From Sporichthya polymorpha DSM 43042 (GTDB lineage Bacteria; Actinomycetota; Actinomycetes; Sporichthyales; Sporichthyaceae), in the NCBI RefSeq assembly GCF_000384115.1, contig NZ_KB913029.1, positions 716,907-780,906 on the forward strand: 64,000 nt of DNA, given 5' to 3'. Shown here in pieces: positions 1-64,000 of the stretch (its first letter is position 1; each line of letters begins with the position of its first letter). The notes under the pieces are model-generated. The model was not told the origin of the DNA and made no database searches. It saw only the letters and a program-made list of their open reading frames with translations. The position numbers and the translations under genes were made by a program.

Positions 1-235
1 GAACGGATAGACGCCGTTGCTGAACGTCAAGGCCAGGAAGCCGTTGTTCTGGCACGTCACCCATAGCTTTGACCCCACGTCGATGGCTCCCGACGCCGAT
101 GCCGCTACTCTGACCCAGCTCGTCGGCCTTCGTACGGCGACGTACCTCCTGCTGCGCGTGGGAAGGGCTGGCCGCGGTTCTCGAACGCCGCCCCCCGCTG
201 TTCAATGGCACATGACGGGACGAACGTCCGCCTGC
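1..235. other. Left edge, no gene assignable
   Basis: No convincing complete gene lies here. On the minus strand, positions 1-78 can be read as the first codons of a gene leaving the window to the left, from a GTG at 78 or, in another frame, an ATG at 64. The two readings cannot be told apart. Nothing else recognisable was seen before the stop of the membrane protein at 236. Confidence 0.3.
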
Positions 236-979
236 TCAAAGCGTGCTGCTTGCCGGGAGCGGTGACTCGGACCGCACTACGTCGGAGTCGTGCCCGTACT
301 GTCGGTTGATCGCCTGCCAGGTGGTGACGGTCATGACCATGAAGAAGATGAAGAACCAGGTAGCCGGCAGCCACCAGGCGAAGATGCCGTCCCAGGCGAA
401 GGGCCCGGTCTTGAAGTACATCAAGAACGTGGCCGACGTCTGACCCATCCCCATCATCACGGCGACGTAGCCTGCCCAGCGCGGGTAGACCGGCGCGGCG
501 GTGGTGTCGCACAGGATGGCCAGCCCGGTGGTCACGTACCACGTGACGAACGGGACCCACCCGATCAGGAAACTGATCCAGGCCATGTCGTTCACAGTCT
601 GGGTCAGCTCGGGGGAGATCTCGCCGGGACGGAACGCGGCCACCCACCAGAGCATGAACGGCCCAATGATCAGGATCAGGCTGGCCGAGAAGGCGGCGGC
701 CTGAAGCTGGACCAGCGATTTCGGCAGGTCGATGATGCGGCGGGTCTGCGCGTTGATGGCCGCACCGAACGCGAGGTAGAACGGGCAGGCGATGTAGCAC
801 ACCAGGAGCCCGGTCCTGATCGCGTTGGTGTCCGACCGGAAGATCTCTGCGGTCTCCTCAGCGGTGTTGCTGGGATCCAGCGGAGGCACGAACTGCGCGA
901 TTCCTACGAACCCGATTCCGAACAGGACGGCGAAGATCATCCCGCCGGAGGCGCAGACCAATTCGATGTAGCGCTTCAC
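236..979 (-). CDS. Six-helix integral membrane protein, unknown function
   Basis: This 247-residue protein starts at a GTG at 979 with AAGGA upstream. About six hydrophobic segments are visible, near residues 8-31, 54-75, 90-115, 133-157, 168-190 and 198-224. The C-terminal tail is short and polar. No catalytic motif is recognised. It is the last gene of the leftward operon that begins at 9896, 42 nt after the cytochrome oxidase subunit IV-like gene, so it may work with the subunit III/IV-like pair in the membrane. That role is inferred from position only. Confidence 0.75.
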   Translation of the reverse strand: MKRYIELVCASGGMIFAVLFGIGFVGIAQFVPPLDPSNTAEETAEIFRSDTNAIRTGLLVCYIACPFYLAFGAAINAQTRRIIDLPKSLVQLQAAAFSASLILIIGPFMLWWVAAFRPGEISPELTQTVNDMAWISFLIGWVPFVTWYVTTGLAILCDTTAAPVYPRWAGYVAVMMGMGQTSATFLMYFKTGPFAWDGIFAWWLPATWFFIFFMVMTVTTWQAINRQYGHDSDVVRSESPLPASSTL

Positions 980-1021
980 GCGTGGCGTCCTTTCGAAGGT
1001 GGTCGGGTCGCCGTGCAGGCG

Positions 1022-1300
1022 TCAGGCAAAGACGTAGATCCCCATCAGGACGACGAAGAGCCCGGCGCAGTAGCCCTCGAAGGCCGCCCGCAACGCGACG
1101 GGTGCACCCCGGAGTTCCATGAAATGCCGGCCGACGAGGCGGATCTTGATCGCCGCGATACCGATCACCATCGCCGCGGCGAGGGTCTTGTCGTCGATCA
1201 GGTGTTCCCCGCCGAGGGCGAAGGAGAGCACGGTGAAAACGACCAGGGCGGCCCACACGATGACGGAACCCTTGGTGGCCGAACTGCCCAGCAGCGTCAT
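1022..1300 (-). CDS. Cytochrome c oxidase subunit IV family membrane protein
   Basis: This 92-residue protein has three hydrophobic segments and a conserved-looking middle with the residues KIRLVGRHFMELRGAP, the pattern of the prokaryotic subunit IV/NorF-like family. Members are small accessory subunits of heme-copper oxidases or nitric oxide reductases. It follows the subunit III-like gene after 7 nt, the usual pairing. No subunit I or II is in the window, so its enzyme partner is unknown; it may serve an oxidase encoded elsewhere. Confidence 0.8.
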   Translation of the reverse strand: MTLLGSSATKGSVIVWAALVVFTVLSFALGGEHLIDDKTLAAAMVIGIAAIKIRLVGRHFMELRGAPVALRAAFEGYCAGLFVVLMGIYVFA

Positions 1301-1307
1301 CGGGCCG

Positions 1308-1901
1308 TCACCGCACCAGGTAGAGCGTCGCGAACAACATGATCCACAGCAGGTCGACGAGGTGCCAGAAGCTGGCGATGCCCTCCAGCGCCGCCGTCCG
1401 GTGGGTCCCGGTCGAGGCCGGCCGCGCGATGCGCGACGCGGCCAGCAACGCCCCCATGCCCAGCACCACGTGCCCGAGGTGGATGCCGGTGAACATGAAG
1501 TTGTAGGTGTAGAAGTCGTTCACCGAGGCGGTGTGATCGTCCTGTACCAGTGAGGTGTACTCGATCGCCTTGACGCCGGCGAAGATCAGCCCACAGGCAA
1601 TCGCGGCCAGGAAGAACCGCGGCGCGTGCGGGTGGCGCTCGCGGGCCAGATGCATGCCGATGACGACGAACAGCGACGACGTCAGCAGCACGATGGTGTT
1701 GGCGACGCCCCACTCGAGGTGCAGCGTCTCGGCCGAGGACACGAACATCTCGGTCTCTCGGCCCCGCAGCACGAGGATGGTGCCGAAGAAGATGCCGAAC
1801 ACGACCATGTCGCCGAGCAGGAACACCCACAGCCCCGGTTCACCCGGGACGTGCACCTCCTGCGCCGGCCTCTTCGGCGGCGCCTCCACCCCCGCGGTCA
1901 T
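1308..1901 (-). CDS. Cytochrome c oxidase subunit III family protein (NorE-like)
   Basis: This 197-residue protein has about five membrane segments. It carries family signatures such as GLWVFLLGDMVVFGIFF near residues 23-39, a GIHLGHVVLGM segment, and a C-terminal FWHLVDLLWIMLF segment. The length and five helices match the short NorE-like branch rather than seven-helix subunit III. The ATG at 1901 overlaps the stop of the upstream phosphatase by four bases (ATGA), which fixes the start and shows translational coupling. With the following subunit IV-like gene it forms an orphan pair embedded in a P450/LLM operon. Confidence 0.87.
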   Translation of the reverse strand: MTAGVEAPPKRPAQEVHVPGEPGLWVFLLGDMVVFGIFFGTILVLRGRETEMFVSSAETLHLEWGVANTIVLLTSSLFVVIGMHLARERHPHAPRFFLAAIACGLIFAGVKAIEYTSLVQDDHTASVNDFYTYNFMFTGIHLGHVVLGMGALLAASRIARPASTGTHRTAALEGIASFWHLVDLLWIMLFATLYLVR

Positions 1902-2710
1902 ACGGGCACTCCGTCCTCGACGGGCGCGAAAGCAGGGGCGACGCAGAGCACCCGACGCATCCGCTCGACGGCTGCGCTGTCCACACCACCTGCCGCCCAG
2001 TAACCGGCGACGGAACCGTACGAACTCTCGATCTGAGCCAGCGCCCCCTCCAGATACCGCGGGTCCGCCACGATTCGCCCCACCGCCGTGTCGACGAGGT
2101 CGCGCTCCTCGGCACCGAGCATCGCCTGCATGTGTCGAGACATGCGCTCCAGGTCCCAGGAGAGGGTCGTGCGGGCGTAGTCTTCGAGAACGGCCTCGCG
2201 CGAGGCGCCGAGAACGAGGAGCAGCACGGCGACGAGGACGCCGGTCCGGTCCTGGCCACCGGTGCAATGGATCAGCGCCGGAACCTGTTCGCGCTCACCG
2301 AGGCGGTGCGCGACCTCGGCCAGGGCGACGCGGGGCAGGGCCTCCACGATCTCCCGGTAGGTGCGCTCCATGTAGTCCAAGGCGACCTCTTCGTCGCGGC
2401 ACATCTCCAACGCGGCTTCGGCCGACAGCCGGGTGTTCGACCACAGCGGCAGAGCCACCGTCTCGGGCGCGTGCGGGGCGAACCAAAGCTCCTCCCGGGC
2501 GGCGCCTTCCCCCGGCGACCGCAGATCCAACACGAGCTGAATCTGGTCGAGACCGCGGCGATCGGCTTCCGACAGGAAGTTGGGCGCTTCGCTACGAAAC
2601 AGCACCCCCGAGCGGGTCACGCCCCCCTGCGCGAGGCTGAAGCCTCCAAGATCTCGGAGATTCGGCACCAGGCCCGCGGGGTTCACTCCGGCCTGCGGCG
2701 GCGCGCTCAC
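1898..2710 (-). CDS. Protein tyrosine/serine phosphatase, MptpB-like family
   Basis: This 270-residue protein begins at a GTG at 2710 overlapping the stop of the LLM gene (GTGA). An NLRDLGG motif near residue 16 and the P-loop HCTGGQDRTG near residues 150-160 define the Y_phosphatase3 family that includes mycobacterial MptpB. The catalytic Cys and Arg of the CX5R loop are both present. Such enzymes hydrolyse phospho-Tyr, phospho-Ser or phosphoinositides. Here the gene is embedded in a catabolic-type operon with an APH-family kinase, so a small-molecule phosphate ester substrate is also possible (inference). A paralogue lies at 33105-33803. Confidence 0.88.
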   Translation of the reverse strand: MSAPPQAGVNPAGLVPNLRDLGGFSLAQGGVTRSGVLFRSEAPNFLSEADRRGLDQIQLVLDLRSPGEGAAREELWFAPHAPETVALPLWSNTRLSAEAALEMCRDEEVALDYMERTYREIVEALPRVALAEVAHRLGEREQVPALIHCTGGQDRTGVLVAVLLLVLGASREAVLEDYARTTLSWDLERMSRHMQAMLGAEERDLVDTAVGRIVADPRYLEGALAQIESSYGSVAGYWAAGGVDSAAVERMRRVLCVAPAFAPVEDGVPV

Positions 2711-3852
2711 CCGCCTTTCACCGCTCCCAGGCAGGCGATGCTGCGATCGAGACCGAGCGCCGCATCCTCGGGGTCGCAGACCACGGGCAGGTAATCTGCA
2801 GGCGCCACGAAACTGACGCCCGCCTCGGCGTAGGCGAGCAGCTTGTCCGCCACCTGCTGGGGGGTACCCCACAAGTACCCCACCTCGGCGTGCGCGCGGG
2901 TGGTCTTGGACAGCACGTCGTCGATGAAGGCCGTCGGCGTCGCCTTGGGCAGGAAGTCCTTGAAGTAGGCCCAGCCCTCGGGGGTCGGCGAGGGCAGCCC
3001 GGCCTTGGCCCAGTCGCTTCCCTGGATGCGGCCGAAGGTGGCGGCGATCCAGCGCACGATCGGGTTGTCCAGCGCCTTGTCGAGGACGTTCTCGTCCTCG
3101 TGGATGAGAACCGGGCAGAAGATGCCGAAGGTGAAGGCTTCGGGGTCCCGGCCCTTGCGTTCCACGTCCTTGCGCACCTGCGCGATGACCTCAGCGGCTT
3201 CTTCGGGAGTGCCCCAGGCGCAGGGCGCGGCCGAGGACAGGCCGTCGCAGTACGACGTTGCGACGTCCAGCAGCATCGGGCCCGATCCCATGGCGTGGAT
3301 GCGGGGGCGGTGCGCGCGGGCGGACCCGAGGAAGGCCTGCTTCATCTGCCAGTGGTTGCCCTCGTAGTCGAACGGGCCGTCGCTGGTGAGAAAGGCGTCG
3401 AAGATCCGGGCGAAGTCCTCGAGGCTCTTGATGCCACGACTGCGCTTGTAGCCGAAGGGACCGGTCTGCTTGACCTCACCGCCCCCGACATGGACGACCA
3501 TGCGGCCCTGCGCCATGTCCGCAAGCGTGAGCAGCATCTGGGTGAGCTGGGCCGGTCCGATGCGCAGACCGTCGGTGAGCACCGAGATCCCGAGCTCCGG
3601 CGCCGCGGCATGCGTGTAGGAGGTCATGAGGAACGCGTCGTGCATGGAGTCGGGGTCGCGCAGCATCGCGGCCATCGGCGCGTTCTCCGTGCGCCACAGT
3701 TGCGGCGGGATGAAGCTACCCATCTGGGTGGACTGTGACATGAAGTCCACTACACCGCTGGCCTGCAGGGCCTGAGCCTGCTGGGCAACCACGGCGGGCG
3801 GGAAGTGGCGGTCTCCCCACAAGAAGGCGGAGGTTTGCGGAATCGCGGGCAT
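2707..3852 (-). CDS. LLM class flavin (F420)-dependent oxidoreductase
   Basis: This 381-residue TIM-barrel protein shows luciferase-like monooxygenase family features: a RIGPAQLTQMLLTLA segment near residue 100, GRMVVHVGGGEVKQTGPFGYKR near 115-137, and a C-terminal ADYLPVV segment. Family members use F420 or FMN to reduce or oxidise hydrophobic substrates. It is the sixth gene of the operon starting at 9896, 13 nt after the SWG-family gene and overlapping the phosphatase start by four bases. The closest relative in the window is the LLM gene at 29896-31053, which sits in a matching cassette. The cofactor cannot be told from sequence alone. Confidence 0.9.
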   Translation of the reverse strand: MPAIPQTSAFLWGDRHFPPAVVAQQAQALQASGVVDFMSQSTQMGSFIPPQLWRTENAPMAAMLRDPDSMHDAFLMTSYTHAAAPELGISVLTDGLRIGPAQLTQMLLTLADMAQGRMVVHVGGGEVKQTGPFGYKRSRGIKSLEDFARIFDAFLTSDGPFDYEGNHWQMKQAFLGSARAHRPRIHAMGSGPMLLDVATSYCDGLSSAAPCAWGTPEEAAEVIAQVRKDVERKGRDPEAFTFGIFCPVLIHEDENVLDKALDNPIVRWIAATFGRIQGSDWAKAGLPSPTPEGWAYFKDFLPKATPTAFIDDVLSKTTRAHAEVGYLWGTPQQVADKLLAYAEAGVSFVAPADYLPVVCDPEDAALGLDRSIACLGAVKGG

Positions 3853-3865
3853 TGTTGACCCTTCG

Positions 3866-4840
3866 TCAGATCATACGGGCGCGGCGTTGGCGACGGCGGA
3901 CGTCGTCGACCGATGCCATGTCCTGGGACTCACCCCAGCCGGCTTCGCCGTTGACCTCCCACTCGACCAGGCACCAGTCGACGTACCAGAGGTCGACGTA
4001 ACGCAACCGGTTGCGCATCCGGCCGGTCGCGGAGATCGCGCGGCCGTCCGGGTCGCGAAGTTCGACCTGGACCGCGAGAGGGGCACCGTCCGCGGCCCGC
4101 TCGGTGACGCGACGGTGTCCGGAGACCGGGACGGAGAGTACGCCGTCGACAAGCATCATCCCGTACGCGAAGTGGTCGACGTCGGTCTCGGCCTTGGTGG
4201 CGTCCGGGGTGATCATCGTGACGCTGAAGCCGAGCTGGTCCGAGACCCACGCCATTTCCAGGCCGCCCCGCATGTGCGACAGGAAGGGCCGGCGCACCCC
4301 CCACGACCGGTCGCGCATCTGGTGGCAGTCAACGTCCAGGCGCTCGCCGTCAATGACCAGCGTGCCCTGGATGTGACCGATCTGCTCGTAGTGGAAGTTG
4401 CCGAAGTCCTCGGTGCCGTCCTTGCCTCCGGTGCTGAACGAAACGTCGTACGCGGGCGTCACGCCGCGCCAGTTCAGGTCCAGCGAGCAGGCCTCGGAGG
4501 AGAAGCCGAGGCGGTACTCCCGCAACGGGTCCACTGTGCGCACGCTCATCCCGTTGCTCAGTTCGAAGGAGAACATGTCGGCATCGGCGGGCAGCGGGTT
4601 GAACGGGAACCAGTGGTAGTACAGGCAGTCGTCGCGGCGCGAACCGTGGGCGTCCCACACCGCGACACCACCCGCGACGAGGTTCATGTTCGGGCGCACC
4701 CAGTAGTAGAAGAACCCGTTGATGTCGCGGTCGGGGATCTGGAACCCGAACCAGGCGGACTCGTTCCACCAGGGGTCGGGGCTGCCCCGCTTGAAGCTGT
4801 CGGCACCCGACGCCACGTCGAGCAGGCGGGGATCGGTCAT
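3866..4840 (-). CDS. CrtC/AttH-like 'RDRSWG' family protein (paralogue 1)
   Basis: This 324-residue protein has the RDRSWG motif at residues 176-181, preceded by a conserved HYEQ block near 150. This is the signature of the CrtC/AttH, tocopherol-cyclase-like double-lipocalin fold, annotated in actinobacteria as DUF7064/DUF7065-type. CrtC hydrates carotenoids and other members bind or transform lipids; the function here is unknown. No signal peptide is seen. The ATG at 4840 overlaps the stop of the PEP-mobile-domain gene (ATGA). Four more family members are in this window (8826, 26794, 27801, 54225). Confidence 0.75.
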   Translation of the reverse strand: MTDPRLLDVASGADSFKRGSPDPWWNESAWFGFQIPDRDINGFFYYWVRPNMNLVAGGVAVWDAHGSRRDDCLYYHWFPFNPLPADADMFSFELSNGMSVRTVDPLREYRLGFSSEACSLDLNWRGVTPAYDVSFSTGGKDGTEDFGNFHYEQIGHIQGTLVIDGERLDVDCHQMRDRSWGVRRPFLSHMRGGLEMAWVSDQLGFSVTMITPDATKAETDVDHFAYGMMLVDGVLSVPVSGHRRVTERAADGAPLAVQVELRDPDGRAISATGRMRNRLRYVDLWYVDWCLVEWEVNGEAGWGESQDMASVDDVRRRQRRARMI

Positions 4841-6507
4841 GACCCGACCGCCTCGGCCCGCGCCAGGATCTCCACCGTGCCGGCCGCCCCGTCGACGCGG
4901 ATCCGGTCGCCGGTGTTGATCACCGATGTGCCGACCCGAGTGTTGACGACGCACGGCAGCCCGAGCTCGCGGGCGACGACCGCGGCGTGGCTGAGCGCGC
5001 CGCCGATGTCCACGACGAGGGCGGCCGACACGAACATGATGGAGGCCCAGCTCGGATCCGTGGTCGGCGAGACTAGGATCTCGCCGTCGTCCACCTCGCC
5101 GAAGTCGGCATTGAGCACCACCCGGGCCACCCCCTCGACGACACCCGGGCTGACCCCGATGCCACGCACCGAGTCCTGCCCCTCGACCGACTGGCGGATC
5201 TCGGCCGCTGCATCGACGGCGCGGCTTGGCACCGGCATGCCGCGCCACTCGCTGGGGATCACCAGGGTCGAATAGAGCGCTCTGCGCTCCCGGCGCCGGG
5301 CGACGAGGTCCTGCACATCCGCGGGCAACGACCCGGCGGTCAGCTCGTCGGTCGTGAGGTAGAAGACGTCCTCGGGGTCGGCCAGCACTCCGTCGTCGGC
5401 GAGCAGGGCGCCCATCCGCCGCGCAACGGCCCGGCAGACGTCCACGCTCTGCAACATCCCCCGCTTGGGAACGCCGCGCTGTGGGATGAAGCGGCCCGCC
5501 GCGGCGAGCAGCCCGCGCACCCCCGGGCGCTGCCAGGTCGGCACAGCCGCCACGACCGCGTCCACCATCTGCCGGTAGTTCGCATGCGCCGCCGCGTCCC
5601 GCGCGGCCGGCGACTCGTCGTCGCCGTAGCTGCGGTAGCCGTCGAGGATGCGGGTGAGCGGGGTCGGATCCTCGCGCCAGGACCGGCTGGATGCCTCGCC
5701 CTCCGCGGGTCCGTGGTAGCCGTGGCGCAGCAGAAACTCGTCGAGGGCGAGCTGATCCCGCGAGACGAGCCACATGTCGGTCAACATGCCCGCCTCGGCG
5801 CCGCCGGACCCGCTGAGCACCGCAGCGTCCCCGACGCCGGTGCGGCGCACCAACGCCTCGACAGCCTCGTAGAGGGGAGTGATCAGTCCGAAGGTCATGT
5901 GGCCCTGGGCGACCAGGACTCGGACGAAGACCTCACCGGCCTCCGCCAGGGTCCGCCTCGCCTCGGGCAGCTCCATCTGAGGCAGTCTCAGAATGGTGCG
6001 CCGGTACCACTGGTCGGTCTCCGCGGAAACCCGTCGCACCTCCCGCGGCGACGTCGCCACCACCCGGGCCATGCTCGCACCGACCCGGGCGTAGAACCGC
6101 TTCGTGGGGTTCGAGGCCAGCGTCGGCGGAACCCGGCCGAGCAGGGACAGGGCCACCTTCTCCGCGCTGGTGCCCGGCATCCGGTCACCGATGGTCGCGA
6201 AGAAGTCGACGTTCCAGCCGATCCGGCCGTAGAACGGGCGCATCGTCCAGGTGTTCGGGTCTAGGGGAACGGCGCGCTCGGCCGCAGTCAGCACTCCCAT
6301 GTCGGCGATCACGCCGCGGAAGGCCCGCTCGGCGTTGCCGCCCCAGAACGTCCATCCGAGCGGGGTCAGCACCCCCGGCATCGCCTCGCCGACGTTCGTC
6401 CGCGTCCAGTGCTCGTCCGGCCGACTGAACGCGTGCAGCGGATCCCACGCCTCGAGCGGATCGATCTGCTCGGGATCGGTGGAGGAGCCGTCGGTCAGAC
6501 GTCCCAC
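4837..6507 (-). CDS. PEP-utilising enzyme mobile-domain protein without ATP-grasp domain
   Basis: This 556-residue protein ends with the phosphohistidine swivelling domain of PEP synthase/PPDK-type enzymes, with GGALSHAAVVARELGLP near residues 500-520 holding the expected catalytic His. The N-terminal ATP-grasp half of PEP synthase is absent. The first 420 residues resemble the helical linker region of rifampicin-phosphotransferase or PEP-synthase-like proteins. The start was set at a GTG at 6507, which overlaps the P450 stop by 13 nt. A truncated, possibly non-phosphorylating, member of the family is likely. It might exchange phosphoryl groups with the operon's APH-type kinase partner (inference). 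Confidence 0.8.
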   Translation of the reverse strand: MGRLTDGSSTDPEQIDPLEAWDPLHAFSRPDEHWTRTNVGEAMPGVLTPLGWTFWGGNAERAFRGVIADMGVLTAAERAVPLDPNTWTMRPFYGRIGWNVDFFATIGDRMPGTSAEKVALSLLGRVPPTLASNPTKRFYARVGASMARVVATSPREVRRVSAETDQWYRRTILRLPQMELPEARRTLAEAGEVFVRVLVAQGHMTFGLITPLYEAVEALVRRTGVGDAAVLSGSGGAEAGMLTDMWLVSRDQLALDEFLLRHGYHGPAEGEASSRSWREDPTPLTRILDGYRSYGDDESPAARDAAAHANYRQMVDAVVAAVPTWQRPGVRGLLAAAGRFIPQRGVPKRGMLQSVDVCRAVARRMGALLADDGVLADPEDVFYLTTDELTAGSLPADVQDLVARRRERRALYSTLVIPSEWRGMPVPSRAVDAAAEIRQSVEGQDSVRGIGVSPGVVEGVARVVLNADFGEVDDGEILVSPTTDPSWASIMFVSAALVVDIGGALSHAAVVARELGLPCVVNTRVGTSVINTGDRIRVDGAAGTVEILARAEAVGS

Positions 6508-7730
6508 TCGAACTCCAGCCGCTCTGGCCGGTGGAAGATCATCCCGTCCTGCACCCGGATCTCCTGGCCCGGCACGACTCGCAGGTTCGGCAGGCGGGTC
6601 AGCACCGTCTCGAGCGCGATCCGCATGTCCAGGCGGGCGAGCGGAGCGCCGATGCACAGGTGGGGACCGGTGCCGAAGTGGATGCTCTTGCGCATCTCGG
6701 AGTTCTCGCGGTCGATGTCGAACTTCTCCGGGCAGTTGAAGACCGTCGGATCGTTGTTGGCCGACTGTACGAGCAGGAACAGGTTCGAGCCGGCCGGGAT
6801 CTTCTGGCCCCCGAACTCGACGTCCTCCAGGACGCGACGCACGATGCCGCGCGCCGGGGTGAGCCGGCGCAGCGACTCCTCGACGGCCTTGGGAACCAAT
6901 GAGAGGTCGTCCCGGAGGCGGGCCGCGATCTCCGGGTGCTGCGCCAGCATGTAGAGGGAGAAGCTGATCCCACCGGCGCTCGTCTCGAAGCCCGCGATGA
7001 TGAACTGGCCGATGATGCCGAGGATCTCGAGGTCGGTGAGCTTGTTCTCGCCCTCCTCCTGCGCCAGCACCAGCTCGCTGATCGCGTCGTCGCCCGGCTC
7101 CTTCCGGCGGGCCGCGATCGCCTCGTTCAGGTACTCACTGAACTTGACCTGGTCACGCGCAAGTTCCAGCCGGCGTTCCGGGGCGATGCTCGGCAGGAAC
7201 AGCTCGACGATGCCGAGCGTCCAGTCCCGGAATCGCTGCAGGTCCTGTTCCGGCACGCCGAGGAACCGGATGAGCACGTGCAGCGGCATCGGGGTCGCGA
7301 ACTTCTCGACAAGGTCCGCGCGTCCGTCGGCCACGAACTCGTCGATGAGAGCGTTCGCGGCCTCACGAATCGCATCCTCACGGCGGGCGACCGACTTGGC
7401 CGTCAGGGGGTGGTTCGCCAGGCGGCGGATCCGGGTGTGCTCGGGTGGGTTCGTGTTGACCAGCGCGGGGATCCAAGGGGCGTAACCGTGCGGGAGCTGG
7501 TCCTTGACCTCGTCCGGAACCTCCCCGACGAGGTCGGCGGGCATGCTGCCGAATCGCTTGGTGTCCTTGGCGGCGACGACGACGTCCTCGTACCGGCTGA
7601 GCACCCAGGCGTCCATCTCGGGCACGTACATGACCGGCGCGGCCTCGCGCAGCTGCCCGAACATCGGGCAGGTGTCCCAGGTGCTGCGCAGCATGTCGAG
7701 CATTCCTGGCTGCTGCTGTGTCTCGGTCAT
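6495..7730 (-). CDS. Cytochrome P450
   Basis: This 411-residue soluble bacterial P450 shows the I-helix AGFETS at residues 246-251, the EESLR K-helix ExxR at 284-288, and the heme loop FGTGPHLCIG at 352-361 with Cys359 as the thiolate ligand. The ATG at 7730 shares one base with the kinase stop (TGATG). It is expected to hydroxylate a hydrophobic substrate, probably the one processed by the rest of the operon. No ferredoxin is in this operon; ferredoxins occur at 51451-52101 and could be redox partners. The substrate is unknown. Confidence 0.95.
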   Translation of the reverse strand: MTETQQQPGMLDMLRSTWDTCPMFGQLREAAPVMYVPEMDAWVLSRYEDVVVAAKDTKRFGSMPADLVGEVPDEVKDQLPHGYAPWIPALVNTNPPEHTRIRRLANHPLTAKSVARREDAIREAANALIDEFVADGRADLVEKFATPMPLHVLIRFLGVPEQDLQRFRDWTLGIVELFLPSIAPERRLELARDQVKFSEYLNEAIAARRKEPGDDAISELVLAQEEGENKLTDLEILGIIGQFIIAGFETSAGGISFSLYMLAQHPEIAARLRDDLSLVPKAVEESLRRLTPARGIVRRVLEDVEFGGQKIPAGSNLFLLVQSANNDPTVFNCPEKFDIDRENSEMRKSIHFGTGPHLCIGAPLARLDMRIALETVLTRLPNLRVVPGQEIRVQDGMIFHRPERLEFEWDV

Positions 7731-8818
7731 CAGATGCCCTTCAGGGTGGCGGCAGAGTCGAGGTCGATCGCCATGTCGGCGTAGCGCTTCGCCTGGGCGG
7801 CGATGAAGGCGTCGAGCTCCGGGGTGGAGACGACCTGGGCGGCCAGGCCGACGAACAGGAAGGCTCCGTAGAGGGCGCCTTCGCGGTAGGCGTTCCAGCA
7901 GGCATCGGCGTCGAAGTCGTGAACGCCGGCGGCCACGAGCTGGCTGTGGTAACTGGCGACGAGGTCCTTTTCGTGCGCGCGACGGTCCTCGGTCGGCAGG
8001 GACGAGCCGATCAGATACGCCAGGTCGATTCCGGGCGGGCCGAGGCGCACCGTCTGGAAGTCGATGACGGTGACCGGCGGGGCTCCGGGGGCGGTGCCCA
8101 TCATCAGGTTGTCGCTGCGGAAGTCGCCGTGCTGGACGACAGTCGGCGCACTCCAACTCCGGACCCAGTCGCCGGCGCGGGGCAGGTTCGTGCGGAAGAA
8201 TTCGATGTGCCGGGCGTCCAGGCTGTCGCCGAACCGGGCGACGAAGGGTTCCAAGCCCTGGCCCATCGCCTCGAACATTCCGATTGCGCGACGCGGGTCG
8301 GCCAGCCATTCGAGCTTCGCCACCTGCGGGGAGTTCCACAGCGGGGCTTGGAACCTCACCAGCTCGGTGATCGCCGCGCGGCAGGCCGCGAGCATGTCCT
8401 CGACCGATGAGCCGGCGCCGACGTTGGCCAGCGGCTTCGCCACGTCGCTGAGGTCGGCGAGCACGAGGGTGAACAGACCTGACTGGGGGTCAGATTCACC
8501 GGCGTAGCAGGTGGGCACGCTCATGTCGGGAACGAGCGGAGCGACGTCGCGGTAGAAGCTCACCTCGAGGTCGTACATGCCCATGGCCTTGGCCATCCCG
8601 AAGCTGCCCGGATCGGTGGACGGGATCTTCACGATCACCGAAGCCGGGGCGGAAGTGGGGCCGTCGTAGGTCAGCGTGGCCCGCACCATTCGGGCGAAGG
8701 CGCCACCGCCGAGTTGCTCGGTCGCCACCGATTCCACGCGGGCGGATCCGAGGACACCGGCGAGCACACCGGTGAACCAGTCCGCGGTCATCTCCTCGAC
8801 GGAGTTCACGATCGACAT
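7730..8818 (-). CDS. APH/EcKL-type phosphotransferase family protein
   Basis: This 362-residue kinase-fold protein has the Brenner motif HGDFRSDN at residues 230-237, with catalytic Asp231 and Asn237, and a metal-binding IDFQ at 252-255. It also has an N-lobe lysine in VIVKIP near residue 64. The family phosphorylates small hydroxylated compounds such as aminoglycosides, ecdysteroids and choline. Its place between an SWG-family gene and a P450 suggests phosphorylation of a hydroxylated pathway intermediate (inference). A paralogue at 28805-29899 occupies an equivalent cassette but has Glu in place of the catalytic Asp. Confidence 0.87.
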   Translation of the reverse strand: MSIVNSVEEMTADWFTGVLAGVLGSARVESVATEQLGGGAFARMVRATLTYDGPTSAPASVIVKIPSTDPGSFGMAKAMGMYDLEVSFYRDVAPLVPDMSVPTCYAGESDPQSGLFTLVLADLSDVAKPLANVGAGSSVEDMLAACRAAITELVRFQAPLWNSPQVAKLEWLADPRRAIGMFEAMGQGLEPFVARFGDSLDARHIEFFRTNLPRAGDWVRSWSAPTVVQHGDFRSDNLMMGTAPGAPPVTVIDFQTVRLGPPGIDLAYLIGSSLPTEDRRAHEKDLVASYHSQLVAAGVHDFDADACWNAYREGALYGAFLFVGLAAQVVSTPELDAFIAAQAKRYADMAIDLDSAATLKGI

Positions 8819-8825
8819 GAGTGGC

Positions 8826-9896
8826 CTACTTCCCGTACGGCGGGTAGTCGGGAGAGTCCGGGAAGCAGTGCAGAAGACCGGGATCCTTCTCCAGCAGCCG
8901 GCGCCAGTAGCGGCGGTAGTGCCGGAAGTTCATGAAGTCCTGGTCCTCGCCGTAGGCGACCTGCCCGTCGAACTCCCACTTGACCATCGACCACCAGTTG
9001 ATGATGTCGCTGTTGATCGGCCATTTGAGCCAGTTCATCGTCTGGCCCTCGGCGTGCAGTTCGCGTCCGAGTTCGTCGACCGCGTCGATGACCTGGGACA
9101 GCACGCGACCGTCGCGGCCGCGCACGGCGGTGCGGGTCCCGCTGACGACCTGAGCCTTGACGCCGTCGCGGATGTAGAGGCCGGTGGTGATCGTCTCGGT
9201 GGTCCCCTCGATCGGGTCCTCCTCGAACGAGAGCGTGGTCTGCGGGTCGTAGAGGTGGAAGCCGCTCTGCGGCGAGGCGAAGCAGTAGGGCCACCCCGCC
9301 CGCAGCGGGTCCTTGATGTCCGCGTGGCGCGGGCCCCACCCACGATCGCGCAGCGCGCCGCAGTTGATCTCGATCCGTTCGCCTTCGAGTTCGATATGGC
9401 CGTTGAACCAACCCGCGTGCTCGTAGTGCCCGACCGAGTAGTCCCCGTCCTTGGCGACCCAGTTCTTGATCCCGGGGTCCTCCTCGCCGCCCTTCGACAA
9501 CTTCATGTAGTGCGGCTCGGCGGTCGCCGTCCATGTGAGGTCGAGCTTGAACCCGTTCTTGTCGTAGGTGATGTGGTACTCCTTCTGCGGAGTGATCATC
9601 TCGCACGACAGCGAGTTCGAGAGCGTGAAGTCGTACATGTCCGAGTTCGGCGGGATCGCCAGATGCTGGTCCCAGCCGTAGTACAGGCAGTTGTAAACGT
9701 CCTCGCCGGTGTGGTCCCAGACCGCCGGGCCGGCCACGACGAGGTTCATGTTGGGGCGCCAGTACCAGTACACGAACCCGCATATGTTCCGCTCCGGCAC
9801 CGTGAACCCGAAGAGCGTGTTCTCGCTCCAGTACGGGTCGGTACTTCCCTGGTGCCAATGCTCGTCGGAGACGTCGATCTGGTCGGACCATCCCAT
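8826..9896 (-). CDS. CrtC/AttH-like 'RDRGWG' family protein (paralogue 2)
   Basis: This 356-residue protein starts at the ATG at 9896, which has an AGAGGA ribosome-binding site; an in-frame ATG at 9953 has none. The family motif reads LRDRGWGPR at residues 182-190, with Gly replacing the usual Ser. A GHYEHAGWFNG block near 156-166 aligns with the HYEQ block of its paralogues. It shares NMNLV, CLYY and VKWEF-type blocks with the protein at 3866-4840, so these two form one subgroup. It is the first gene of the ten-gene operon downstream of operator site A. Confidence 0.75.
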   Translation of the reverse strand: MGWSDQIDVSDEHWHQGSTDPYWSENTLFGFTVPERNICGFVYWYWRPNMNLVVAGPAVWDHTGEDVYNCLYYGWDQHLAIPPNSDMYDFTLSNSLSCEMITPQKEYHITYDKNGFKLDLTWTATAEPHYMKLSKGGEEDPGIKNWVAKDGDYSVGHYEHAGWFNGHIELEGERIEINCGALRDRGWGPRHADIKDPLRAGWPYCFASPQSGFHLYDPQTTLSFEEDPIEGTTETITTGLYIRDGVKAQVVSGTRTAVRGRDGRVLSQVIDAVDELGRELHAEGQTMNWLKWPINSDIINWWSMVKWEFDGQVAYGEDQDFMNFRHYRRYWRRLLEKDPGLLHCFPDSPDYPPYGK

Positions 9897-9964
9897 GCGG
9901 CTGTCCTCTTTCGAACTCGTCGGGGCGGGGTGCCGGGTCTCGCGGATTTTCACGATAACCCTGA

Positions 9965-10001
9965 TTAGACAGTGTGTGCAACCAAATGGACACGCTGTCC
10001 A
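9965..10001 (-). promoter_or_regulatory. Operator site A: two adjacent palindromes
   Basis: On the minus strand 9981-9965 reads TTGCACA-N3-TGTCTAA, an imperfect 7-3-7 palindrome. Next to it, 9987-10001 reads TGGACACGCTGTCCA, whose TGGACA/TGTCCA arms pair perfectly around three bases. The pair lies 69-105 nt upstream of the operon start at 9896. About 50 nt here match, with one indel, the region upstream of the binding-protein gene at 11532, which argues for a shared regulator. Confidence 0.6.
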
Positions 10002-10050
10002 GCAGGCTGTGCATCGGACCGGTGAATCGCGGAACCGAGCTGGGGAATGA

Positions 10051-11532
10051 CTACTGCGGACCCTTCGCGTTCACCGGCAGGCACTTGTTCTTTTGCGGGG
10101 CGACGTACTTGCCGTTCTCGATGGCGATCAGGAAGTAGCAGGACGGGATCCCGACCCGCGGGACCTTCGGAGTGAAGGTCAGGGGTGCAACCAGGCCGCC
10201 CAGGTCGTTGTTCTTGATCGTGTACATGGCTTTCAGGACGTCGGCCGGGGTGGGGTTGGCAGGAAGACCGGCCTTGACCGCCTCCGCCGCGAGCACTCCC
10301 GAGGCGTATGCCATCGCCGGGGCAGGTCCCTCCAACATGCGCCCGAAGTACTTCCGCATGTTCTCGGCGAAGCCCTTGGTCGCCGGCACCGACGTGTCGA
10401 CCCAGGGGAAGGTGTTCAGCGGCGCGAGAAAGTTGCCGTTCACCGCGGGGTAGGTGAGCAGGTTGCTACCGATCCCATTGCTGATCCCGAGGAAGAGCGG
10501 CTTGAAGTCCTGCGCCGCACAGTTCGTCGCGAGACGGCCCACGCTCGGCCCGTCCAGAATCGCGATGATCGCCTCGGCGCCGGCCCGCTTGGCGGCGATG
10601 CATTGCGAGGTGTAGCTCGGAGCGACCAGCGACGCCTTCTGACTGAGCAACACCTCGCCGCCCATCGCCTTCACGACCGGGGAACCGACCTGCAGATCCT
10701 TGCTCGCCGCCTCCGGACCACAGGAGGCCGGAAGCTCGACGCAGTAGAAGACGGCAAGCTTCTTGGCGCCCCTCTCGATCGCAATCGCGGCATCGGCCGC
10801 ACCGATCACACTGACGAAGGGACCGATCGGGAAGAACACCGGATTGGTGAAGTACGGCAGCTCCGAGGACACTCCCCCGATCGACGGAACGCCCTTGTCC
10901 TTCAGGTATTTCTCGAACCCGTTGACCGACAGCGGCGCCGCGAATCCGACGAAGGCCAGCACCTTGTCGTTCTCGACCATGCGCTGCGCGAGGGTCAACG
11001 CGGTAGCCGGGTCACCGCCGTCGTCGCCGGAAACCACCCGGACCGGGTGACCGCCGAGCCCGCCACAGGCGTTGGCCGACTTCGCCCACACCTGCAGGGC
11101 TTCGGCGATCCCCTTGAAGAGCTCACCGAGCAGGCCCGACTGGGTGCTGATGTTCCCCAAGGTCACAGTCGATCCCGACGTGGCGCACTTGTTCGTCGCG
11201 GTGGCGCCGCCGCTGGACGATGCCCCTCCGCCAGGCTTGGCGCTCGGCTTGCCGGCTTGCGGCGCCGCGGTCCCCCCTGGAGCGGTGCTGCCGGATGCCA
11301 CCGGCGGCGCGACTCCGGTTGCGGGGTCCACCACCCCCGGGGTGGACCCTTGTGACGGATCGACGGAGCCATCGACGGCCGCGCCGGCGACCGTGCCGGC
11401 CGGTGGGTTGGCAGCGACGAACTCCTGCGCGTCACGGCGGGAGCCGCATGCGGTGAGGGTTGCAAGCAGTGCTAAGGCTGCCAGCACCGCGACGATCTGC
11501 GCGCGAGGGCTGCCTCGGCCAATCCTGACCAT
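10051..11532 (-). CDS. Branched-chain amino acid-type ABC substrate-binding lipoprotein (SBP-1)
   Basis: This 493-residue exported protein has a signal peptide ending in a lipobox with Cys near residue 29 (LLATLTACGS), then a low-complexity Pro/Gly/Ala linker of about 80 residues, then a periplasmic-binding-protein fold of the Leu/Ile/Val (Peripla_BP_6) family. Eight cysteines in the folded domain are conserved in position in SBP-2 and SBP-3, suggesting disulfides. No permease sits next to it, so it probably delivers substrate to the transporter at 15865-19404. It is transcribed alone downstream of operator site B. Confidence 0.9.
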   Translation of the reverse strand: MVRIGRGSPRAQIVAVLAALALLATLTACGSRRDAQEFVAANPPAGTVAGAAVDGSVDPSQGSTPGVVDPATGVAPPVASGSTAPGGTAAPQAGKPSAKPGGGASSSGGATATNKCATSGSTVTLGNISTQSGLLGELFKGIAEALQVWAKSANACGGLGGHPVRVVSGDDGGDPATALTLAQRMVENDKVLAFVGFAAPLSVNGFEKYLKDKGVPSIGGVSSELPYFTNPVFFPIGPFVSVIGAADAAIAIERGAKKLAVFYCVELPASCGPEAASKDLQVGSPVVKAMGGEVLLSQKASLVAPSYTSQCIAAKRAGAEAIIAILDGPSVGRLATNCAAQDFKPLFLGISNGIGSNLLTYPAVNGNFLAPLNTFPWVDTSVPATKGFAENMRKYFGRMLEGPAPAMAYASGVLAAEAVKAGLPANPTPADVLKAMYTIKNNDLGGLVAPLTFTPKVPRVGIPSCYFLIAIENGKYVAPQKNKCLPVNAKGPQ

Positions 11533-11579
11533 CTCCGTGCTCCGTTCAGGGGCGTCCGCGTCGAGCCACGGTAACTCGA

Positions 11580-11616
11580 TTAGACAACGTGTGCAACGGA
11601 TCGGACGGACTGTCCA
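11580..11616 (-). promoter_or_regulatory. Operator site B upstream of SBP-1
   Basis: The minus strand 11596-11580 reads TTGCACA-N3-TGTCTAA, identical in both arms to site A. A second element at 11602-11616 is CGGACGGACTGTCCA, the counterpart of the second palindrome of site A. The site begins 47 nt upstream of the ATG at 11532. Confidence 0.6.
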
Positions 11617-11647
11617 GAGACTTTGTGCAGGGACGCCGGACGAGAGG

Positions 11648-12313
11648 TCAGACCCGCCCGGCCGCGGCCCGATGTGCCGGTGATCCCGCGTAGAGGACGT
11701 GCCAGATCACGGAGGTGAGATTGCTCCGCAGCAGGCGGGATTGCTCGTCGTCGCCGGCTCCGAGGCCCTGATTCATACCGCGCTCGATCAGCCACACCAG
11801 CCACGCGGAGGTCTCCGCCGCCAGCAGGTCTGGGTCGACGAAGCCCTCGGCCTGGCCGCGCTCGATGTGCTGGCGTGTCCCCTCGATCCCGCGTTGGATG
11901 GCGCCGCTCAACGTGGCCCGCAGCTCGTCGTTCTGCGTCGCCTCGTCGTTGATCGCGGCCATCAGGCCCGCGTGGCCGAGGTAGACGTCCAGCACCGCGT
12001 CCAGGGCGGTGGCCAGTTCGTCCGGGGTGGCGTCCGCGCCCAATGACCACCATCGGTCGGCGGCGTCGGCGAACTCCTCCAGGATCTCGGCAAACCAGGC
12101 CTGTAGTAGGTCGGCTTTGCCCTCGAAGTAGATGTAGAAGGTGGCGCGGGAGATGCCGGCTGTGGTCGCCAGCTTCTCGACGCTGACCGTCGAGTAGGTG
12201 TCGCCGTCGGCAGCGAGGGCGTCGATGGCGGCGAGCAGTCGGTCGCGGATCTCCCGCCGCCGCTGCTTTGAGTCGATGCGCTTCTTGCCGTTGCGCGGCG
12301 CCGCGGTCGTCAA
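11648..12313 (-). CDS. TetR family regulator, second gene of pair 1
   Basis: This 221-residue regulator has an N-terminal helix-turn-helix (AGISRATFYIYFEGKADLL near residues 45-64) and a helical ligand domain. The start is a TTG at 12313 that overlaps the partner's stop codon (TTGA). The same arrangement recurs in the pair at 23762-25047, which supports this weak start; a GTG 15 nt upstream is the alternative. TetR pairs like this can act as heterodimers (inference). Likely targets are the operators upstream of SBP-1 and of the operon at 9896. Confidence 0.87.
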   Translation of the reverse strand: MTTAAPRNGKKRIDSKQRRREIRDRLLAAIDALAADGDTYSTVSVEKLATTAGISRATFYIYFEGKADLLQAWFAEILEEFADAADRWWSLGADATPDELATALDAVLDVYLGHAGLMAAINDEATQNDELRATLSGAIQRGIEGTRQHIERGQAEGFVDPDLLAAETSAWLVWLIERGMNQGLGAGDDEQSRLLRSNLTSVIWHVLYAGSPAHRAAAGRV

Positions 12314-12948
12314 TGCAGCGCCTTCCACAGGATGTCGACGACCGCGGCGAGGACCCGCTCGGGCTCGTACTCCCCCGACCCGAGGCTGAGTTGGGACAGC
12401 CCGCGTTCCATCATCCAGGTGAGCCAGGCGGCAGTGGCGTCGGCATCGAGGTCGGTACGCAACACGCCGGCGGTCTGGCCGGTGCGGATGTAGTCCGCGA
12501 TTCCCTGCTGACCGCTGGCCATGTACGCCATGAATTCCTCCCGCACCCGGGCGTCGTGCGAGATCGACTCGGCGACCGCCCGCATCAGCGTGGTGTGGGG
12601 GCTGTAGATCGCGAAGAGGTGGGCCAGCGCGGCGTGGAACTCGTCCTTGGTCCCGCTCGGTGCGAGCTGCCACCACATCCGGGTGGCGTCGACGATCGTC
12701 GACATGACGTCGCCCGTGAGGGCCCGGAGCAGGTCGCTCTTGTCCTCGAAGTAGTTGTAGAACGTCGACCGGGAGAGCTCGGCCTCCGCGACCATCTGGT
12801 CCACCGTGAGGCTCGGGTAGGTCTGCTCCTCGAGGAGTCGCTCCACAGCCGGCAGCAGCCACCGCGAGATGAGTTCACGACGCTCGATGTGGCGTCGGTC
12901 GAGCGACTCGGCACGGCGGCTCGTCGACGACGGGGAGGCAGAGGACAT
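12310..12948 (-). CDS. TetR family regulator, first gene of pair 1
   Basis: This 212-residue protein has a DNA-binding domain with AELSRSTFYNYFEDKSDLL near residues 57-75 and a C-terminal ligand domain ending in WLTWMMERGLSQLSLG. It overlaps the downstream TetR gene by four bases. The two proteins resemble each other and the second pair, so the pairs look like products of duplication. The gene begins 31 nt after the strong hairpin that closes the ABC operon, so it must have its own promoter in that gap or receive read-through. Confidence 0.88.
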   Translation of the reverse strand: MSSASPSSTSRRAESLDRRHIERRELISRWLLPAVERLLEEQTYPSLTVDQMVAEAELSRSTFYNYFEDKSDLLRALTGDVMSTIVDATRMWWQLAPSGTKDEFHAALAHLFAIYSPHTTLMRAVAESISHDARVREEFMAYMASGQQGIADYIRTGQTAGVLRTDLDADATAAWLTWMMERGLSQLSLGSGEYEPERVLAAVVDILWKALH

Positions 12949-12978
12949 GGCAACCAGAGCCTAACCCCGCCGTGTTAC

Positions 12979-13006
12979 GGCCCGGGCGCGGCGCCGCGCC
13001 CGGGCC
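12979..13006 (-). terminator. 28-bp perfect palindrome, hairpin terminator candidate
   Basis: Positions 12979-13006 form a perfect 28-bp palindrome made only of G and C. It starts 7 nt beyond the stop codon of the substrate-binding gene at 13014 on the minus strand. As RNA it can fold into a very stable stem. No U-run follows, so intrinsic termination is not certain; it may instead protect the 3' end of the ABC operon transcript. Confidence 0.6.
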
Positions 13007-13013
13007 TGGCCCC

Positions 13014-14516
13014 TTACTGCGGGCCTCTCGCGTTGACCTTCAGGCACTTGGAGCCCTCCGGCGCCGTGTACTTGCCCTTCGAGATGGCCACCAGGAAGTA
13101 GCAGGACGTGATGCCCTCCCGGGGAAGCTTCGGCGTGAACGTCAGAGGCGCGACGAGTCCCCCGAGCGTCTCGTTCTTGACCGTGTACATGGCCTTCACG
13201 ATGTCCGCCGATGTCGGACTGGCCGGCAGGCCAGCCCGGGCAGCCGCGGCCAGTAGCTCGCCTGATGCGTAGGCCATCGCCGGGCTCGGACCGCTCAGGG
13301 CCCGCCCGAAGTACTTCTGCACGTCGTCGGTGTACTTCTTGGTCGCGGGGAGCGATGTGTCCACCCAGGGGAAGGTGTTGAGCGGCGCGAAGAAGTTGTC
13401 CTCGTTCAAAGCGGGATAGTCGGTGAGGTTCCCGCTGAGCCCGAGGCTGATGCCGAGGAACAGCGGCTTGTAGTCCTGGGCGTGACAGTTCGTGGCCAGG
13501 CGGCCGACGCTGGGTCCGTCGAGGATCGCGATGATGGCCTCGGCGCCGGCGCGCTTGGCCGCGATGCACTGGGAGGTGTAGCTGGGCGCGACGACCGAGG
13601 CCTTCTGCGACAGCACGACCTCACCGCCCATCGCCTTGACCACCGGGGAGCCGACCTGCAGGTCCTTGCTCGCCGCGACCGGGCCGCAGGAGTTCGGGAT
13701 CTCCGTGCAGTAAAAGACCGCCAGCTTCTTGGCCCCGCGCGCGATCGCGATCTCCGCGTCGGCGGCGCCGATCACGCTGACGAACGGCCCGATCGGGAAG
13801 AACATCGGGTTGGTGAAGAAGGGCAGCTCGGAGGAGTCGCCGCCGATGGAGGGGACACCGACCTCCTTGAGGTACCGCTCGATCCCGGCGACCGACAGCG
13901 GCATGTCCAGCCCGATGAAGGCCAGCACCTTGTCGTTCTGCACCATGCGCTGCGCGATGGTCAACGCGGTCGCCGGGTCGCCGCCGTCGTCGGCGGAGAG
14001 AACGCGGACAGGGTGTCCACCCACTCCACCGCAGGCGTTCGCGGCCTTCGCCCACACCTGCAGCGCCTCGGGCAGGCCCTTGAAGAGCTCACCGAGCAGG
14101 CCGGACTGGGTACTGATGTTGCCGAGGATGAGGACCGATCCGGAGGTGGCGCACTTGTTGCCGGTCGCTGCCGTTTTGGTGCCCTTCGCGGCCGTGCCGG
14201 ATGAGTTCGTCCCGGACGCACCGGGTTTGGCGGCGCCCGGGCTCGCGACCGCATCGGGGCTGGTCGCCCCGTCGGTCGCGCCCGCGACGGTCCCGGGAGC
14301 GGGGACCGCGCCGGGAGCCGGCACCGTCCCGAGCCCACCGTCGGTCGCGACACCGGTGCCGGCGTCGGCCACCACGCCGGTCCCGGTATTGGCCGCCACG
14401 AACTCCTGGGCGTCGCGGCGCGAGCCGCAGGCCGAGAGCGCAAGCGTGGCGGTCAGGGCCGTGATCAGAATCCCGGCGGTGAACTGCCGGCGCGGAGCCG
14501 TTCGGTTCGCGTGCAT
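13014..14516 (-). CDS. Branched-chain amino acid-type ABC substrate-binding lipoprotein (SBP-2)
   Basis: This 500-residue lipoprotein has a lipobox Cys near residue 30 (LALSACGS), a long Gly/Ala/Pro/Thr linker and a Leu/Ile/Val-type binding domain. It is closely similar to SBP-1 over the whole folded domain (for example QKAS-VAPSYTSQCIAAKRAGAEA) and keeps the same eight cysteines. It is the last gene of the ABC operon, 14 nt downstream of the surface protein gene, so it is the dedicated binding protein of this transporter. The substrate is not known; the family ranges from amino acids to aromatic and steroid-like compounds. Confidence 0.9.
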   Translation of the reverse strand: MHANRTAPRRQFTAGILITALTATLALSACGSRRDAQEFVAANTGTGVVADAGTGVATDGGLGTVPAPGAVPAPGTVAGATDGATSPDAVASPGAAKPGASGTNSSGTAAKGTKTAATGNKCATSGSVLILGNISTQSGLLGELFKGLPEALQVWAKAANACGGVGGHPVRVLSADDGGDPATALTIAQRMVQNDKVLAFIGLDMPLSVAGIERYLKEVGVPSIGGDSSELPFFTNPMFFPIGPFVSVIGAADAEIAIARGAKKLAVFYCTEIPNSCGPVAASKDLQVGSPVVKAMGGEVVLSQKASVVAPSYTSQCIAAKRAGAEAIIAILDGPSVGRLATNCHAQDYKPLFLGISLGLSGNLTDYPALNEDNFFAPLNTFPWVDTSLPATKKYTDDVQKYFGRALSGPSPAMAYASGELLAAAARAGLPASPTSADIVKAMYTVKNETLGGLVAPLTFTPKLPREGITSCYFLVAISKGKYTAPEGSKCLKVNARGPQ

Positions 14517-14530
14517 AGGTGGGCTTCCCT

Positions 14531-15868
14531 TTACTTGACTGCGAAGAAGCGGACCAGTTGCGCGGCGCCGAGCGCGCCGAGCGCTGCGAACACGAGCATC
14601 AGGTAGACGCTCGCGCCGTCGGTGGTGGCTCGGCCCGCGAGCGAGATCTGTCCGACCTGGGGCGAGGCCGCCGGCGTCAGGTCCACGGTCGGAACACTGC
14701 CGGGAGCGACACCTGAGGCTGCATCAGGAATTGCACCGGCGCCGGGCGGGATTGCGCCCGCGACGGCGTCGACCTGTCCGGCGGCGGCGTCGACCGCGCC
14801 CGAGAGCTCGGGCGAGATGGCACCGACGGTGGAGTTCACGACCTCGCCGCCGAGCGCTCCGGCTGCTCCGTTGGTCGCGGAGAGGGTGACCCGGCCGAAG
14901 GTGTAGACGATGTCGACCTTGCCCTGGCTCGGGACATTCTGGGTGGAGGCCACCTGCAGCGCACCGGAGACCACGGACCGGATCGTCTTCTTGGCGTCGG
15001 GCTGCGCGCCGGTGCTGGTGGTGCCGTCGGTGTAGGTGAAGGTGCGCGGCAGGTAGGTGAGTACCAGGCCGGACGGAGCCAGGACCGTGTTCAGGGTCGC
15101 GATCGAGGACGGCGTGAGCGGGATGGGAGTCCCGAACACCAGAGAACCGTCGTCCTTGATACCGGAGGAGAAGTTGCTCGCGACCGTTACCGTGCCCAAG
15201 TCCGTAGCACCGGTGATGACGGGCTTGCCCCCCTGCGGCTGGGTGAGCGAGAGCACCGAAGAAACCCGGCCGATGTCGAGGACTCCGCCGAAGCTGAACG
15301 CCGAGGCCCCGGCCGCCCCGCCGGTGGTGACGGTGCCGTCGTCGTTCGCGGTGGCCTGCGCCACCGCGAAGCCGGTGGAGTTGTCGGATCCGATCTGGCC
15401 GAGTTTGACGCTGCCGAGCGAGGACCGCTCCGCGGTGCGCGCCGACAGTTCGTAGCCACCGGTCTTCTGCTCGTCGATCGACTTGCTCGGATAGCTGGCG
15501 GAGACGTAGCCGGGGAACGGCGGGATGGCCGGCAGGTTACCTGATCCGAGCCCGGTCAGAGTCGAGGGCAGGGAGTAACCGAACGGCGCGTAGGGCGCAC
15601 CGGCGTCGGCCTTGACCACTCCGGTGCTGCTCAGCGCGGCCGTGCTGCCGTAGGGGCTGGCGTCGACCGTCTGGGTCACCGGGAGCGAGTTGTCGGCGAT
15701 ATGGATGTCGAGCGCGCTCGCCCCGGCGAGCAACTCGTAATCGGTGGGCGCCTCGGCGTGCGCGACCGAGTCGGTGAGTACGAGCGTGCCGACGGCGAGG
15801 ACCGCCAGAGCGCCCAGGCCGGCTACGGTCCGCAGGGACCGGGCACCGGTAATCACGATGCGTGTCAT
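14531..15868 (-). CDS. Secreted, membrane-anchored surface protein of the ABC operon
   Basis: This 445-residue protein has an N-terminal signal peptide (near residues 10-40, ending AHAEA). A Ser/Thr/Gly-rich extracellular part of about 370 residues follows, then a C-terminal membrane segment (YLMLVFAALGALGAAQLVRFF). No LPXTG motif and no catalytic motif were seen. It lies between the ATPase gene (ATGA overlap) and SBP-2, so it is co-translated with the transporter and may help substrate capture through the cell wall. I do not recognise the family. Confidence 0.75.
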   Translation of the reverse strand: MTRIVITGARSLRTVAGLGALAVLAVGTLVLTDSVAHAEAPTDYELLAGASALDIHIADNSLPVTQTVDASPYGSTAALSSTGVVKADAGAPYAPFGYSLPSTLTGLGSGNLPAIPPFPGYVSASYPSKSIDEQKTGGYELSARTAERSSLGSVKLGQIGSDNSTGFAVAQATANDDGTVTTGGAAGASAFSFGGVLDIGRVSSVLSLTQPQGGKPVITGATDLGTVTVASNFSSGIKDDGSLVFGTPIPLTPSSIATLNTVLAPSGLVLTYLPRTFTYTDGTTSTGAQPDAKKTIRSVVSGALQVASTQNVPSQGKVDIVYTFGRVTLSATNGAAGALGGEVVNSTVGAISPELSGAVDAAAGQVDAVAGAIPPGAGAIPDAASGVAPGSVPTVDLTPAASPQVGQISLAGRATTDGASVYLMLVFAALGALGAAQLVRFFAVK

Positions 15869-16560
15869 CGACTCGCTCCTAGGTAGGACTCCGCCACGGC
15901 GCTCTCGCTGAGCTCACCGGGTTCGCCGGCAAAGGTGATCCGGCCGCGGTTGAGGATGTAGACGTAGTCGGCGAACTCGAGCGCGCGCGCGACGTACTGC
16001 TCGACGAGCAACAGGGACTTCCCGGACCGGGCCAGACCCTCAAGGAACTCGAAAATCTCCGAGACGATCTTCGGCGCCAACCCCATCGACACCTCGTCCA
16101 GGAGCACGAGCGAGGGATCGGAGACGTAGGTGTGGGCGAGCGCGAGCATCTGCTGCTCGCCGCCACTCATGGTCCCGGCCAGTTGGGTAGCGCGCTCCCC
16201 CAGGCGCGGGAACGCCTCGGCGGCGCGAGTCATGGCGCGCTTGTCCACCGAGGCCGGCGCCTGGAGGCGGACGTTGTCGGCGACGGACAGGCCGGGAAAG
16301 ACTCCGCGGCCTTCCGGGACGTGACAGATACCGCGGCGGGCGAGGTCCTCGGGCGGGCGGCCCGTGACGTCGACCCCGTCGAGAATCAGCTGACCGGAGG
16401 TGGGCTTGAGCAGCCCGGAGGCGACGCGCAGCAGCGTCGTCTTGCCCGCGCCGTTCGGACCGATCAGAGCCACGACCGAGGAATCGGGAACGATCAGGTC
16501 GACGTTACGCAGCACAGTGCCGGTGTCGTACCCGGCGGTGATGCCCCGCAGCTCAAGCAT
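15865..16560 (-). CDS. ABC transporter ATP-binding protein, LivF type
   Basis: This 231-residue ATPase has Walker A GPNGAGKTT near residues 36-44, signature MSGGEQQM near 136, Walker B LVLLDEVSMGL and the H-loop-region motif LLLVEQYV. The ICHVPEGRGVFPGLSV segment is typical of LivF. The start ATG at 16560 overlaps the LivG stop by eight bases. It forms the ATPase pair with the LivG-like gene and powers the fused permease. Confidence 0.94.
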   Translation of the reverse strand: MLELRGITAGYDTGTVLRNVDLIVPDSSVVALIGPNGAGKTTLLRVASGLLKPTSGQLILDGVDVTGRPPEDLARRGICHVPEGRGVFPGLSVADNVRLQAPASVDKRAMTRAAEAFPRLGERATQLAGTMSGGEQQMLALAHTYVSDPSLVLLDEVSMGLAPKIVSEIFEFLEGLARSGKSLLLVEQYVARALEFADYVYILNRGRITFAGEPGELSESAVAESYLGASR

Positions 16561-17371
16561 GGGCGGTCTCCTCGGCCGCGGACTCCAGGGCGCTCGACTC
16601 CGCGCCGAGATAGGCCTCGAGCACGATCGGCGAGGCCAGTGCCTCGGCAGTGGGGCCCTGATGGATGAGGCGACCGAAGTCGAGCACGTAGATGTAGCTG
16701 CAGATCCCGGAAACGAGCGCCATGTCGTGCTCGACCAGAAGGATCCCGACCCCGCTCTCGGCGACGTAGTCGCGCAGGATCTCGCCGAAGCGGTCGGTCT
16801 CGCTCGGGTCCAGGCCCGAGGACGGTTCGTCCAGCAGTAGGAACGTGAAGGGGGTGGCGATGGCGCGGGCGAGCTCGACCAACCGCCGCTGACCCGTCGA
16901 CAGGTCACCGGCGTTCCGGCGAGCCAAGTGCGTGAGGCCGCAGTGCTCCACGGCATCCTTCGCGAGCGCCGCGATCTTCTTACGCTCCCCCGGCGGGCAG
17001 AACAACTGGCCGAAAGGCCGGCCCGCGGCCAGGAACGATTCGACGCCGAGCTCGACGTTCTCGACCACTGTCATGGAGTCGAACAGCTCCATGCGCTGGA
17101 ATGTGCGACCCAGGCCACGCGCGGCGCGGCTCGAGGTCCCGTGCCCGTCGAGGACGGTGTTGCCGAGGCGGACCCGGCCCGAGGACGTGGGGACGACCCC
17201 GGTACAGGCGTTGAAGGTCGTGGTCTTGCCGGCCCCGTTCGGGCCGATCAACCCGGTGATCTGGCCGGCCGGAGCATTGAGCGTCACCCCCGAGACCGCG
17301 ACGAGTCCACCGAAGCGCACGGTGACGTCGTCGATGTCGAGGCCGGGCAGCTGGGATGCTTCCCTACTCAT
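16553..17371 (-). CDS. ABC transporter ATP-binding protein, LivG type
   Basis: This 272-residue ATPase carries Walker A GPNGAGKTTT near residues 42-51, a signature reading LSTGQRRLVELARA instead of LSGGQ, and Walker B FLLLDEPSSGLD. The insertion between Walker A and the signature and the LVEHDMALV switch segment fit the LivG family. The ATG at 17371 overlaps the permease stop (ATGA). Ser-Thr replacing Ser-Gly in the signature is seen in some family members and need not impair function. Confidence 0.93.
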   Translation of the reverse strand: MSREASQLPGLDIDDVTVRFGGLVAVSGVTLNAPAGQITGLIGPNGAGKTTTFNACTGVVPTSSGRVRLGNTVLDGHGTSSRAARGLGRTFQRMELFDSMTVVENVELGVESFLAAGRPFGQLFCPPGERKKIAALAKDAVEHCGLTHLARRNAGDLSTGQRRLVELARAIATPFTFLLLDEPSSGLDPSETDRFGEILRDYVAESGVGILLVEHDMALVSGICSYIYVLDFGRLIHQGPTAEALASPIVLEAYLGAESSALESAAEETAHA

Positions 17372-19404
17372 GCGGGTGCTCCTTCCCGGACGCGCTGCGC
17401 GCGGACAGCCATTGGCGTCCGTCGCCCGACCCGGGCCACGCCGCGGCGGCCCACGGTCGGCACCCGCAGTGCGGGGGCAATCGCCACACCAAGGGCCAGC
17501 GCACCGAACAGGGCACCCTGGTAGTCGACGAAGAACTCACTGTTGAACGGCTCGTAGATCCGGATGACCACGAACAGCACGGCGGCGATGACCGGGGACA
17601 GGATCGGGCGACGGCCGCAGAAGGTCAGGACCGCCACCAGCACCAGCGAGTTGAAGTAGCCGAAGGACCCGCCCGCGTTGCCCGATGCCGACTGCGGCAC
17701 GCCCGCGATCAGTACACCGCCGATCGCGGCCAAGAACGCCGAGAGGCTGAACACCAGCAGGCAGGTGACCCGGGTGTTGGTCGCGTGGGCGGCCAGGGCC
17801 GCCGGGGAGTCACCGAGCCCGCGCAACAACCGCCCGAGACGGCTGCGACGCACCGTCAGAATCAGCGCGACGCAGACCAGCGACACGGCCAGCGCGGTGA
17901 AGTAGTAACCGCGGTCACTGGAGGTGTTCAGGCCGAACAGCTCGGGTCGGGAAACCGACCGGATGTCGGCCGGACCGAACATGAGGTCGGTGGCATAGAT
18001 CAGGTTCTGGAACAGCAGACCGAAGCCGAAGGTCGCCACCGCCAAGTACGTGCCCGAGAGGCGGAACGACGGGATTGAGACGATCGCCCCCACCGGGATG
18101 GCGACCAACGCACCGGCCAGCAACGCCAGGAGCCAGGGCCATCCCGCGTTCTGGGCGTGGAAGAAGGTCGTCGCGCCGACCGCCGCGAACGCCATGTGAC
18201 ACAGCGAGAGCTGGCCCGAGGTCCAGATCAGCAGACCGAGCGAGGCGAGCACGATCGCGAACCCGATCGCGGTCGTGTACTGGTTGATGTCGGACTTGCT
18301 CACCACGAACGGCACCATCACCGCGGCGGCCAGCCCGACAGCCCCGGCCGGCACCAGCAGGTTCACCGGGATCGGTCGGATCGGGGTCGCACGCCGGGCC
18401 CGCTTCGCCCCGCGCTCGATCAACTTGCGCTTGGGTACCAGCAGCAACGCCGCCACCAGCACCAGGAACGGGACCTGGGTGTAGAGCTGGGACAGCACGA
18501 CATCGGTCTGGCCGGCGAGCTTGTCCGAGAGGATGTTCATCGTGATGCCGATGCCGATCGCGGAGGCGAACGTCAGCGGCAGGCTGGAGAAGCCGCCGAG
18601 CGCCGCGGCACCGAACGCGGTCACGTAGAGCAGGAGCATCTGGTTGACCTGGATGCCCAGGCCCGGCGCTATCAGCATTCCGGAGATCGAGACGAACGAG
18701 GACCCGATGGCCCAGGCGTAACGCCGCACGACGATGGGGCTCGTGGCCTCAAGGGCCAGCAGGTTCGGGTCCTCGACCACCGCCTGCATCGCGACGCCGA
18801 GTCGCGCGCGCTTGAAGTACAGGTAGAGCCCGGCGGTCGAGGCCAGGGCGAACACCGTGATGATCACCTGGAACGCCTGCACGTTCACCTCGCCGACCGC
18901 GAAGCTCTCGGTCGGCAGGTACTGGGAGAACTGCAACGTCGCCGGCCCGTACGCACCGGTGAGCAGGGACTGCAGGAACACGAGCAGGCCGATGGTGGCG
19001 ACGATCTTCATCACCGGCGGTGCCTCGGCCAGCAGGTAGGCCATCCGCTCCAGGATCAGCGAGCCGCCGATCCCCACGATCAGCAGCGCCAGCAGGGCGG
19101 CGACCGGCCAGGGCAGCCCGGCGTCGATCCGGAAGCTGTAGAACACGTAGGCCGACGCGGCGGCCTGACCGCCGATCGCCAGGTTGAAGATGCCGGAGGT
19201 CTTGAAGGTCAGCACCAGACCGAGGGCAGCGAGGGCATAGATCGAGCCGTCGGAGATGCCGTTGATGACGAACGGCCACACGTTGTTCGCCGAGGCCAAG
19301 TAGCTGCCGAGGACGAGGAGCACGGCAGCCAGAGCGGCCTGTTGTGGCCTGCCCTTCAGTCCCGCGCGGGTCAGGTTGCCGGCGCGGGTGATCAAGGTCG
19401 TCAC
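17368..19404 (-). CDS. Fused LivH-LivM branched-chain-type ABC permease
   Basis: This 678-residue protein joins two permease domains normally encoded separately. Residues 1-330 match LivH (NGISDGSIYALAALGLVLTFKTSGIFNLAIGG region) and residues 340-650 match LivM (WTSGQLSLCHMAFAAVGA and SVSRPELFG region). The join is a short basic stretch near residues 320-345. The start was set at the GTG at 19404, which overlaps the upstream stop (GTGA) and has GGAG 10 nt before it; another GTG at 19413 lies too close to that site. The protein forms the membrane channel of this transporter. Confidence 0.93.
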   Translation of the reverse strand: MTTLITRAGNLTRAGLKGRPQQAALAAVLLVLGSYLASANNVWPFVINGISDGSIYALAALGLVLTFKTSGIFNLAIGGQAAASAYVFYSFRIDAGLPWPVAALLALLIVGIGGSLILERMAYLLAEAPPVMKIVATIGLLVFLQSLLTGAYGPATLQFSQYLPTESFAVGEVNVQAFQVIITVFALASTAGLYLYFKRARLGVAMQAVVEDPNLLALEATSPIVVRRYAWAIGSSFVSISGMLIAPGLGIQVNQMLLLYVTAFGAAALGGFSSLPLTFASAIGIGITMNILSDKLAGQTDVVLSQLYTQVPFLVLVAALLLVPKRKLIERGAKRARRATPIRPIPVNLLVPAGAVGLAAAVMVPFVVSKSDINQYTTAIGFAIVLASLGLLIWTSGQLSLCHMAFAAVGATTFFHAQNAGWPWLLALLAGALVAIPVGAIVSIPSFRLSGTYLAVATFGFGLLFQNLIYATDLMFGPADIRSVSRPELFGLNTSSDRGYYFTALAVSLVCVALILTVRRSRLGRLLRGLGDSPAALAAHATNTRVTCLLVFSLSAFLAAIGGVLIAGVPQSASGNAGGSFGYFNSLVLVAVLTFCGRRPILSPVIAAVLFVVIRIYEPFNSEFFVDYQGALFGALALGVAIAPALRVPTVGRRGVARVGRRTPMAVRAQRVREGAPA

Positions 19405-19895
19405 GGTAGACACGCTCCGCAGGGGGTCCGACCGGCGCTCTCGTGCTGCTCGCGAGCGGCGGCGGGCCAGTCCCGGCCGGCCGCGAGGGGACAGTCCTCG
19501 CGGTGGTATCGCCGCAGGTCCGGACCGGCCACCAGCACCGGGGAGTAGGAGCGCGGCGCTAACGACGCGGCGTGGACAGCGCCGACAGACTCCGGCACCT
19601 GCTCCGTACGCAGCTGCGCGCGGCGCCGCTCGATCAACAGACGGCGGCGGCTGCGGATCGCGCGCCGCCCGTTGAGAAACCACGACACCAGGCCCGCGCC
19701 GGCCAGCATGATCCCCGCGGCCGCGACGTTGAGAGACACCACTTGGTCGCCCTCGACCAACTTGTCCGACGCGCTGTACCAGCCCACAAACCACAGGCAA
19801 ACCCCGACGGCGACAAGGATCGTCGTGACCAACAGGTCCGCCGGGCTCCACAAGGTGGCGGCAACCACCGGCCGCCGTCGCTGACGAGTCTTCAC
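19401..19895 (-). CDS. Membrane protein with C-terminal Cys/His metal-site-like tail
   Basis: This 164-residue protein has two membrane segments (near residues 18-40 and 50-70), a very basic stretch, and a tail with YHREDCPLA followed 25 residues later by CGAC. This H-x4-C...C-x2-C pattern resembles the zinc site of Ada-type and related small zinc ribbons. The GTG start at 19895 overlaps the previous stop (GTGA). It is the second gene of the ABC operon and is coupled to the permease gene. The function is unknown; an envelope accessory or metal sensor for the transporter is a guess. Confidence 0.7.
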   Translation of the reverse strand: MKTRQRRRPVVAATLWSPADLLVTTILVAVGVCLWFVGWYSASDKLVEGDQVVSLNVAAAGIMLAGAGLVSWFLNGRRAIRSRRRLLIERRRAQLRTEQVPESVGAVHAASLAPRSYSPVLVAGPDLRRYHREDCPLAAGRDWPAAAREQHESAGRTPCGACLP

Positions 19896-20230
19896 TTCAC
19901 CGAACTCACGAGGTGGTCCGACTGCGGCGCATCCGCACGCGGGGCGGCGGTCGCGCCAGCCTCCTCCGACTGAGCGGCCAGCAGGTCCTCGATCTTGTCC
20001 AGCTGCGTCCACTCGTCACGCAAGTCCGCCGACAGCCACAGGATGCCGCCGAGACCGAGCAGGAACAGCCCGCCGAACCCGGCCGAGATCACGTAAGGGA
20101 CCTGCTCCGCCGTGTACAGCTTGTCGCTGACGCCGATCCAACCGACGACCAGCGCCACCACGCCGAGCACGACGCACGCCCACGCGCCGGCTCGGTCCCA
20201 GCCGAGTCGCAGCCACTGTCCGAGATCCAT
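19892..20230 (-). CDS. Small two-helix membrane protein, first gene of ABC operon
   Basis: This 112-residue protein has membrane segments near residues 12-32 and 44-65 and a charged cytoplasmic-type tail (DEWTQLDKIEDLLAAQSEE). The ATG at 20230 is preceded by GGAGAGGAAG. Its helices share the pattern 'VGWIGVSDKLYTAEQVPYVISAG' with the next gene's 'VGWYSASDKLVEGDQVVSLNVAA', so the two membrane proteins are distant paralogues that may pair. I do not recognise the family. Confidence 0.7.
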   Translation of the reverse strand: MDLGQWLRLGWDRAGAWACVVLGVVALVVGWIGVSDKLYTAEQVPYVISAGFGGLFLLGLGGILWLSADLRDEWTQLDKIEDLLAAQSEEAGATAAPRADAPQSDHLVSSVK

Positions 20231-21134
20231 CAGCAGACTTCCTCTCCGTCCGGGACGGCAGTTCGCTCGGGTCGGCATCGGTGGTGATCAATGAGCGCTC
20301 ACTGACGTCGATGCAGCCGAGTTATCCAGTTGGGGGCGATCAGCAAACGCGTCACCCGGTGAGGGCCGAATGGGGCTACCCGTCAGGGTCGGCCCAACGC
20401 TTGCCACCATGATGGGCGAACTTGCACATGATGTCTAGAGGCTATGTCCGACCCTTTTTGCCTGGTGAAACCGCTGTCGCGCTCAGGATCCTCACGGATG
20501 CACATTGTGTCTAGTGAGGTTGTGCAATGTAATGCAAAGGAACGGCACCACTCCTGCGGCGATCGACCAGCCGGCGGCGTTCACGCCAGCTGTGCCCAGC
20601 TGACTTTAGGGATGTTGCCGCGCTCCGGATAGACGACGCCGGGGGCTGCGGGGCTGTTCGGCCGCACTTCCCAGCTAGGCACGTCGCGGGTGAGCGACCA
20701 ATGTTGGTGATGCTCAGGACATCGATCCCCGGCTCAGCCCGCCCACCGGTGATGTTGGCCACGCAGGTCCCGGCGGGGATGACGCCCATGGCCACGACCA
20801 GGTCGTGGGCCAGCGTTGCGTACTCCGAGGAGTGCGAGAAGTCCTCCATCTCGGCACCTAGTCGGCGACGGAGGTCGCGCAAGAACCCCCACCGACGCGG
20901 GGCAACCGCCCGTCGCGGCCGGTCTGCGTGAGGATTGATGAACGGATGTCTCGCGCGCCCGCAGAGGTGGCGCACGTCCATGGCAGGCACTGCGGATGCA
21001 TGGCCCGCGCCCGCGAACCGTGGGCTTGAAGGCTGACTGCGGGTCGAGGGTAGCCAGGTCTGCGGCGCGGGCGGTGCCGGCGGCGTCGATGGTTGGTCGC
21101 TCGAGGGATCCGGCTCCACCCTCAGGCCATGCAC
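20231..21134. other. Long intergenic region with operators and a possible gene remnant
   Basis: This 900-bp stretch has no convincing intact gene. It holds a perfect 10-bp palindrome TGAGCGCTCA at 20292-20301, about 60 nt upstream of the ABC operon, and operator sites C and D at 20422-20514. On the minus strand between about 20660 and 20900 a protein-like stretch (HSSEYATLAHDLVVAMGVIP, then GTCVANITGG) is visible without a proper start or end. It may be the remains of a lost gene. Confidence 0.5.
20422..20514 (+). promoter_or_regulatory. Operator sites C and D upstream of the ABC operon
   Basis: Site C at 20422-20438 reads TTGCACA-TGA-TGTCTAG and site D at 20498-20514 reads ATGCACA-TTG-TGTCTAG. 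Both match the 7-3-7 element found upstream of SBP-1, SBP-3 and the operon at 9896, but in the opposite orientation relative to the nearest intact operon. Because the element is near-palindromic it could still act on the leftward ABC operon, whose start at 20230 is about 190 nt away. Confidence 0.55.
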
Positions 21135-21922
21135 TCAGACAGTCATCGCACCGCCGTCGACGAAGATTGTGCTGCCGGTGACGAAGGACGCGAGGTCACT
21201 GACACAGAACAGGACGACTCGGGCGACGTCCTCGGGTGCCGCCACCCGCCGCAGCGGAATGGCCTCGTGTATCCGTTGCGCGAGAGCGTCAACATCCCCA
21301 CCCGCGGCCAAGGCGGTCAAGCCGGGAGTGGCGACCATGGTGGGGGCGACGGCCAGGGCGCGGACCCCACGGGGACCGAGTTCCAACGCGAGTGACTTGG
21401 CGAGGCCATCCAGTGCGTGCTTGGAAGCGACGTAGGCGGTCATGCCGGCCGCCTGAGGTCGGTGGGCTCCGGTCGAGGTGATGTTGACGATCGTCGCTCC
21501 CCGGGGAGCGTCGACCATGAACGGCAGACAGGCGCGCACGCAGGTGAAGGCGCCGTCGAGGTTGATCCCGAGCACTCTCGACCAGCCCTCGGCGTCGAGG
21601 TCCTCGAGCGGGGTGGGCGGGTAGACGCCGGCGTTGTTGACCAGGATGTCTATCCCCCCGAGTTCGGCGGCAGCCGCCTGGATCGCCGCCGTTGTCGCCG
21701 CGGCATCGGAGACGTCCAGATGCCCGGCGGTGACGCGACCCCCGCACCCCGACAATCGTCCGCGACCTCCTTCGCGCCCGCGGTGTTGAGGTCTCCGAGG
21801 AACACGTTCGCGCCCGCTTCGGCAAGGGTGCGGGCGCACGCGGCGCCAATACCTTGCGCCGCGCCGGTGACGACGGCGGTCCGTCCCTCCAGGGAGAGCA
21901 ACCGTCCGGAGCGCGGGCGCAA
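21135..21922 (-). pseudogene. Short-chain dehydrogenase/reductase, frameshifted
   Basis: The two halves of one SDR are in different frames. The first half (21650-21922) holds the cofactor loop TGAAQGIGAACA. The second half has NNAGVYPP, the catalytic YVASKHALDG segment and a C-terminal TGSTIFVDGGA. Reading passes from one to the other near 21741-21745 if one G is restored in a G run (C run on the plus strand). The start is unclear: a TTG at 21922 fits the frame, while an ATG at 21926 overlapping the flavoprotein stop does not. An intact enzyme would be an NAD(P)-dependent oxidoreductase. Confidence 0.8.
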
Positions 21923-23584
21923 TCATTCCGCGGCTCCCGCGGCCTCGGCGTTCGCCGGCTCGGCGTGGGCTCGCTCCGCCGCGTGACGGCCGGCGATGTA
22001 GCCCCAGAGCAACCCGCGGGACATCAGCCCTCCGCTGATATACACCGGCCCGACGTCGGTGTGGGCGGCGGCATTACCCGCGGCGTACAGACCCGGTATG
22101 GCACGGCCCCGGACATGTTGCACGCGGGCGTGCTCGTCGATCTTTAACCCGGTGGCGTTCGCGCCCAGACCCACCGATCTCCACCTCGAGGCCATAAAAC
22201 GGCCCGTGCTCGAGGCGGCCGAGCATGCAGTTCTCCCCTTCCGGAGAGATGAAGGTGAAGGACACGAACCGCTTGCTGCTCCGACCGAAGTCCTCGTCCG
22301 CGGCCGCGTCGACGAAGCCGTTGAAACGCTGCACGGTCGCAACCAGACCCGCGGCGTCCACGCCCAGCTTGCCGGCGAGGTCCGCCAGAGTGTCCGCGCG
22401 GTGCACGACGCTGTCCGGAAGGTCGGCGCCGGGCGGAAAGGGACCGAATTTGGTCTTGTCCCGATGGTTCTGATCGAAGATCAGGTACGCCGGCAGATTG
22501 GTGTAACGGCGCCGCTCGGTGTCGAACTCCCGCAGGCGGGCCTGCTGGTTGTAGAAGAAGGTCTCGTCGCAGAAACGTCGTCCTTGGTCGTTAACGAGGA
22601 TCGCGTGAGCCTGCCCGATCTCGGCTAACAGCCAACGCCACAGCGGACGGCCCTCGAACTCCTCGCCGGGGAACGTGGTCCCGAAATCGGTGTGCAGGCC
22701 GATCGGCGGGAGCGTCACGGCACGTGCGCCGATCTCACCGGCCATCACCAGGTGATCCCCCGTCAGAAAGGGCGGGCAGGACGATCCGAAACTCGGCACC
22801 GCTTCGATCGTCCCGTTGGTGTTTCAGCCGTATCCACCCGTGGCGAGCAGGACCCCGGCGCGCCCGCGCACGGCGATGCGTTCACCACTTCCGGTCTCGG
22901 CCTCCACTCCGACGACCGCACCGCCCTCCATGATCAGGCGATCGGCGCGAGTGTCAAGCAGGACAGGGATGCGGCGGTCGACCAGCGCGGCCTTCAGCAG
23001 GTAGCCCATCACGCCCTCGCCCCACGTGCGGGCGTCCCGGCCCATCCGTTCGGCAATCAGGGCATAGTCCCAGGCGGGCAACGCGCCGAGGCCGCCCCAG
23101 CCACGGACCTCGTTCATGTTGACTCCGCCACCGAAGAACTTCGAGCGCAGCGTGCGTTGCTGCCACTCCCCGAGAGCGGGGCCCTCGAACGGTTCCACGT
23201 CGAGGGCACGGCAATCCTCCCGCGCGCCGTCTGCCCAGCCGAAGAAGTTGTCGACGTGGCCCTCCGCTCGTTGTCCGCGAGATAGTGAACCGCCTCGGGG
23301 CCGGTGTCGAGGTAACGGCGCCGCAGTGGTTCCTCGCTGAATCCGGCCCCGACGTGGACGAGGTACGTGTCGACCGCGGCCGCGGAACCCTCGTATCCCT
23401 CTGCGTAGCGGGTGCGCGGCATCCAGACCAGACCGCCGGAGATGCCACTCACTCCCCCGACCTTGTCCGCCCGTTCGACCAGCACGACGTCCAGCCCCGC
23501 GTCGGCAGCGACGATCGCGGCCGTCACGCCTCCAATACCGGTCCCGACCACCACGAAATCGGCACTCACATCGGACGCACTCAT
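21923..23584 (-). pseudogene. FAD-dependent oxidoreductase (KstD/fumarate-reductase-like), degraded
   Basis: Pieces of one flavoprotein of about 550 residues appear in successive frames. They are an N-terminal FAD site VVVGTGIGGVTAA (23114-23584), a middle part ending ATGGYG, a large C-terminal part, and a final LYAAGNAAAHTDVGP...GGLMSRGLLWGYIAG segment. I see a -1 shift near 23268, an in-frame TGA at 22824-22826 where the family usually has Trp (GG-x-x-W-N), and a +1 shift near 22173. The intact protein would resemble 3-ketosteroid dehydrogenase or related FAD_binding_2 enzymes. The nonsense codon argues for real decay. Confidence 0.8.
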
Positions 23585-23761
23585 CTGTCCTCATCTCACG
23601 TTCGGGAACTCGCATTGGGGCTTCGCCCCTACTCGCAGGCCTATCGAAAATCGAGCGGGAATGGCTCGACATCCGCCTGGCAATCAACGGCGTCCACCGG
23701 ACCGTCAGCATCGACGACTCGTCCGCATGGTGACCGTGCCAGCGCTGCCGCCGACGGCCGC

Positions 23762-24418
23762 TCAGGCCGAACCGCCCGCGGGGACGGGCGGGCCGTACAG
23801 CACGTGCCACAGGATCGACGCCAGATTGTCGCGCAGAGCGCGCTTGCGCTGGACGTTCGCGCCGGTCACCAGCTGCCGCAGCCCCCTCTCAAACATCCAA
23901 TACAGCCAGGCCGCGGTCTCCAGCGCCGGGAGGTCGCGGTCCACCCATCCCGCGGCTTGACCCGCCGCGATGTGGTCGCGGATCGAGTCGACCGCGATGT
24001 CGGAAGCCTCGGCGAGCCGCCGCCGCAGCAACGGATGCTGCGTCGCCTCCGCCTGCACGGCGACGAGCAGTGCGGCATGGGCGGTGTAGGCGTCAATGAG
24101 GTCGCCGACGACCAGAGTGAGCCGCTCCGGTGACGGGGCGGCGTCGAGTTCTTCCCAGCCGACTGCCGCACGCGCGATCTCCTTCAGGGTCTCCGCGAGC
24201 CAGGCCTCGGCGAGGTCGGCCTTGCTCTCGAAGTAGATGTAAAAGGTGGCGCGGGAGATGCCGGCCGCCATCGCCAAGCGTTCGACAGTGACGGTGGAGT
24301 AGGAGACACCATCGGCAGCGAGGTTCTCGACCGCCGCGAGCAAACGGCCGCGAATGTCAGCGCGGCGGCCCCGTGAGTCGAGACGGCCTCTGGAGGATCT
24401 GCCGACCTGATCGGTCAA
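23762..24418 (-). CDS. TetR family regulator, second gene of pair 2
   Basis: This 218-residue regulator has a helix-turn-helix AAGISRATFYIYFESKADLAEAW nearly identical to that of the second regulator in pair 1. The TTG start at 24418 overlaps the partner's TGA (TTGA), repeating the exact junction of pair 1. The C-terminal part includes WLYWMFERGLRQL. It probably controls the flavoprotein/SDR locus downstream or the operon at 25118-31053. Confidence 0.86.
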   Translation of the reverse strand: MTDQVGRSSRGRLDSRGRRADIRGRLLAAVENLAADGVSYSTVTVERLAMAAGISRATFYIYFESKADLAEAWLAETLKEIARAAVGWEELDAAPSPERLTLVVGDLIDAYTAHAALLVAVQAEATQHPLLRRRLAEASDIAVDSIRDHIAAGQAAGWVDRDLPALETAAWLYWMFERGLRQLVTGANVQRKRALRDNLASILWHVLYGPPVPAGGSA

Positions 24419-25047
24419 TGGAGGCCCTTCCAGAACACGGCGACAGCCGCCTGGACCGCGCGTTCCGGATCGAATTCGCCCTTGCGCAGGCTGAGCTGCG
24501 CGAGGGAGTGTTCGACCATCCAGGTGAGCCACTCCGCGGCAACCTCAGGGTCGAGGTCGTCCCGGAAGACTCCCGCTCGCTGTCCGGCGCGGATGTACTC
24601 CGCGTTGTTCACGGTTCCGGCTTCGACCTGGGCGAGGAACTCGCGTTCTGTCGCCGGCTCGTGCGCGGCGGCGTCGGCGACTGCTCGCATCAGGCCCGCA
24701 TGCGGCGCGTGAGTGGTGAAGACGTGGCGCAGCGCATCTTCGAGGTCGGCCGGCGTTGCCTCAGGCGGTAGCTGCCAGAGACTTCGCGTCGCGTCCACGA
24801 TGTCGGCCATGACCTCTGCCAACAACGCCTGCAACAGGACGGTTTTGTCTCCGAAGTACTTGTAGAACGTCGACCGGGAAATCTTGGCTTCGACGATGAT
24901 GCGTTCAACGGTGAGACCCGGGTACGTCTCCGTCGCGAGGAGTCTCTCCACCGCGGGCAACAGTTGCTCGATGACCAGCCTGCTGCGCTCGAGATCTCGC
25001 CGGTCGGGCTTCGCGCCCACTGGTCCCGACGGGGAGACTGCGGTCAT
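24415..25047 (-). CDS. TetR family regulator, first gene of pair 2
   Basis: This 210-residue regulator starts at the ATG at 25047; an in-frame start at 25140 would run into the flavoprotein gene. The DNA-binding segment AKISRSTFYKYFGDKTVLLQAL and C-terminal WLTWMVEHSLAQLSL match the first regulator of pair 1. With the next gene it forms the second copy of the coupled TetR pair. The gap to the upstream flavoprotein gene is 70 nt, enough for a small promoter. Confidence 0.86.
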   Translation of the reverse strand: MTAVSPSGPVGAKPDRRDLERSRLVIEQLLPAVERLLATETYPGLTVERIIVEAKISRSTFYKYFGDKTVLLQALLAEVMADIVDATRSLWQLPPEATPADLEDALRHVFTTHAPHAGLMRAVADAAAHEPATEREFLAQVEAGTVNNAEYIRAGQRAGVFRDDLDPEVAAEWLTWMVEHSLAQLSLRKGEFDPERAVQAAVAVFWKGLH

Positions 25048-25117
25048 GGTGGCCCCAGCGTAGTTCTCCGCCAGCCCGGCCACCCTGGCCACCTCGCCCA
25101 CACGCACTGCGTCTGCC

Positions 25118-26764
25118 CTACTCAGATTTGGCGAGTGCACGGTCCACCTCGCGTGCTGTGTTCCGGCCCGGCCACCCGCTCAGATAGGACATCGGGAACG
25201 CGCCGGAACCGGAATGCCACAGGCCCTTCACCGGGGTGCGGTACGCGGCCAGGGACGGGGTGGGCCGCCATGGTCCCAGCTGCGCGAGACTCAGGTCTGC
25301 ATGGGAGTAGTTGCCCTTGTAGACGTGGTACCGGCTCTCGAACTCGGGCGGGCTGGTGTCATACCGGTCGAGCACCATGTCGCTGGTCCCGGGCGCGTAA
25401 CTGTCGAACACCGCCATCGCCCGCTTGACGTACAGCTCGGACTCGGTCTCCCAGTCCCGCCCGCCGGAGAGCTTGATCGGAGTGTTGAAGGCGTACATGT
25501 ACAGCGTGTCCCCGCCGCTGCCCGGCGGCACCAGCGATCGGTCGGAGATCGACGGCACGATGGTGGTCAGCGGGATGTTGTCGTCGTAGTCCCCGGTCAT
25601 GCCGAGATAGGCCGACCGCCGCAGATGCTCCAGGGTCGGGCACAGGGTGAGCGTCGACATCACCTCGTCGTCGACCTCGCCCTTGAGCTTCGGGAACGTG
25701 GGGCGACCGCTGAGCGCCATGTCGGACTTGAAGATGTACACCCCGTGCCGCGAGACCTGCATTCCGCGCATCTCGCCGTGCGTGTCGTCCGGGATCTCCT
25801 TCGGGTCGACCAGACGCTCGATGAGGGTGTACGGGTCGACCGCTCCGATCACCTGTTTGGCCGCGATCACTTCACCGTTTGTGAGCTCGACCCCTGTCGC
25901 CCGGCCGCCTCGGACCTGGATCTGCCGCACCGGGGTCGCGACGCGAATCTCACCGCCGTGATCGACGACGCAGGCGGCCAGGGCTCGGGTGAACTGCCCG
26001 CTCCCGCCCATCGGTCGGCGCACCCCCCACTGGTGGATGCCGGTCAGCACCGCCATGTACACCCCACTGCCGGGCTCGGCGATGGGTCCCCAGCTGGCCA
26101 GGGAGTAGGTACCCAGAGGCGCCTTGACCTCTTCGCGTTCGAAGTTCTCCTCGAGCACGGACTCGATCGAATTGAGGAAGACCCGAGCGCCGCGGGCGAC
26201 ATCCTTGCGGCCCTTGGCCAGGTGCTTCATGGTCTGCGCCAGCATCGCGGGCCGCACGCGGAAGGGATGGCCCTGAAAATATGGCATCGCGGCCGACAAG
26301 GTGGCCGTAATCTGCCCGACCAGCTGCTCGTACTTGACGGCGTCGCGCCGAGAGAACCGACGGATGTGTTCCACGGTCTTGCTGAGGTCCTTGTAGAACG
26401 GCATGTAGGACCCGTCGGGGAACAGGCCGGTGGTCAGCGTGGTCGGGTACACCCACTTCAGGCCGTACTTGGCCAGGTTCAGCTGATCGATGACGGAGGG
26501 CTTGACCCCCGTGAGGAGGAACTCCAGCGAGCACGGTGAGACCTGGTAACCGGGCGCGTTCGTCATCTCCCGGGACCAGCACAGCCCTCCGACCACCTCG
26601 CGCGCCTCCAGGACCAGAACCCGACGCCCGGCCTTCGCCAAGAAGGCCGCGGCGACGAGTCCGTTGTGCCCGCCACCGACGATGATCGCGTCGTAGGTGC
26701 CACTGCTGGTGGTCGCCACCTGGTAGCGGATGACGCCGGGAAGGTCGGTGTCGAACGGGTTCAT
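25118..26764 (-). CDS. Phytoene desaturase/PYROXD2-like FAD oxidoreductase
   Basis: This 548-residue flavoprotein has an FAD-binding GGGHNG at residues 30-35 followed by ...VLVLEA, and ends with a conserved GLWHSGSGAFPMSYLSGWPGRN segment, as in CrtI-like amine-oxidase-superfamily proteins. The ATG at 26764 has AGGAGG upstream. Such enzymes desaturate or oxidise carotenoid-like or other hydrophobic substrates. It is the last gene of the cassette with two CrtC/AttH-like proteins, so a CrtI/CrtC-like pairing on a long hydrophobic substrate is tempting. No phytoene synthase is present, so carotenoid synthesis here is unlikely. Confidence 0.87.
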   Translation of the reverse strand: MNPFDTDLPGVIRYQVATTSSGTYDAIIVGGGHNGLVAAAFLAKAGRRVLVLEAREVVGGLCWSREMTNAPGYQVSPCSLEFLLTGVKPSVIDQLNLAKYGLKWVYPTTLTTGLFPDGSYMPFYKDLSKTVEHIRRFSRRDAVKYEQLVGQITATLSAAMPYFQGHPFRVRPAMLAQTMKHLAKGRKDVARGARVFLNSIESVLEENFEREEVKAPLGTYSLASWGPIAEPGSGVYMAVLTGIHQWGVRRPMGGSGQFTRALAACVVDHGGEIRVATPVRQIQVRGGRATGVELTNGEVIAAKQVIGAVDPYTLIERLVDPKEIPDDTHGEMRGMQVSRHGVYIFKSDMALSGRPTFPKLKGEVDDEVMSTLTLCPTLEHLRRSAYLGMTGDYDDNIPLTTIVPSISDRSLVPPGSGGDTLYMYAFNTPIKLSGGRDWETESELYVKRAMAVFDSYAPGTSDMVLDRYDTSPPEFESRYHVYKGNYSHADLSLAQLGPWRPTPSLAAYRTPVKGLWHSGSGAFPMSYLSGWPGRNTAREVDRALAKSE

Positions 26765-26793
26765 CGTTCCTCCTGGGTGGATCCGGGGTCGCA

Positions 26794-27804
26794 TCAGGGA
26801 AGGGGTCGGAGCCGGATCGTGCGGTCGGTCAGCCCGTGCCCGATTTCGCCGTCCCACTCGAAGCGGGTCATCGCTTCGAGCAGGTTGTGGTGCGCGGTGT
26901 CCGCACCGTGCATGCCGAACAGGAGTTCGCTGGGCCCGGCCAGCGACAGCGGGGCGACCTGGAGTACCTCAGCCCGCACCGTCACCGCGCCCGTGGCGGT
27001 CCTCAGCGTGAAGCTGTAGGGCTCGGCCGCGTTGGTCGCATCGCTCAGCAGCGGCAGGTCGGTCACGTCCACCTCGGCGGGTGCGTAACTCTCGCGGTCC
27101 CCGACGATCGCGTGGGTCTCCTGCCGCCCGTCGACACCGGTCAGGTGGAACAGCTCGAAGGTCCGCCCGCTGGGGAACTGGCCGTGGATCCAAATGTGCC
27201 GGTCGATGCGCGACATGTCGCGCGGCCCCCAGCTGTGGTCCCGCAGGCCGGAGCCGGTGAACTCGACACGCTCGGCGCCGAGAGTGAGGTGGCCGGAGCC
27301 GGAGCCGTGCTGCTCGTAGTGCGCGGTAGCCCAGCTGTCGTTGTTGAGCTTCCCGAGGTCGAAGGCCGGCCCCCAGGCCTCGAAGGCCAGCTCGGTCTCC
27401 AGAACCGTGTGCTCACCCTCGGCGAACGGACCCGCGCGCAGCTGCTCGCCGGAGACCACGCTGACTGCGCCGCGCAGCCCCTTGGTCCAGCGCTGGAACG
27501 GATCTTCGCAGCGGAAGAACGACCCGCAGCCGTCCGGTCCCGCCAACCCTCCGCCGTAGGCGAAGGAGTTCGCCACGGCGAATCGGTCACCGGGCAGGAA
27601 CGCGACGAAGAAGTAGTTCCACAGCTCGACGTCGAACGCCGCGCGGCCTTGGTGGAAGAAGTACCCGATCTCAGCCGCGGGCGCGTAGAATTGCGTGAGG
27701 TAGTTCTCCGACCAGCCCGGCAGGTCGACCGGAGTGTGCACCCCTTCGTCCCGCTCGGTCAGCCCGCGCGGCAGCGGATGCCTCGTCAGATCCTGGGCGG
27801 TCAT
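26794..27804 (-). CDS. CrtC/AttH-like 'RDHSWG' family protein (paralogue 3)
   Basis: This 336-residue protein carries GLRDHSWGPR at residues 186-195 and an AHYEQ block at 161-165, the fingerprints of this lipocalin-like family. A WSENYL motif lies near residue 31 and RFEWDGEIGHGLTDRT at the C-terminus. The ATG at 27804 overlaps the stop of the adjacent paralogue (ATGA). It is more like the next gene than like the two copies in the left operon, pointing to a local tandem duplication. No signal peptide is visible. The reaction is unknown. Confidence 0.76.
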   Translation of the reverse strand: MTAQDLTRHPLPRGLTERDEGVHTPVDLPGWSENYLTQFYAPAAEIGYFFHQGRAAFDVELWNYFFVAFLPGDRFAVANSFAYGGGLAGPDGCGSFFRCEDPFQRWTKGLRGAVSVVSGEQLRAGPFAEGEHTVLETELAFEAWGPAFDLGKLNNDSWATAHYEQHGSGSGHLTLGAERVEFTGSGLRDHSWGPRDMSRIDRHIWIHGQFPSGRTFELFHLTGVDGRQETHAIVGDRESYAPAEVDVTDLPLLSDATNAAEPYSFTLRTATGAVTVRAEVLQVAPLSLAGPSELLFGMHGADTAHHNLLEAMTRFEWDGEIGHGLTDRTIRLRPLP

Positions 27805-28805
27805 GGCGTCCTCCGCACGGTTCGCTCGGAGAGGCCGTGTCCGTCCGCCCCGTCCCAGGTGAAGCGGGTCGCGCCCTCGCAGAGCCAGTGCGAGCTGACC
27901 GGGCTCGGGTCCGCCCCGAGGACGAGTTCGCTCTCGCCGGTGAGGGACATCACCGCGACGTCCCCCACGTCGGCTGTGATCGTCACCGGCCCGTCCTCGG
28001 AGGTGATCTCGAGGACGTAATCGCCGCCCGCGGCGGCGAGGTCGGAGATCAGCGGCGCCTCACTGATCAGCTTCGCCGGCGTGGGGCCGTTACCGCGGTC
28101 GATGGTGACGTGGGAGAGCACGTGTCCGCTCGGCGCGACGAGGTGGAAGATCATGAACGCCCGCCCGTCGTCCCACCGGGCGTGCAGCCAACAGTGCCGG
28201 CCTACCTTGGAGTAGTCGCGGGCCCCCCAGGAGTGGTCCCGAAGCCCCGCGCCCGCGATGTCCAGCGGCCCCTGACCGTCCCAGGAGATCGTGCCGGTGA
28301 CATCACAGTTCTGCTCGTAGTGTGCGCTCGCCCAGGTCTGCTGGGACAGGTCCATGTCGAAGGCGGGACCACGGGCCTGCCACCGCAGATCGAACGAGAG
28401 CGGGACGGCTGGGCCGTCGGTCAGCGCGCCGCCGACGAGTTGGTCCGGCGACACCACGCGGGCGGCGCCGTGGAAGGTCTTGGTCCACGTCCGGAACGGC
28501 TCGTCGCACCGGTAGGACAGGGCCGCCGCCTCCGGGTTTTCCGCGGAGTGGGCCGGCGCGGTGGCCTTGGCCAACGCGAGCGTCCCGTCCGGCAGGAACA
28601 CCACCGCGATCTCCTGCCAGATCCGCGGGTCGTAGGTGGGTCGGCCCAGGTGCAGCCACATGGAGATCCCGGCGTCCGGGAACGAGGCGTAGCTCAGGTA
28701 GTTCTCCGACCACAGCGGTGCCGGGCCGATCTCGTGCGGAAGGTCGTCGATCGCACGGAGGTAGTGCGGCCGGTACTGCCGGGCCTCCACAACCTGACTG
28801 ACCAT
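27801..28805 (-). CDS. CrtC/AttH-like 'RDHSWG' family protein (paralogue 4)
   Basis: This 334-residue protein has GLRDHSWGAR at residues 187-196, AHYEQ at 161-165, WSENYL near 32 and a closing RFTWDGADGHGLSERT, the same block order as its neighbour at 26794. The ATG at 28805 shares one base with the stop of the kinase gene (TGATG). Two adjacent members, co-translated, suggest a heterodimer or consecutive steps on one substrate. Confidence 0.76.
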   Translation of the reverse strand: MVSQVVEARQYRPHYLRAIDDLPHEIGPAPLWSENYLSYASFPDAGISMWLHLGRPTYDPRIWQEIAVVFLPDGTLALAKATAPAHSAENPEAAALSYRCDEPFRTWTKTFHGAARVVSPDQLVGGALTDGPAVPLSFDLRWQARGPAFDMDLSQQTWASAHYEQNCDVTGTISWDGQGPLDIAGAGLRDHSWGARDYSKVGRHCWLHARWDDGRAFMIFHLVAPSGHVLSHVTIDRGNGPTPAKLISEAPLISDLAAAGGDYVLEITSEDGPVTITADVGDVAVMSLTGESELVLGADPSPVSSHWLCEGATRFTWDGADGHGLSERTVRRTP

Positions 28806-29899
28806 CAGTTGCCTACCTGCGTTTGAATCAACGACAGGCTGTCGTTGTCGGCTATGCAGTGGGCCGCCCGCTGGATCATGGCGACCAGCAGAGCCTGCTG
28901 GCGCTCGCCGACGTGCTCGTAGGTCATGAAGGCCATCCCGGGCAGGACGAGGTTGTAGGCGACGGCCAGCCGGTAGGCCGTCCAGGCCTCGACCCACGGG
29001 TAGTCCGCGACCCCGGACCGCACCAGTTCGTCGTGGTAGATCCGGACCAGACGCTCGTCGTGGCCCCGCCGGACCTCGGTCGGCAGGCTCTGGCTGATCA
29101 GGTAGGCGAGGTCCACGGGCCCAGCGGCCTGCTGCAGGGTCTGGAAGTCCACAAAGACCAGCTCGCCGCCGGCGCCGAGGAAGAGGTTCTCGGCGCGCAG
29201 TTCGCCGTGCACGAGGGTTCGGGGCTCCCCCAGCGCTGCGGCGAGTTGCTCCAGCAGCCCGGGCAGGGACTCTCCGAACTCCCGCACCGCCCCGTCGACA
29301 CCGGTAGCAGCACAGGCCGCCGGCCAGACGGCCCCGAAGACCTGCCCGTACTGCCCGAGCAGCCCGCGGCCCGTCGCGGAGTCCAGTGCCGGGAACGAGC
29401 CGGCGTAGACGTCCAGGCGATCGTGCCGCCACCACTGGGCGTGGAAGCGGGCGAGTTCGCGCGCCGCGGTCTCCGCCTCGGCCAGGGTCATTCCGGTGAG
29501 CTGATCCATCGGGGTGTGCTCGACGAGATCCTCGATGACGAGCACGAAGTCGGAGGTGTCTTCGTCGAAGACCACCACCAGCGGTGCCGGGACGCGGACG
29601 GGGCTCTCGTGCGCGAAGTCACGGTAGAACGTGCACTCCTTGCGGTAGGCGCCGATCGCGTTGAGAAGGTCGCGCACCGGGCCCTCGACGGGCAGCTTGA
29701 CGATCGCCGTGGCCGGGAGATCCGCCGGGCCCTGGAGGTGGAGGCGATACATGCGGGTGCTGAACGCGACGCCGGCGGTCAGTTCGGTCGCCTCGACGAC
29801 CTCGACCTTCTGAGAGGCCGCGAGCCGACCCGTTTCCTGCAGCGCGCTGGTCAGCCAGGCGCTGTCGAGTTCGTCGATCTTGGTGACCGGGGCGGTCAC
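28805..29899 (-). CDS. APH/EcKL-type phosphotransferase family protein with HGE motif
   Basis: This 364-residue kinase-fold protein starts at a GTG at 29899 overlapping the LLM stop (GTGA). The N-lobe lysine (AIVKLP near 68) and the metal site FVDFQ at 249-253 are present. The catalytic loop, however, reads HGELRAEN at 231-238, with Glu where the family has catalytic Asp. It may be a weak kinase, a pseudokinase, or an active variant. Its counterpart at 7730-8818 keeps HGD. Both lie beside SWG-family genes, which ties the two families functionally. Confidence 0.86.
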   Translation of the reverse strand: MTAPVTKIDELDSAWLTSALQETGRLAASQKVEVVEATELTAGVAFSTRMYRLHLQGPADLPATAIVKLPVEGPVRDLLNAIGAYRKECTFYRDFAHESPVRVPAPLVVVFDEDTSDFVLVIEDLVEHTPMDQLTGMTLAEAETAARELARFHAQWWRHDRLDVYAGSFPALDSATGRGLLGQYGQVFGAVWPAACAATGVDGAVREFGESLPGLLEQLAAALGEPRTLVHGELRAENLFLGAGGELVFVDFQTLQQAAGPVDLAYLISQSLPTEVRRGHDERLVRIYHDELVRSGVADYPWVEAWTAYRLAVAYNLVLPGMAFMTYEHVGERQQALLVAMIQRAAHCIADNDSLSLIQTQVGN

Positions 29900-31053
29900 G
29901 CCGACGCCTCGACCAGCGCGTTTGTCTGTGCGGCGACCTCCATCGCACGGCGGACCGAGTCCTGCGCGTCGGCCGGACCGAGCACGAGCGGCGAGAAGTC
30001 GAGGTGGCCGACGAAACTGGCGCCCGCCTCGACGAATTGGGCATTGATCTCCGCCATCTCCTTCGGGGAGCCGACGAAGAACGCGGCGCGTGACATCGCG
30101 TCGCTGACGTTGGAGACGAAAGCGTTGATCTCCTCGTCCGACTGTTCGAAAGGGGCCCAGTGCATGGCGTAGTGCCAGTTCTCCGGCATCACGGAATTGA
30201 AGCCCTCGTCGGCCCAGCTCTTGGTGTCCAGGCGCCCGAACTGCGCGGCGAAGTACTTCGCGAGCGGGTTGCGCACGATGCGATCGATCGTGTCGGGGTC
30301 GTCGTGGCAGATGCAGATGTTCCAAATGCCGAACCCGAAGGCGTCGGGATCCCGGCCGAACTCCTCGACCTGCCGGCGGACCGCCTTCACCTGATCGGCG
30401 AACTTCTCGGGCGTGGTGATCGCCTGCGGCACGGCGGCCTCGAAGCCGTCCGCATGCTTGGCCGCGATCTCCAGCAGCATCGGCCCGCCGCCGAGCGCCC
30501 AGAACTCCGGGCGCTTCTCTGGACGGGAGGTGCCAATGAAGGCGTTCTTGTAGTTCCAGATGTTGCCTTCGTGGCTGAACGGCGCGTCGGCCTCCCAGAG
30601 CTTGTTCATGAGAACGAACATGTCCTCCAGCCGCTTGAGACCCTCAGCCCGCTTGTAGCCGAACGGTTTCGTCTGGCGCAGCTCGCCGGCACCTAACGCG
30701 CAGACGACGTCCCCGTCGGTGCCGTGAGCCAGCGTCAGCATCTTGCGCAGCAGCTCCGCGGGCGCAGAGCGGACGGCGTCAGTCGTGACCCGGACATTGG
30801 CGTGCGGGTTGGCAGCGAGGGCGAAGGCGGCTTCGACGAAGGGGTCGTGAGTGGCCGATCCGTCGACGAAGTCCGCCGCCGGCGAGTTCTGCGTGTTCCA
30901 CAGATTGCCCGGGAACCAGCAGGACAGCTCGTCCCACAGCCACAGGAAGTCGATGCCACCCTGTTCCAGCCCAGCAGTGAAGGGCGCGATCATCGACAGC
31001 GGCGTGGTCCGGTGATTGTCGAACGGGACGGCGAAGCGGACGCGATTCGGCAC
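29896..31053 (-). CDS. LLM class flavin (F420)-dependent oxidoreductase
   Basis: This 385-residue protein starts at a GTG at 31053 with AAGGAG six bases upstream. LLM-family features include ELLRKMLTLAHGTDGDVVCALGAGELRQTKPFGYKR near residues 95-135 and ALGGGPMLLEIAAKHADGFE near 180-200. It is the first gene of the right-hand cassette (LLM, kinase, two SWG proteins, flavoprotein) and is paralogous to the gene at 2707-3852. The substrate is unknown; a hydrophobic alcohol or ketone is plausible. Confidence 0.9.
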   Translation of the reverse strand: MPNRVRFAVPFDNHRTTPLSMIAPFTAGLEQGGIDFLWLWDELSCWFPGNLWNTQNSPAADFVDGSATHDPFVEAAFALAANPHANVRVTTDAVRSAPAELLRKMLTLAHGTDGDVVCALGAGELRQTKPFGYKRAEGLKRLEDMFVLMNKLWEADAPFSHEGNIWNYKNAFIGTSRPEKRPEFWALGGGPMLLEIAAKHADGFEAAVPQAITTPEKFADQVKAVRRQVEEFGRDPDAFGFGIWNICICHDDPDTIDRIVRNPLAKYFAAQFGRLDTKSWADEGFNSVMPENWHYAMHWAPFEQSDEEINAFVSNVSDAMSRAAFFVGSPKEMAEINAQFVEAGASFVGHLDFSPLVLGPADAQDSVRRAMEVAAQTNALVEASA

Positions 31054-31147
31054 GGGATCTCCTTGGTCAGTATGCGACGGGGCGGATCAGGCGATTGCGC
31101 GGATGGGGGTGACGGCGGTGGTTCGGCCAGGTTGGGCACTCGCCAAC

Positions 31148-32653
31148 TCAGGGGTACCGGATGTCCACCGGGACGCACTTCGCCCCCTCCGGCGCGAGGT
31201 ACTGCTTGTTCGACAACCCCAGCACGAAGTAGCAGGAGGTCATGACCCGCGGCAGCTGGGTCGTGAACGTCAGAGGTGAGGTCAGGCCTCCGAGGTTGGT
31301 GTTCTTGACCGTGTACATCGCTTTGAGCATGTCGGCGGGGGTCGGGTTCGCCGGCAGGCCGCCCTTGGTGGCCTCCTGCGCCAGCACGCCCGACGCCCAG
31401 GCCATCGCCGGGCTCGGCCCCACGATCGGGCGGCCGAAGTACCTGATGGCCGCGTCACTGTAGGCACGCGTCGCGGGCAGCGAACGGTCCATCCAGGGGA
31501 ACACGATGGACGGTGCGAAGAAGTTGTCCTTGTTCAGCTGCGGATACTCGGGCAGGGTGCGACTGACTCCCAGACTGATGCCGATGAACTTCGGGTGATA
31601 GTCCTGTGCTTCGCAATTGCCGGCGAAGCGCCCGATGCTCGGCCCGTCCAGGATCACGATGATCCCGTCAACTCCCGCACGCTTGGCGGCGATGCATTGC
31701 GAGGTGTAGCTGGGCGCAGCTACCGAAGCAGGCTGTGAAATCACGACCTCGCCGCCGATGCGCTTGATCGCAGGCGAACCGACAGCCAGGTCCTTGGCCG
31801 CCCCCGGCGGCCCACAGGAATTGGGAACCTCGATGCAGTAGTAGACCGCCAGCTTCTTTGCCCCTCGCTTGATGGCGACGTCGGCGGTCGCGCCGCCGAT
31901 CACGGCCGCGTGAGGACCGATCGGGAAGAAGACGGGATTGGTGTAGTAGACCGTTGAGCTGGACTCCCCGCCGATGGCAGGAATTCCCTCGTCCTTCAGG
32001 TACGACGCGACACCCTGGACGGACAACGGGTTCGCCAATCCGACGAACGCGATCGCGCCTTCCTTCTCCACGAGGCGGCGGGCAAGGGTCAGCGCGACGG
32101 CTGGATCCCCGCCGTCATCGGCCGAGATCAAGCGCACCGGGTGCCCCCCCAGTCCGCCGCAAGCGTTGGCCGCCTTGACCCAGACCTGCAACGCCTCCGG
32201 CAGACCGTTGAACAACTCACCGAGGAAGCCCGATTGCGTGGCGATGTTGCCGATGGTGATAGTCGATCCGGAGATCGCACAGGACTTCCCCGAAGCCGCG
32301 GCGCCCGCTGCGGGATCTGGCCGGGGGGCGGTGCCCTGCGGGCTCTTCCCCGCAGAAACGGCAGGCGCCGTCGCGCTACCCGCGGACCCGCGGGCGGTGC
32401 TCGTGCCAGCGGGGACTGCACCCGATGCGGCGGCTGCCCCCCCCGCGCTGCCCGGCGCGGCCACCATGCCGCCGTCCGTCTGCTCGACCGCGACGCCGCC
32501 CGCCGTATTTGCGGCCACGAACTCTTCGTAGTCACGGCGCGAGCCACACCCCGCCAGGGCAACTACCGCCACCATCGCGACCACCAGAGCTGCAGCAACA
32601 CGGCGATCGGCGCGGCTGTTCCGATGGCGCGCGGCCGAAAACCGTGAGCGCAT
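31148..32653 (-). CDS. Branched-chain amino acid-type ABC substrate-binding lipoprotein (SBP-3)
   Basis: This 501-residue lipoprotein has a lipobox Cys near residue 35 (VALAGCGS), a long Ala/Gly/Pro linker and the same binding domain as SBP-1 and SBP-2, more divergent but with all eight cysteines kept. GGAGGA precedes the ATG at 32653. It lies 95 nt upstream of the LLM gene and may head that operon. It probably feeds the single transporter at 15865-19404. Confidence 0.9.
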   Translation of the reverse strand: MRSRFSAARHRNSRADRRVAAALVVAMVAVVALAGCGSRRDYEEFVAANTAGGVAVEQTDGGMVAAPGSAGGAAAASGAVPAGTSTARGSAGSATAPAVSAGKSPQGTAPRPDPAAGAAASGKSCAISGSTITIGNIATQSGFLGELFNGLPEALQVWVKAANACGGLGGHPVRLISADDGGDPAVALTLARRLVEKEGAIAFVGLANPLSVQGVASYLKDEGIPAIGGESSSTVYYTNPVFFPIGPHAAVIGGATADVAIKRGAKKLAVYYCIEVPNSCGPPGAAKDLAVGSPAIKRIGGEVVISQPASVAAPSYTSQCIAAKRAGVDGIIVILDGPSIGRFAGNCEAQDYHPKFIGISLGVSRTLPEYPQLNKDNFFAPSIVFPWMDRSLPATRAYSDAAIRYFGRPIVGPSPAMAWASGVLAQEATKGGLPANPTPADMLKAMYTVKNTNLGGLTSPLTFTTQLPRVMTSCYFVLGLSNKQYLAPEGAKCVPVDIRYP

Positions 32654-33104
32654 GCCGTCCTCCAGAAATCAGTGCAGGCAACACCCGTGCCTTGTCGCTA
32701 GTGTGCGCCGCCGCAAACACCTTGTCTAGCGGTTGTGTCCGCAATTCTCGGCTTCGATATGCCGCATCTAGAGGGAGTTTCGGGTAGACGGCACTAACGC
32801 CTAGACAGTGTGTGCGCGCAGCGGCGACGGTGACGGGGACAGCCGCGCCGGAGTGCGGGTGCCGTTAGTTGCACGGCCGCGCAATGCGGCGTTCCGCGCA
32901 GCTGACGCAGCCAGCGTGGCGCGGCAGCGCGAGCTCGCGGGCCTCGCGTTTCATGAGCTTGATCGCATGTGCGTCAGGCTGGTCGTCGCGGCCGGCATCC
33001 GGAGGCGGGTTCAGCGTCGTGCTGGTGCCGCATGCCGTTGTCGTTGTCGTTGTCGTTAGGCGGGCTCGCCTCGCGGGCGCTCGCGCCTCATCGAGGTCGA
33101 GGAC
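32654..33104. other. Divergent regulatory region between SBP-3 and phosphatase
   Basis: No gene is seen in these 450 bp. The region carries operator site E (32801-32817) and a weaker copy at 32713-32729 whose flank TGTCTAGCGGTTGTGTCC resembles the flank of site C. A short CGTTGT tandem repeat (about four units, 33033-33056) ends just before the phosphatase gene. Divergent promoters for SBP-3 and the phosphatase are expected here. Confidence 0.5.
32801..32817 (-). promoter_or_regulatory. Operator site E upstream of SBP-3
   Basis: The minus strand reads GCGCACA-N3-TGTCTAG, matching sites A and B in both spacing and orientation relative to the downstream gene. It lies 148 nt upstream of the SBP-3 start. 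Confidence 0.5.
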
Positions 33105-33803
33105 ATGCACAATTTTCGCGACGTCGGCGGCTATCCCGTCGCCGGCGGCACGACCCGTTGGGGTGTGCTGTACCGGGCCGGGACGCTCCATGGCATCTCT
33201 GAGGCGACACGAGCCCAACTGACCGGACTCGGCATCCGCACCGTGGTGGATCTGCGCGAGACCGTCGAAGCTGGCGACGCCCCCGCACCCCATCATGCTG
33301 GCACCTTCGCGCGAGTGAGTAACCCGATCTTCCGGCAGCGGGACATCGTCGGCACGGTGACAGATCTGGAGCCGCTCTACCTCCAGATCCTGGAACAGTG
33401 CGCGCCGGAGATTGTCTCGGCCATCGGGTTGCTCGCCAGCCCAGAGACGCTTCCGGCCGTCGTGCACTGCAGCGCAGGGAAGGACCGCACCGGGCTGGTC
33501 ATCGGGCTGACTCTTTCGGCAATCGGCGCGGCCGATGAGGTCGTCGCTCAGGACTACGGCCTCACCGAGGAGTTCCTCACCGGGGAACTGCGGACCCATA
33601 TCGCCGCCAAGAGCGAGCAGCTCGGAATCAGTACCCAGAAGCTGGTGACACTGATGGGCAGCCCACCCCGCGTTCTGCAGGCAACCCTCGATGCCTTGCG
33701 TGGCCGCTTCGGGGGAGCTGAGGGATACCTACTCGCGCACGGCCTGCGCCCGGAATCGCTGGACGTTCTGCGCGAGGCCCTCATCGAACGCGACGCCGAC
33801 TGA
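33105..33803 (+). CDS. Protein tyrosine/serine phosphatase, MptpB-like family
   Basis: This 232-residue phosphatase begins MHNFRDVGGY. An in-frame stop at 33057 and no other start codon between fix the ATG at 33105. The P-loop HCSAGKDRTG near residues 122-131 holds the catalytic Cys and Arg, and NFRDVGGY is the family's N-terminal signature. It is related to the phosphatase at 1898-2710, though more canonical (HCSAGKDRTG against HCTGGQDRTG). It is transcribed away from the catabolic island from the same regulatory region as SBP-3. Confidence 0.9.
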   Translation: MHNFRDVGGYPVAGGTTRWGVLYRAGTLHGISEATRAQLTGLGIRTVVDLRETVEAGDAPAPHHAGTFARVSNPIFRQRDIVGTVTDLEPLYLQILEQCAPEIVSAIGLLASPETLPAVVHCSAGKDRTGLVIGLTLSAIGAADEVVAQDYGLTEEFLTGELRTHIAAKSEQLGISTQKLVTLMGSPPRVLQATLDALRGRFGGAEGYLLAHGLRPESLDVLREALIERDAD

Positions 33804-34022
33804 AGACTGCACGCGGAGTAGTGCGGCCTCCCGGCGTGCCGGGTGGATGCGTTCGTTCATCCCGGCGCCCTGGCCGCTGACACCAGCGTCGGGCCGGAGC
33901 TCAACGGGGAGATGGCCCCGGCTCAGCACCGTCGATGCTGTCCCAGGACGGGCGAGGGGGTAAAGCGTTAATCAGGTCGGTCACCGACCTACCCTGGAGG
34001 GCGATGCTCTGCGCGCCGGAGC

Positions 34023-34547
34023 TCAGCCGTCCGCTCTTCGGGCAGCGGGGCGGTGGACCCTGGATGTCGCCTGCCCCGGCGATGCCCCGGCGTGAGCGAA
34101 CCCGTAAGCGGCTGAACCGGGTGCGTGCGCTGAGCCGGCCGGCTGCTGCGCCTCCCCGACGGGCAGGGTGATGAGTTCCATCCGTACCCGGGCGGAGAAT
34201 CTGACGCCTTGATAGGTCCCGTCCACCCGGTGGTCGTCGCGGGCGGGCATTCCGAGTTCCGGTGCCCAGCATGTCTGTTGGTGCTGAATGCCGATGACGT
34301 CGCCGTTCAGTGTGGTGTCCCGCGTCAGCACGTAACACGTGAGGCCACGGCCTTGAACCGTGATCGTCTCGGTACCGGTGACGGTGGTGTCCGTGGTGCC
34401 GCGGGTCCCGCCGGCGCGCCAGCGCCCGGACCAGCTGTCGCCGTCTTGCAGTGGTGTCCGGATCAGAGTTTGCGGGACGTCGAAGGTTCCGCCGTAGGCG
34501 ATGCCGACCGAGGAGGCTTGCACCTGACGACGCTCAGGGCGCGGCAT
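34023..34547 (-). CDS. Hypothetical protein, apparently lacking its N-terminus
   Basis: The 174-codon reading frame has a protein-like core (TPLQDGDSWSGRWRAGGTRG, then GTETITVQGRGLTCYVLTRD, then TCWAPELGMPARDDH) of the kind found in the C-terminal part of secreted actinobacterial proteins. There is no signal peptide or clear start: the ATG at 34547 is simply the first one available. A low-complexity tail follows residue 130. It abuts, head to head, another gene that also looks short at its 5' end (34451-35209). It may be a gene fragment. Confidence 0.45.
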   Translation of the reverse strand: MPRPERRQVQASSVGIAYGGTFDVPQTLIRTPLQDGDSWSGRWRAGGTRGTTDTTVTGTETITVQGRGLTCYVLTRDTTLNGDVIGIQHQQTCWAPELGMPARDDHRVDGTYQGVRFSARVRMELITLPVGEAQQPAGSAHAPGSAAYGFAHAGASPGQATSRVHRPAARRADG

Positions 34548-35209
34548 CCAGCGATCCTGAATTGCAACTACCCGAACCGTTCGCCTGCCTTCAGCAAGCT
34601 GCCGACCGGATCGACCTGCGGATCCTCGCCACGCGCGGCCGCTGGCGCCTGCTGGTCGGAATGGTCCGGGCCAACCGGCCGTGGCGACTCGTCTCGGGCC
34701 TGACCAGCGCGCTGGCGGCCGCGCTGGCGATCGGCGCGTACGTCCTCGTCAATTCCAGCGTCTGGGAGCTGGCGCTCCACCTCGGCGGGCTCAAGCTCAC
34801 GGCCGCCGCGGCGTTCGCGGTCTCCCTGATGGTGGTGTGGTTGATCCTCGACCACCACCTGTGGACTCCGCCCGCGCAGAGTGCACGCGCGAGGCTCTAC
34901 AACCTGTCCACGGTCTTCACCCTGCTGATCGGGGTGCTGGTCATGTACGCGGGCGTCTTCGCCGTCGTGCTCGGGGCGTCGACCTTCACCATGGACCCCG
35001 GGTACTTCCACGCCCAGATCGGCCACCCTCCACACGTCGGGGACTACCTGACCGTCACCTGGCTGGCCAGCTCGATGGCCGTCGTGGCCGGCGCCCTGGG
35101 CACCGGTTTCGAGAGCGAGGACGCCGTCCGCCAAGCGGCCTACAGCTACCGCGAACGCGAGCGGAGGGCTGCGCTCCGCAAATCTGACGGACCATCGCTG
35201 GAGTCCTGA
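34451..35209 (+). CDS. Four-helix membrane protein, possibly 5'-truncated
   Basis: The recognisable protein begins near 34570 (DRIDLRILATRGRWRLLVGMVRANRPWRL) and has four membrane segments, near 34695-34755, 34790-34850, 34910-34980 and 35055-35105, with a basic tail. The GTG at 34451 is only the most upstream in-frame start; the first 40 residues it adds are Arg-rich and not protein-like, so the true start is uncertain. The WRLLVGMVRANRPWRL block suggests a family whose members have a longer N-terminal soluble region. The 5' end overlaps the fragment on the opposite strand. Confidence 0.55.
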   Translation: MVSGSEFAGRRRFRRRRCRPRRLAPDDAQGAASSDPELQLPEPFACLQQAADRIDLRILATRGRWRLLVGMVRANRPWRLVSGLTSALAAALAIGAYVLVNSSVWELALHLGGLKLTAAAAFAVSLMVVWLILDHHLWTPPAQSARARLYNLSTVFTLLIGVLVMYAGVFAVVLGASTFTMDPGYFHAQIGHPPHVGDYLTVTWLASSMAVVAGALGTGFESEDAVRQAAYSYRERERRAALRKSDGPSLES

Positions 35210-35367
35210 CCGCGGCAGCCGAGGGTGATCGCGCGCGCGACCGGGGTGCGCTGCGGTGACGTCGGAGTCGAAGGTGACGCTCCACTGATCGGGGATCGGC
35301 TCGCCGACGCGGACCCCACCGGCGCAGCGACGGCGGTCCCCGGCGCCACCGGCCCGGCCGCGACCGC

Positions 35368-35410
35368 GGTCCCGGGCCAGAAAAATTCACCCCCGCCGGC
35401 CCTCAAGATC
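35368..35410 (+). repeat. 43-nt repeated element, copy 1
   Basis: A 43-nt element shared with 41525-41567 at 36 of 43 positions, without gaps: GGTCCCGGGCC, then AAAATT, ACCC and CCCTCAAGATC at identical spacing. It ends 146 nt before the ATG of the CAP-domain gene. An AAAATT stretch is striking in this GC-rich DNA. It is probably a promoter or other cis element. Confidence 0.6.
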
Positions 35411-35556
35411 ACCGCCGCGGAAATCCGACATGTCCAGTGTCGGCACCACGCAGCCGGAACAACCGGGCGAACCCGCCGACCACAGACCTCACGGCCACCA
35501 CGGCCCCTCCGCCTCTACGCGCGGAGATTCTCCACCCCTCGTCCAAAGAGACGTCG

Positions 35557-36039
35557 ATGACGCACGCCCGCACGCCACTGACCCGCACCGCTGCCCTCGC
35601 CACCCTCGCCGCGATCACGCTCGGCGGCCTGACCGCCACCGCCGAACAGGCCAACGCCGCCACCAGCCGCACCACCATGAAGAACGGCATCGTCGCCTCG
35701 GTCAACGACATCCGCGCCGACCACGGCTGCCGCCCCCTCAAGGTCGCCAAGGCCCTGACCAGGTCCGCCCAGCGCCACGCGGACGACATGGCGCGCACCC
35801 GCTCCTTCAGCCACACCTCCGTCGACGGCCGCTCCTGGGTGAAGCGCCAGCTCGCCGCCGGCTGGAAGTCCCCCGGCGGCGAGAACATCGCACGCGGCTA
35901 CGACAAGCCCAGCAGCGTCATGACCGCCTGGATGAACTCCCCCGGTCACCGCCGCAACATCCTCAACTGCCAGTTCCGCTACATCGGCATCGGCTACAAC
36001 ACCACCGGCGAGTACTCCGTCCAGAACTTCGGCTACTGA
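35557..36039 (+). CDS. Secreted CAP-domain (SCP/PR-1-like) protein
   Basis: This 160-residue protein starts at the ATG at 35557 with AAGAGA upstream. A signal peptide ends near residue 35 (EQANAA), and a compact CAP domain follows. It shows the family's motifs: RHADDMARTRSFSHTS with the conserved His, GENIARG, and W-x-NSPGHRRNIL. CAP domains occur in secreted proteins with lipid-binding or protease-like roles; bacterial functions are mostly unknown. It is preceded by the 43-nt repeated element. Confidence 0.92.
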   Translation: MTHARTPLTRTAALATLAAITLGGLTATAEQANAATSRTTMKNGIVASVNDIRADHGCRPLKVAKALTRSAQRHADDMARTRSFSHTSVDGRSWVKRQLAAGWKSPGGENIARGYDKPSSVMTAWMNSPGHRRNILNCQFRYIGIGYNTTGEYSVQNFGY

Positions 36040-36064
36040 TCCCCAGCACAGCGCTGACACTGCA

Positions 36065-38098
36065 TCAGATTTCAGACCACTCCCCGAACGCGGCGGTGCC
36101 GGAGATGCGGTCGAGAACCCCGAGCAGCTGGGAGACCTCGATCGGTTTGGTCAGGTACGACGCCGCGCCGGCGGCGAGGAGGCGGTCCATCTGGCCGGGG
36201 GTGGCGTCGGCGCTGACGACGACCACGGGGACGGAGGCGGTGCGATCCTCCGTCTTCAGGCGGCGGAGCACTTCTTCCCCGCGCATGTCCGGCAGGTGAA
36301 GGTCGAGCAGGATCAGAGTCGGCGGGTCGACGGTCGCGATGTCGAGGCCCAGCTGCCCCTGCCCAGCACTGACGAGCCGCCAGGCGGGTCGGCGGCTGAC
36401 GATCTCCTGCAGCAGCCGGATGTTCGCCGGGTTGTCCTCGACCGAGAGCACCGTGAGCTCCGCGCTCGGAGCGGCCGGCACGGCCGACGTCCCCGGCCGC
36501 GGGGCGGGGAGCGCGGGGGCCGGAGTTGCCGGCGCCGGCGCGGTCGGCAGGACGAGCCGGAACGTGCTGCCCTGGCCGACCGTCGAGGCCACCTCAATCC
36601 GTCCCTGCATGGCGTTGGCGAGCCGTTGCGAGATCGCCAGACCGACGCCGGTCCCCTCGATCTCACTGTTGGCGGCCGCCAGCCGTTCGAAGGGGACGAA
36701 CAACCGGTCCAGGTCGGCCTCGGGGATGCCGATGCCGTCGTCCGCCACCTCGACGGTCGCGGTGCCGTCCTCGACCACGCAGCGCAGCTCGACGCTCCCA
36801 CCTGGTTTGTTGTACTTGACCGCGTTGGACGCGAGGTTCAGCACGATCTGCTTGGCCCGTTGCCGGTCGGCGAGCACGTGGCAGGTGCAGCTGAGCGCGT
36901 GCGATGCGCGGAGGGTGACGCCACGCTGCGCCGCGATGGGACCCATCAGTTCGGTGACCTCGCCGACGACGTCGGATACGCGCACCGGCTCCGTGGAGAG
37001 GGTGAGCTGGCCGGACTCGATGCGGGAGATGTCCAGCACCTCGTTGATCAGGTCGAGCAGGTGCACCCCCGCCCGCCGGATCTGCCGGACGTTGTCCCGG
37101 TGCTCGATCGGCAGGTCCAGCTCGAGCAGCTGCGCGAACCCCAGCACCGCGTTCATCGGAGTACGCAGCTCATGACTCATGCGCGAGAGGAACTCACTCT
37201 TGGCCTGGTTCGCCGACTCCGCCGCGACCCGGGCCGCTTGGGCCTCCGCCTTCCACAGCTGCCAACGCGACGCCACCTCGGTCAGGCGACGGGACAGCAC
37301 GCCGATCTCATCCTGCCCGGGATCGACGAAGTCGGGGACTTCGCCCTCGCGCAGCCGGTCGGTCCTGGCGACCACCCGTTCGAGGCGCCGGGAGACTCCG
37401 AGCGTGAAGGCCAGGGTGGCCGCAAGCCCGCCCGCGACACCGACTCCGAGAGCGATCACCGTCGTCGCGCGGGCTCGCTCGATCCAGGTGTCGCGTTCGT
37501 GCAGCCGGTCCGCCAGTCGACGGTGCTCGGTGTTCCGGATGTCGGCCAGGACGCCACGAAATTCCTCGGTCGAGGCGCGTTGGGCCTCGAGCCAGGACTG
37601 CGCGACGTTTCCATCCGCAGCTCGCCCCCCGGGGGGAGGCCGCAGCTGGTATCCCCGTTCGAGGATGCTCTGCAGTCGTTGCAGGCGCCCCGCCTGTGCC
37701 GCGTCGTCACCGACGTCCCGGGTCAGCGCGGCAATGGCCTCCGGCAGCTCTTCCCGGGCTCGCTCCGTCGGTTGCAGGTAGCTCCGGTCGCCACTGGCCA
37801 GGTAGCCGCGAACGCCGGATTCGCCGTCGAGCACCAAGGCGTAGAGCAGGGTGAGCTGGTCCTGCGACCGGCGCGCTTCGCCGACCCGGTCCTGGGACTT
37901 GCCCACCTCGGAGAGGACGAACAGGAACACCAGTGCCGACGACAGGAACATCGCCAGGGGCAGCGCCAGGACCAGCAGACCCTTCGACCGCAGGGATCGG
38001 TCCGACCACCAGCGGGCGATCTGGCCCGACGGCAAGGGTTCGTCATGATCCGTGTACGCCGCAGGCGGAGCGCCGCCGGCTGATCGGGTGTTCGGCAT
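36065..38098 (-). CDS. Hybrid sensor histidine kinase (CHASE3-HAMP-HisKA-HATPase-REC)
   Basis: This 677-residue protein has two membrane segments (near residues 38-62 and 212-235) that flank an extracellular CHASE3-like domain. HAMP, the HisKA box SHELRTPMNAVLGF near 308-322, an HATPase domain (NAVKYNKPGG, DDGIGIP, GTGVGLAI) and a receiver domain follow; the likely phospho-accepting Asp is in LILLDLHLPDM near 594. The His is expected to pass phosphate to its own receiver. It is followed on the same strand's upstream side by a REC-EAL protein, 29 nt away, suggesting control of cyclic-di-GMP turnover. Confidence 0.93.
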   Translation of the reverse strand: MPNTRSAGGAPPAAYTDHDEPLPSGQIARWWSDRSLRSKGLLVLALPLAMFLSSALVFLFVLSEVGKSQDRVGEARRSQDQLTLLYALVLDGESGVRGYLASGDRSYLQPTERAREELPEAIAALTRDVGDDAAQAGRLQRLQSILERGYQLRPPPGGRAADGNVAQSWLEAQRASTEEFRGVLADIRNTEHRRLADRLHERDTWIERARATTVIALGVGVAGGLAATLAFTLGVSRRLERVVARTDRLREGEVPDFVDPGQDEIGVLSRRLTEVASRWQLWKAEAQAARVAAESANQAKSEFLSRMSHELRTPMNAVLGFAQLLELDLPIEHRDNVRQIRRAGVHLLDLINEVLDISRIESGQLTLSTEPVRVSDVVGEVTELMGPIAAQRGVTLRASHALSCTCHVLADRQRAKQIVLNLASNAVKYNKPGGSVELRCVVEDGTATVEVADDGIGIPEADLDRLFVPFERLAAANSEIEGTGVGLAISQRLANAMQGRIEVASTVGQGSTFRLVLPTAPAPATPAPALPAPRPGTSAVPAAPSAELTVLSVEDNPANIRLLQEIVSRRPAWRLVSAGQGQLGLDIATVDPPTLILLDLHLPDMRGEEVLRRLKTEDRTASVPVVVVSADATPGQMDRLLAAGAASYLTKPIEVSQLLGVLDRISGTAAFGEWSEI

Positions 38099-38127
38099 CC
38101 GCGGTTCCCCCCTCGGCGACTACTCGA

Positions 38128-39357
38128 CTAGTTCGGTGGTCCTGGTGGACCGGGTCGCCGGTCGCAGATGCGCAGCACCTCGGTGAGGGATTGGGGCCGG
38201 GCGATGAAGTACCCCTGGACCCACGGCACGTCGAGGTCGCGCAGGGTTTGCAGCTCGGCCGCGGTCTCGACGCCTTCAGCGACCACGAGGGCGCCGGTCT
38301 CGCGGCCGAAGTGCACGAGGGCGTTGGCCAGGGCCCGGCGGACGGGGTCGCGATCGACTCCGCGGGTCAATGACATGTCGAGCTTCACGACGTCCGGCGC
38401 CAGTGCGATCAGGTGCCGCAGACCGGCGTACCCGACGCCGGTGTCGTCGACCGCCAGGCGGGCCCCGCCCGCCCGCAGGGGGGCGACGGCGGCGTTCAGG
38501 ACGTCATAGTCCTCGACGGGGATCTGCTCCGTCAGTTCCAGCACCAGACGGTCCAGGACCGGTTCGGCCAGCGCCATCAACCGGCGTTCGCGGTCCAGGA
38601 TCACGCCCGGCGTGAGGTTGATCGCGAGGAAGACCTCGGACGGCAGATCCTTCAGGGCCAGCACCGCGTGCTCGATCGCGAGGAGCTGCAGTTCGACACC
38701 CAGACCGACCCGCTCGGCCTCGGCGAACCAGACGTCGGGTGGACGCGACGGCTCCGCGGCGAACCGCGAGAGCGCCTCCAGACCCACGATCGAGGCGGTC
38801 CTGAGGTCGGTCACCGGCTGGAGGACGGTGGTGAGGTGCCCGTGACGCAGAACGGAGGTGATGCGCTCGTACTGCTCGACCCGCGCGTCGCGCTCGGCCG
38901 CGGCGAAAGCGCGCTGCTCACTGAGCCGTCCGGCCAGCCAGCGGTTCTGCAGTCGCAGCTGCTTGTGGAGCGAGCCGGTCTGCAACAGGTTGCGAACGCG
39001 CAGCACCACCTCGGTCGCATCGAACGGCTTGGTGACGAAGTCCTGGGCACCCCGCTGGAGCGCTCGCCGCAAGGCCTCGGGACTGGGATCCGCCGTGAGA
39101 ACGACCGTGGGCAGATAGGTCCCCGCGGCGTGGTCGACGAGCTCGTCGAGGACCGCGTACCCGTCCAGGTGCGGCATGTGCAGATCGATCAGCGCGAGAT
39201 CTGGTGGATGGTCGAGCGTGCCGACCGCCTCCCGCGGGTCGGTGTACGCGCGCAGGTGCTGCAGTCCGGCCCGCTCGAGAATCGCGCGCAGCAAGGTGAT
39301 GTTCGCCGGGTTGTCGTCGACGAGCAGCACATCGGCGTCCGCGAACCGCCTAAGCAT
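38128..39357 (-). CDS. Response regulator with EAL (cyclic-di-GMP phosphodiesterase) domain
   Basis: This 409-residue protein has an N-terminal receiver (DDNPANITLL near 11-20, LALIDLHMPHLDGY near 55 with the phospho-Asp, and a Lys in FVTKPFD near 105). A C-terminal EAL domain begins near residue 165. The signature reads GLEALSRF, and NLTP, LTEQ, DDTGVGYAGL, KLDMSL and AEGVET blocks with metal ligands are present. It should hydrolyse cyclic-di-GMP when phosphorylated, probably by the hybrid kinase next to it. The start ATG at 39357 was preferred over an ATG at 39432 because the receiver begins there. Confidence 0.92.
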   Translation of the reverse strand: MLRRFADADVLLVDDNPANITLLRAILERAGLQHLRAYTDPREAVGTLDHPPDLALIDLHMPHLDGYAVLDELVDHAAGTYLPTVVLTADPSPEALRRALQRGAQDFVTKPFDATEVVLRVRNLLQTGSLHKQLRLQNRWLAGRLSEQRAFAAAERDARVEQYERITSVLRHGHLTTVLQPVTDLRTASIVGLEALSRFAAEPSRPPDVWFAEAERVGLGVELQLLAIEHAVLALKDLPSEVFLAINLTPGVILDRERRLMALAEPVLDRLVLELTEQIPVEDYDVLNAAVAPLRAGGARLAVDDTGVGYAGLRHLIALAPDVVKLDMSLTRGVDRDPVRRALANALVHFGRETGALVVAEGVETAAELQTLRDLDVPWVQGYFIARPQSLTEVLRICDRRPGPPGPPN

Positions 39358-39471
39358 GGGCGGACGTCCTGTCGTGCACCACGGCGACCCCGAACCCCCG
39401 GAATTCACCTGCCTGCAATCAATCGATCGCACTCGGTAACTTAGTCCTGCTCAACAAACTCGGGCGTTCAT

Positions 39472-39487
39472 TGTGATCCAGATCACG
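39472..39487. promoter_or_regulatory. CRP-like binding site
   Basis: TGTGATCCAGATCACG matches the TGTGA-N6-TCACA consensus of CRP/GlxR-type regulators at nine of ten positions, and its GTGATC/GATCAC arms pair perfectly. It lies 115 nt upstream of the REC-EAL gene and just beyond the stop of the subtilase, so it would control the REC-EAL and hybrid-kinase pair. Confidence 0.55.
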
Positions 39488-39504
39488 CTCTAGCCCTGCG
39501 CCGC

Positions 39505-41436
39505 TCAGCCCAGCGTGATGAAGGCGTCGGCGTCGATGTAGCTGCTGGCAGCGGCGCGAGTGCGCTTGCCGAGCACACGGATGGACAGGACGTGGCGGCC
39601 CGGGCCGACGTGGCGGGTCAGGATGAGGCGACGGGTGCTGGTCTTCTTCGCGTAAAGGTCGACGACGCCGATGCTGCGGCCGTCGAGGTAGACCCGCGCC
39701 CGGCCGCGGTTCGGCGCCAGCGTCCCCACCCAGGCCACCGCGCTCCCGGTGAAACGGAAGGTCGCGGCGGCACCCGCGGAATTGGTCCGGGTCACGCTGC
39801 CGCCGAGGGCGGCGCTCTGCTTCGCCTTCTTCCAGCGATGTGGCGCGCGGTAGATCGCGGCGTGCTGCTGCTTCACGCGCACGCTCACCCGCGCGACGCT
39901 CGACCACGACCCGGTGACGCCCTGCGCGTTCGTGGCCCGGACACGGAACCGCCAGGAGCCGGTCGGCAGCTTCACAGTGGCGCGCAGCGCGGTCGGGGTC
40001 GCCAGGCGCACGTTCTGCCAGCGCTTGCCGTCGGCGCTGCGCTGCAGTTCGTGGACCGCGGCGCCGCTCCCCGCCGAGGCGGTGTCCCAGGTGAGCCGCA
40101 CGGGGGTGCCGGCGGAGGTCACGCGCTGGCCGGCCGGGATCGCCGCCTGCGGCGCACCGGTGATCGGCGCCGGAGCGTGCGGCGTCGCCGGGATCGGGTT
40201 GGTCAGGGCGAGCAGCAGGTTCACCGAACCCGCACCGATGGCGCTGAGCAGGCCGCGACGGCCGCCGCGGTCCAGCGCGGACGCCACCTGCGCCGGCGTG
40301 GCCGCCGGGTTGGTCTGCAGGTAGTTGGCGATGACACCCGCGACGTGCGGGGTGGCCATCGAGGTCCCGGAGAAGAGTGCCGTTGCGGTGTCGGACTTGA
40401 ATCCCGCGGCGCGGATCGCCTCGCCCGGGGCGAAGAGGTCCACGCAGCGGCCGTAGTTGGAGAACGAGGCACGCGCGTCGGTCTTCGTGCTCGCCCCGAC
40501 CGTGATAGCGCCGGCGAGACGGGCCGGCGACTGCGTGCAGGCGTCGACGTTGTCGTTGCCGGCGGCGACGGCGTAGGTCACGCCGGCGGCGATGGAGCGC
40601 GCCACCGCCTCGTCGAGCGCGGCCGAGGCGCCGGCGCCGAGGCTCATGTTGGCCACGGACGGGCCGCGGTGGTGCGCGGTCACCCAGTCCACTCCCGCGA
40701 TCACGCCGGACGTGGAACCGCTGCCGTCGCAGTCGAGTACGCGGACCCCGACGATCTTGGCCTGCTTGGCCACGCCGTAGGTGGCGCCACCGATCGTCCC
40801 GGCGACGTGCGTGCCGTGGCCGTTGCAGTCCTGCGCGCCGCGGCCGTCGTCGAACGCGGTGAACCCGGCACTGGCGCGACCGCCGAACTCGCGGTGCGTG
40901 GTGCGCACCCCGGTGTCCAGGACGTACGCGGTGACGCCGGCGCCGGTCGCGTCGTAGCGGTAGCTGTTCGACAGCGGCAGCGCCTCCTGGTCGAGCCGGT
41001 CCAGGCCCCAGCTCGGTGCCGGGGACTGCGTCCCGGTCGCGTAGACCCGCCGGTCCGGTTCGATCGCGGCCACCCGCGGGTCCTGGCGCAGCCGCGCCAG
41101 AGCGGCCTCGTCGAGCACGGCGGCGAACCCGCGCGCCGCGGCCTTGAAGTCGAACCGGACCTTCCCGCCCCGGTCGATCAGCTCGCGGATGCGCGCGACG
41201 TGAGTCGCGCTGGCGTCGCCGTTGAACGTCACGATCCACTGTCCGGGGATCGGTTCGCCCAGCCGCAGGCCGGGGACGAAGGATGCGGCCGCGGTGGGCG
41301 CCTCCGGGCGCTCCGCCACCGCCGCTGCGGGCAGCGGAGCCAGCGTCGCCCCCGCGACCGCGGCGCTCAGCACCGCGGTGAGGACGGCAGTTGCGGCGCC
41401 GTTCGTGGTGCGCCGGCGGGCTGAGAGTCGGTTCAT
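39505..41436 (-). CDS. Secreted subtilisin-like serine protease (S8, proteinase K-type)
   Basis: This 643-residue preproprotein has a signal peptide ending near residue 40, an I9-type propeptide ([12 protein letters not shown]... to about residue 130), and a catalytic domain with [10 protein letters not shown] (Asp), NGHGTHVAG (His) and [13 protein letters not shown] (Ser). A fibronectin-like segment and a C-terminal domain of about 120 residues, possibly cell-wall or carbohydrate binding, follow. The ATG at 41436 begins a typical basic signal start. Cys pairs in the catalytic domain fit the proteinase K subfamily. It is transcribed away from the DUF808 gene. Confidence 0.94.
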
Positions 41437-41524
41437 TCGGTTCCCCCGTGTGTCGTGCGTACAGGGGGTCCCTCGGCGCGAAACTTCGCGGCCTTTAGTC
41501 ATCGATCGGGTGATTCAGGACCTA

Positions 41525-41567
41525 GGTCCCGGGCCGGGAAAATTGACCCGTCCCGACCCTCAAGATC
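41525..41567 (+). repeat. 43-nt repeated element, copy 2
   Basis: The second copy of the element at 35368-35410, with GGTCCCGGGCC, AAAATT and CCCTCAAGATC at the same spacing. It ends 137 nt before the ATG of the DUF808 gene, about the same distance as copy 1 from its gene. Confidence 0.6.
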
Positions 41568-41704
41568 GCCACCCGCCACCTCGCGACGGGTGCACGTCAC
41601 TCCGCCCGGACGCCATCTCCCCGGGCGGCCCCGCGGCCCGGCTACGCTCGTCCCCAGACCCGGGTCCGCGGCCGCGGCGGGGAGTACGACCCGGAGGAGC
41701 ACTC

Positions 41705-42652
41705 ATGGCGGGCGGGCTGGTCGCCCTCCTCGACGACGTCGCCGCGCTGGCCCGGCTGGCCGCGGCGTCGGTCGACGACATCGGTGCGGCGGCAGGACGC
41801 GCCGGCGCGAAGGCGGCGGGTGTCGTCGTCGACGACACGGCGGTGACCCCGCGCTACGTGCACGGTCTCGCCGCTAAGCGCGAGCTTCCGATCATCGCCA
41901 AGATCGCCAAGGGTTCGCTGCGCAACAAGGTGCTCTTCATCCTCCCCGTGGCGCTGCTGCTGAGCGAGTTCCTGCCGGGGCTGCTCACGCCGATCCTCAT
42001 GCTCGGCGGCACCTACCTCTGCTACGAGGGCGCGGAGAAGATCTGGGAGAAGTTCGCCCACCACGACACCCACCACGCCCCCGCGGCCGCCGTGGGCAAC
42101 GACCAAGAGGACACGATGGTCAAGGGGGCCATCCGTACGGACTTCATCCTCTCGGCCGAGATCATGGTCATCGCCCTGGACGACGTGACCGACGAGCCGT
42201 TCCTGACCCGGCTCATCGTCCTGTTCGTCGTGGCGTTCGCCATCACCGCGCTCGTGTACGGCGTCGTCGCGCTGATCGTGAAGATGGACGACATCGGCTT
42301 GCGCCTCGCCCAGCGCAAGGGCGCCGCCGCCCAGCGGGTGGGTCGCGGGCTCGTCACCGCGATGCCGAAGGTGCTGGCCCTGCTGGCGACCGTCGGGATC
42401 GCGGCGATGCTCTGGGTCGGTGGGCACATCCTCCTCGTGGGGCTCGACGACATCGGGTGGCACGGGCCCTACGGACTGGTGCACGACGCGGAGGAGGCCG
42501 TCCACGACGCCACCGGCGCGTTCGCGGGTGTTCTCGGGTGGCTGACCAACACCCTGGGCTCCGCCCTGCTCGGCGCCCTCGTCGGCGCGGTCGTCGTGGC
42601 CCTCGTGACCGCGATCAAGCGCGCTCGGGGTGGCCGCGCCGCGCACGCCTGA
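41705..42652 (+). CDS. DUF808/YedI family inner-membrane protein
   Basis: This 315-residue protein matches the DUF808 (YedI) family along its whole length: GLVALLDDVAALARLAAASVDDI at the N-terminus, a KGSLRNKVLFILPVALLLS segment, and ILSAEIMVIAL in the middle. About six membrane segments are present. The ATG at 41705 follows GGAGGAG. The family is widespread and its function is unknown. The gene ends shortly before the PAS-kinase gene on the same strand (82 nt). Confidence 0.92.
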   Translation: MAGGLVALLDDVAALARLAAASVDDIGAAAGRAGAKAAGVVVDDTAVTPRYVHGLAAKRELPIIAKIAKGSLRNKVLFILPVALLLSEFLPGLLTPILMLGGTYLCYEGAEKIWEKFAHHDTHHAPAAAVGNDQEDTMVKGAIRTDFILSAEIMVIALDDVTDEPFLTRLIVLFVVAFAITALVYGVVALIVKMDDIGLRLAQRKGAAAQRVGRGLVTAMPKVLALLATVGIAAMLWVGGHILLVGLDDIGWHGPYGLVHDAEEAVHDATGAFAGVLGWLTNTLGSALLGALVGAVVVALVTAIKRARGGRAAHA

Positions 42653-42734
42653 CCTCCGCGCCAACCTGGGGCAGGCCGGGCGAAATCTCGCCCGGTTCCT
42701 TCAGATCGATCTGGCGAGCGCCGATAAGGCCGGT

Positions 42735-44768
42735 ATGGGCGTGGTGGCTGAGCTCGACCTGACGCGCCCGGCTGATCTCCTCGCGGCCGCGATGGCCCAG
42801 TTGCCGGGCCTGAGCGTGCTCGTCGTCGACGCCGAGCACCGCGTGCTCACCGGCTGCGGCTCGATCGCCGCGTGCCCCGAACTCTCGACCGACGACCTGC
42901 TCGGACGGCGACTGCCCGACGTTCTCCCGGCGGGCTCGTGGGCGGCACTTGCGCCGGTGTGCGCGGCCGCTCTGGCCGGGCGGACCCTCACCGCCGACGA
43001 CGTCTGCCCCCGGAGCAACACGGTCGTGGAGCTGACCGGCAGCCCCGTCGTTCACGAGGGCCGCGTGGTCGCGGCCTCGATCTCGATGCGCGACGTCACG
43101 GCGGTGCGGGACGCGCAGACCCAGCTGAAGCGGGTGGCCCGGGAGTTCGAGTCCTTCGTCGGCACCTCGGTCGAGGGGCACTACCGGCTGGATCCGGACG
43201 GGATCGTGCTGTGGGCGTCCCCGAGCATGGCGACGCTGACCGGCAAGCCGATGTCCGAGATCGTCGGGGTCAAGGCCCGCGGAGTCGTGCATCCGGAGGA
43301 CGTGGGCCGGCGCGACGCCGCGATGGCCGCCCTGCTGCGGACCCAGGAGCCGCAGGTGTTCCAGGTGCGCGGCGAGCACGCCGACGGCACGTGGCACTGG
43401 TTCGAGGGCACCCTGCGCGGACTGTTCGACGACGCCGGTCAGCTGCTGGAGCTGCACAACACCACGCGCGATGTGACGCTGCGAAAGGCCGACGAGGACC
43501 TGCGGCGGCAGTGGCAGCTCAGCTTCGAGGCCACCAGTCGCGGCATCGCTCTCCTGGACCCGAGCGAGCACCGCATCGTGCAGGTCAATCCCGCCTTCGC
43601 GGCCATGCACGGCGGCACCCCCGAGGACTTCGCCGGCCGCCCCCTCGTGGAGATGGTGACCGCCGACGGCCGGGCGCGAACCGCCCACCACGTCGAGCTG
43701 GTCGCGGTCGAGACCTATGTGCACTTCGAGAGCGAGCACGTCCGGCTCGACGACGGGTCCGTGTTCCCGGTCGACGTCGAGGTCGTCTCACCGCGGGACG
43801 CGGACGGACGGCTGCTCTACCGCCTCGTCTACCTCGCCGACCTGACGCAGCAGAAGGCCCACGCCGCCGCCGAGCAGCAGGCTCGGGACCTGTTCGCCGC
43901 CACCGTCGACCAGGCCCCGATCGGGATGTGCCTGGTCGCCCCCGACGGACGCTTCCTGCGCGTCAACGCCGCGCTGTGCCGGTTGCTGCAGCGTTCCGAG
44001 TCCGAGTTGCTGGCCGCGGACTTCCAACAGCTCACGCATCCGGAGGATCTGGACTCCGACCTCGTCCTTCTGCAGCAGGTGCTCGACGGCGCGCGCGACT
44101 CCTACGAGATGCCCAAGCGCTACATCGCGCCGACCGGCGAGGCGGTCCACACCTGGCTGTCCGTCCGGCTGATCCGCCACCGCGACGGCAGCCCGGCCCA
44201 CTTCATCTCCCAGATCGTCGACCTCACGCGCATGCACGCGGCGGAGACGAAGCTGCGCGTCATGGAGGACCGGCACCGCATCGCGACCGACCTCCACGAC
44301 CACGTCGTGCAGGGGCTCTTCGCCGTCGGCCTGTCGCTGCAGATGCTCGAGACGCGGGTGGAGCCCGGTCCGCACGCCGACCAGCTCAGCCGGTCCATCA
44401 ACGACATCGACGAGACGATCGCGCGGATCCGGAGCGCCATCTACGGCCTCCGCGCCTCCGGCGGCGGCACCGTCGCGGTCCGGGATCGGGTCCACGACGT
44501 GCTGGCCGAGGTCGCGCCCCTGTTCCCCAAGCCGCCGGCCGTCTTCTTCTCCGGCCCCCTGGAGGTCATGGTCAGCGCCGAGCTGCTCGAGGAGGTCGTC
44601 GTCGTGATCCTCGGGGCGTTGACCGAGATGGCCCGGGAAGGGAACGTCGATCAGCCGCAGGTCGCGCTGACCCTCGTTCCCGAACTCAGCGAACTTCTCG
44701 TCCGGATCACCGAGAACACCACGGGCGACCGGACCACCCACCTGCACTGGACCGCCTCGGTCGCATGA
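42735..44768 (+). CDS. Multi-PAS sensor histidine kinase with degenerate ATPase domain
   Basis: This 677-residue soluble protein has about four PAS-like domains (near residues 20-120, 130-250, 260-380 and 390-510), then a HisKA_3 dimerisation helix with the phospho-accepting His in DRHRIATDLHDHVVQGLF near 515-532, as in DevS/NarX-type kinases. The C-terminal 120 residues lack the N, DDGxG and G2 boxes of an HATPase domain. It may therefore not bind ATP, acting as a partner or sensor only. The ATG at 42735 was chosen over one at 42630, which lies inside the DUF808 gene. Confidence 0.87.
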   Translation: MGVVAELDLTRPADLLAAAMAQLPGLSVLVVDAEHRVLTGCGSIAACPELSTDDLLGRRLPDVLPAGSWAALAPVCAAALAGRTLTADDVCPRSNTVVELTGSPVVHEGRVVAASISMRDVTAVRDAQTQLKRVAREFESFVGTSVEGHYRLDPDGIVLWASPSMATLTGKPMSEIVGVKARGVVHPEDVGRRDAAMAALLRTQEPQVFQVRGEHADGTWHWFEGTLRGLFDDAGQLLELHNTTRDVTLRKADEDLRRQWQLSFEATSRGIALLDPSEHRIVQVNPAFAAMHGGTPEDFAGRPLVEMVTADGRARTAHHVELVAVETYVHFESEHVRLDDGSVFPVDVEVVSPRDADGRLLYRLVYLADLTQQKAHAAAEQQARDLFAATVDQAPIGMCLVAPDGRFLRVNAALCRLLQRSESELLAADFQQLTHPEDLDSDLVLLQQVLDGARDSYEMPKRYIAPTGEAVHTWLSVRLIRHRDGSPAHFISQIVDLTRMHAAETKLRVMEDRHRIATDLHDHVVQGLFAVGLSLQMLETRVEPGPHADQLSRSINDIDETIARIRSAIYGLRASGGGTVAVRDRVHDVLAEVAPLFPKPPAVFFSGPLEVMVSAELLEEVVVVILGALTEMAREGNVDQPQVALTLVPELSELLVRITENTTGDRTTHLHWTASVA

Positions 44769-44780
44769 CAGGGTCGCGGC

Positions 44781-45536
44781 TCACTCCGGGAACGGAGCGA
44801 TGCGAGCGAGGGTGGGGAGGATTGCCCACCGGGTGAGCCACTGCTGCCGGCCGCCGGGGAGGGCGGCGGTCTGGGCCGTCCAGCTGGTGCGGAGGGTCTT
44901 CTTCCACCCGAGCCGGGGGTGGCGGGCGAGGACGTCGTCGACGTAGGCGGCGGGCATGAGCTCGAGTCCGCTGCCGGCGACGTCGGTGAACGCGCCGGCG
45001 GAGACGAAGCCGCCGGGCGAGGTGACGTCCTCCAGCGCCCCGACCGTGATGTGGCCGCAGATCTCCGCACCGACGCGGGCCGAGAACGCCGGGTCGGCGC
45101 CGTGGGCGAGCAGGAACGCCTCCGCCTGCTCGGCCCCCGTAAGCGCGAAGCACCGGCCGGGCGTCGGGGTCTCGAGGGTGATGTCGTGCAGGAGGCTGGC
45201 AATGAGCGCCTGCTCGAGATCGACCGTCCGCCGCTGATGCTCGGCGATCGCGAGACCGAACCAGAACGTCCGCCAGGAGTGCTGCAGCACGCACGGCGAG
45301 AGCACCTCGGCCGCGTGCTCGATCGTCTCCTTCGCCAGCGTGGAGTCCGGCAGGACGAAGGCGTCCAGGTCGACCTGCGCGGTCCCCCGGCGCCCAGTCG
45401 CCAGACGCAGTCGCACGCCGGGGTACTTGGCGACGGACCGGAGCAGGGGCGGGAACAGCGCCCGGCTCTGGGACCTGGTCAGCACCCCACCGGTTGCGCG
45501 GGCCCAGTCGTAGTCGATTCCATCCGGAGCAGCCAT
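44781..45536 (-). CDS. HD-domain protein
   Basis: This 251-residue protein has the HD signature: HSWRTFWFG near residue 85, LLHDI near 115 (metal-binding His-Asp) and GHIT further on. This resembles the actinobacterial HD proteins of the cyanamide hydratase-like group. Members hydrolyse phosphate esters or nitrile-like compounds; the substrate is not predictable. It converges with the PAS kinase gene (12 nt apart). Confidence 0.85.
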   Translation of the reverse strand: MAAPDGIDYDWARATGGVLTRSQSRALFPPLLRSVAKYPGVRLRLATGRRGTAQVDLDAFVLPDSTLAKETIEHAAEVLSPCVLQHSWRTFWFGLAIAEHQRRTVDLEQALIASLLHDITLETPTPGRCFALTGAEQAEAFLLAHGADPAFSARVGAEICGHITVGALEDVTSPGGFVSAGAFTDVAGSGLELMPAAYVDDVLARHPRLGWKKTLRTSWTAQTAALPGGRQQWLTRWAILPTLARIAPFPE

Positions 45537-45585
45537 GGCCGGAACCGTACGGTCGTATCGGTTCCGGCCACCAGATGATCTCCGG

Positions 45586-45762
45586 TCAGACGCGTGTCAG
45601 ATCAGGACGCGATTCGGCGAGCTGACGATCGCGCGGGTTCGGTACGTACCGGATGATCGACTCCACCACCCGACCGCCCTCGTTCTCCCAGCGGTCCAGC
45701 TGCACCAGCTGACTGCGGATCGGGTCGAGCTCCGACCCCCGAACACTCGGCAGAACTGGCAT
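45586..45762 (-). CDS. Small charged protein, unknown function
   Basis: A 58-residue reading frame beginning MPVLPSVRGSELDP, with a strong AGGGGAG site a few bases before the ATG at 45762. The composition is charged and protein-like (RSQLVQLDRWENEGGRVVES). No family was recognised. A palindrome at 45831-45849 lies upstream and could regulate it. An ATG at 45831 in the same frame would give 81 residues but starts inside the palindrome. Confidence 0.5.
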   Translation of the reverse strand: MPVLPSVRGSELDPIRSQLVQLDRWENEGGRVVESIIRYVPNPRDRQLAESRPDLTRV

Positions 45763-45830
45763 CGTCACTCCCCTCGATCTCGGCACGGAGGCCGGCGAGG
45801 AAGCTCCGCGCCTCCGCGCGGCTGATTGCA

Positions 45831-45849
45831 TCTATCGTACCACGATAGA
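45831..45849. promoter_or_regulatory. Perfect 8-3-8 palindrome
   Basis: TCTATCGT-ACC-ACGATAGA is a perfect inverted repeat between the divergent small gene at 45762 and the small peptide and ligase genes to the right. Its core TATCGT-N3-ACGATA is shared with the palindrome at 52793-52821. Confidence 0.55.
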
Positions 45850-45960
45850 CATGACAGACCGTCAGCTCGCCGAAGGCGTCCAGGGGCACGGCGGCCTACG
45901 TGTGGCGCGGGCAACGTCCGCGCGCCGGTTGAGCAGCCCCAGGCCGGACAGTGTCAGGAC

Positions 45961-46035
45961 ATGAAGCTTCTCCTGCTCCTCGTCGTCGTTGCTGCCGTCG
46001 CCGCGTTCTTCGCCACGCGCTCCAGGCAGCGCTGA
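45961..46035 (+). CDS. Tiny single-helix membrane peptide
   Basis: A 24-residue open frame, MKLLLLLVVVAAVAAFFATR plus a basic tail, forms one ideal membrane helix. It ends 17 nt before the ATG of the ligase gene. Such tiny membrane peptides exist, but translation is unproven and the ribosome-binding site is weak. It may be coupled to the ligase gene. Confidence 0.35.
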   Translation: MKLLLLLVVVAAVAAFFATRSRQR

Positions 46036-46052
46036 GACCAGACCCTCGCCCC

Positions 46053-47137
46053 ATGCGCACGGTCGGCGTCGAGGAAGAACTCCTGATCGTCGACCCCCGC
46101 ACCGGATCGGCGCGCGGGCTCGCGGACGACGTGGTCGACGCCGCGGACGAGGGCGTCGAGAAGGAGCTGCAGCGCCAGCAGGTCGAGATCGCGTCCTCGC
46201 CACGGCAAACCCTCACCGAGCTCGCCACCGACCTGACCGAACAACGCGCGTCCGCGATCGCCGCCGCGGAAGACCGCGGCGTCGCCCTCGCGGCCCTCGG
46301 CACCTACCCGGGACGGGTGCAGGCGCGACCGAGCTCCGACCGGCGCTACCGCCGGCTCGTCGACCGGCTCGGGCTGCCCGCCCGCGAACAACTCACCTGC
46401 GGCACGCACGTCCACGTCGAGATCGACGACCGCACTGAAGGAGTGGCAGTCCTCGACCGGATCCGCCCGTGGCTGCCGCTCCTCGTCGCGGTCTCGGCGA
46501 ATTCCCGTTCTGGCAGGCCGAGGACACCGGCTTCGCCAGCTACCGCCACGAGGCCTGGGGCCGATTCCCCTCCGCCGGACCGACCGAACTGTTCGGGTCG
46601 GTCGAGAACTACGACCGTACGGTCGACGCGCTCGTGGCGACCGACGCGCTGCTCGACCGCGGGATGCTCTACTTCAACGCCCGCCTCTCGGCGAAGTTCC
46701 CGACCGTCGAGATCCGCGTCGCCGACGTCTGCACCCGCAGCGAGCACGCCCTGCTCATCGCGGCGCTGGCCCGCGCTCTCGTTTCCACCGCTGCGCGCGA
46801 GTGGCGTGCCGGCGTGGACCCGGACCCGATGCGCCTCGAACTGCTCCGCGTCGCCTACTGGACCGCCGCCCGCTGGGGCCTCGACGGCGACCTGCTCGAT
46901 CCCCGCTCCGGCCGACCGGTGCCCGCCCGCGACGCGGTCGCGACACTGCTCGACCACCTCACCGACGCCCTCACCGAGACAGGCGACCTGCCACTCGTGC
47001 GCGCCCTGCTCGACCAGTTGCTCACCGACGGCACCAACGCGCGCTGGCAGCGCACCCACGTCGAACAAGGCGCCGACTGGGCCGACCTCGTCCACGCCGC
47101 GGTCGAGCTGACCCGGAAGCCGATCCGCCTGCCCTGA
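46053..47137 (+). pseudogene. YbdK-type glutamate-cysteine ligase family protein, frameshifted
   Basis: The first frame (46053 to about 46505) gives MRTVGVEEELLIVDP, then THVHVEI and VAVSANS. The family's next block, NSPFWQ-x-EDTGFASYRHEAWGRFP, continues in another frame to the stop at 47137. One missing C in the CCC run at 46504-46506 explains the break. All typical motifs of the carboxylate-amine ligase family (GCS2/YbdK) are otherwise present, about 360 residues in total. The fault may be a real mutation or a base-calling error. Confidence 0.85.
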
Positions 47138-47144
47138 AGGTGAG

Positions 47145-47650
47145 TTAACCACCGTCCTCGTCGAGTTCGGAGGGAATGACGAGCACCGGGGTCACCCGTT
47201 CCCGCAGCACCGACCGGGACACCGAAGGACGGAAGAAGCGTCCCAGCGACGCCCAGAAGCTCTCTCCCCGCGATCCGACGACCACGCAATAGGCGTCGGT
47301 CTCCGCCGCCAGTTCGGCCAGCGCGTGGCCGGTTCGCCGCGTGCCGTGCGATACGAGCACGGCACCGCGTCGGCTCGCACCTCCTCGCTCACCTCGGCCT
47401 GCAGGTCGCGAAGCCAACCTGCCGAGTCCTCTGCACCCTCACCTGCAGTCCTCGGGTCCACGGGGGCGGGAACGATCGGAGGTCCCGCCATCCCTGAAAC
47501 CGGAAGACCCACGCCCGCCGCGATGGGCATCTCCTCGACGTGAGCGACGACGAGCTGCCCCTCCAGGCGTGCGGCAAGGTCCATCGCCTGAGCCAGCACC
47601 AGGGCGCCGGTCTCCGCATCGTGGATTCCCACCACGACGGTGGGCCGCAT
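47145..47650 (-). pseudogene. Universal stress protein (UspA) family, frameshifted
   Basis: The N-terminal half (MRPTVVVGIHDAETGALVL) runs to YRTARGEPA. The rest, HALAELAAETDAYCVVVGSRG with the ATP-binding-type G-x2-G region, is in another frame. Restoring one G in the run at 47326-47328 rejoins them into a normal single-domain UspA of about 168 residues. The start was set at the ATG at 47650, where the family's first strand begins; in-frame ATGs at 47665 and 47713 are alternatives. It lies downstream of the dehydrogenase gene. Confidence 0.8.
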
Positions 47651-47774
47651 GCTCTCAGCGACCATCGCCCGCACCTCCGCTCTCTCGGCGCCGAAGTCGC
47701 TCAGCTGGACCATTCCCGTCCAGGTGATCGACAACCTGCCAGTTCGCCAGGAGACCCGCGAGCTCTCCTTACGG

Positions 47775-48830
47775 CTAACCGCCGGTCAGGTCGAGAACGA
47801 CCTTGATGTCCTCCGGGTGCGGTTCATAAGCGCTCTGCCAGTCGGCCAGCGGGACCCGCCGCGTGAGCAGCCCGGACAACCAATCGGGTTCCGCGCGGGC
47901 GAGCGCTTCGGCGGCGGCCGCGTAGTGCCGCAGGTTCGCGTTGACCGATCCGACGATCACATCGTTCTCGAGGACCAAGCTGCGGTTGAGCGCGCCGAGG
48001 TCGGCGGGGACCTGGCGACCCGCGGAGCTCACACCGGTCAGACACGTGATGCCGTAGGGCGCCGTGTTCCCCACGACCGCCCACACCACGTCAGCCGCTG
48101 CCGTCGCTTCGATCACGACATCCGGTCGGAGTTCAGTCATCACCGCGTCGACCGCGGCAGTGTGATAGCTGGCCCCCAGACGCTCCGTCAGAACCGGCTT
48201 GGGTCCGCAGGTGACTTGGTCCACGACGTGGACGTCCAAGCCGCGCTGCACCCCCATCATCGCGGCGAGCAACCCGATGGGCCCGGCCCCCGTGACGAGC
48301 ACCCTGCGGGGCTCGAACCACGCGCGGGCTCCGATCCGCTCGACCTGCTCCCACGCCTTGGCGACCACCGAGGCAGGCTCGACCAGGACCCCGACATCGG
48401 CCAGGGACGCACTCAGCTTGACCGCGTAGGCGGGGGCCACGCTCCAGACCTGGGCCGCATACCCGTCCCGACCGACGATGCCGCGCTCGGTGTACCGCCC
48501 GTTGCGGCACATGTCGAACTCGCCGTGGGCGCAGGCTCCGCACGGCTCCGGGTCGGGGCGTCGAACGACGCCCGCGACCAGGTCACCGGCCGAGAATCCC
48601 GAACCTGGAGGCGCATGACGGACGCGGCCGAGCGACTCGTGCCCCAGCACCAGGACCTCCGCCCCCGCCGGCGGGCTTCCGTACTCCCCGCGCACGATCT
48701 CCCGGTCGGTGCCGCAGATGCCGACGGCGAGCCCGTCCACGAGCAGCGAGTCAGCGGTCGGTTGGGGCTCCGGTAACTCGGCCAGCGCGAGGCTTCCGGG
48801 TACTCCCGGACGGGTGGTCACCGCGCGCAT
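47775..48830 (-). CDS. Zinc-dependent glucose 1-dehydrogenase-like MDR enzyme
   Basis: This 351-residue medium-chain dehydrogenase has the catalytic-zinc Cys in GICGTDREI near residue 40, GHESLG near 66, a structural-site CGAC...C region near 95-107, and the Rossmann motif VTGAGPIGLLAA near 185. The GICGTDREIV...GRVR pattern and the C-terminal AYEP-x-P-x-DIKVVLD end are typical of the glucose dehydrogenase family. Its ATG at 48830 shares a base with the trehalase stop (TGATG). Product: D-glucono-1,5-lactone from glucose, with NAD(P)+. Confidence 0.88.
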   Translation of the reverse strand: MRAVTTRPGVPGSLALAELPEPQPTADSLLVDGLAVGICGTDREIVRGEYGSPPAGAEVLVLGHESLGRVRHAPPGSGFSAGDLVAGVVRRPDPEPCGACAHGEFDMCRNGRYTERGIVGRDGYAAQVWSVAPAYAVKLSASLADVGVLVEPASVVAKAWEQVERIGARAWFEPRRVLVTGAGPIGLLAAMMGVQRGLDVHVVDQVTCGPKPVLTERLGASYHTAAVDAVMTELRPDVVIEATAAADVVWAVVGNTAPYGITCLTGVSSAGRQVPADLGALNRSLVLENDVIVGSVNANLRHYAAAAEALARAEPDWLSGLLTRRVPLADWQSAYEPHPEDIKVVLDLTGG

Positions 48831-50647
48831 CACACGGCCCCGGGCCGAGGGAAGACGGCATGCTCCCCGTCCACCAGTGGCGATGCGGGATCGAGATGCC
48901 GGGCCGCGTTGACCAACCCGATGTGGCTGAAGGCTTGGGGAAAGTTCCCGACCAGGCGTCCCGCGCGGCCGTCGTACTCCTCGGCGAGCAGGCCGACGTC
49001 GTTCGCCAGGGAGCACAGCCGGGTGAACAACGCTGCAGCTTCGGTGGTGCGGCCTATGCCCTGGAGCGCATCGACGAGCCAGAAGGAGCAGATGAGAAAG
49101 GCCCCTTCCTCGCCAGGCAGACCGTCGACTCCGCCGTCCGCGTCCACGCTGTAGCGCAGCACCAACCCGTCGTGGTCGAGCTCGCGTCGAACGGCTTCCA
49201 CGGTCCCGACAATGCGCGGATCCCTCCAGGGAAGGAATCCGAGCCTCGGGAGCAGCAACAGGGCGGCGTCGAGTCCCTGGGAGCCGTAGAACTGCGTGAA
49301 GGTGTTCCGCTCGGAGTCATACCCACGGCGCAGCACCTCATTGTGGATGTGGTCGCGCAGCGCGCGCCAGCGCTCCACCGGTCCGTCCCTGCCGTGCCTG
49401 TCGACGGCCTGGACCGCGCGGTCGAGACCGGCCCAGCACAGCACCTTCGAGTGCACGAACGGCCGATCCTTCGACCGCACCTCCCACAGGCCGGCGTCGT
49501 CCCGATGCCAGTTGCCCTCCAGGAAGTCGAGCAGGTGACGCTGCAGAGCCCACGCGTCGTCGTCGGCGGCGACACCCGCCTCCCGGGCGACGTGGAGCCC
49601 GTCCAGCACCTCACCCCAGACGTCGAGCTGGAACTGCCCGGCGGCCGCATTGCCCACGCGCACAGGCCGGGACTGCTCATAGCCCGCAAGCCAGTCGAGT
49701 TCCAGTTCGGGAATCCGGCGGGCACCGTCGACGGCGTACATGATCTGCAGGTCGGCTGGATTCCCGGCGACCGCACGCAACAGCCACTCCCGCCAAGCCC
49801 GCGCTTCGTTCTCGAATCCCGCACCGATCAAGGCATGCAGGGTGAAGGTCGCATCCCGCAACCAGCAGTAGCGGTAGTCCCAGTTGCGGACGCCGCCCAG
49901 TTGCTCCGGCACCGATGTCGTGGCGGCGGCGACGATGCCGCCGGTCGGGGCGTAGGTCAGCGCTTTCAGCGTCAACAACGACCGGCGCACCAGGTCGGCG
50001 GATCGACCGCGGTAGCGACACGGGGAGATCCAGTCCGTCCAGAACGATTCCGTGGTTCGGAGTGCCTGCTCGGCGTCGAGGGGCGCCGGCGGCGGCAGGT
50101 GGGACGGATGCTGGATCAGGACGAACGTCAACCGCTGGCCGGCGGCGACCTCGAACTCGGCGACCGTGGTGAGGTTCTCTCCGTGCGTCGGCACCGCGGC
50201 ATCCAGCCAGACCGCGTCCGGTCCGGCGACCGCCACGATGCGGCCGTCCAGCGCCCGCACCCAGGGGACGATACGGCCGTAGTCGAAACGCAACCGTAGC
50301 GTCATGCGCATCCGGACGCGCCCGCTGCGCCCCTCCACGATCCGAACCAGATCGGGGTCGTCCCCCCGCGGCGGCATGAAGTCGATGACACGCACACTGC
50401 CGTCCGCGCTGTCCCAGTCCGTCTCCAGGATCATCGTGTCGCCCCGGTAGCGCCGGTCGGAGCATCTGTCGGCGCCGACCGGAGCGATGCGCCAGCAACC
50501 GGCGCGCTCGTCGTCGAGCAGCGCCGCAAAGCACGCCGGTGAGTCGAACCGGGGCAGGCACAACCAGTCCACCGACCCGTCCGTGGCCACCAGTGCGACC
50601 GACTGCAGGTCTCCGAGTACGGCGTAATCCTCGAGCGGTTTGCTCAT
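48830..50647 (-). CDS. Glycoside hydrolase family 15 protein (trehalase/glucoamylase-like)
   Basis: This 605-residue cytoplasmic enzyme matches the bacterial GH15 trehalase group: DYAVLGDLQSVALVATDGSVDWLCLPRFDSP at the N-terminus, GVRNWDYRYCWLRDATFTL near 280, and ELDWLAGYEQSRPVRVGNAA near 340-360. The (alpha/alpha)6 catalytic domain holds the acidic residues. No signal peptide is seen. It would split trehalose (or an oligosaccharide) into glucose, which the co-translated dehydrogenase could oxidise. The start MSKPLEDYAV at 50647 was preferred over an ATG at 50674. Confidence 0.92.
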   Translation of the reverse strand: MSKPLEDYAVLGDLQSVALVATDGSVDWLCLPRFDSPACFAALLDDERAGCWRIAPVGADRCSDRRYRGDTMILETDWDSADGSVRVIDFMPPRGDDPDLVRIVEGRSGRVRMRMTLRLRFDYGRIVPWVRALDGRIVAVAGPDAVWLDAAVPTHGENLTTVAEFEVAAGQRLTFVLIQHPSHLPPPAPLDAEQALRTTESFWTDWISPCRYRGRSADLVRRSLLTLKALTYAPTGGIVAAATTSVPEQLGGVRNWDYRYCWLRDATFTLHALIGAGFENEARAWREWLLRAVAGNPADLQIMYAVDGARRIPELELDWLAGYEQSRPVRVGNAAAGQFQLDVWGEVLDGLHVAREAGVAADDDAWALQRHLLDFLEGNWHRDDAGLWEVRSKDRPFVHSKVLCWAGLDRAVQAVDRHGRDGPVERWRALRDHIHNEVLRRGYDSERNTFTQFYGSQGLDAALLLLPRLGFLPWRDPRIVGTVEAVRRELDHDGLVLRYSVDADGGVDGLPGEEGAFLICSFWLVDALQGIGRTTEAAALFTRLCSLANDVGLLAEEYDGRAGRLVGNFPQAFSHIGLVNAARHLDPASPLVDGEHAVFPRPGAV

Positions 50648-50835
50648 GTCCGCTCGCCTGCCCGAACAGGGCACCCTCCTAACAACCCGATGGCCCGGAG
50701 GTGCACGAAACGCTTTCTCGTGGTGCTCGGCCCGAGCGAACGATCATCGCAAGTCCTGGAACGGGTGACGGCAGCAGCGAAGGCGCTCCTGTCGCCCTAC
50801 GCGTAGCGGAGTGCCCTGGCGGGCAGTGCGTTGGT

Positions 50836-51447
50836 ATGACGTCGACCCTTCGCGCCCTGGTGCTGTGCTGCACGCTGAAGTCCGGCGACGCCGAGTCGAG
50901 CTCGGAGAAGCTCGGGCGGGAGGTGCTGGTCGCGCTCGCCGATCACGACGTCGACGGCGAGGTGGTGCGCGTCGCCGACCGGAACGTGAAGTTCGGTGTG
51001 AGCACCGACGAGGGCGACGGCGACGGCTGGCCCGCCATCCGACGCAAGGTGCTCGACTCCGACATCGTCGTGATCGCGACACCCATCTGGATGGGTCAAC
51101 CCTCCGCGGTCGCCAAGATGACGCTGGAGCGACTGGACGCCGAGCTGTCCGAGACCGACGACCAGGGCCGGCCGACGATGTACAACAAGGTCGCCGTCGC
51201 CGCGGTCGTCGGCAACGAGGACGGGGCGCACCACTGCTGCGCCGAGGTGATGCAGACCCTCAACGACGTCGGCTTCACCGTCCCTGCCGCGGGCGGCACC
51301 TACTGGGTGGGCGAGGCGATGCAGAAGACCGACTACGTCGACGCCGGCCCGAAGCCCGAGACCACCGGCGCCGCGACCAAGACCCTCGCCGCCAACGCCG
51401 CCCACCTCGCCCGGCTGCTCCGCGATTCCCCGTACCCGAAGAGCTGA
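50836..51447 (+). CDS. Flavodoxin/NADPH-dependent FMN reductase family protein
   Basis: This 203-residue flavodoxin-fold protein starts MTSTLRALVLCCTLKSG, the FMN phosphate loop region of the family, and has IVVIATPIWMGQPSAVAKMTLERLD near residues 75-98 and a GNEDGAHHCCAEV segment near 128. Members reduce quinones or FMN with NAD(P)H. The gene precedes the convergent ferredoxin gene by 3 nt, in a redox neighbourhood with two ferredoxins and an Fe-S-type regulator. Confidence 0.88.
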   Translation: MTSTLRALVLCCTLKSGDAESSSEKLGREVLVALADHDVDGEVVRVADRNVKFGVSTDEGDGDGWPAIRRKVLDSDIVVIATPIWMGQPSAVAKMTLERLDAELSETDDQGRPTMYNKVAVAAVVGNEDGAHHCCAEVMQTLNDVGFTVPAAGGTYWVGEAMQKTDYVDAGPKPETTGAATKTLAANAAHLARLLRDSPYPKS

Positions 51448-51450
51448 CGG

Positions 51451-51807
51451 TCAGGCGCTCTCGGACTCCTCCCGCGGCGCGAGGGACGCGACGAGCGGGG
51501 CGTCGATGCCGAGCCGGCCGAGCTTGGCGGCACCGCCCGGGGAACCGAGGGGACCGTCCTTCCCCGGGAGGGTCTGGGCGAAGAAGGCCTCGTTGTCGGC
51601 GAGGTGGGGACGCCAGGCCTCGGGGAGGTCGTCCTCGTAGTAGATCGCCTCGACCGGGCAGACCGGCTCGCAGGCGCCGCAGTCGACGCACTCGTCCGGG
51701 TGGATGTACAGGGCCCGCGCGCCCTCGTAGATGCAGTCGACCGGGCATTCCTCGATGCACGACCGGTCCGTCACGTCGACGCAGGGCTCACCGATCACGT
51801 AGGTCAT
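51451..51807 (-). CDS. fdxA: 7Fe ferredoxin (FdxA-like)
   Basis: This 118-residue ferredoxin has cysteines at 9, 17, 21, 25, 40, 43, 46 and 50, in the arrangement of mycobacterial FdxA-type [3Fe-4S][4Fe-4S] ferredoxins ([13 protein letters not shown] and [12 protein letters not shown]). A C-terminal extension is normal for the type. It transfers electrons, possibly to the P450. It is divergent from the small ferredoxin gene at 51886, and the two share a 31-bp operator between them. Confidence 0.94.
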
Positions 51808-51812
51808 GGCGA

Positions 51813-51843
51813 CAGTTTATACAATCACGTCTTGTAGAAACTG
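51813..51843. promoter_or_regulatory. 12-7-12 operator between the ferredoxin genes
   Basis: CAGTTTATACAA at 51813-51824, seven bases, then TTGTAGAAACTG at 51832-51843: an inverted repeat matching at 11 of 12 arm positions. A closely related site lies in front of the HTH gene at 52761-52791, which makes that regulator the likely binder. Confidence 0.7.
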
Positions 51844-51885
51844 CGGGACGCCAGAATGGGTCCGTCGGCGAGAAGAGGTGGGTTC

Positions 51886-52101
51886 ATGACCAAGCCGTTC
51901 GTCCGGGTGAACCGGGACCGGTGCCAGGGGGTGCAGATGTGCATCGCCTGGGCCCCCGGAGCGTTCGAGGCCGGGCCCGACGGGCTGACGATCTTCCGCC
52001 CCGACGGGGAGTGGACGCTCGAGCAGCTCGAGGAAGCCGTCGAGAACTGCCCCACCGAGACGCTGACCCTGGTCCTGGACGGGGACGAGGAGACCGGCTA
52101 G
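51886..52101 (+). CDS. Small [3Fe-4S] ferredoxin, P450-partner type
   Basis: This 71-residue ferredoxin has C13, C19 and C55 (CQGVQMC and ENCPTETL), with Val where a fourth cysteine would be. It is thus a single [3Fe-4S] ferredoxin like those that reduce actinobacterial P450s. The ATG at 51886 starts MTKPFVRVNRDRC. It overlaps the end of the HTH gene by four bases, convergently. It is a candidate partner for the P450 at 6495, though the two genes are far apart. Confidence 0.92.
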   Translation: MTKPFVRVNRDRCQGVQMCIAWAPGAFEAGPDGLTIFRPDGEWTLEQLEEAVENCPTETLTLVLDGDEETG

Positions 52102-52754
52102 CGCAGCTTGGTCAGGCGAGCCAGGCACAGATCCGGGGCAACGAACGGCTCCAGCTGATCAGCCGTCACGTCCGCGCCCCACTCCTCGAGCGCTCCCTGC
52201 ATCACCCCGAGATGCAGCGAGCACACCACCGCCGACCCCGGCTCCGCGAGTTCGAGGAACGGGCAGTTCCGCAGGCCGATCTGCGTGTGCCCACCCTCCC
52301 GTCGGCGCTCGGGGGCGAAGCCGATTTCGTCGAGCAGGTCGACCAACCGACTGACCGGACTCCGCCGCGCCGCTCCTCCGTCCGCCGCCGCCAGTGCGCG
52401 ACCCTGCGCACGACCGGCCGCCAACGCCTGACCGGCCGGGTCCGGGCCGGCCGCGAGACCGGTCACCAGCGCCGCCGCCAGGAAGTGGTAGTTCCGCGGT
52501 CCGGCCGGATCCATCTTCGGCACCGCCCGGTACAGCACCGGCGGCCGGCCCGGACCGCACCGGTCGGGCCGCACCTGCTCGACGCGTCCCTGCTCCAGCA
52601 ACGCGTCCAGGTGCCACCGCACCGTGTTGGCGTGGACCCCGAGCTCCGCCGCGACGTCGAAGACCGTCAGCGGGTCGGCCGCGTCCGCCAGGACCCGGAG
52701 CACCTCCGCGCGCCGGCCGCGGGCCGGCCCGTCCGCGCGAGGCCCGTCCGTCAT
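52098..52754 (-). CDS. Winged-helix regulator with C-terminal Cys-rich domain (SufR-like)
   Basis: This 218-residue regulator has an ArsR/DeoR-type winged helix (ADPLTVFDVAAELGVHANTVRWHLDALLEQG near residues 27-57, then CGPGRPPVLYR). The C-terminal domain contains NCPFLEL, VVCSLHLGVMQG and DLCLARL. Three cysteines plus His in this order are typical of the SufR-like regulators that carry an Fe-S cluster. An operator in front of its own gene and another between the ferredoxin genes suggest an autoregulated Fe-S or redox regulon. The cluster itself is inferred. Confidence 0.85.
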   Translation of the reverse strand: MTDGPRADGPARGRRAEVLRVLADAADPLTVFDVAAELGVHANTVRWHLDALLEQGRVEQVRPDRCGPGRPPVLYRAVPKMDPAGPRNYHFLAAALVTGLAAGPDPAGQALAAGRAQGRALAAADGGAARRSPVSRLVDLLDEIGFAPERRREGGHTQIGLRNCPFLELAEPGSAVVCSLHLGVMQGALEEWGADVTADQLEPFVAPDLCLARLTKLR

Positions 52755-52760
52755 AGGTCG

Positions 52761-52791
52761 CAGTTTATCCAACGCACCCTTTGACAAACGG
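52761..52791. promoter_or_regulatory. 12-7-12 operator upstream of the HTH gene
   Basis: CAGTTTATCCAA at 52761-52772, seven bases, then TTTGACAAACGG at 52780-52791; the arms match at 9 of 12 positions. The left arm differs by one base from that of the ferredoxin operator at 51813. It begins 7 nt upstream of the regulator's ATG, a typical autorepression position. Confidence 0.65.
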
Positions 52792-52792
52792 A

Positions 52793-52821
52793 GGATTTAT
52801 ATCGTGTTACGATATAAATCC
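52793..52821. promoter_or_regulatory. Perfect 13-3-13 palindrome
   Basis: GGATTTATATCGT, three bases (GTT), ACGATATAAATCC: a perfect AT-rich inverted repeat in otherwise GC-rich DNA, between the divergent regulator gene and the gene at 52917. It lies 96 nt before that gene's ATG. The core TATCGT-N3-ACGATA is shared with the palindrome at 45831. Confidence 0.65.
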
Positions 52822-52916
52822 GGAGAGCCCCCGCCCGAGCCACGGGCGCGGGCTCCCCGCTCCAGACGCTCCCGACCGCTGGTGAGCGCGCCCTTCGGCA
52901 TCGAAGGAGGTTCCGT

Positions 52917-54278
52917 ATGGCCGAGGCCTTCGACTGGACCACGGTCGTCGACTACACCCGTCGGGTGCCGGTCGATCCCCCGCTGACGCAGTACGAACTG
53001 CCGGGCATCACCGAGGAGATGCACAAGGACGTCCCGGTCGCGGTCGTGCCGCTCTGGCACGCCGTCGTGACGGGGCGTCTGGCGTTCCCGGCCGATGACC
53101 GCGCGACGCTGCGCACAGCCCAGGCCCGCCTGGACCGAGCGCTCGCCGAGATCGAGCGCGTGTACCCGCTGCAGCCGGGCGGCCTCTTCGTCCAGGTCGC
53201 CTACGGCACGCCGTACTTCCGGGAGCGGTTCCCGACGAGCCTGACCGACGAGTTCATGCCGAAGTCGGTGATGCCGGGCAGCGAGGGCGAGTGGGCGCTC
53301 GTCGACAGCATCCGGTTCCCCATGGACCCGCCGGACCTGCTCCTGGAGCAGAACGACATCTGCCTCCACTTCAAGAGCGACTACCGCCACCACATCGAGG
53401 ACGTCATCGACGCCCTCTTCTCCCCCGGCGACCACCGCCTCAACGGCATCCCCGCCCAGGGTGTGTTCATCGGCGATCTGGTCACCGTCACCTCGACCCG
53501 CCGCGGATTCGCCGGACGGAGCATGCCGAAGCTCGTCGGCGAACACCTCGGCATCGCCGGCGCCGACCGGATCCCGGACGGCGCGATGCTGTTCCTCGGC
53601 TTCACGTCCAGCCACGTGCACGGCCTCGCCGCGGGGAACCTCGCCAGCTTCGAGACCCTCCCCGGGTTCACCGACCAGCTTCCCGGGAGCTACTTCGCGC
53701 ACGGCACCGCAATGCACCTCTCCCACATCGCGCTCGACCTGGAGCGGTGGTACGCGTTCACCCCACGGGAGCGCCTGCACCGCATGTTCCACCCCCGGCG
53801 CACGGAGACCGAGGAGGTCCTCAGCCCGGACCAGTCCCCCGCGACCACGACGTTCAAGGAGGAACGGGACGGCGACGCCGCCCGCTACCGACTCGTCGGC
53901 CACAACGAGCAGATGCAGTTCCTCTCCCGCGTCGAGACCGACACCGTCACCGCCTACGGCGAGAAGGTCGAGCGCGGCACCGCGTTCTTCCTGCGGCAGG
54001 ACTTCGACACCGTCGAGAACCCCTTCGGCTTCTCCGTCGACGAACCCGTCTCCCCCGAACCTCGCGCCGGGGTGCACTTCGTCGGCCTCGGGCCCTGCTC
54101 CCAGCACTACGAACTCATGCGGCGCGAGATGGACAGCCCGGATCTGAAGGAGCGTCACGGCCTGCCGGACGAGAACCTCGGCTTCACCGACGTCCTCACC
54201 ACCACGCACCGGCAGAACTACCTGCTACCGCCCCGGGCGCACCGGTCCTTCCCGCTGGCCGAGGTGCTCGTCTCCTGA
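52917..54278 (+). CDS. Dyp-type peroxidase-like (DUF7405-like) protein, tentative
   Basis: This 453-residue protein has no signal peptide. The order NDICLHFKSDYRHHIEDVIDAL near residue 143, GVFIGDLVTVTS and RRGFAGRSMPK near 182-200, then GSYFAHGTAMHLSHIALDLERWY near 257-280 recalls Dyp-like heme peroxidases and the DUF7405 group, with His residues that could bind heme. The assignment is tentative. GAAGGAGG lies before the ATG at 52917. The palindrome at 52793 probably controls it. Its last 54 nt overlap the convergent gene at 54225. Confidence 0.65.
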   Translation: MAEAFDWTTVVDYTRRVPVDPPLTQYELPGITEEMHKDVPVAVVPLWHAVVTGRLAFPADDRATLRTAQARLDRALAEIERVYPLQPGGLFVQVAYGTPYFRERFPTSLTDEFMPKSVMPGSEGEWALVDSIRFPMDPPDLLLEQNDICLHFKSDYRHHIEDVIDALFSPGDHRLNGIPAQGVFIGDLVTVTSTRRGFAGRSMPKLVGEHLGIAGADRIPDGAMLFLGFTSSHVHGLAAGNLASFETLPGFTDQLPGSYFAHGTAMHLSHIALDLERWYAFTPRERLHRMFHPRRTETEEVLSPDQSPATTTFKEERDGDAARYRLVGHNEQMQFLSRVETDTVTAYGEKVERGTAFFLRQDFDTVENPFGFSVDEPVSPEPRAGVHFVGLGPCSQHYELMRREMDSPDLKERHGLPDENLGFTDVLTTTHRQNYLLPPRAHRSFPLAEVLVS

Positions 54279-55295
54279 CCACGCGCGCGGCAGGAAGTGG
54301 CGCAGGTACCCGGAGGAGAGGATGTCCTGGAAGTCACCGTGACCGACCCGCCCGTCCGGGGTCTCCCAGCGCGCCAGGCACATGAACGAGGACATGTTGT
54401 GCCAGGCCCGCCACTCCGACGCGGCGAGGATCGTGCCGCGCAGCGGCAGGTCGCGCCCGCGGTCGTCGGTGAGCGTGACGTCGACGCGTTCGGGGAACAA
54501 GGTGGCCGGGTTGCGCTGCGTGCGCTTGCGGATCGCGACGACGGGTGAGTAGCCGCCGTCCCGGCAGATCCACCCGGCACGCAGCGGGTCACCCCCGGGG
54601 ACCTCGAGCGTGCCCGCCCACTCCGGCTTCAGGTCCGGGGAGTCGAACGCGGTGGCGCCGAAGCTGAGGTCCGGACCGAGGACGCCGTTGAGCCACGTCA
54701 TCGGCGGCAGGTCGCAGTGCACCTCGCGCCGGAGCTGACCCCAGGACCGGTCGCGGACGCTGTAGCCGTCCACCGCGTACTGCCGGCCGGCGAGGGTGAG
54801 CGTCCCGTGCGTCCGCATCGGCTGCTCCAGGTGGAACCCGGTCTCCAGCACCATCGGCTCGGCGAGCGCGGTGAACTCGACCTCGAAGGCGCTGCCGCGC
54901 GACTCGTCGGCGTACCGGGCCCGCAGCGTCCGCAGCGGCTCGACCACCTCCGCCTCGTACCCGTTCGGCAGCCGGTAGCGGTGCAGGTCGTCCGCCAGCA
55001 CCGCGTCGTCGACGTAGGTGACGATGTCGAACAGGTCCGAACCCAGGCTGTTCGGCTGCACCCCGCGCCACACCCACGCCCCGCCGGTGACGACCCCGAG
55101 GTTCGGGTGATGCCACAGGTACCCGAGCCCGCAGATCCCGTGCTCCGGGACGCTGAACCCCAGCGCCTGCGTCTCCGTCAGCTCCGGCCCCGGCTGCGCC
55201 ACCCGCGCCTCGGGGTGCAGGAACTCGTCCCGCGGGTCGGGCACAGCGAACCGGCTGTTCTTCGCCTCCCAGAACGCTTTCGCGGTGTCGCTCAT
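54225..55295 (-). CDS. CrtC/AttH-like 'RDRSWG' family protein (paralogue 5)
   Basis: This 356-residue protein has RDRSWG at residues 181-186 and a family-typical layout: GFSVPEHGICGLGYLWHHPNLGVVTGG near 46-72, a THGTL-x-L-x-G-x-QY block before the motif, and ARWETPDGRVGHGDFQDILS at the end. It is most like the copies at 3866 and 8826 (GFQIPDRDINGF and GFTVPERNICGF blocks). The ATG at 55295 has a purine-rich site upstream. It lies about 24 kb from the other copies, without LLM or kinase neighbours. Its 3' end overlaps the convergent gene by 54 nt. Confidence 0.75.
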   Translation of the reverse strand: MSDTAKAFWEAKNSRFAVPDPRDEFLHPEARVAQPGPELTETQALGFSVPEHGICGLGYLWHHPNLGVVTGGAWVWRGVQPNSLGSDLFDIVTYVDDAVLADDLHRYRLPNGYEAEVVEPLRTLRARYADESRGSAFEVEFTALAEPMVLETGFHLEQPMRTHGTLTLAGRQYAVDGYSVRDRSWGQLRREVHCDLPPMTWLNGVLGPDLSFGATAFDSPDLKPEWAGTLEVPGGDPLRAGWICRDGGYSPVVAIRKRTQRNPATLFPERVDVTLTDDRGRDLPLRGTILAASEWRAWHNMSSFMCLARWETPDGRVGHGDFQDILSSGYLRHFLPRAWSGDEHLGQREGPVRPGR

Positions 55296-55530
55296 CCCGT
55301 CCCTTCCCTCGGCCCCGGGCAGCAGCGTTCCCGATCCCGCGCGGTGGCGGTCCACCGGGGTCCCACCACGGGCGGACCGAACTGAACGGCCGACCCGGCC
55401 CCGGCCGATCGGCCGATCCGGCAACGGCCCGGCCCCGCCGACACTTCGGAGCGGGGCGGCTTGACGCTGCCCGGAAACCGGGGGTCCGACGGCGCTTCCG
55501 GGACATATAGGTCGATCGGGCAGGTTGCTG

Positions 55531-57480
55531 GTGTCGCGGACCAAGCGGATGACGCGCGTTGCTGTTCTGTGCATGGCGAGCGTCAGCGCGTCGATGCTCT
55601 TCACCCTGCCATCGGCTGATGCCTCGTCATCCGCGTCGGCGCCGGCGACAGCACAGGTCGCTGCTGCTGCGAAGAGCCGACTCGCCGGCTGGTCGACCAA
55701 GGCCGTCACCGTCCGGCTCAACGGCGAACTCGGTACCGACGTCACCGTCACGCCCAAGGCGAAGCGGACGATCGACGTTCAGTACCGCAAGCGCGGAACG
55801 ACCAAGTGGCTGACGCGGTCGCGCATCGCCAGCTCGAGCGCAGGTGCTGCGTACGTGGTCTTCAAGCCGCCTGCGCGGGGGGTCTGGGAGGTGCGGCTGC
55901 TCGTGGCCGCGACCCGATCCGCCGGCAAGGTGGTCACCGGAAAGCGCGTGGTCACCGTCAAGGGCACGGCGACCCCGACCAAGAGCGTCGGGACCCGCCT
56001 AGCGAGCAGGGCCGCCACCGGAGAACGCCTTACCGTCCCGGGCGACGTCAATCCCCCAGCGGTGCGCCGGATCCAAATCCAGATTCGGCCCGTGGCCGTC
56101 AAGACGTGGCAGACGGCGGCCGTCACCACCTCCGGAGCGAACGGTAGGTTCACGGCCCCGATCATCTTTCCGAAGGCCGGAGAGTGGCGGCTCCGGGCGG
56201 TCGCCGACGGATCCCCCACCCAGGCAGCCCTGAAGGGCAGCGAGCGCGTGGTCTACGTAGGCCCGCGACTTCGGATGGGACTGAAAGGTGCGACCGGGCT
56301 CGCGCTGGCGCCAGCTGGGTCTCGCATCACCTCGGCCGTGGCCGGCGGCGCCCCGGCCGGCACGGTGCGGACGACGGCCACGGAGCCCACGCTCGTCATC
56401 GTCAAGCCTGACGGGTCTTTGACGAGTGCGATCGAGGGCAAGGCCTCGGCCAGTCGTTTCATGATCGCGCCGACCGGCGACGTGTACGTGCTCTTCAGCC
56501 GCCGCACCAACGCGAGCGCCGGCGGGGACGGCGACTGCCTGCTGGCCCGGGTGGACCGCAGCACGGGTCTGATGAGCTGCGTGGACAGCACCCTGTCGTC
56601 CATCACCTGGCCCGACGACCAGTGGGGGTACCGCAACCCCGCGGTGCAGTTCGACGACAAGGGCGCGGTCTACTACGAGGGCTGGACCACCGACGGCCGC
56701 ACCGTCCTCCGCCGGTCCCACAACGGCGTCACGAAGAACCTGATCAACGACGCCATCTCTCTCCAGGACTTCTTGGTCATCGGCGACGGCAGCGTTTTCC
56801 TGCGGGGCTCCACCAACGTCTCCGGCACATCGTGGGTTCGGCGCATCACCCCGCAGGGCGGCCTGCAGACCTTGGCCACGCACAACTCGGGCAACCTCCT
56901 CCACCAGTTCCCGGACGGAAACGTCTACATCGGCCTCTACGACGGCTCGGGTAGCGGGGTTGCCCGCTTCCTCACCGCCAGCGGGACGATGGACCCGAAC
57001 CGCATGGACATCAGCACTTACTGCGCGATCGACCGCTGGGATCCCGCGTTCTGCGGCTCCAACGGCGCGTATGTCAGCAACGTCGTGACGACCGAGAACA
57101 ACGAGGTGTTCGCCGTAACCGGGGGTCGGGTGTTTCAGCTCTACCCGACGCTGAGCAAGCCGACGACCACCATCCATCAGGTCACCAACCTCGCCGCCGG
57201 ATCAGCGGGGAGGCTCTTTGTCGCCGGCTTGGGCGCAGGGGGCGTGAACTCGCTCAGCGTGCTCGACACCGCTACCGACACCGAGTCCGTGGTGGTCGGG
57301 GCCGCGAACGAGGCCGAGGTCTACCGGCTCCACCACCTCCCCGCGACGAACTCGGTCATGTTCGACGGGCTGCGGTTCGCGGACAACACCTATGTCGTCG
57401 GCCGCCTGGACCTGGCGACGATGAAGGTGACGACGAAGCCCACCGGAACCACTCGGCTCGTGGACTTCCAGACGTTCTGA
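55531..57480 (+). CDS. Secreted propeller-like protein, unknown function
   Basis: This 649-residue protein starts at a GTG at 55531 with GGGCAGG upstream; an ATG at 55549 is the alternative. A signal peptide ends near residue 32. Residues 50-230 look like two Ig-like beta domains (Val/Thr/Lys-rich). Residues 250-645 have repeating blocks such as DDKGAVYYEGW, IGDGSVFLRG and PDGNVYIGLYDGSGSG, suggesting a beta-propeller. No catalytic motif was seen. The 235 bp before it contain a 14-bp palindrome CGGCCGATCGGCCG at 55402-55415. Confidence 0.75.
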   Translation: MSRTKRMTRVAVLCMASVSASMLFTLPSADASSSASAPATAQVAAAAKSRLAGWSTKAVTVRLNGELGTDVTVTPKAKRTIDVQYRKRGTTKWLTRSRIASSSAGAAYVVFKPPARGVWEVRLLVAATRSAGKVVTGKRVVTVKGTATPTKSVGTRLASRAATGERLTVPGDVNPPAVRRIQIQIRPVAVKTWQTAAVTTSGANGRFTAPIIFPKAGEWRLRAVADGSPTQAALKGSERVVYVGPRLRMGLKGATGLALAPAGSRITSAVAGGAPAGTVRTTATEPTLVIVKPDGSLTSAIEGKASASRFMIAPTGDVYVLFSRRTNASAGGDGDCLLARVDRSTGLMSCVDSTLSSITWPDDQWGYRNPAVQFDDKGAVYYEGWTTDGRTVLRRSHNGVTKNLINDAISLQDFLVIGDGSVFLRGSTNVSGTSWVRRITPQGGLQTLATHNSGNLLHQFPDGNVYIGLYDGSGSGVARFLTASGTMDPNRMDISTYCAIDRWDPAFCGSNGAYVSNVVTTENNEVFAVTGGRVFQLYPTLSKPTTTIHQVTNLAAGSAGRLFVAGLGAGGVNSLSVLDTATDTESVVVGAANEAEVYRLHHLPATNSVMFDGLRFADNTYVVGRLDLATMKVTTKPTGTTRLVDFQTF

Positions 57481-57629
57481 CCAACCCGCCGGTCTCACCG
57501 GGTGCCACCGGTTGATGACGGAGAGCAACCATCGTTCCCGAGACCGGGCGCAGGGCCGAGAAATGGGCAGTTAAGCTCACATTGGCCGGGTACATCTCCG
57601 ACAATCGCCCGCAGAAACGGAGGCCCCCC

Positions 57630-58208
57630 ATGTCTGCTGCGGACAACAAGGAAACCCCAGGTCAGGAGCCCCAGGAGCTCCTCGACCGTCGATCGGCGCT
57701 ACGGAACTTCTCCCTGGTCGGCCTGGCCGCGGTGGCGGCCCCGGCGGCCGCGGCACCGAAGGATCCCGTCACCGACCTGCTCAACTCCCTGCTCGGCGGC
57801 GGCGGGTCCGAGCCCGCGCCGTCGGAGCCGGCTCCGACCCCGGCGCCGAAGCCCCCGACAGAGGTCAAGTCGGTCGAGCCGAAGGGCAAGTACGTCAAGG
57901 CGAGCAAGGAGCCGATGGGCTCGGTCGAGGACATCCCGGTCAACAGCGGTGTCCTCTACGAGGCCGAGCAGTACGTCATCGCCCAGCCGAAGGCCGGGCA
58001 CTTCGTCGGCTACGACGCCCTGTGCACGCACGAGGGCTGCCCGGTCGACTCGTTCGGCACGCCTGGGCAGATGAACTGCTCGTGCCACGGCGCGAAGTTC
58101 AACCTCGCCACCGGCAAGGTCGAGGACGGCCCGGCGAAGAAGCCGCTGCCGAAGAAGCCGATCGTGATCGAGAACGGCAAGATCTACAAGGCGAAGAAGG
58201 CCAAGTAG
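57630..58208 (+). CDS. Rieske [2Fe-2S] protein, exported
   Basis: This 192-residue protein has GGAGG six bases before the ATG at 57630. An N-terminal RRSALRNFSLVGLAAVAAPAAAA segment resembles a twin-arginine signal, followed by a Pro/Glu-rich linker. The C-terminal Rieske domain shows CTHEGC near residues 131-136 and CSCHG near 151-155, giving the two Cys and two His cluster ligands. The family's GS-x-Y-D fold is evident. It may pass electrons in the envelope. It is 25 nt upstream of the penicillin-binding protein gene. Confidence 0.9.
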   Translation: MSAADNKETPGQEPQELLDRRSALRNFSLVGLAAVAAPAAAAPKDPVTDLLNSLLGGGGSEPAPSEPAPTPAPKPPTEVKSVEPKGKYVKASKEPMGSVEDIPVNSGVLYEAEQYVIAQPKAGHFVGYDALCTHEGCPVDSFGTPGQMNCSCHGAKFNLATGKVEDGPAKKPLPKKPIVIENGKIYKAKKAK

Positions 58209-58233
58209 ACCCAGACAGGAGATCGAGCGACCG

Positions 58234-60111
58234 ATGCGCCGACGGATCCGAGACATCGCCGGCGGCGCGTCGGTCGCTCTTCTTCTGGCCGGGTGCGGAC
58301 TGCTCGGCGGAGACGACGACAGCGACGAGATCACCGCGGCGGGGACGGCGTTCCTCGAGGACTGGGCGGCGGGGCGGTACCCCGAGGCGGCGGCGCGGAC
58401 GACCGACCCGGCGAAGGCGGAGCAGACACTTAAGTCGGTGTCCGACGCCCTGCGTCTGTCGAGCCGCACCCTCCGACCCGGCGCGCTGACGGGCTGCCAG
58501 AACGACGAGCCCTGCCAACTCGGGTTCGAGGCGACCCTCTCCCTCGCGACCCTCGGCGACTGGACCTACGCGGGCGCGCTGACGCTCACTCAGGCCGCGG
58601 AGGCGTGGCAGGTCGAGTGGAGCCCCGCGGTCGTCCACCCGAAACTCACCGCCGACACCGCGCTCGCGCGCGTCCGCGAGCTGCCGCCGCGCGCCCCGAT
58701 CCTCGACCGCGAGAACCGGCCCCTGGTCACCGACCAGGAGGTCGTCCGCGTCGGGATCACCGCCGGCAAGACGCTCGAGGAGAGCATCCGCAAGCTGGCC
58801 CAGGTGCTCGACCTGAACTACGAGACGCTCGCCCAACGCAGCAAGAACACGCCGACGAGCCAGTTCGTCGAGGCGGTCGTGCTCCGCAAGTCCGAGCACG
58901 ACGCGGTCAAGCTCCAACTCGACGACATCCCGGGCGTCCTGGAACGGCCCGACACCCTCCCCCTCGCCCCGACCCGGCAGTACGCGCGGGCCCTGCTCGG
59001 CGCGGTCACCCCCGCCACCAAGGAGACGCTCGAGAAGGCCGGCCCCATGGCCTCCAGCGCCGACGAGGTCGGGTCGTTCGGCCTGCAGGCGAAGTTCCAG
59101 CAGCAGCTCGCCGGCCTGCCCGGTGGTCGCGTCAACCTCGTGAAGACCCCCGACCGCACCGTCGTCGAGACCCTGCACGAGTTCGTCGCCAAGCCCGGCT
59201 CCCCGGTCCAGCTCACCCTCGACAAGCGGGTGCAGGACGCGGCCGAGAGCGCGCTCGCCGCCGTGACCAACGGGGCCTCGCTCGTCGCCATCGACACCGA
59301 GACCGGCGACGTCCTCGCGGTCGCGAACGGTCCCGTCGACCGGTCCGCCGAGGACCGCGCGCTCTCCGGCCGTTACCCGCCCGGCTCCACCTTCAAGGTC
59401 GTCACCACGACGGCGCTGCTGCGCGACGGGCTGAAGACCACCGACACCGTCGCCTGCCCGGCAACCGTCAACGTCGGCGGCAAGCGGTTCGAGAACTACG
59501 ACGGTCTCGGCGCCCTGGGCAACGTCCCGTTCCGCAAGGACTTCACCGAGTCCTGCAACACCGCGTTCATCACGCGCGCCGGCGACCTCGCATCCGACGG
59601 CCTGACTCAGGCCGCCGCGGCGTTCGGCCTCGGCTCCGGCTGGGACCTCGGCGTCCCCAGCTACTCCGGCAGCGTCCCCACCTCGACCAGCCCGATCGAC
59701 CAGGGCGCCGCCGCGATCGGCCAGGGCCGCGTCCTGATGAGCCCGCTCGCGATGGCGTCGGTCGCGGCGACCGTCGCCTCCGGCACCCCGCGGGCCCCCC
59801 GGCTGCTCATGGATGAGGAGCCGTCAGAAACCGGCGAGCCGCTGCCCGAGGCCGAGACCCTGCGCGATCTCATGCTCGCCACCGTCCGCGAGGGAACGGC
59901 GAACGTCCTGCAGATCGCCGGCGAGGAGATCGGCGCCAAGACCGGCACCGCCGAGTACGGGAGCGGCGACAAGGCCGGGCTGCACGCCTGGATGATCGGG
60001 TTCACCGGGCGCATCGCGTTCGCGGTGATCGTCGAGGACGGCGTCAGCGGGTCGAAGACCGCGGGGCCGGTCGCGCGTCGCTTCCTGCTCGCGGTCCGCG
60101 GCCTCGACTGA
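58234..60111 (+). CDS. Penicillin-binding lipoprotein (class B, NTF2-like N-terminus)
   Basis: This 625-residue lipoprotein has a lipobox LLAGC near residue 21, an NTF2/MecA-N-like domain (residues 30-135), a dimerisation domain and a transpeptidase domain. The active-site motifs are STFK (PPGSTFKVV near 388), SCN (ESCNTAF near 446) and KTG (AKTGTAEYG near 572). It cross-links peptidoglycan at the membrane surface. It resembles mycobacterial PbpA/PbpX-type and MecA-like proteins. Its 3' end overlaps the convergent zinc-finger-like gene by 68 nt. Confidence 0.94.
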   Translation: MRRRIRDIAGGASVALLLAGCGLLGGDDDSDEITAAGTAFLEDWAAGRYPEAAARTTDPAKAEQTLKSVSDALRLSSRTLRPGALTGCQNDEPCQLGFEATLSLATLGDWTYAGALTLTQAAEAWQVEWSPAVVHPKLTADTALARVRELPPRAPILDRENRPLVTDQEVVRVGITAGKTLEESIRKLAQVLDLNYETLAQRSKNTPTSQFVEAVVLRKSEHDAVKLQLDDIPGVLERPDTLPLAPTRQYARALLGAVTPATKETLEKAGPMASSADEVGSFGLQAKFQQQLAGLPGGRVNLVKTPDRTVVETLHEFVAKPGSPVQLTLDKRVQDAAESALAAVTNGASLVAIDTETGDVLAVANGPVDRSAEDRALSGRYPPGSTFKVVTTTALLRDGLKTTDTVACPATVNVGGKRFENYDGLGALGNVPFRKDFTESCNTAFITRAGDLASDGLTQAAAAFGLGSGWDLGVPSYSGSVPTSTSPIDQGAAAIGQGRVLMSPLAMASVAATVASGTPRAPRLLMDEEPSETGEPLPEAETLRDLMLATVREGTANVLQIAGEEIGAKTGTAEYGSGDKAGLHAWMIGFTGRIAFAVIVEDGVSGSKTAGPVARRFLLAVRGLD

Positions 60112-60364
60112 GCAGGTTCGACGCCGCCCGCCCCCCGACCCGATCCGCGACCACGACCTCCAGCAGGAACTGCGCGTCCTCCCCGCACACGAGGCACGCC
60201 TCGACGTGCCGCCGCATCACCGGATCGCTCTGGCGGTTCGTCGCCACCTGTTCGACGTAGGCGCACAGCCGGTCGAAGCACTCGTCGCAGCTGAGGTAGG
60301 GACCGGCGTCGAACGTCAGCGCGGCCACGACGTCCTGCAGAGACGGTGCGACGGACGGGCCCAT
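60044..60364 (-). CDS. Small Cys-rich protein, zinc-finger anti-sigma-like
   Basis: This 106-residue protein starts MGPSVAPSLQDVV at 60364. It has CDECFDRLCAYVE near residues 25-38, then MRRHVEACLVCGEDAQFLLE near 54-73. The C-x2-C-x4-C...H-x3-C-x2-C pattern resembles zf-HC2-type anti-sigma or related zinc proteins. The last 25 residues are low-complexity and overlap the end of the penicillin-binding gene. No sigma factor gene is adjacent. A role in stress sensing is speculative. Confidence 0.6.
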   Translation of the reverse strand: MGPSVAPSLQDVVAALTFDAGPYLSCDECFDRLCAYVEQVATNRQSDPVMRRHVEACLVCGEDAQFLLEVVVADRVGGRAASNLLSRGRGPRAGSDARPAPRSSTR

Positions 60365-60606
60365 GCTGAACTCCGGTTTGGGTGAGGACGTTCCATGGGT
60401 GTCGCGGCGCCGACGTGTCTTACGCCCTCGTTCCGAAGAAAAGTCCAAGAGCGCCGACGGGGTAAGACCGAGCCCTCTAAAGCCAACTAAACCAGGAGAA
60501 ACACCTCCCCCTCCCGGGCGCGCCGGACCCGCCTGTCGACGCATCGCTTCTGCCGCACGCCGACACCTCCGCCCGACCCTGACCTGGCCAAGGAGCGTGC
60601 GTAGCC

Positions 60607-62493
60607 GTGCCGACCGTGCGTCGCAAACTGATCGCCCTGTTCGGAACCGGTGCCCTTCTCGGCGCCGCGGCCCTGCAATTCCTCACGTCGGCGCCGACGG
60701 CTGCCGCGTCCGTGACCCTGGTGACGTCGAGCGTGACCGCGAGCAACGGTCAGGTCGTCACCGCGACCAACCACCTCGTGCAGGACACCCCCGCGATCGC
60801 CGCGGCGAAACAGAAGTTCATCGAGCGCGCGCTCAGCGGCCAGGACCCCGCGACGAAGCATCTCGTCGGCAGCGACGGCTCGATCCGCCACGAGTACCTC
60901 GTGGTCTGGGCCGGCGACGGCAACGCCCTCGACAACAGCACCGCGACGCTGCCGGAGACCCCGCTCGATCTCGACACCAAGGGCGTCCCGGACTGGGTCC
61001 GTGACAACTCGGCCGCACCCGACTTCCTCGCGGTCATCGACGTCACCCGCGGCTCCCCGACCTACGGCCACGTCGTCAACACCGTCACGACCGGGCCGTT
61101 CGTCGGCAACGAGCCGCACCACATGCAGTACATGTGGCACAAGGGCGATCGCATCTACACCGGCAGCCTCTTCACCGACATGACGTACGTCTTCGACGTC
61201 ACCAAACTGCCGCTGATCGAGATCACCGGCGTCAACCTGCCGACCGACACGCCCTGCGGCTCCGTTCCCGACGCGTACGTGACGCTGAAGGACGGCACCG
61301 CCTACGGCACCTACATGGGCGGCGCGAACCTGCCCGGCCCGTGCTCGTACACGAACGGCGAGGTGCGGGTCAGCAACGGCTTCGGTGGCTCACCCGGATC
61401 CCTCGTCCGCGTCGGTCCGCAGGGCCAGACGCTCTCCGAGGTGCCGGCCGCGCTGACGCGCCCCGAGGGCCCCTGCAACAGCTACCCGGAGCTGCCGACG
61501 CCGACGTGCGCGAACCCGCACGGCATCCAGGCCCGCGAGGACCTGAACCGGCTGATCACCGCGGACTACGCCGAACCGCGCAACATCATCCTCGACCCGG
61601 TGACCGCGCCGGACCCCTACATCTTCCGTGACACCGTGCGGATCTGGGACATCACCAACCGGAACAACGCCAAGGTCATCTCGGTGTCGCACATGCCCGA
61701 CGGCCCCCGCAACCCGCGCGACCCGATGCACAACGAACCCCGCGGCGTGATGGAGGTCGGCGTCACGCACCAGCCGAAGCACAAGGGTGCGTTCGCCTCG
61801 TCCTCCTGCGGCGGCGTCATCTACTACACGCCCGACATCACCGCGAAGCAGCCGGTGTGGCGAGAGGTCTGGGACGTGACGGCCTCGACGCTCCACCACG
61901 CGCCGCAGTACCGCGGCGACGGCGGCTGCAGCGGAGCGAGCTGGGTGCAGGTCAGCCTCGACGACAACTACCTGTTCCACATCGTCATCGGGGCCGGGCC
62001 CGGCTCTCCCCTGCCGCGCTCGACCGAGGACAAGCAGGTCTACGTCCTCGACATCCGCAAGCTGCTGAAGGCCGGCACCGACACCACGTGTTCGATCGAC
62101 AACTACGACGAGGTCGTCCGCGGCGGCGCCGAGCCCGACTGCCCGACGCTGAGCGACACCTTCCGCGTCGAGGACAACTCCTCCGGCGGTCCGCACTGGG
62201 GCGCGATGGACAACTTCGCCCTAGGCAGCGACGGGCTCTACCACGAGACGACGAACGTCAAGCGCATCGCGTTCGCCAACTCCTTCGTCGCGCGCACCAC
62301 CGTCGACGGCAACCACGACCTCTGCCTGCTCAACTTCAGCAAGGGCAAGCTGAGCCTCGACAGGAGCTTCGTCGACGAGTACGAGGGCACCCCGTGCGTG
62401 AAGTTCGACCGGACTTCCTGGCCCCACGGCGCCTTCGGGGACGCGAAACCCCACGCGATGGTGTTCGCCGTCCCCGACGAGTACGTGAGGTAG
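60607..62493 (+). CDS. Secreted SBP56/methanethiol-oxidase-like propeller protein, tentative
   Basis: This 628-residue protein has a signal peptide ending near residue 34. Conserved-looking His-rich blocks follow: NEPHHMQYMWHKG near 170, TCANPHGIQAREDLNRLITADYAEPRN near 299-325, DGGCSGASWVQVSLDDNYLFH near 438-458 and GPHWGAMDNFAL near 525. Their order suggests the selenium-binding-protein (SBP56) beta-propeller, whose bacterial members oxidise methanethiol with copper. It is longer than usual SBP56 (about 460 residues), so this is tentative. The start is a GTG at 60607. A multicopper oxidase lies nearby. Confidence 0.6.
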   Translation: MPTVRRKLIALFGTGALLGAAALQFLTSAPTAAASVTLVTSSVTASNGQVVTATNHLVQDTPAIAAAKQKFIERALSGQDPATKHLVGSDGSIRHEYLVVWAGDGNALDNSTATLPETPLDLDTKGVPDWVRDNSAAPDFLAVIDVTRGSPTYGHVVNTVTTGPFVGNEPHHMQYMWHKGDRIYTGSLFTDMTYVFDVTKLPLIEITGVNLPTDTPCGSVPDAYVTLKDGTAYGTYMGGANLPGPCSYTNGEVRVSNGFGGSPGSLVRVGPQGQTLSEVPAALTRPEGPCNSYPELPTPTCANPHGIQAREDLNRLITADYAEPRNIILDPVTAPDPYIFRDTVRIWDITNRNNAKVISVSHMPDGPRNPRDPMHNEPRGVMEVGVTHQPKHKGAFASSSCGGVIYYTPDITAKQPVWREVWDVTASTLHHAPQYRGDGGCSGASWVQVSLDDNYLFHIVIGAGPGSPLPRSTEDKQVYVLDIRKLLKAGTDTTCSIDNYDEVVRGGAEPDCPTLSDTFRVEDNSSGGPHWGAMDNFALGSDGLYHETTNVKRIAFANSFVARTTVDGNHDLCLLNFSKGKLSLDRSFVDEYEGTPCVKFDRTSWPHGAFGDAKPHAMVFAVPDEYVR

Positions 62494-62542
62494 CGCGTCA
62501 GCGCCCCATCAGCTGAGTGGCGTGGTGGCACCCGTTACCCGT

Positions 62543-62839
62543 TCAGGTCCGGCACGCATCACGGCGGTGGTCGATGTCGAGCACCACCACGTGTCGGCGG
62601 TCGGCGTCGATCCGGTAGCGAACGCGGTACTCACCGCGGCGCGCTCGCCACAAGCCTTCGAGGGGCGCCCGCAGCGGAGCTCCGACGATCGTCGGTCGCG
62701 CGAGCAACGGACCCGAGACGAACTCCCACACGGCGAACGCCACAGTCGGCGGAAGGTCGTCCGTGAGCGCTCGGCGTGCGCCGGGTGCAAGCACGAGTCG
62801 GTAGGGCGACCTTTCGCCGGAGCCCTCCGGGTCAGGCAC
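62543..62839 (-). CDS. RelE/ParE-type toxin
   Basis: This 98-residue basic protein has the RelE fold pattern: YRLVLAPGARRAL at the start, and LRAPLEGLWRARRGEYRVRYRIDADRRHVVVLDIDHRRDA at the end, with the Arg-rich catalytic face. It starts at a GTG at 62839 and overlaps the antitoxin by eight bases. RelE-type toxins cleave mRNA on the ribosome. Confidence 0.9.
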   Translation of the reverse strand: MPDPEGSGERSPYRLVLAPGARRALTDDLPPTVAFAVWEFVSGPLLARPTIVGAPLRAPLEGLWRARRGEYRVRYRIDADRRHVVVLDIDHRRDACRT

Positions 62840-63122
62840 CGCGGCGGTTCCCGCGGCGCTGCTTCATCAACTCGGCCACCTCGTCGCCCCCGACGCCTTG
62901 ACCCGCCGCCACGTCCTGCTCGGCCTGAGCAACCCGAGCGACCGCTTCCGGATCGGACAACAACTCGATCGTTGCCTCGAGAGACTCCAGATCCTCAGCG
63001 GCCATGAGCACGACGTAGGACCGCCCGTTGCGCGTGATGTGCACGCGCTGATGCGTCCGATCCACCTCCTCGGCGATCTCGGACAGGCGCGCCTTGACCT
63101 CCGACAGAGGCAGGATGTCCAT
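62832..63122 (-). CDS. Phd/YefM-type antitoxin
   Basis: This 96-residue protein begins MDILPLSEVKARLSEIAEEV, the DNA-binding fold of Phd/YefM antitoxins, with HITRNGRSYVVLMAAEDLESLEAT next. The acidic C-terminal tail would wrap the toxin. It is upstream of, and overlaps, the RelE gene. The palindrome just upstream is its expected operator. Confidence 0.92.
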   Translation of the reverse strand: MDILPLSEVKARLSEIAEEVDRTHQRVHITRNGRSYVVLMAAEDLESLEATIELLSDPEAVARVAQAEQDVAAGQGVGGDEVAELMKQRRGNRRGA

Positions 63123-63123
63123 G

Positions 63124-63139
63124 GACCAGAATTCTAGTC
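63124..63139. promoter_or_regulatory. Toxin-antitoxin operator palindrome
   Basis: GACCAGAATTCTAGTC is an imperfect 16-bp palindrome (14 of 16 positions) two bases upstream of the antitoxin ATG, a standard site for autorepression by Phd-type antitoxins. Confidence 0.6.
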
Positions 63140-63194
63140 TACATCGCCGCCACCGCAAAGCGATTGGTCTGCCGCAGCGATACCCTGAGGCGAG

Positions 63195-63236
63195 ATGAGT
63201 TGCCGTCATTCCCACGTCGCACGCAGGGCGCATTGA
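63195..63236 (+). CDS. Candidate 13-residue leader peptide of the multicopper oxidase
   Basis: The ATG at 63195 follows GAGGCGAG and opens a frame encoding MSCRHSHVARRAH. Its stop codon TGA at 63234-63236 overlaps the TTG start of the oxidase gene. The Cys/His-rich peptide and the tight overlap suggest translational coupling, perhaps tuned by metal. Translation is unproven. Confidence 0.35.
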   Translation: MSCRHSHVARRAH

Positions 63237-64000
63237 GCATCACGCGACGCCGGGCGCTGGTTCTCGGAGGAACGGCGGCCTCCCTCGCGGTCGGCGGTGT
63301 CGCGTGGCGGCAGCTCGGCGGTTCGGACCACCTCGCGGCGGCCGCGGTCGAGGCGCCGCTACGGCAGCCCGCCGTCCTCGACTCCCGGAACGGTCGCCTG
63401 CAGGCGACCCTCACCGCGGCCGTCGGCACGGAGCTCGCCGGACGCGCCACGCGCGGCTTCAGCTACAACGGCACGTCACCGGGACCGACCCTGCGCGTGC
63501 GGCCGGGTGACGAGATCGCGCTGCGGTTGGTCAATCAACTGCCGGACATGACGAACCTGCACACGCACGGCCTGCGGGTGTCTCCCTCAGGAGCGGCGGA
63601 CAACCCGTTCGTCGAAATCGCGCCGGGCGCGTCGTTCGACTACCGCATCCGCGTCCCGGCGGACCATCCGGTCGGCACGTTCTGGTACCACCCCCACCAC
63701 CACGGCGTCGCCGCCGATCAGATCTTCGGCGGCCTGGCCGGCGCGCTGCTCGTCGTCCCACAGCGGAAGCCGATGGACATCGACGTCGCCGAGGACCTGG
63801 TGTTGCTGGTCTGCGACACCACGCTCTCCGGGGACGGAACGCCGGTCGGCCCGTCGCACGACGACCGGGTCATCGGGCGCGAGGGCGAGTTGCTCCTCGT
63901 CAACGGGCAGGCGCGTCCGACGATCGCGGCGCAGGCCGGCACCTGGCAGCGCTGGCGGCTGATCAACACCTGCACCTCACGGGTGCTCGACATCGGCCTG
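63233..64000 (+). CDS. Multicopper oxidase, twin-arginine exported, 3' end beyond window
   Basis: The first 256 codons are present. The TTG start at 63233 is followed by ITRRRALVLGG, a twin-arginine signal. The first cupredoxin domain has NLHTHGLRVS near residue 104 and FWYHPHHHGV near 145, the type-2/type-3 copper ligands of laccase/CueO-like oxidases. The gene runs off the right edge of the window, so the C-terminal copper motifs cannot be seen. The unusual TTG start and the overlapping tiny upstream frame may limit translation. Confidence 0.9.
   Translation, partial: MSITRRRALVLGGTAASLAVGGVAWRQLGGSDHLAAAAVEAPLRQPAVLDSRNGRLQATLTAAVGTELAGRATRGFSYNGTSPGPTLRVRPGDEIALRLVNQLPDMTNLHTHGLRVSPSGAADNPFVEIAPGASFDYRIRVPADHPVGTFWYHPHHHGVAADQIFGGLAGALLVVPQRKPMDIDVAEDLVLLVCDTTLSGDGTPVGPSHDDRVIGREGELLLVNGQARPTIAAQAGTWQRWRLINTCTSRVLDIGL

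What the first reader, a model, noticed from the sequence alone, without database searches (positions are those of the whole stretch)
51813..52791. Shared 12-7-12 operator links two ferredoxins and a Cys-containing regulator
CAGTTTATACAA-N7-TTGTAGAAACTG lies between the divergent ferredoxin genes, and a related site, CAGTTTATCCAA-N7-TTTGACAAACGG, lies just upstream of the HTH gene. The regulator has three C-terminal cysteines plus His like SufR. The layout predicts an autoregulated iron-sulfur sensor controlling electron carriers. I do not recognise the operator sequence as one described for SufR.
Basis: partly seen in the sequence, partly recalled or inferred. Interest (0 to 1): 0.7.

Follow-up and report, generated by a model that had tools for sequence, protein, structure and literature searches.

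The report
ArnR-type iron-sulfur regulator controls ferredoxins
Two ferredoxin genes and their neighbouring regulator gene share a DNA switch that many actinobacteria conserve, and the regulator looks like a relative of a known nitric-oxide-sensing iron-sulfur repressor rather than of the iron-sulfur assembly repressor SufR.

Summary
A 31-bp palindrome lies between divergent fdxA and a 3Fe-4S-type ferredoxin gene; a weaker copy lies just upstream of the wHTH gene. With up to 2 mismatches in 14 fixed bases (spacer 7), these are the only two places in the 5.5-Mb genome.

The operator, GTTTWYACAA-N6/7-TTGTRWAAAC, lies within 300 bp upstream of fdxA or the orthologous regulator in 79 of 80 related loci. 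The strict form occurs in 14 of 296 class genomes, all with the regulator; fdxA is in 290. In 58 of 59 measurable sites the gene-proximal arm ends in a TANNNT -10-like hexamer shortly before the start codon, which fits repression by promoter occlusion.

The protein is not SufR: a separate SufR candidate lies beside sufB. Its Cys/His pattern and predicted sensor fold match ArnR of Corynebacterium, a [4Fe-4S] nitric-oxide sensor (PMC12343034). Some orthologs neighbour narGHJI or DUF2249 genes; own-genome paralogs neighbour an hmp-type and a hemerythrin gene.

Best reading: a new ArnR-type clade, an autoregulated [4Fe-4S], probably NO-responsive repressor of ferredoxins. Cluster, DNA binding and signal are untested.

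The parts
51451..51807 (-). fdxA, seven-iron-type ferredoxin (118 aa), target gene
   Evidence: NCBIfam FdxA_Actino equivalog 177.2 bits, cut-off 125
51813..51843 (.). Operator site 1 (12-7-12 inverted repeat; core 51815-51841) shared by fdxA and the divergent ferredoxin gene
   Evidence: homologous sites in related loci
51814..51819 (-). Predicted -10 hexamer TAAACT of fdxA inside the operator, 6 nt before the ATG (leaderless geometry)
   Evidence: sequence; TANNNT at this place in 58 of 59 related sites
51886..52101 (+). small 3Fe-4S-type ferredoxin (71 aa), target gene
   Evidence: Pfam Fer4_15, Fer4_13, Fer4_19 above cut-off; C-X5-C and CP motif in the translation; 3Fe-4S type is inferred from that spacing
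52098..52754 (-). ArnR-type regulator: wHTH (about 8-81) plus Bet3/V4R-like sensor domain (about 84-218) with C164, C178, H181, C210
52761..52791 (.). Operator site 2 (core 52763-52789) in front of the regulator gene, autoregulatory; weaker promoter-distal arm
   Evidence: arms identical in sister genome G002
52762..52767 (-). Predicted -10 hexamer TAAACT of the regulator gene, 7 nt before its ATG
   Evidence: sequence, geometry as
52793..52821 (.). Separate perfect 13-3-13 palindrome in front of the DUF7405 gene; next to site 2 but a different motif, probably another regulator's operator
52917..54278 (+). DUF7405 protein gene, divergent from the regulator; membership of the regulon uncertain
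   Evidence: Pfam DUF7405 125.8 bits

Best explanation
The wHTH protein (52098-52754) belongs to an ArnR-type clade of dimeric [4Fe-4S] repressors. Holo-protein binds the GTTTWYACAA-N6/7-TTGTRWAAAC operator. At fdxA and at its own gene the operator covers the -10 region of a leaderless promoter, so binding blocks RNA polymerase. Nitric oxide (or another agent that damages the cluster) releases it, inducing the seven-iron ferredoxin FdxA, the small 3Fe-4S-type ferredoxin and more regulator. In this genome the regulon is essentially this locus. Shown here: the operator, its conservation, its co-occurrence with the regulator, the promoter geometry, the invariant Cys3/His set and the predicted fold. 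Inferred: DNA binding by this protein, dimer, cluster, NO as signal, and repression rather than activation.
For: Site above 14 bits within 300 bp upstream of fdxA or the regulator in 79 of 80 genome-contig loci; 84 of 109 loci overall, best of 327 shuffled loci 12.3 bits. Strict operator in 14 of 296 class genomes (reversed control in 2), all 14 among the 76 with the regulator at E<=1e-30 (Fisher p 2e-9), while fdxA is in 290 of 296. Operator precedes the regulator in 20 of 21 loci without fdxA. TANNNT hexamer in 58 of 59 sites, TAAACT in 55, start codon 6-9 nt after the arm. C164, C178, H181 and C210 each in 106 of 106 homologs of 45% identity or more; C-X13-C-X31-C in 110 of 111. ArnR: Cys179/193/223, conserved His, [4Fe-4S], TRAPPC3-like sensor domain, DNA binding lost on nitrosylation (PMC12343034: passages, outline with abstract, Discussion). 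Predicted C-terminal domain aligns with Bet3/TPC6 (2cfh_D, Z 14.3, rmsd 2.7 over 132) and MopR/PoxR sensor domains (Z 11.2-11.6). narI is the nearest recognised same-strand gene upstream of the regulator in 5 of 80 loci (gap 118-625 nt); DUF2249 in 37 of 80. Own-genome paralogs diverge from an hmp-type flavohaemoglobin gene and from a hemerythrin-DUF2249 gene; the hmp one has a related site of 19.8 bits.
Against: No experiment shows cluster, NO response or DNA binding for this clade. In the window the partners are ferredoxins, not nar, hmp or DUF2249. Regions with narK and its upstream DNA from four genomes thought to be Corynebacterium hold no site above 5.8 bits, and seven nar/arnR regions there none above 6, so the ArnR operator itself seems to differ. 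62 of the 76 genomes with the regulator lack the strict operator; 7 of 28 regulator loci have no site above 16 bits. The small ferredoxin's side of site 1 has no clear TANNNT hexamer. Site 2 has a poor distal arm, and its TTTGACA could be part of a promoter for DUF7405. The matrix was trained on the loci in which sites were counted, and the 80 loci are mostly Mycobacterium and near relatives, so not independent.
Confidence: 0.7

Rival explanations
1. SufR-like sensor of Fe-S status: the cluster reports Fe-S supply or iron, and the ferredoxins are adjusted to it. NO would be only one of several agents that remove the cluster.
For: Same overall plan (wHTH plus C-terminal cysteines); ferredoxins are Fe-S clients; M. 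tuberculosis Rv1460 (SufR) also needs three cysteines (PMC6034842, passages).
Against: Separate SufR candidate at suf in the same genome. E in place of H181 and C-X12-C in three aligned SufR sequences. Those three fall outside a 112-tip clade (support 0.95) that holds this clade and the hmp-linked paralogs. Gene company includes nar, hmp-type, hemerythrin and DUF2249 genes; suf genes were not looked for around the orthologs. Operator differs from CAAC-N6-GTTG.
Confidence: 0.16
2. The Cys3/His site holds zinc, and the V4R-like pocket binds a small organic ligand, as in MopR/PoxR sensors; ferredoxins are induced for an oxygenase or P450 substrate.
For: The predicted domain matches MopR/PoxR aromatic sensors and archaeal TRAPPC3. 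TRAPPC3 templates are described as zinc-bound, and ArnR preparations held about 0.5 Zn per protein (PMC12343034, passages).
Against: The characterised relative binds [4Fe-4S] with nearly the same Cys pattern. Identified neighbours include nitrate reductase, DUF2249 and an oxidase; methylase and cupin neighbours are uninformative.
Confidence: 0.08
3. The palindrome is the binding site of another regulator, or just overlapping promoter elements, and the neighbouring wHTH gene is incidental.
For: The site does contain -10-like hexamers. DNA binding by this protein is unproved, and many genomes with the regulator lack the strict site.
Against: Strict sites were found only in genomes with the regulator (14 of 14) although fdxA is in 290 of 296. 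Sites stay with the regulator where fdxA is absent (20 of 21). Both arms are conserved, including the promoter-distal one.
Confidence: 0.06

Closest known systems
ArnR of Corynebacterium glutamicum (Cgl1185; represses narKGHJI and hmp)
   Same: wHTH plus TRAPPC3-like sensor domain; three cysteines with C-X13-C and a conserved His; narI is the nearest recognised upstream gene in 5 of 80 orthologous loci; own-genome paralog beside an hmp-type gene.
   Different: Last Cys spacing X31 instead of X29; 27-31% identity between the window protein and ArnR-like proteins of presumed Corynebacterium; targets are ferredoxins; operator not found in four narK regions there. The published ArnR site sequence was not readable here.
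Rv2621c-type regulators of Mycobacterium (called ArnR-like in PMC12343034)
   Same: Membrane protein and methylase genes around the regulator in many of the loci (68 and 38 of 80) match the annotation of Rv2620c and Rv2622 (PMC10470581, passage).
   Different: Rv2621c itself was not examined by sequence; the window lacks the methylase and has fdxA plus a second ferredoxin.
SufR (cyanobacteria, Rv1460, Streptomyces avermitilis)
   Same: wHTH plus C-terminal cysteines; autoregulated repressor.
   Different: suf linkage, cysteine spacing, E versus H at position 181, and operator CAAC-N6-GTTG.
NsrR (Rrf2 family NO sensor)
   Same: Role suggested here: [4Fe-4S] NO-responsive repressor (NsrR role from the PMC12343034 passages).
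   Different: Different protein family; no Rrf2 model among the Pfam matches.

Membership tests
ArnR-type regulators | N-terminal wHTH and C-terminal Bet3/TRAPPC3-like sensor domain | tested here: met
   AlphaFold2 model pLDDT 82.3, pTM 0.60; 2cfh_D Z 14.3, rmsd 2.7, 132 aligned, model 84-218. Foldseek alone gave no E below 0.001
ArnR-type regulators | Three C-terminal cysteines with C-X13-C and a conserved nearby His | tested here: met
   C164-X13-C178-X2-H181-X28-C210; 106 of 106 close homologs. ArnR is C179-X13-C193-X29-C223 (positions), so the last spacer differs by 2. C-X13-C-X2-H printed for 6 of 7 presumed Corynebacterium loci, not for L191
ArnR-type regulators | [4Fe-4S] cluster in each subunit of a dimer | not testable with these tools
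   needs anaerobic purification
ArnR-type regulators | Loss of DNA binding on nitrosylation by NO | not testable with these tools
   needs in vitro assay
ArnR (orthologous function) | Controls narKGHJI and hmp | tested here: not met
   In this genome the only two spacer-7 sites are at fdxA/ferredoxin and the regulator; an hmp-type gene sits beside a different paralog
ArnR (orthologous function) | Shares the ArnR operator in narK promoters | tested here: inconclusive
   No site above 5.8 bits in four regions holding narK and its upstream DNA from unnamed presumed Corynebacterium genomes (narK recognised by eye); the published ArnR site could not be read
SufR | Located with and repressing the suf operon | tested here: not met
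   A SufR candidate is a separate gene upstream of sufB
SufR | C-X12-C-X13-C-X14-C cluster motif | tested here: not met
   C-X13-C-X31-C here; SufR motif from PMC8593673 (passages)
SufR | Binds CAAC-N6-GTTG | tested here: not met
   The conserved element is GTTTWYACAA-N6/7-TTGTRWAAAC; which protein binds it is inferred
SufR | NCBIfam TIGR02702 above cut-off | tested here: not met
   13.3 bits against 178.8, residues 17-76 only; the model is cyanobacterial
Rv2621c-type clade | Sequence orthology to Rv2621c | not tested
   Only neighbours compared, from published annotation

The most novel reading that the evidence does not exclude
This clade is a widespread actinobacterial counterpart of NsrR: an Fe-S nitric-oxide repressor with its own operator, whose core regulon in many lineages is a seven-iron ferredoxin plus the regulator, extended by DUF2249 proteins, nitrate reductase, OsmC or oxidase genes. 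FdxA would then be a dedicated nitrosative or low-oxygen electron donor.
Probability: 0.43. Interest if true: 0.72.

Novelty: new variant of a known kind. Interest (0 to 1): 0.58.

Why it matters
It gives a precise operator, a conserved promoter geometry and a likely cognate regulator for a family whose biochemistry I found described only for Corynebacterium ArnR, and extends it to ferredoxins in Mycobacterium, Nocardia, Micromonospora, Nonomuraea and others. It makes the question of how actinobacteria that lack NsrR sense nitric oxide testable with one 31-bp probe, and gives FdxA a physiological context.

Tried and rejected
SufR membership was considered first and dropped. The idea that the palindrome is only a pair of divergent -10 elements was dropped because both arms are conserved and the site goes with the regulator. 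The Rv2034-type site reported in Rv2621c/Rv2622 promoters (PMC3338718, passages) has a different motif (CCGTAAGT repeats) and was not pursued. A spacer-6 hit at 4113 kb of the own genome has GC-rich arms and looks like an unrelated hairpin. PDB sequence search gave only weak HTH matches. Foldseek alone gave no match below E 0.001; the structural claim rests on VIA-align Z. Gene calls are rough, and one cluster there mixed fdxA with the regulator, so counts come from tblastn; one search was used only to locate sites and neighbours.

Literature: searches listed no paper that I saw to describe this operator; I opened passages or sections of eleven papers only. Two Corynebacterium papers searched for the ArnR site held none of my site terms except one 'promoter' in a reference. 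The library holds open-licence papers only; the original ArnR papers were not looked up, and the S. avermitilis and 2021 M. tuberculosis SufR papers are not held. A published ArnR site of the same form is not excluded.

'narI directly upstream' became 'nearest recognised gene upstream', because in three of those loci a small opposite-strand frame was called between them. Confidence in the best reading went from 0.72 to 0.70, the SufR-like rival to 0.16, the incidental rival to 0.06, and the novel case to 0.43, because the regulator loci without a site are now counted.

Full report
WHAT IS THERE. The locus holds fdxA (51451-51807, -), a small 3Fe-4S-type ferredoxin gene (51886-52101, +), a wHTH regulator gene (52098-52754, -) and a DUF7405 gene (52917-54278, +). 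Site 1 (51813-51843) separates the two ferredoxin genes; site 2 (52761-52791) precedes the regulator. The relaxed pattern GTTTNNNCAA-N7-TTGNNNAAAC with up to two mismatches finds exactly these two places in the 5.5-Mb genome (reversed control 1), and in the sister genome the two orthologous places plus one more (control 2). The spacer-6 version finds one GC-rich hairpin-like place in each, control 0. With up to three mismatches to GTTTATACAA-N7-TTGTAKAAAC only site 1 is found. Between the two species the arms of site 2 are identical and its spacer is not.

CONSERVATION OF THE OPERATOR. Orthologs of the regulator in other actinobacterial families carry the same palindrome, first seen in L004 (before fdxA) and L005 (before a small ferredoxin gene). 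A genome-contig scan confirmed 555 relatives and kept the best 80 loci, most of them Mycobacterium and near relatives, with Micromonospora, Nonomuraea, Streptosporangium, Nocardia, Nocardioides, Ornithinimicrobium and others. An iterated half-site matrix found sites above 14 bits in 84 of 109 loci; spacers are 6 (65), 7 (17), 5 (1) and 8 (1); the best of 327 shuffled loci scored 12.3. In 79 of the 80 genome-contig loci a site lies within 300 bp upstream of fdxA or of the regulator; the exception is L064. The matrix was trained on these loci, so the count is descriptive. In 819,297 bp of the 80 loci (spacers 6 and 7) there are 83 hits of 24 bits or more and 8 between 12 and 24. Site 2 at 18.8 bits therefore stands out from real sequence; 5.12 Mb of Markov sequence gave none of 10 bits or more.

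THE OPERATOR GOES WITH THE REGULATOR. An independent strict pattern was run over 296 genomes of the class: 14 have it, and 2 have the reversed control. All 14 are among the 76 genomes with the regulator at E<=1e-30; Fisher p = 2e-9. A tighter cut chosen afterwards (33 genomes, E<=2.2e-75) gives p = 2e-15; it is post hoc. FdxA is in 290 of the 296 at E<=1e-15, so fdxA alone does not bring the operator. Among 21 genomes searched by handle, 15 have the strict pattern and 3 the control. In the 80 loci fdxA lies directly 5' of the regulator in 59; in 20 of the 21 without fdxA a site still precedes the regulator. Against this, 62 of the 76 genomes with the regulator lack the strict pattern, and of 28 regulator loci fetched and scanned, 7 have no site above 16 bits (L143, L147, L148, L149, L156, L163, L165), among them Streptomyces-sized genomes. 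There the operator has diverged, been lost or never existed.

HOW IT PROBABLY WORKS. In 59 sites followed by an FdxA-type start codon, the gene-proximal arm is typically TTGTRTAAAC; arm and next base give TAAACT in 55 and a TANNNT hexamer in 58; the start codon follows 6-9 nt after the arm, 8 in 44. In actinobacteria a TANNNT -10 element at this distance implies a leaderless transcript (general knowledge). In the window the same geometry holds for fdxA (arm to ATG 7 nt) and for the regulator (8 nt). It does not clearly hold for the small ferredoxin, which has a ribosome-binding-site-like GAGGTGG. The simplest mechanism is occlusion of the -10 region by a dimer on the palindrome. This is inference from position; no binding was measured.

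WHAT THE REGULATOR IS. C164, C178, H181 and C210 occur in 106 of 106 homologs of 45% identity or more. In 17 further ones (under 45%, E<1e-15) C164, C178 and H181 occur in 17 and C210 in 16. In 40 weaker ones position 181 is mostly N. Spacing is C-X13-C-X31-C in 110 of 111. ArnR of C. glutamicum has Cys179, 193 and 223 (C-X13-C-X29-C) and a conserved His, binds a [4Fe-4S] cluster per subunit, loses DNA binding on nitrosylation, and has a TRAPPC3-like sensor domain (PMC12343034: passages, outline with abstract, Discussion). The AlphaFold2 model of the window protein (pLDDT 82.3, pTM 0.60) has a wHTH and a C-terminal domain that aligns with Bet3/TPC6 (Z 14.3) and with MopR/PoxR sensor domains (Z 11.2-11.6). 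Foldseek itself gave no hit below E 0.001. The genome's SufR candidate is a separate gene next to sufB, similar only over about 75 residues of HTH. In a midpoint-rooted FastTree of 164 tips, three SufR sequences fall outside a 112-tip clade, support 0.95, that contains the window protein and the hmp-linked paralogs; the own SufR was not in that tree.

SIGNAL. Evidence for NO is contextual. Families found anywhere in the 80 loci: a small membrane protein 68, cupin 63, fdxA 59, methylase 38, DUF2249-cupin 37, DoxX 33, narH 7, narI 7, COX1-type 5, universal stress protein 3, and others in 1 or 2 (family names). In 5 loci narI is the nearest recognised same-strand gene upstream of the regulator, 118-625 nt away, as described for ArnR. 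DUF2249 genes are induced in haloarchaeal denitrification (PMC11218638, passages). Extra operator copies precede OsmC in M. elephantis (L129) and a DUF2249 gene in G034 (L130), and lie at the 5' end of a molybdopterin/cytochrome b561-type gene in M. szulgai (L127). In the own genome one paralog diverges from a globin-FAD-NAD flavohaemoglobin gene with a related site (ATTTTTCCAA-N6-TCGTAGAAAA, 19.8 bits) and another from a hemerythrin-DUF2249 gene without a clear site (2.4 bits). The mycobacterial members look syntenic with Rv2620c-Rv2622 (annotation in a PMC10470581 passage). Rv2621c is named among regulators up-regulated on day 1 in a nitrite study (PMC6593118, passage). Rv2621c itself was not compared by sequence.

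AGAINST. I saw no assay for this clade. Two of the four have CGCAACAT / TGTTGCG-like repeats instead. Zinc with an organic ligand remains a rival because the sensor fold is shared with MopR/PoxR.

NOVELTY. The regulator kind is known (ArnR). The ferredoxin-linked clade and its operator with promoter geometry did not turn up in nine literature searches. I call it a new variant of a known kind.

Noticed in passing
window 52793-52821 and 52917-54278: Perfect palindrome GGATTTATATCGT-GTT-ACGATATAAATCC in front of the DUF7405 gene. Related sites (up to 3 mismatches) occur at three places in this genome and three in the sister genome, control 0: also between a universal stress protein gene and a MarR gene followed by a cupin-like gene (L188, L185), and near a molybdopterin-binding protein gene (L186, L187). 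Probably the operator of that MarR protein.
   Followed up: partly
L180:2952-4787 (own genome near 1.18 Mb): ArnR-type paralog divergent from an hmp-type flavohaemoglobin gene with a variant operator; a likely functional counterpart of ArnR in this genome.
   Followed up: partly
L179:1459-2250 and following HTH (own genome near 0.60 Mb): Another ArnR-type paralog divergent from a hemerythrin-DUF2249 fusion gene; no clear operator by the matrix (best 2.4 bits).
   Followed up: partly
L008:1361-1447: Only a short fdxA-like piece precedes the regulator; the frame ends soon after the first cluster motif, so the ferredoxin there looks truncated.
   Followed up: no
L127:3908-4111: In M. szulgai an operator copy lies between a molybdopterin/cytochrome b561-type gene and a short fdxA-like fragment.
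   Followed up: no
L203 and L206 narK upstream regions: Two of four presumed Corynebacterium narK upstream regions hold CGCAACAT...TGTTGCG-like inverted repeats, candidates for the ArnR site of that genus.
   Followed up: no
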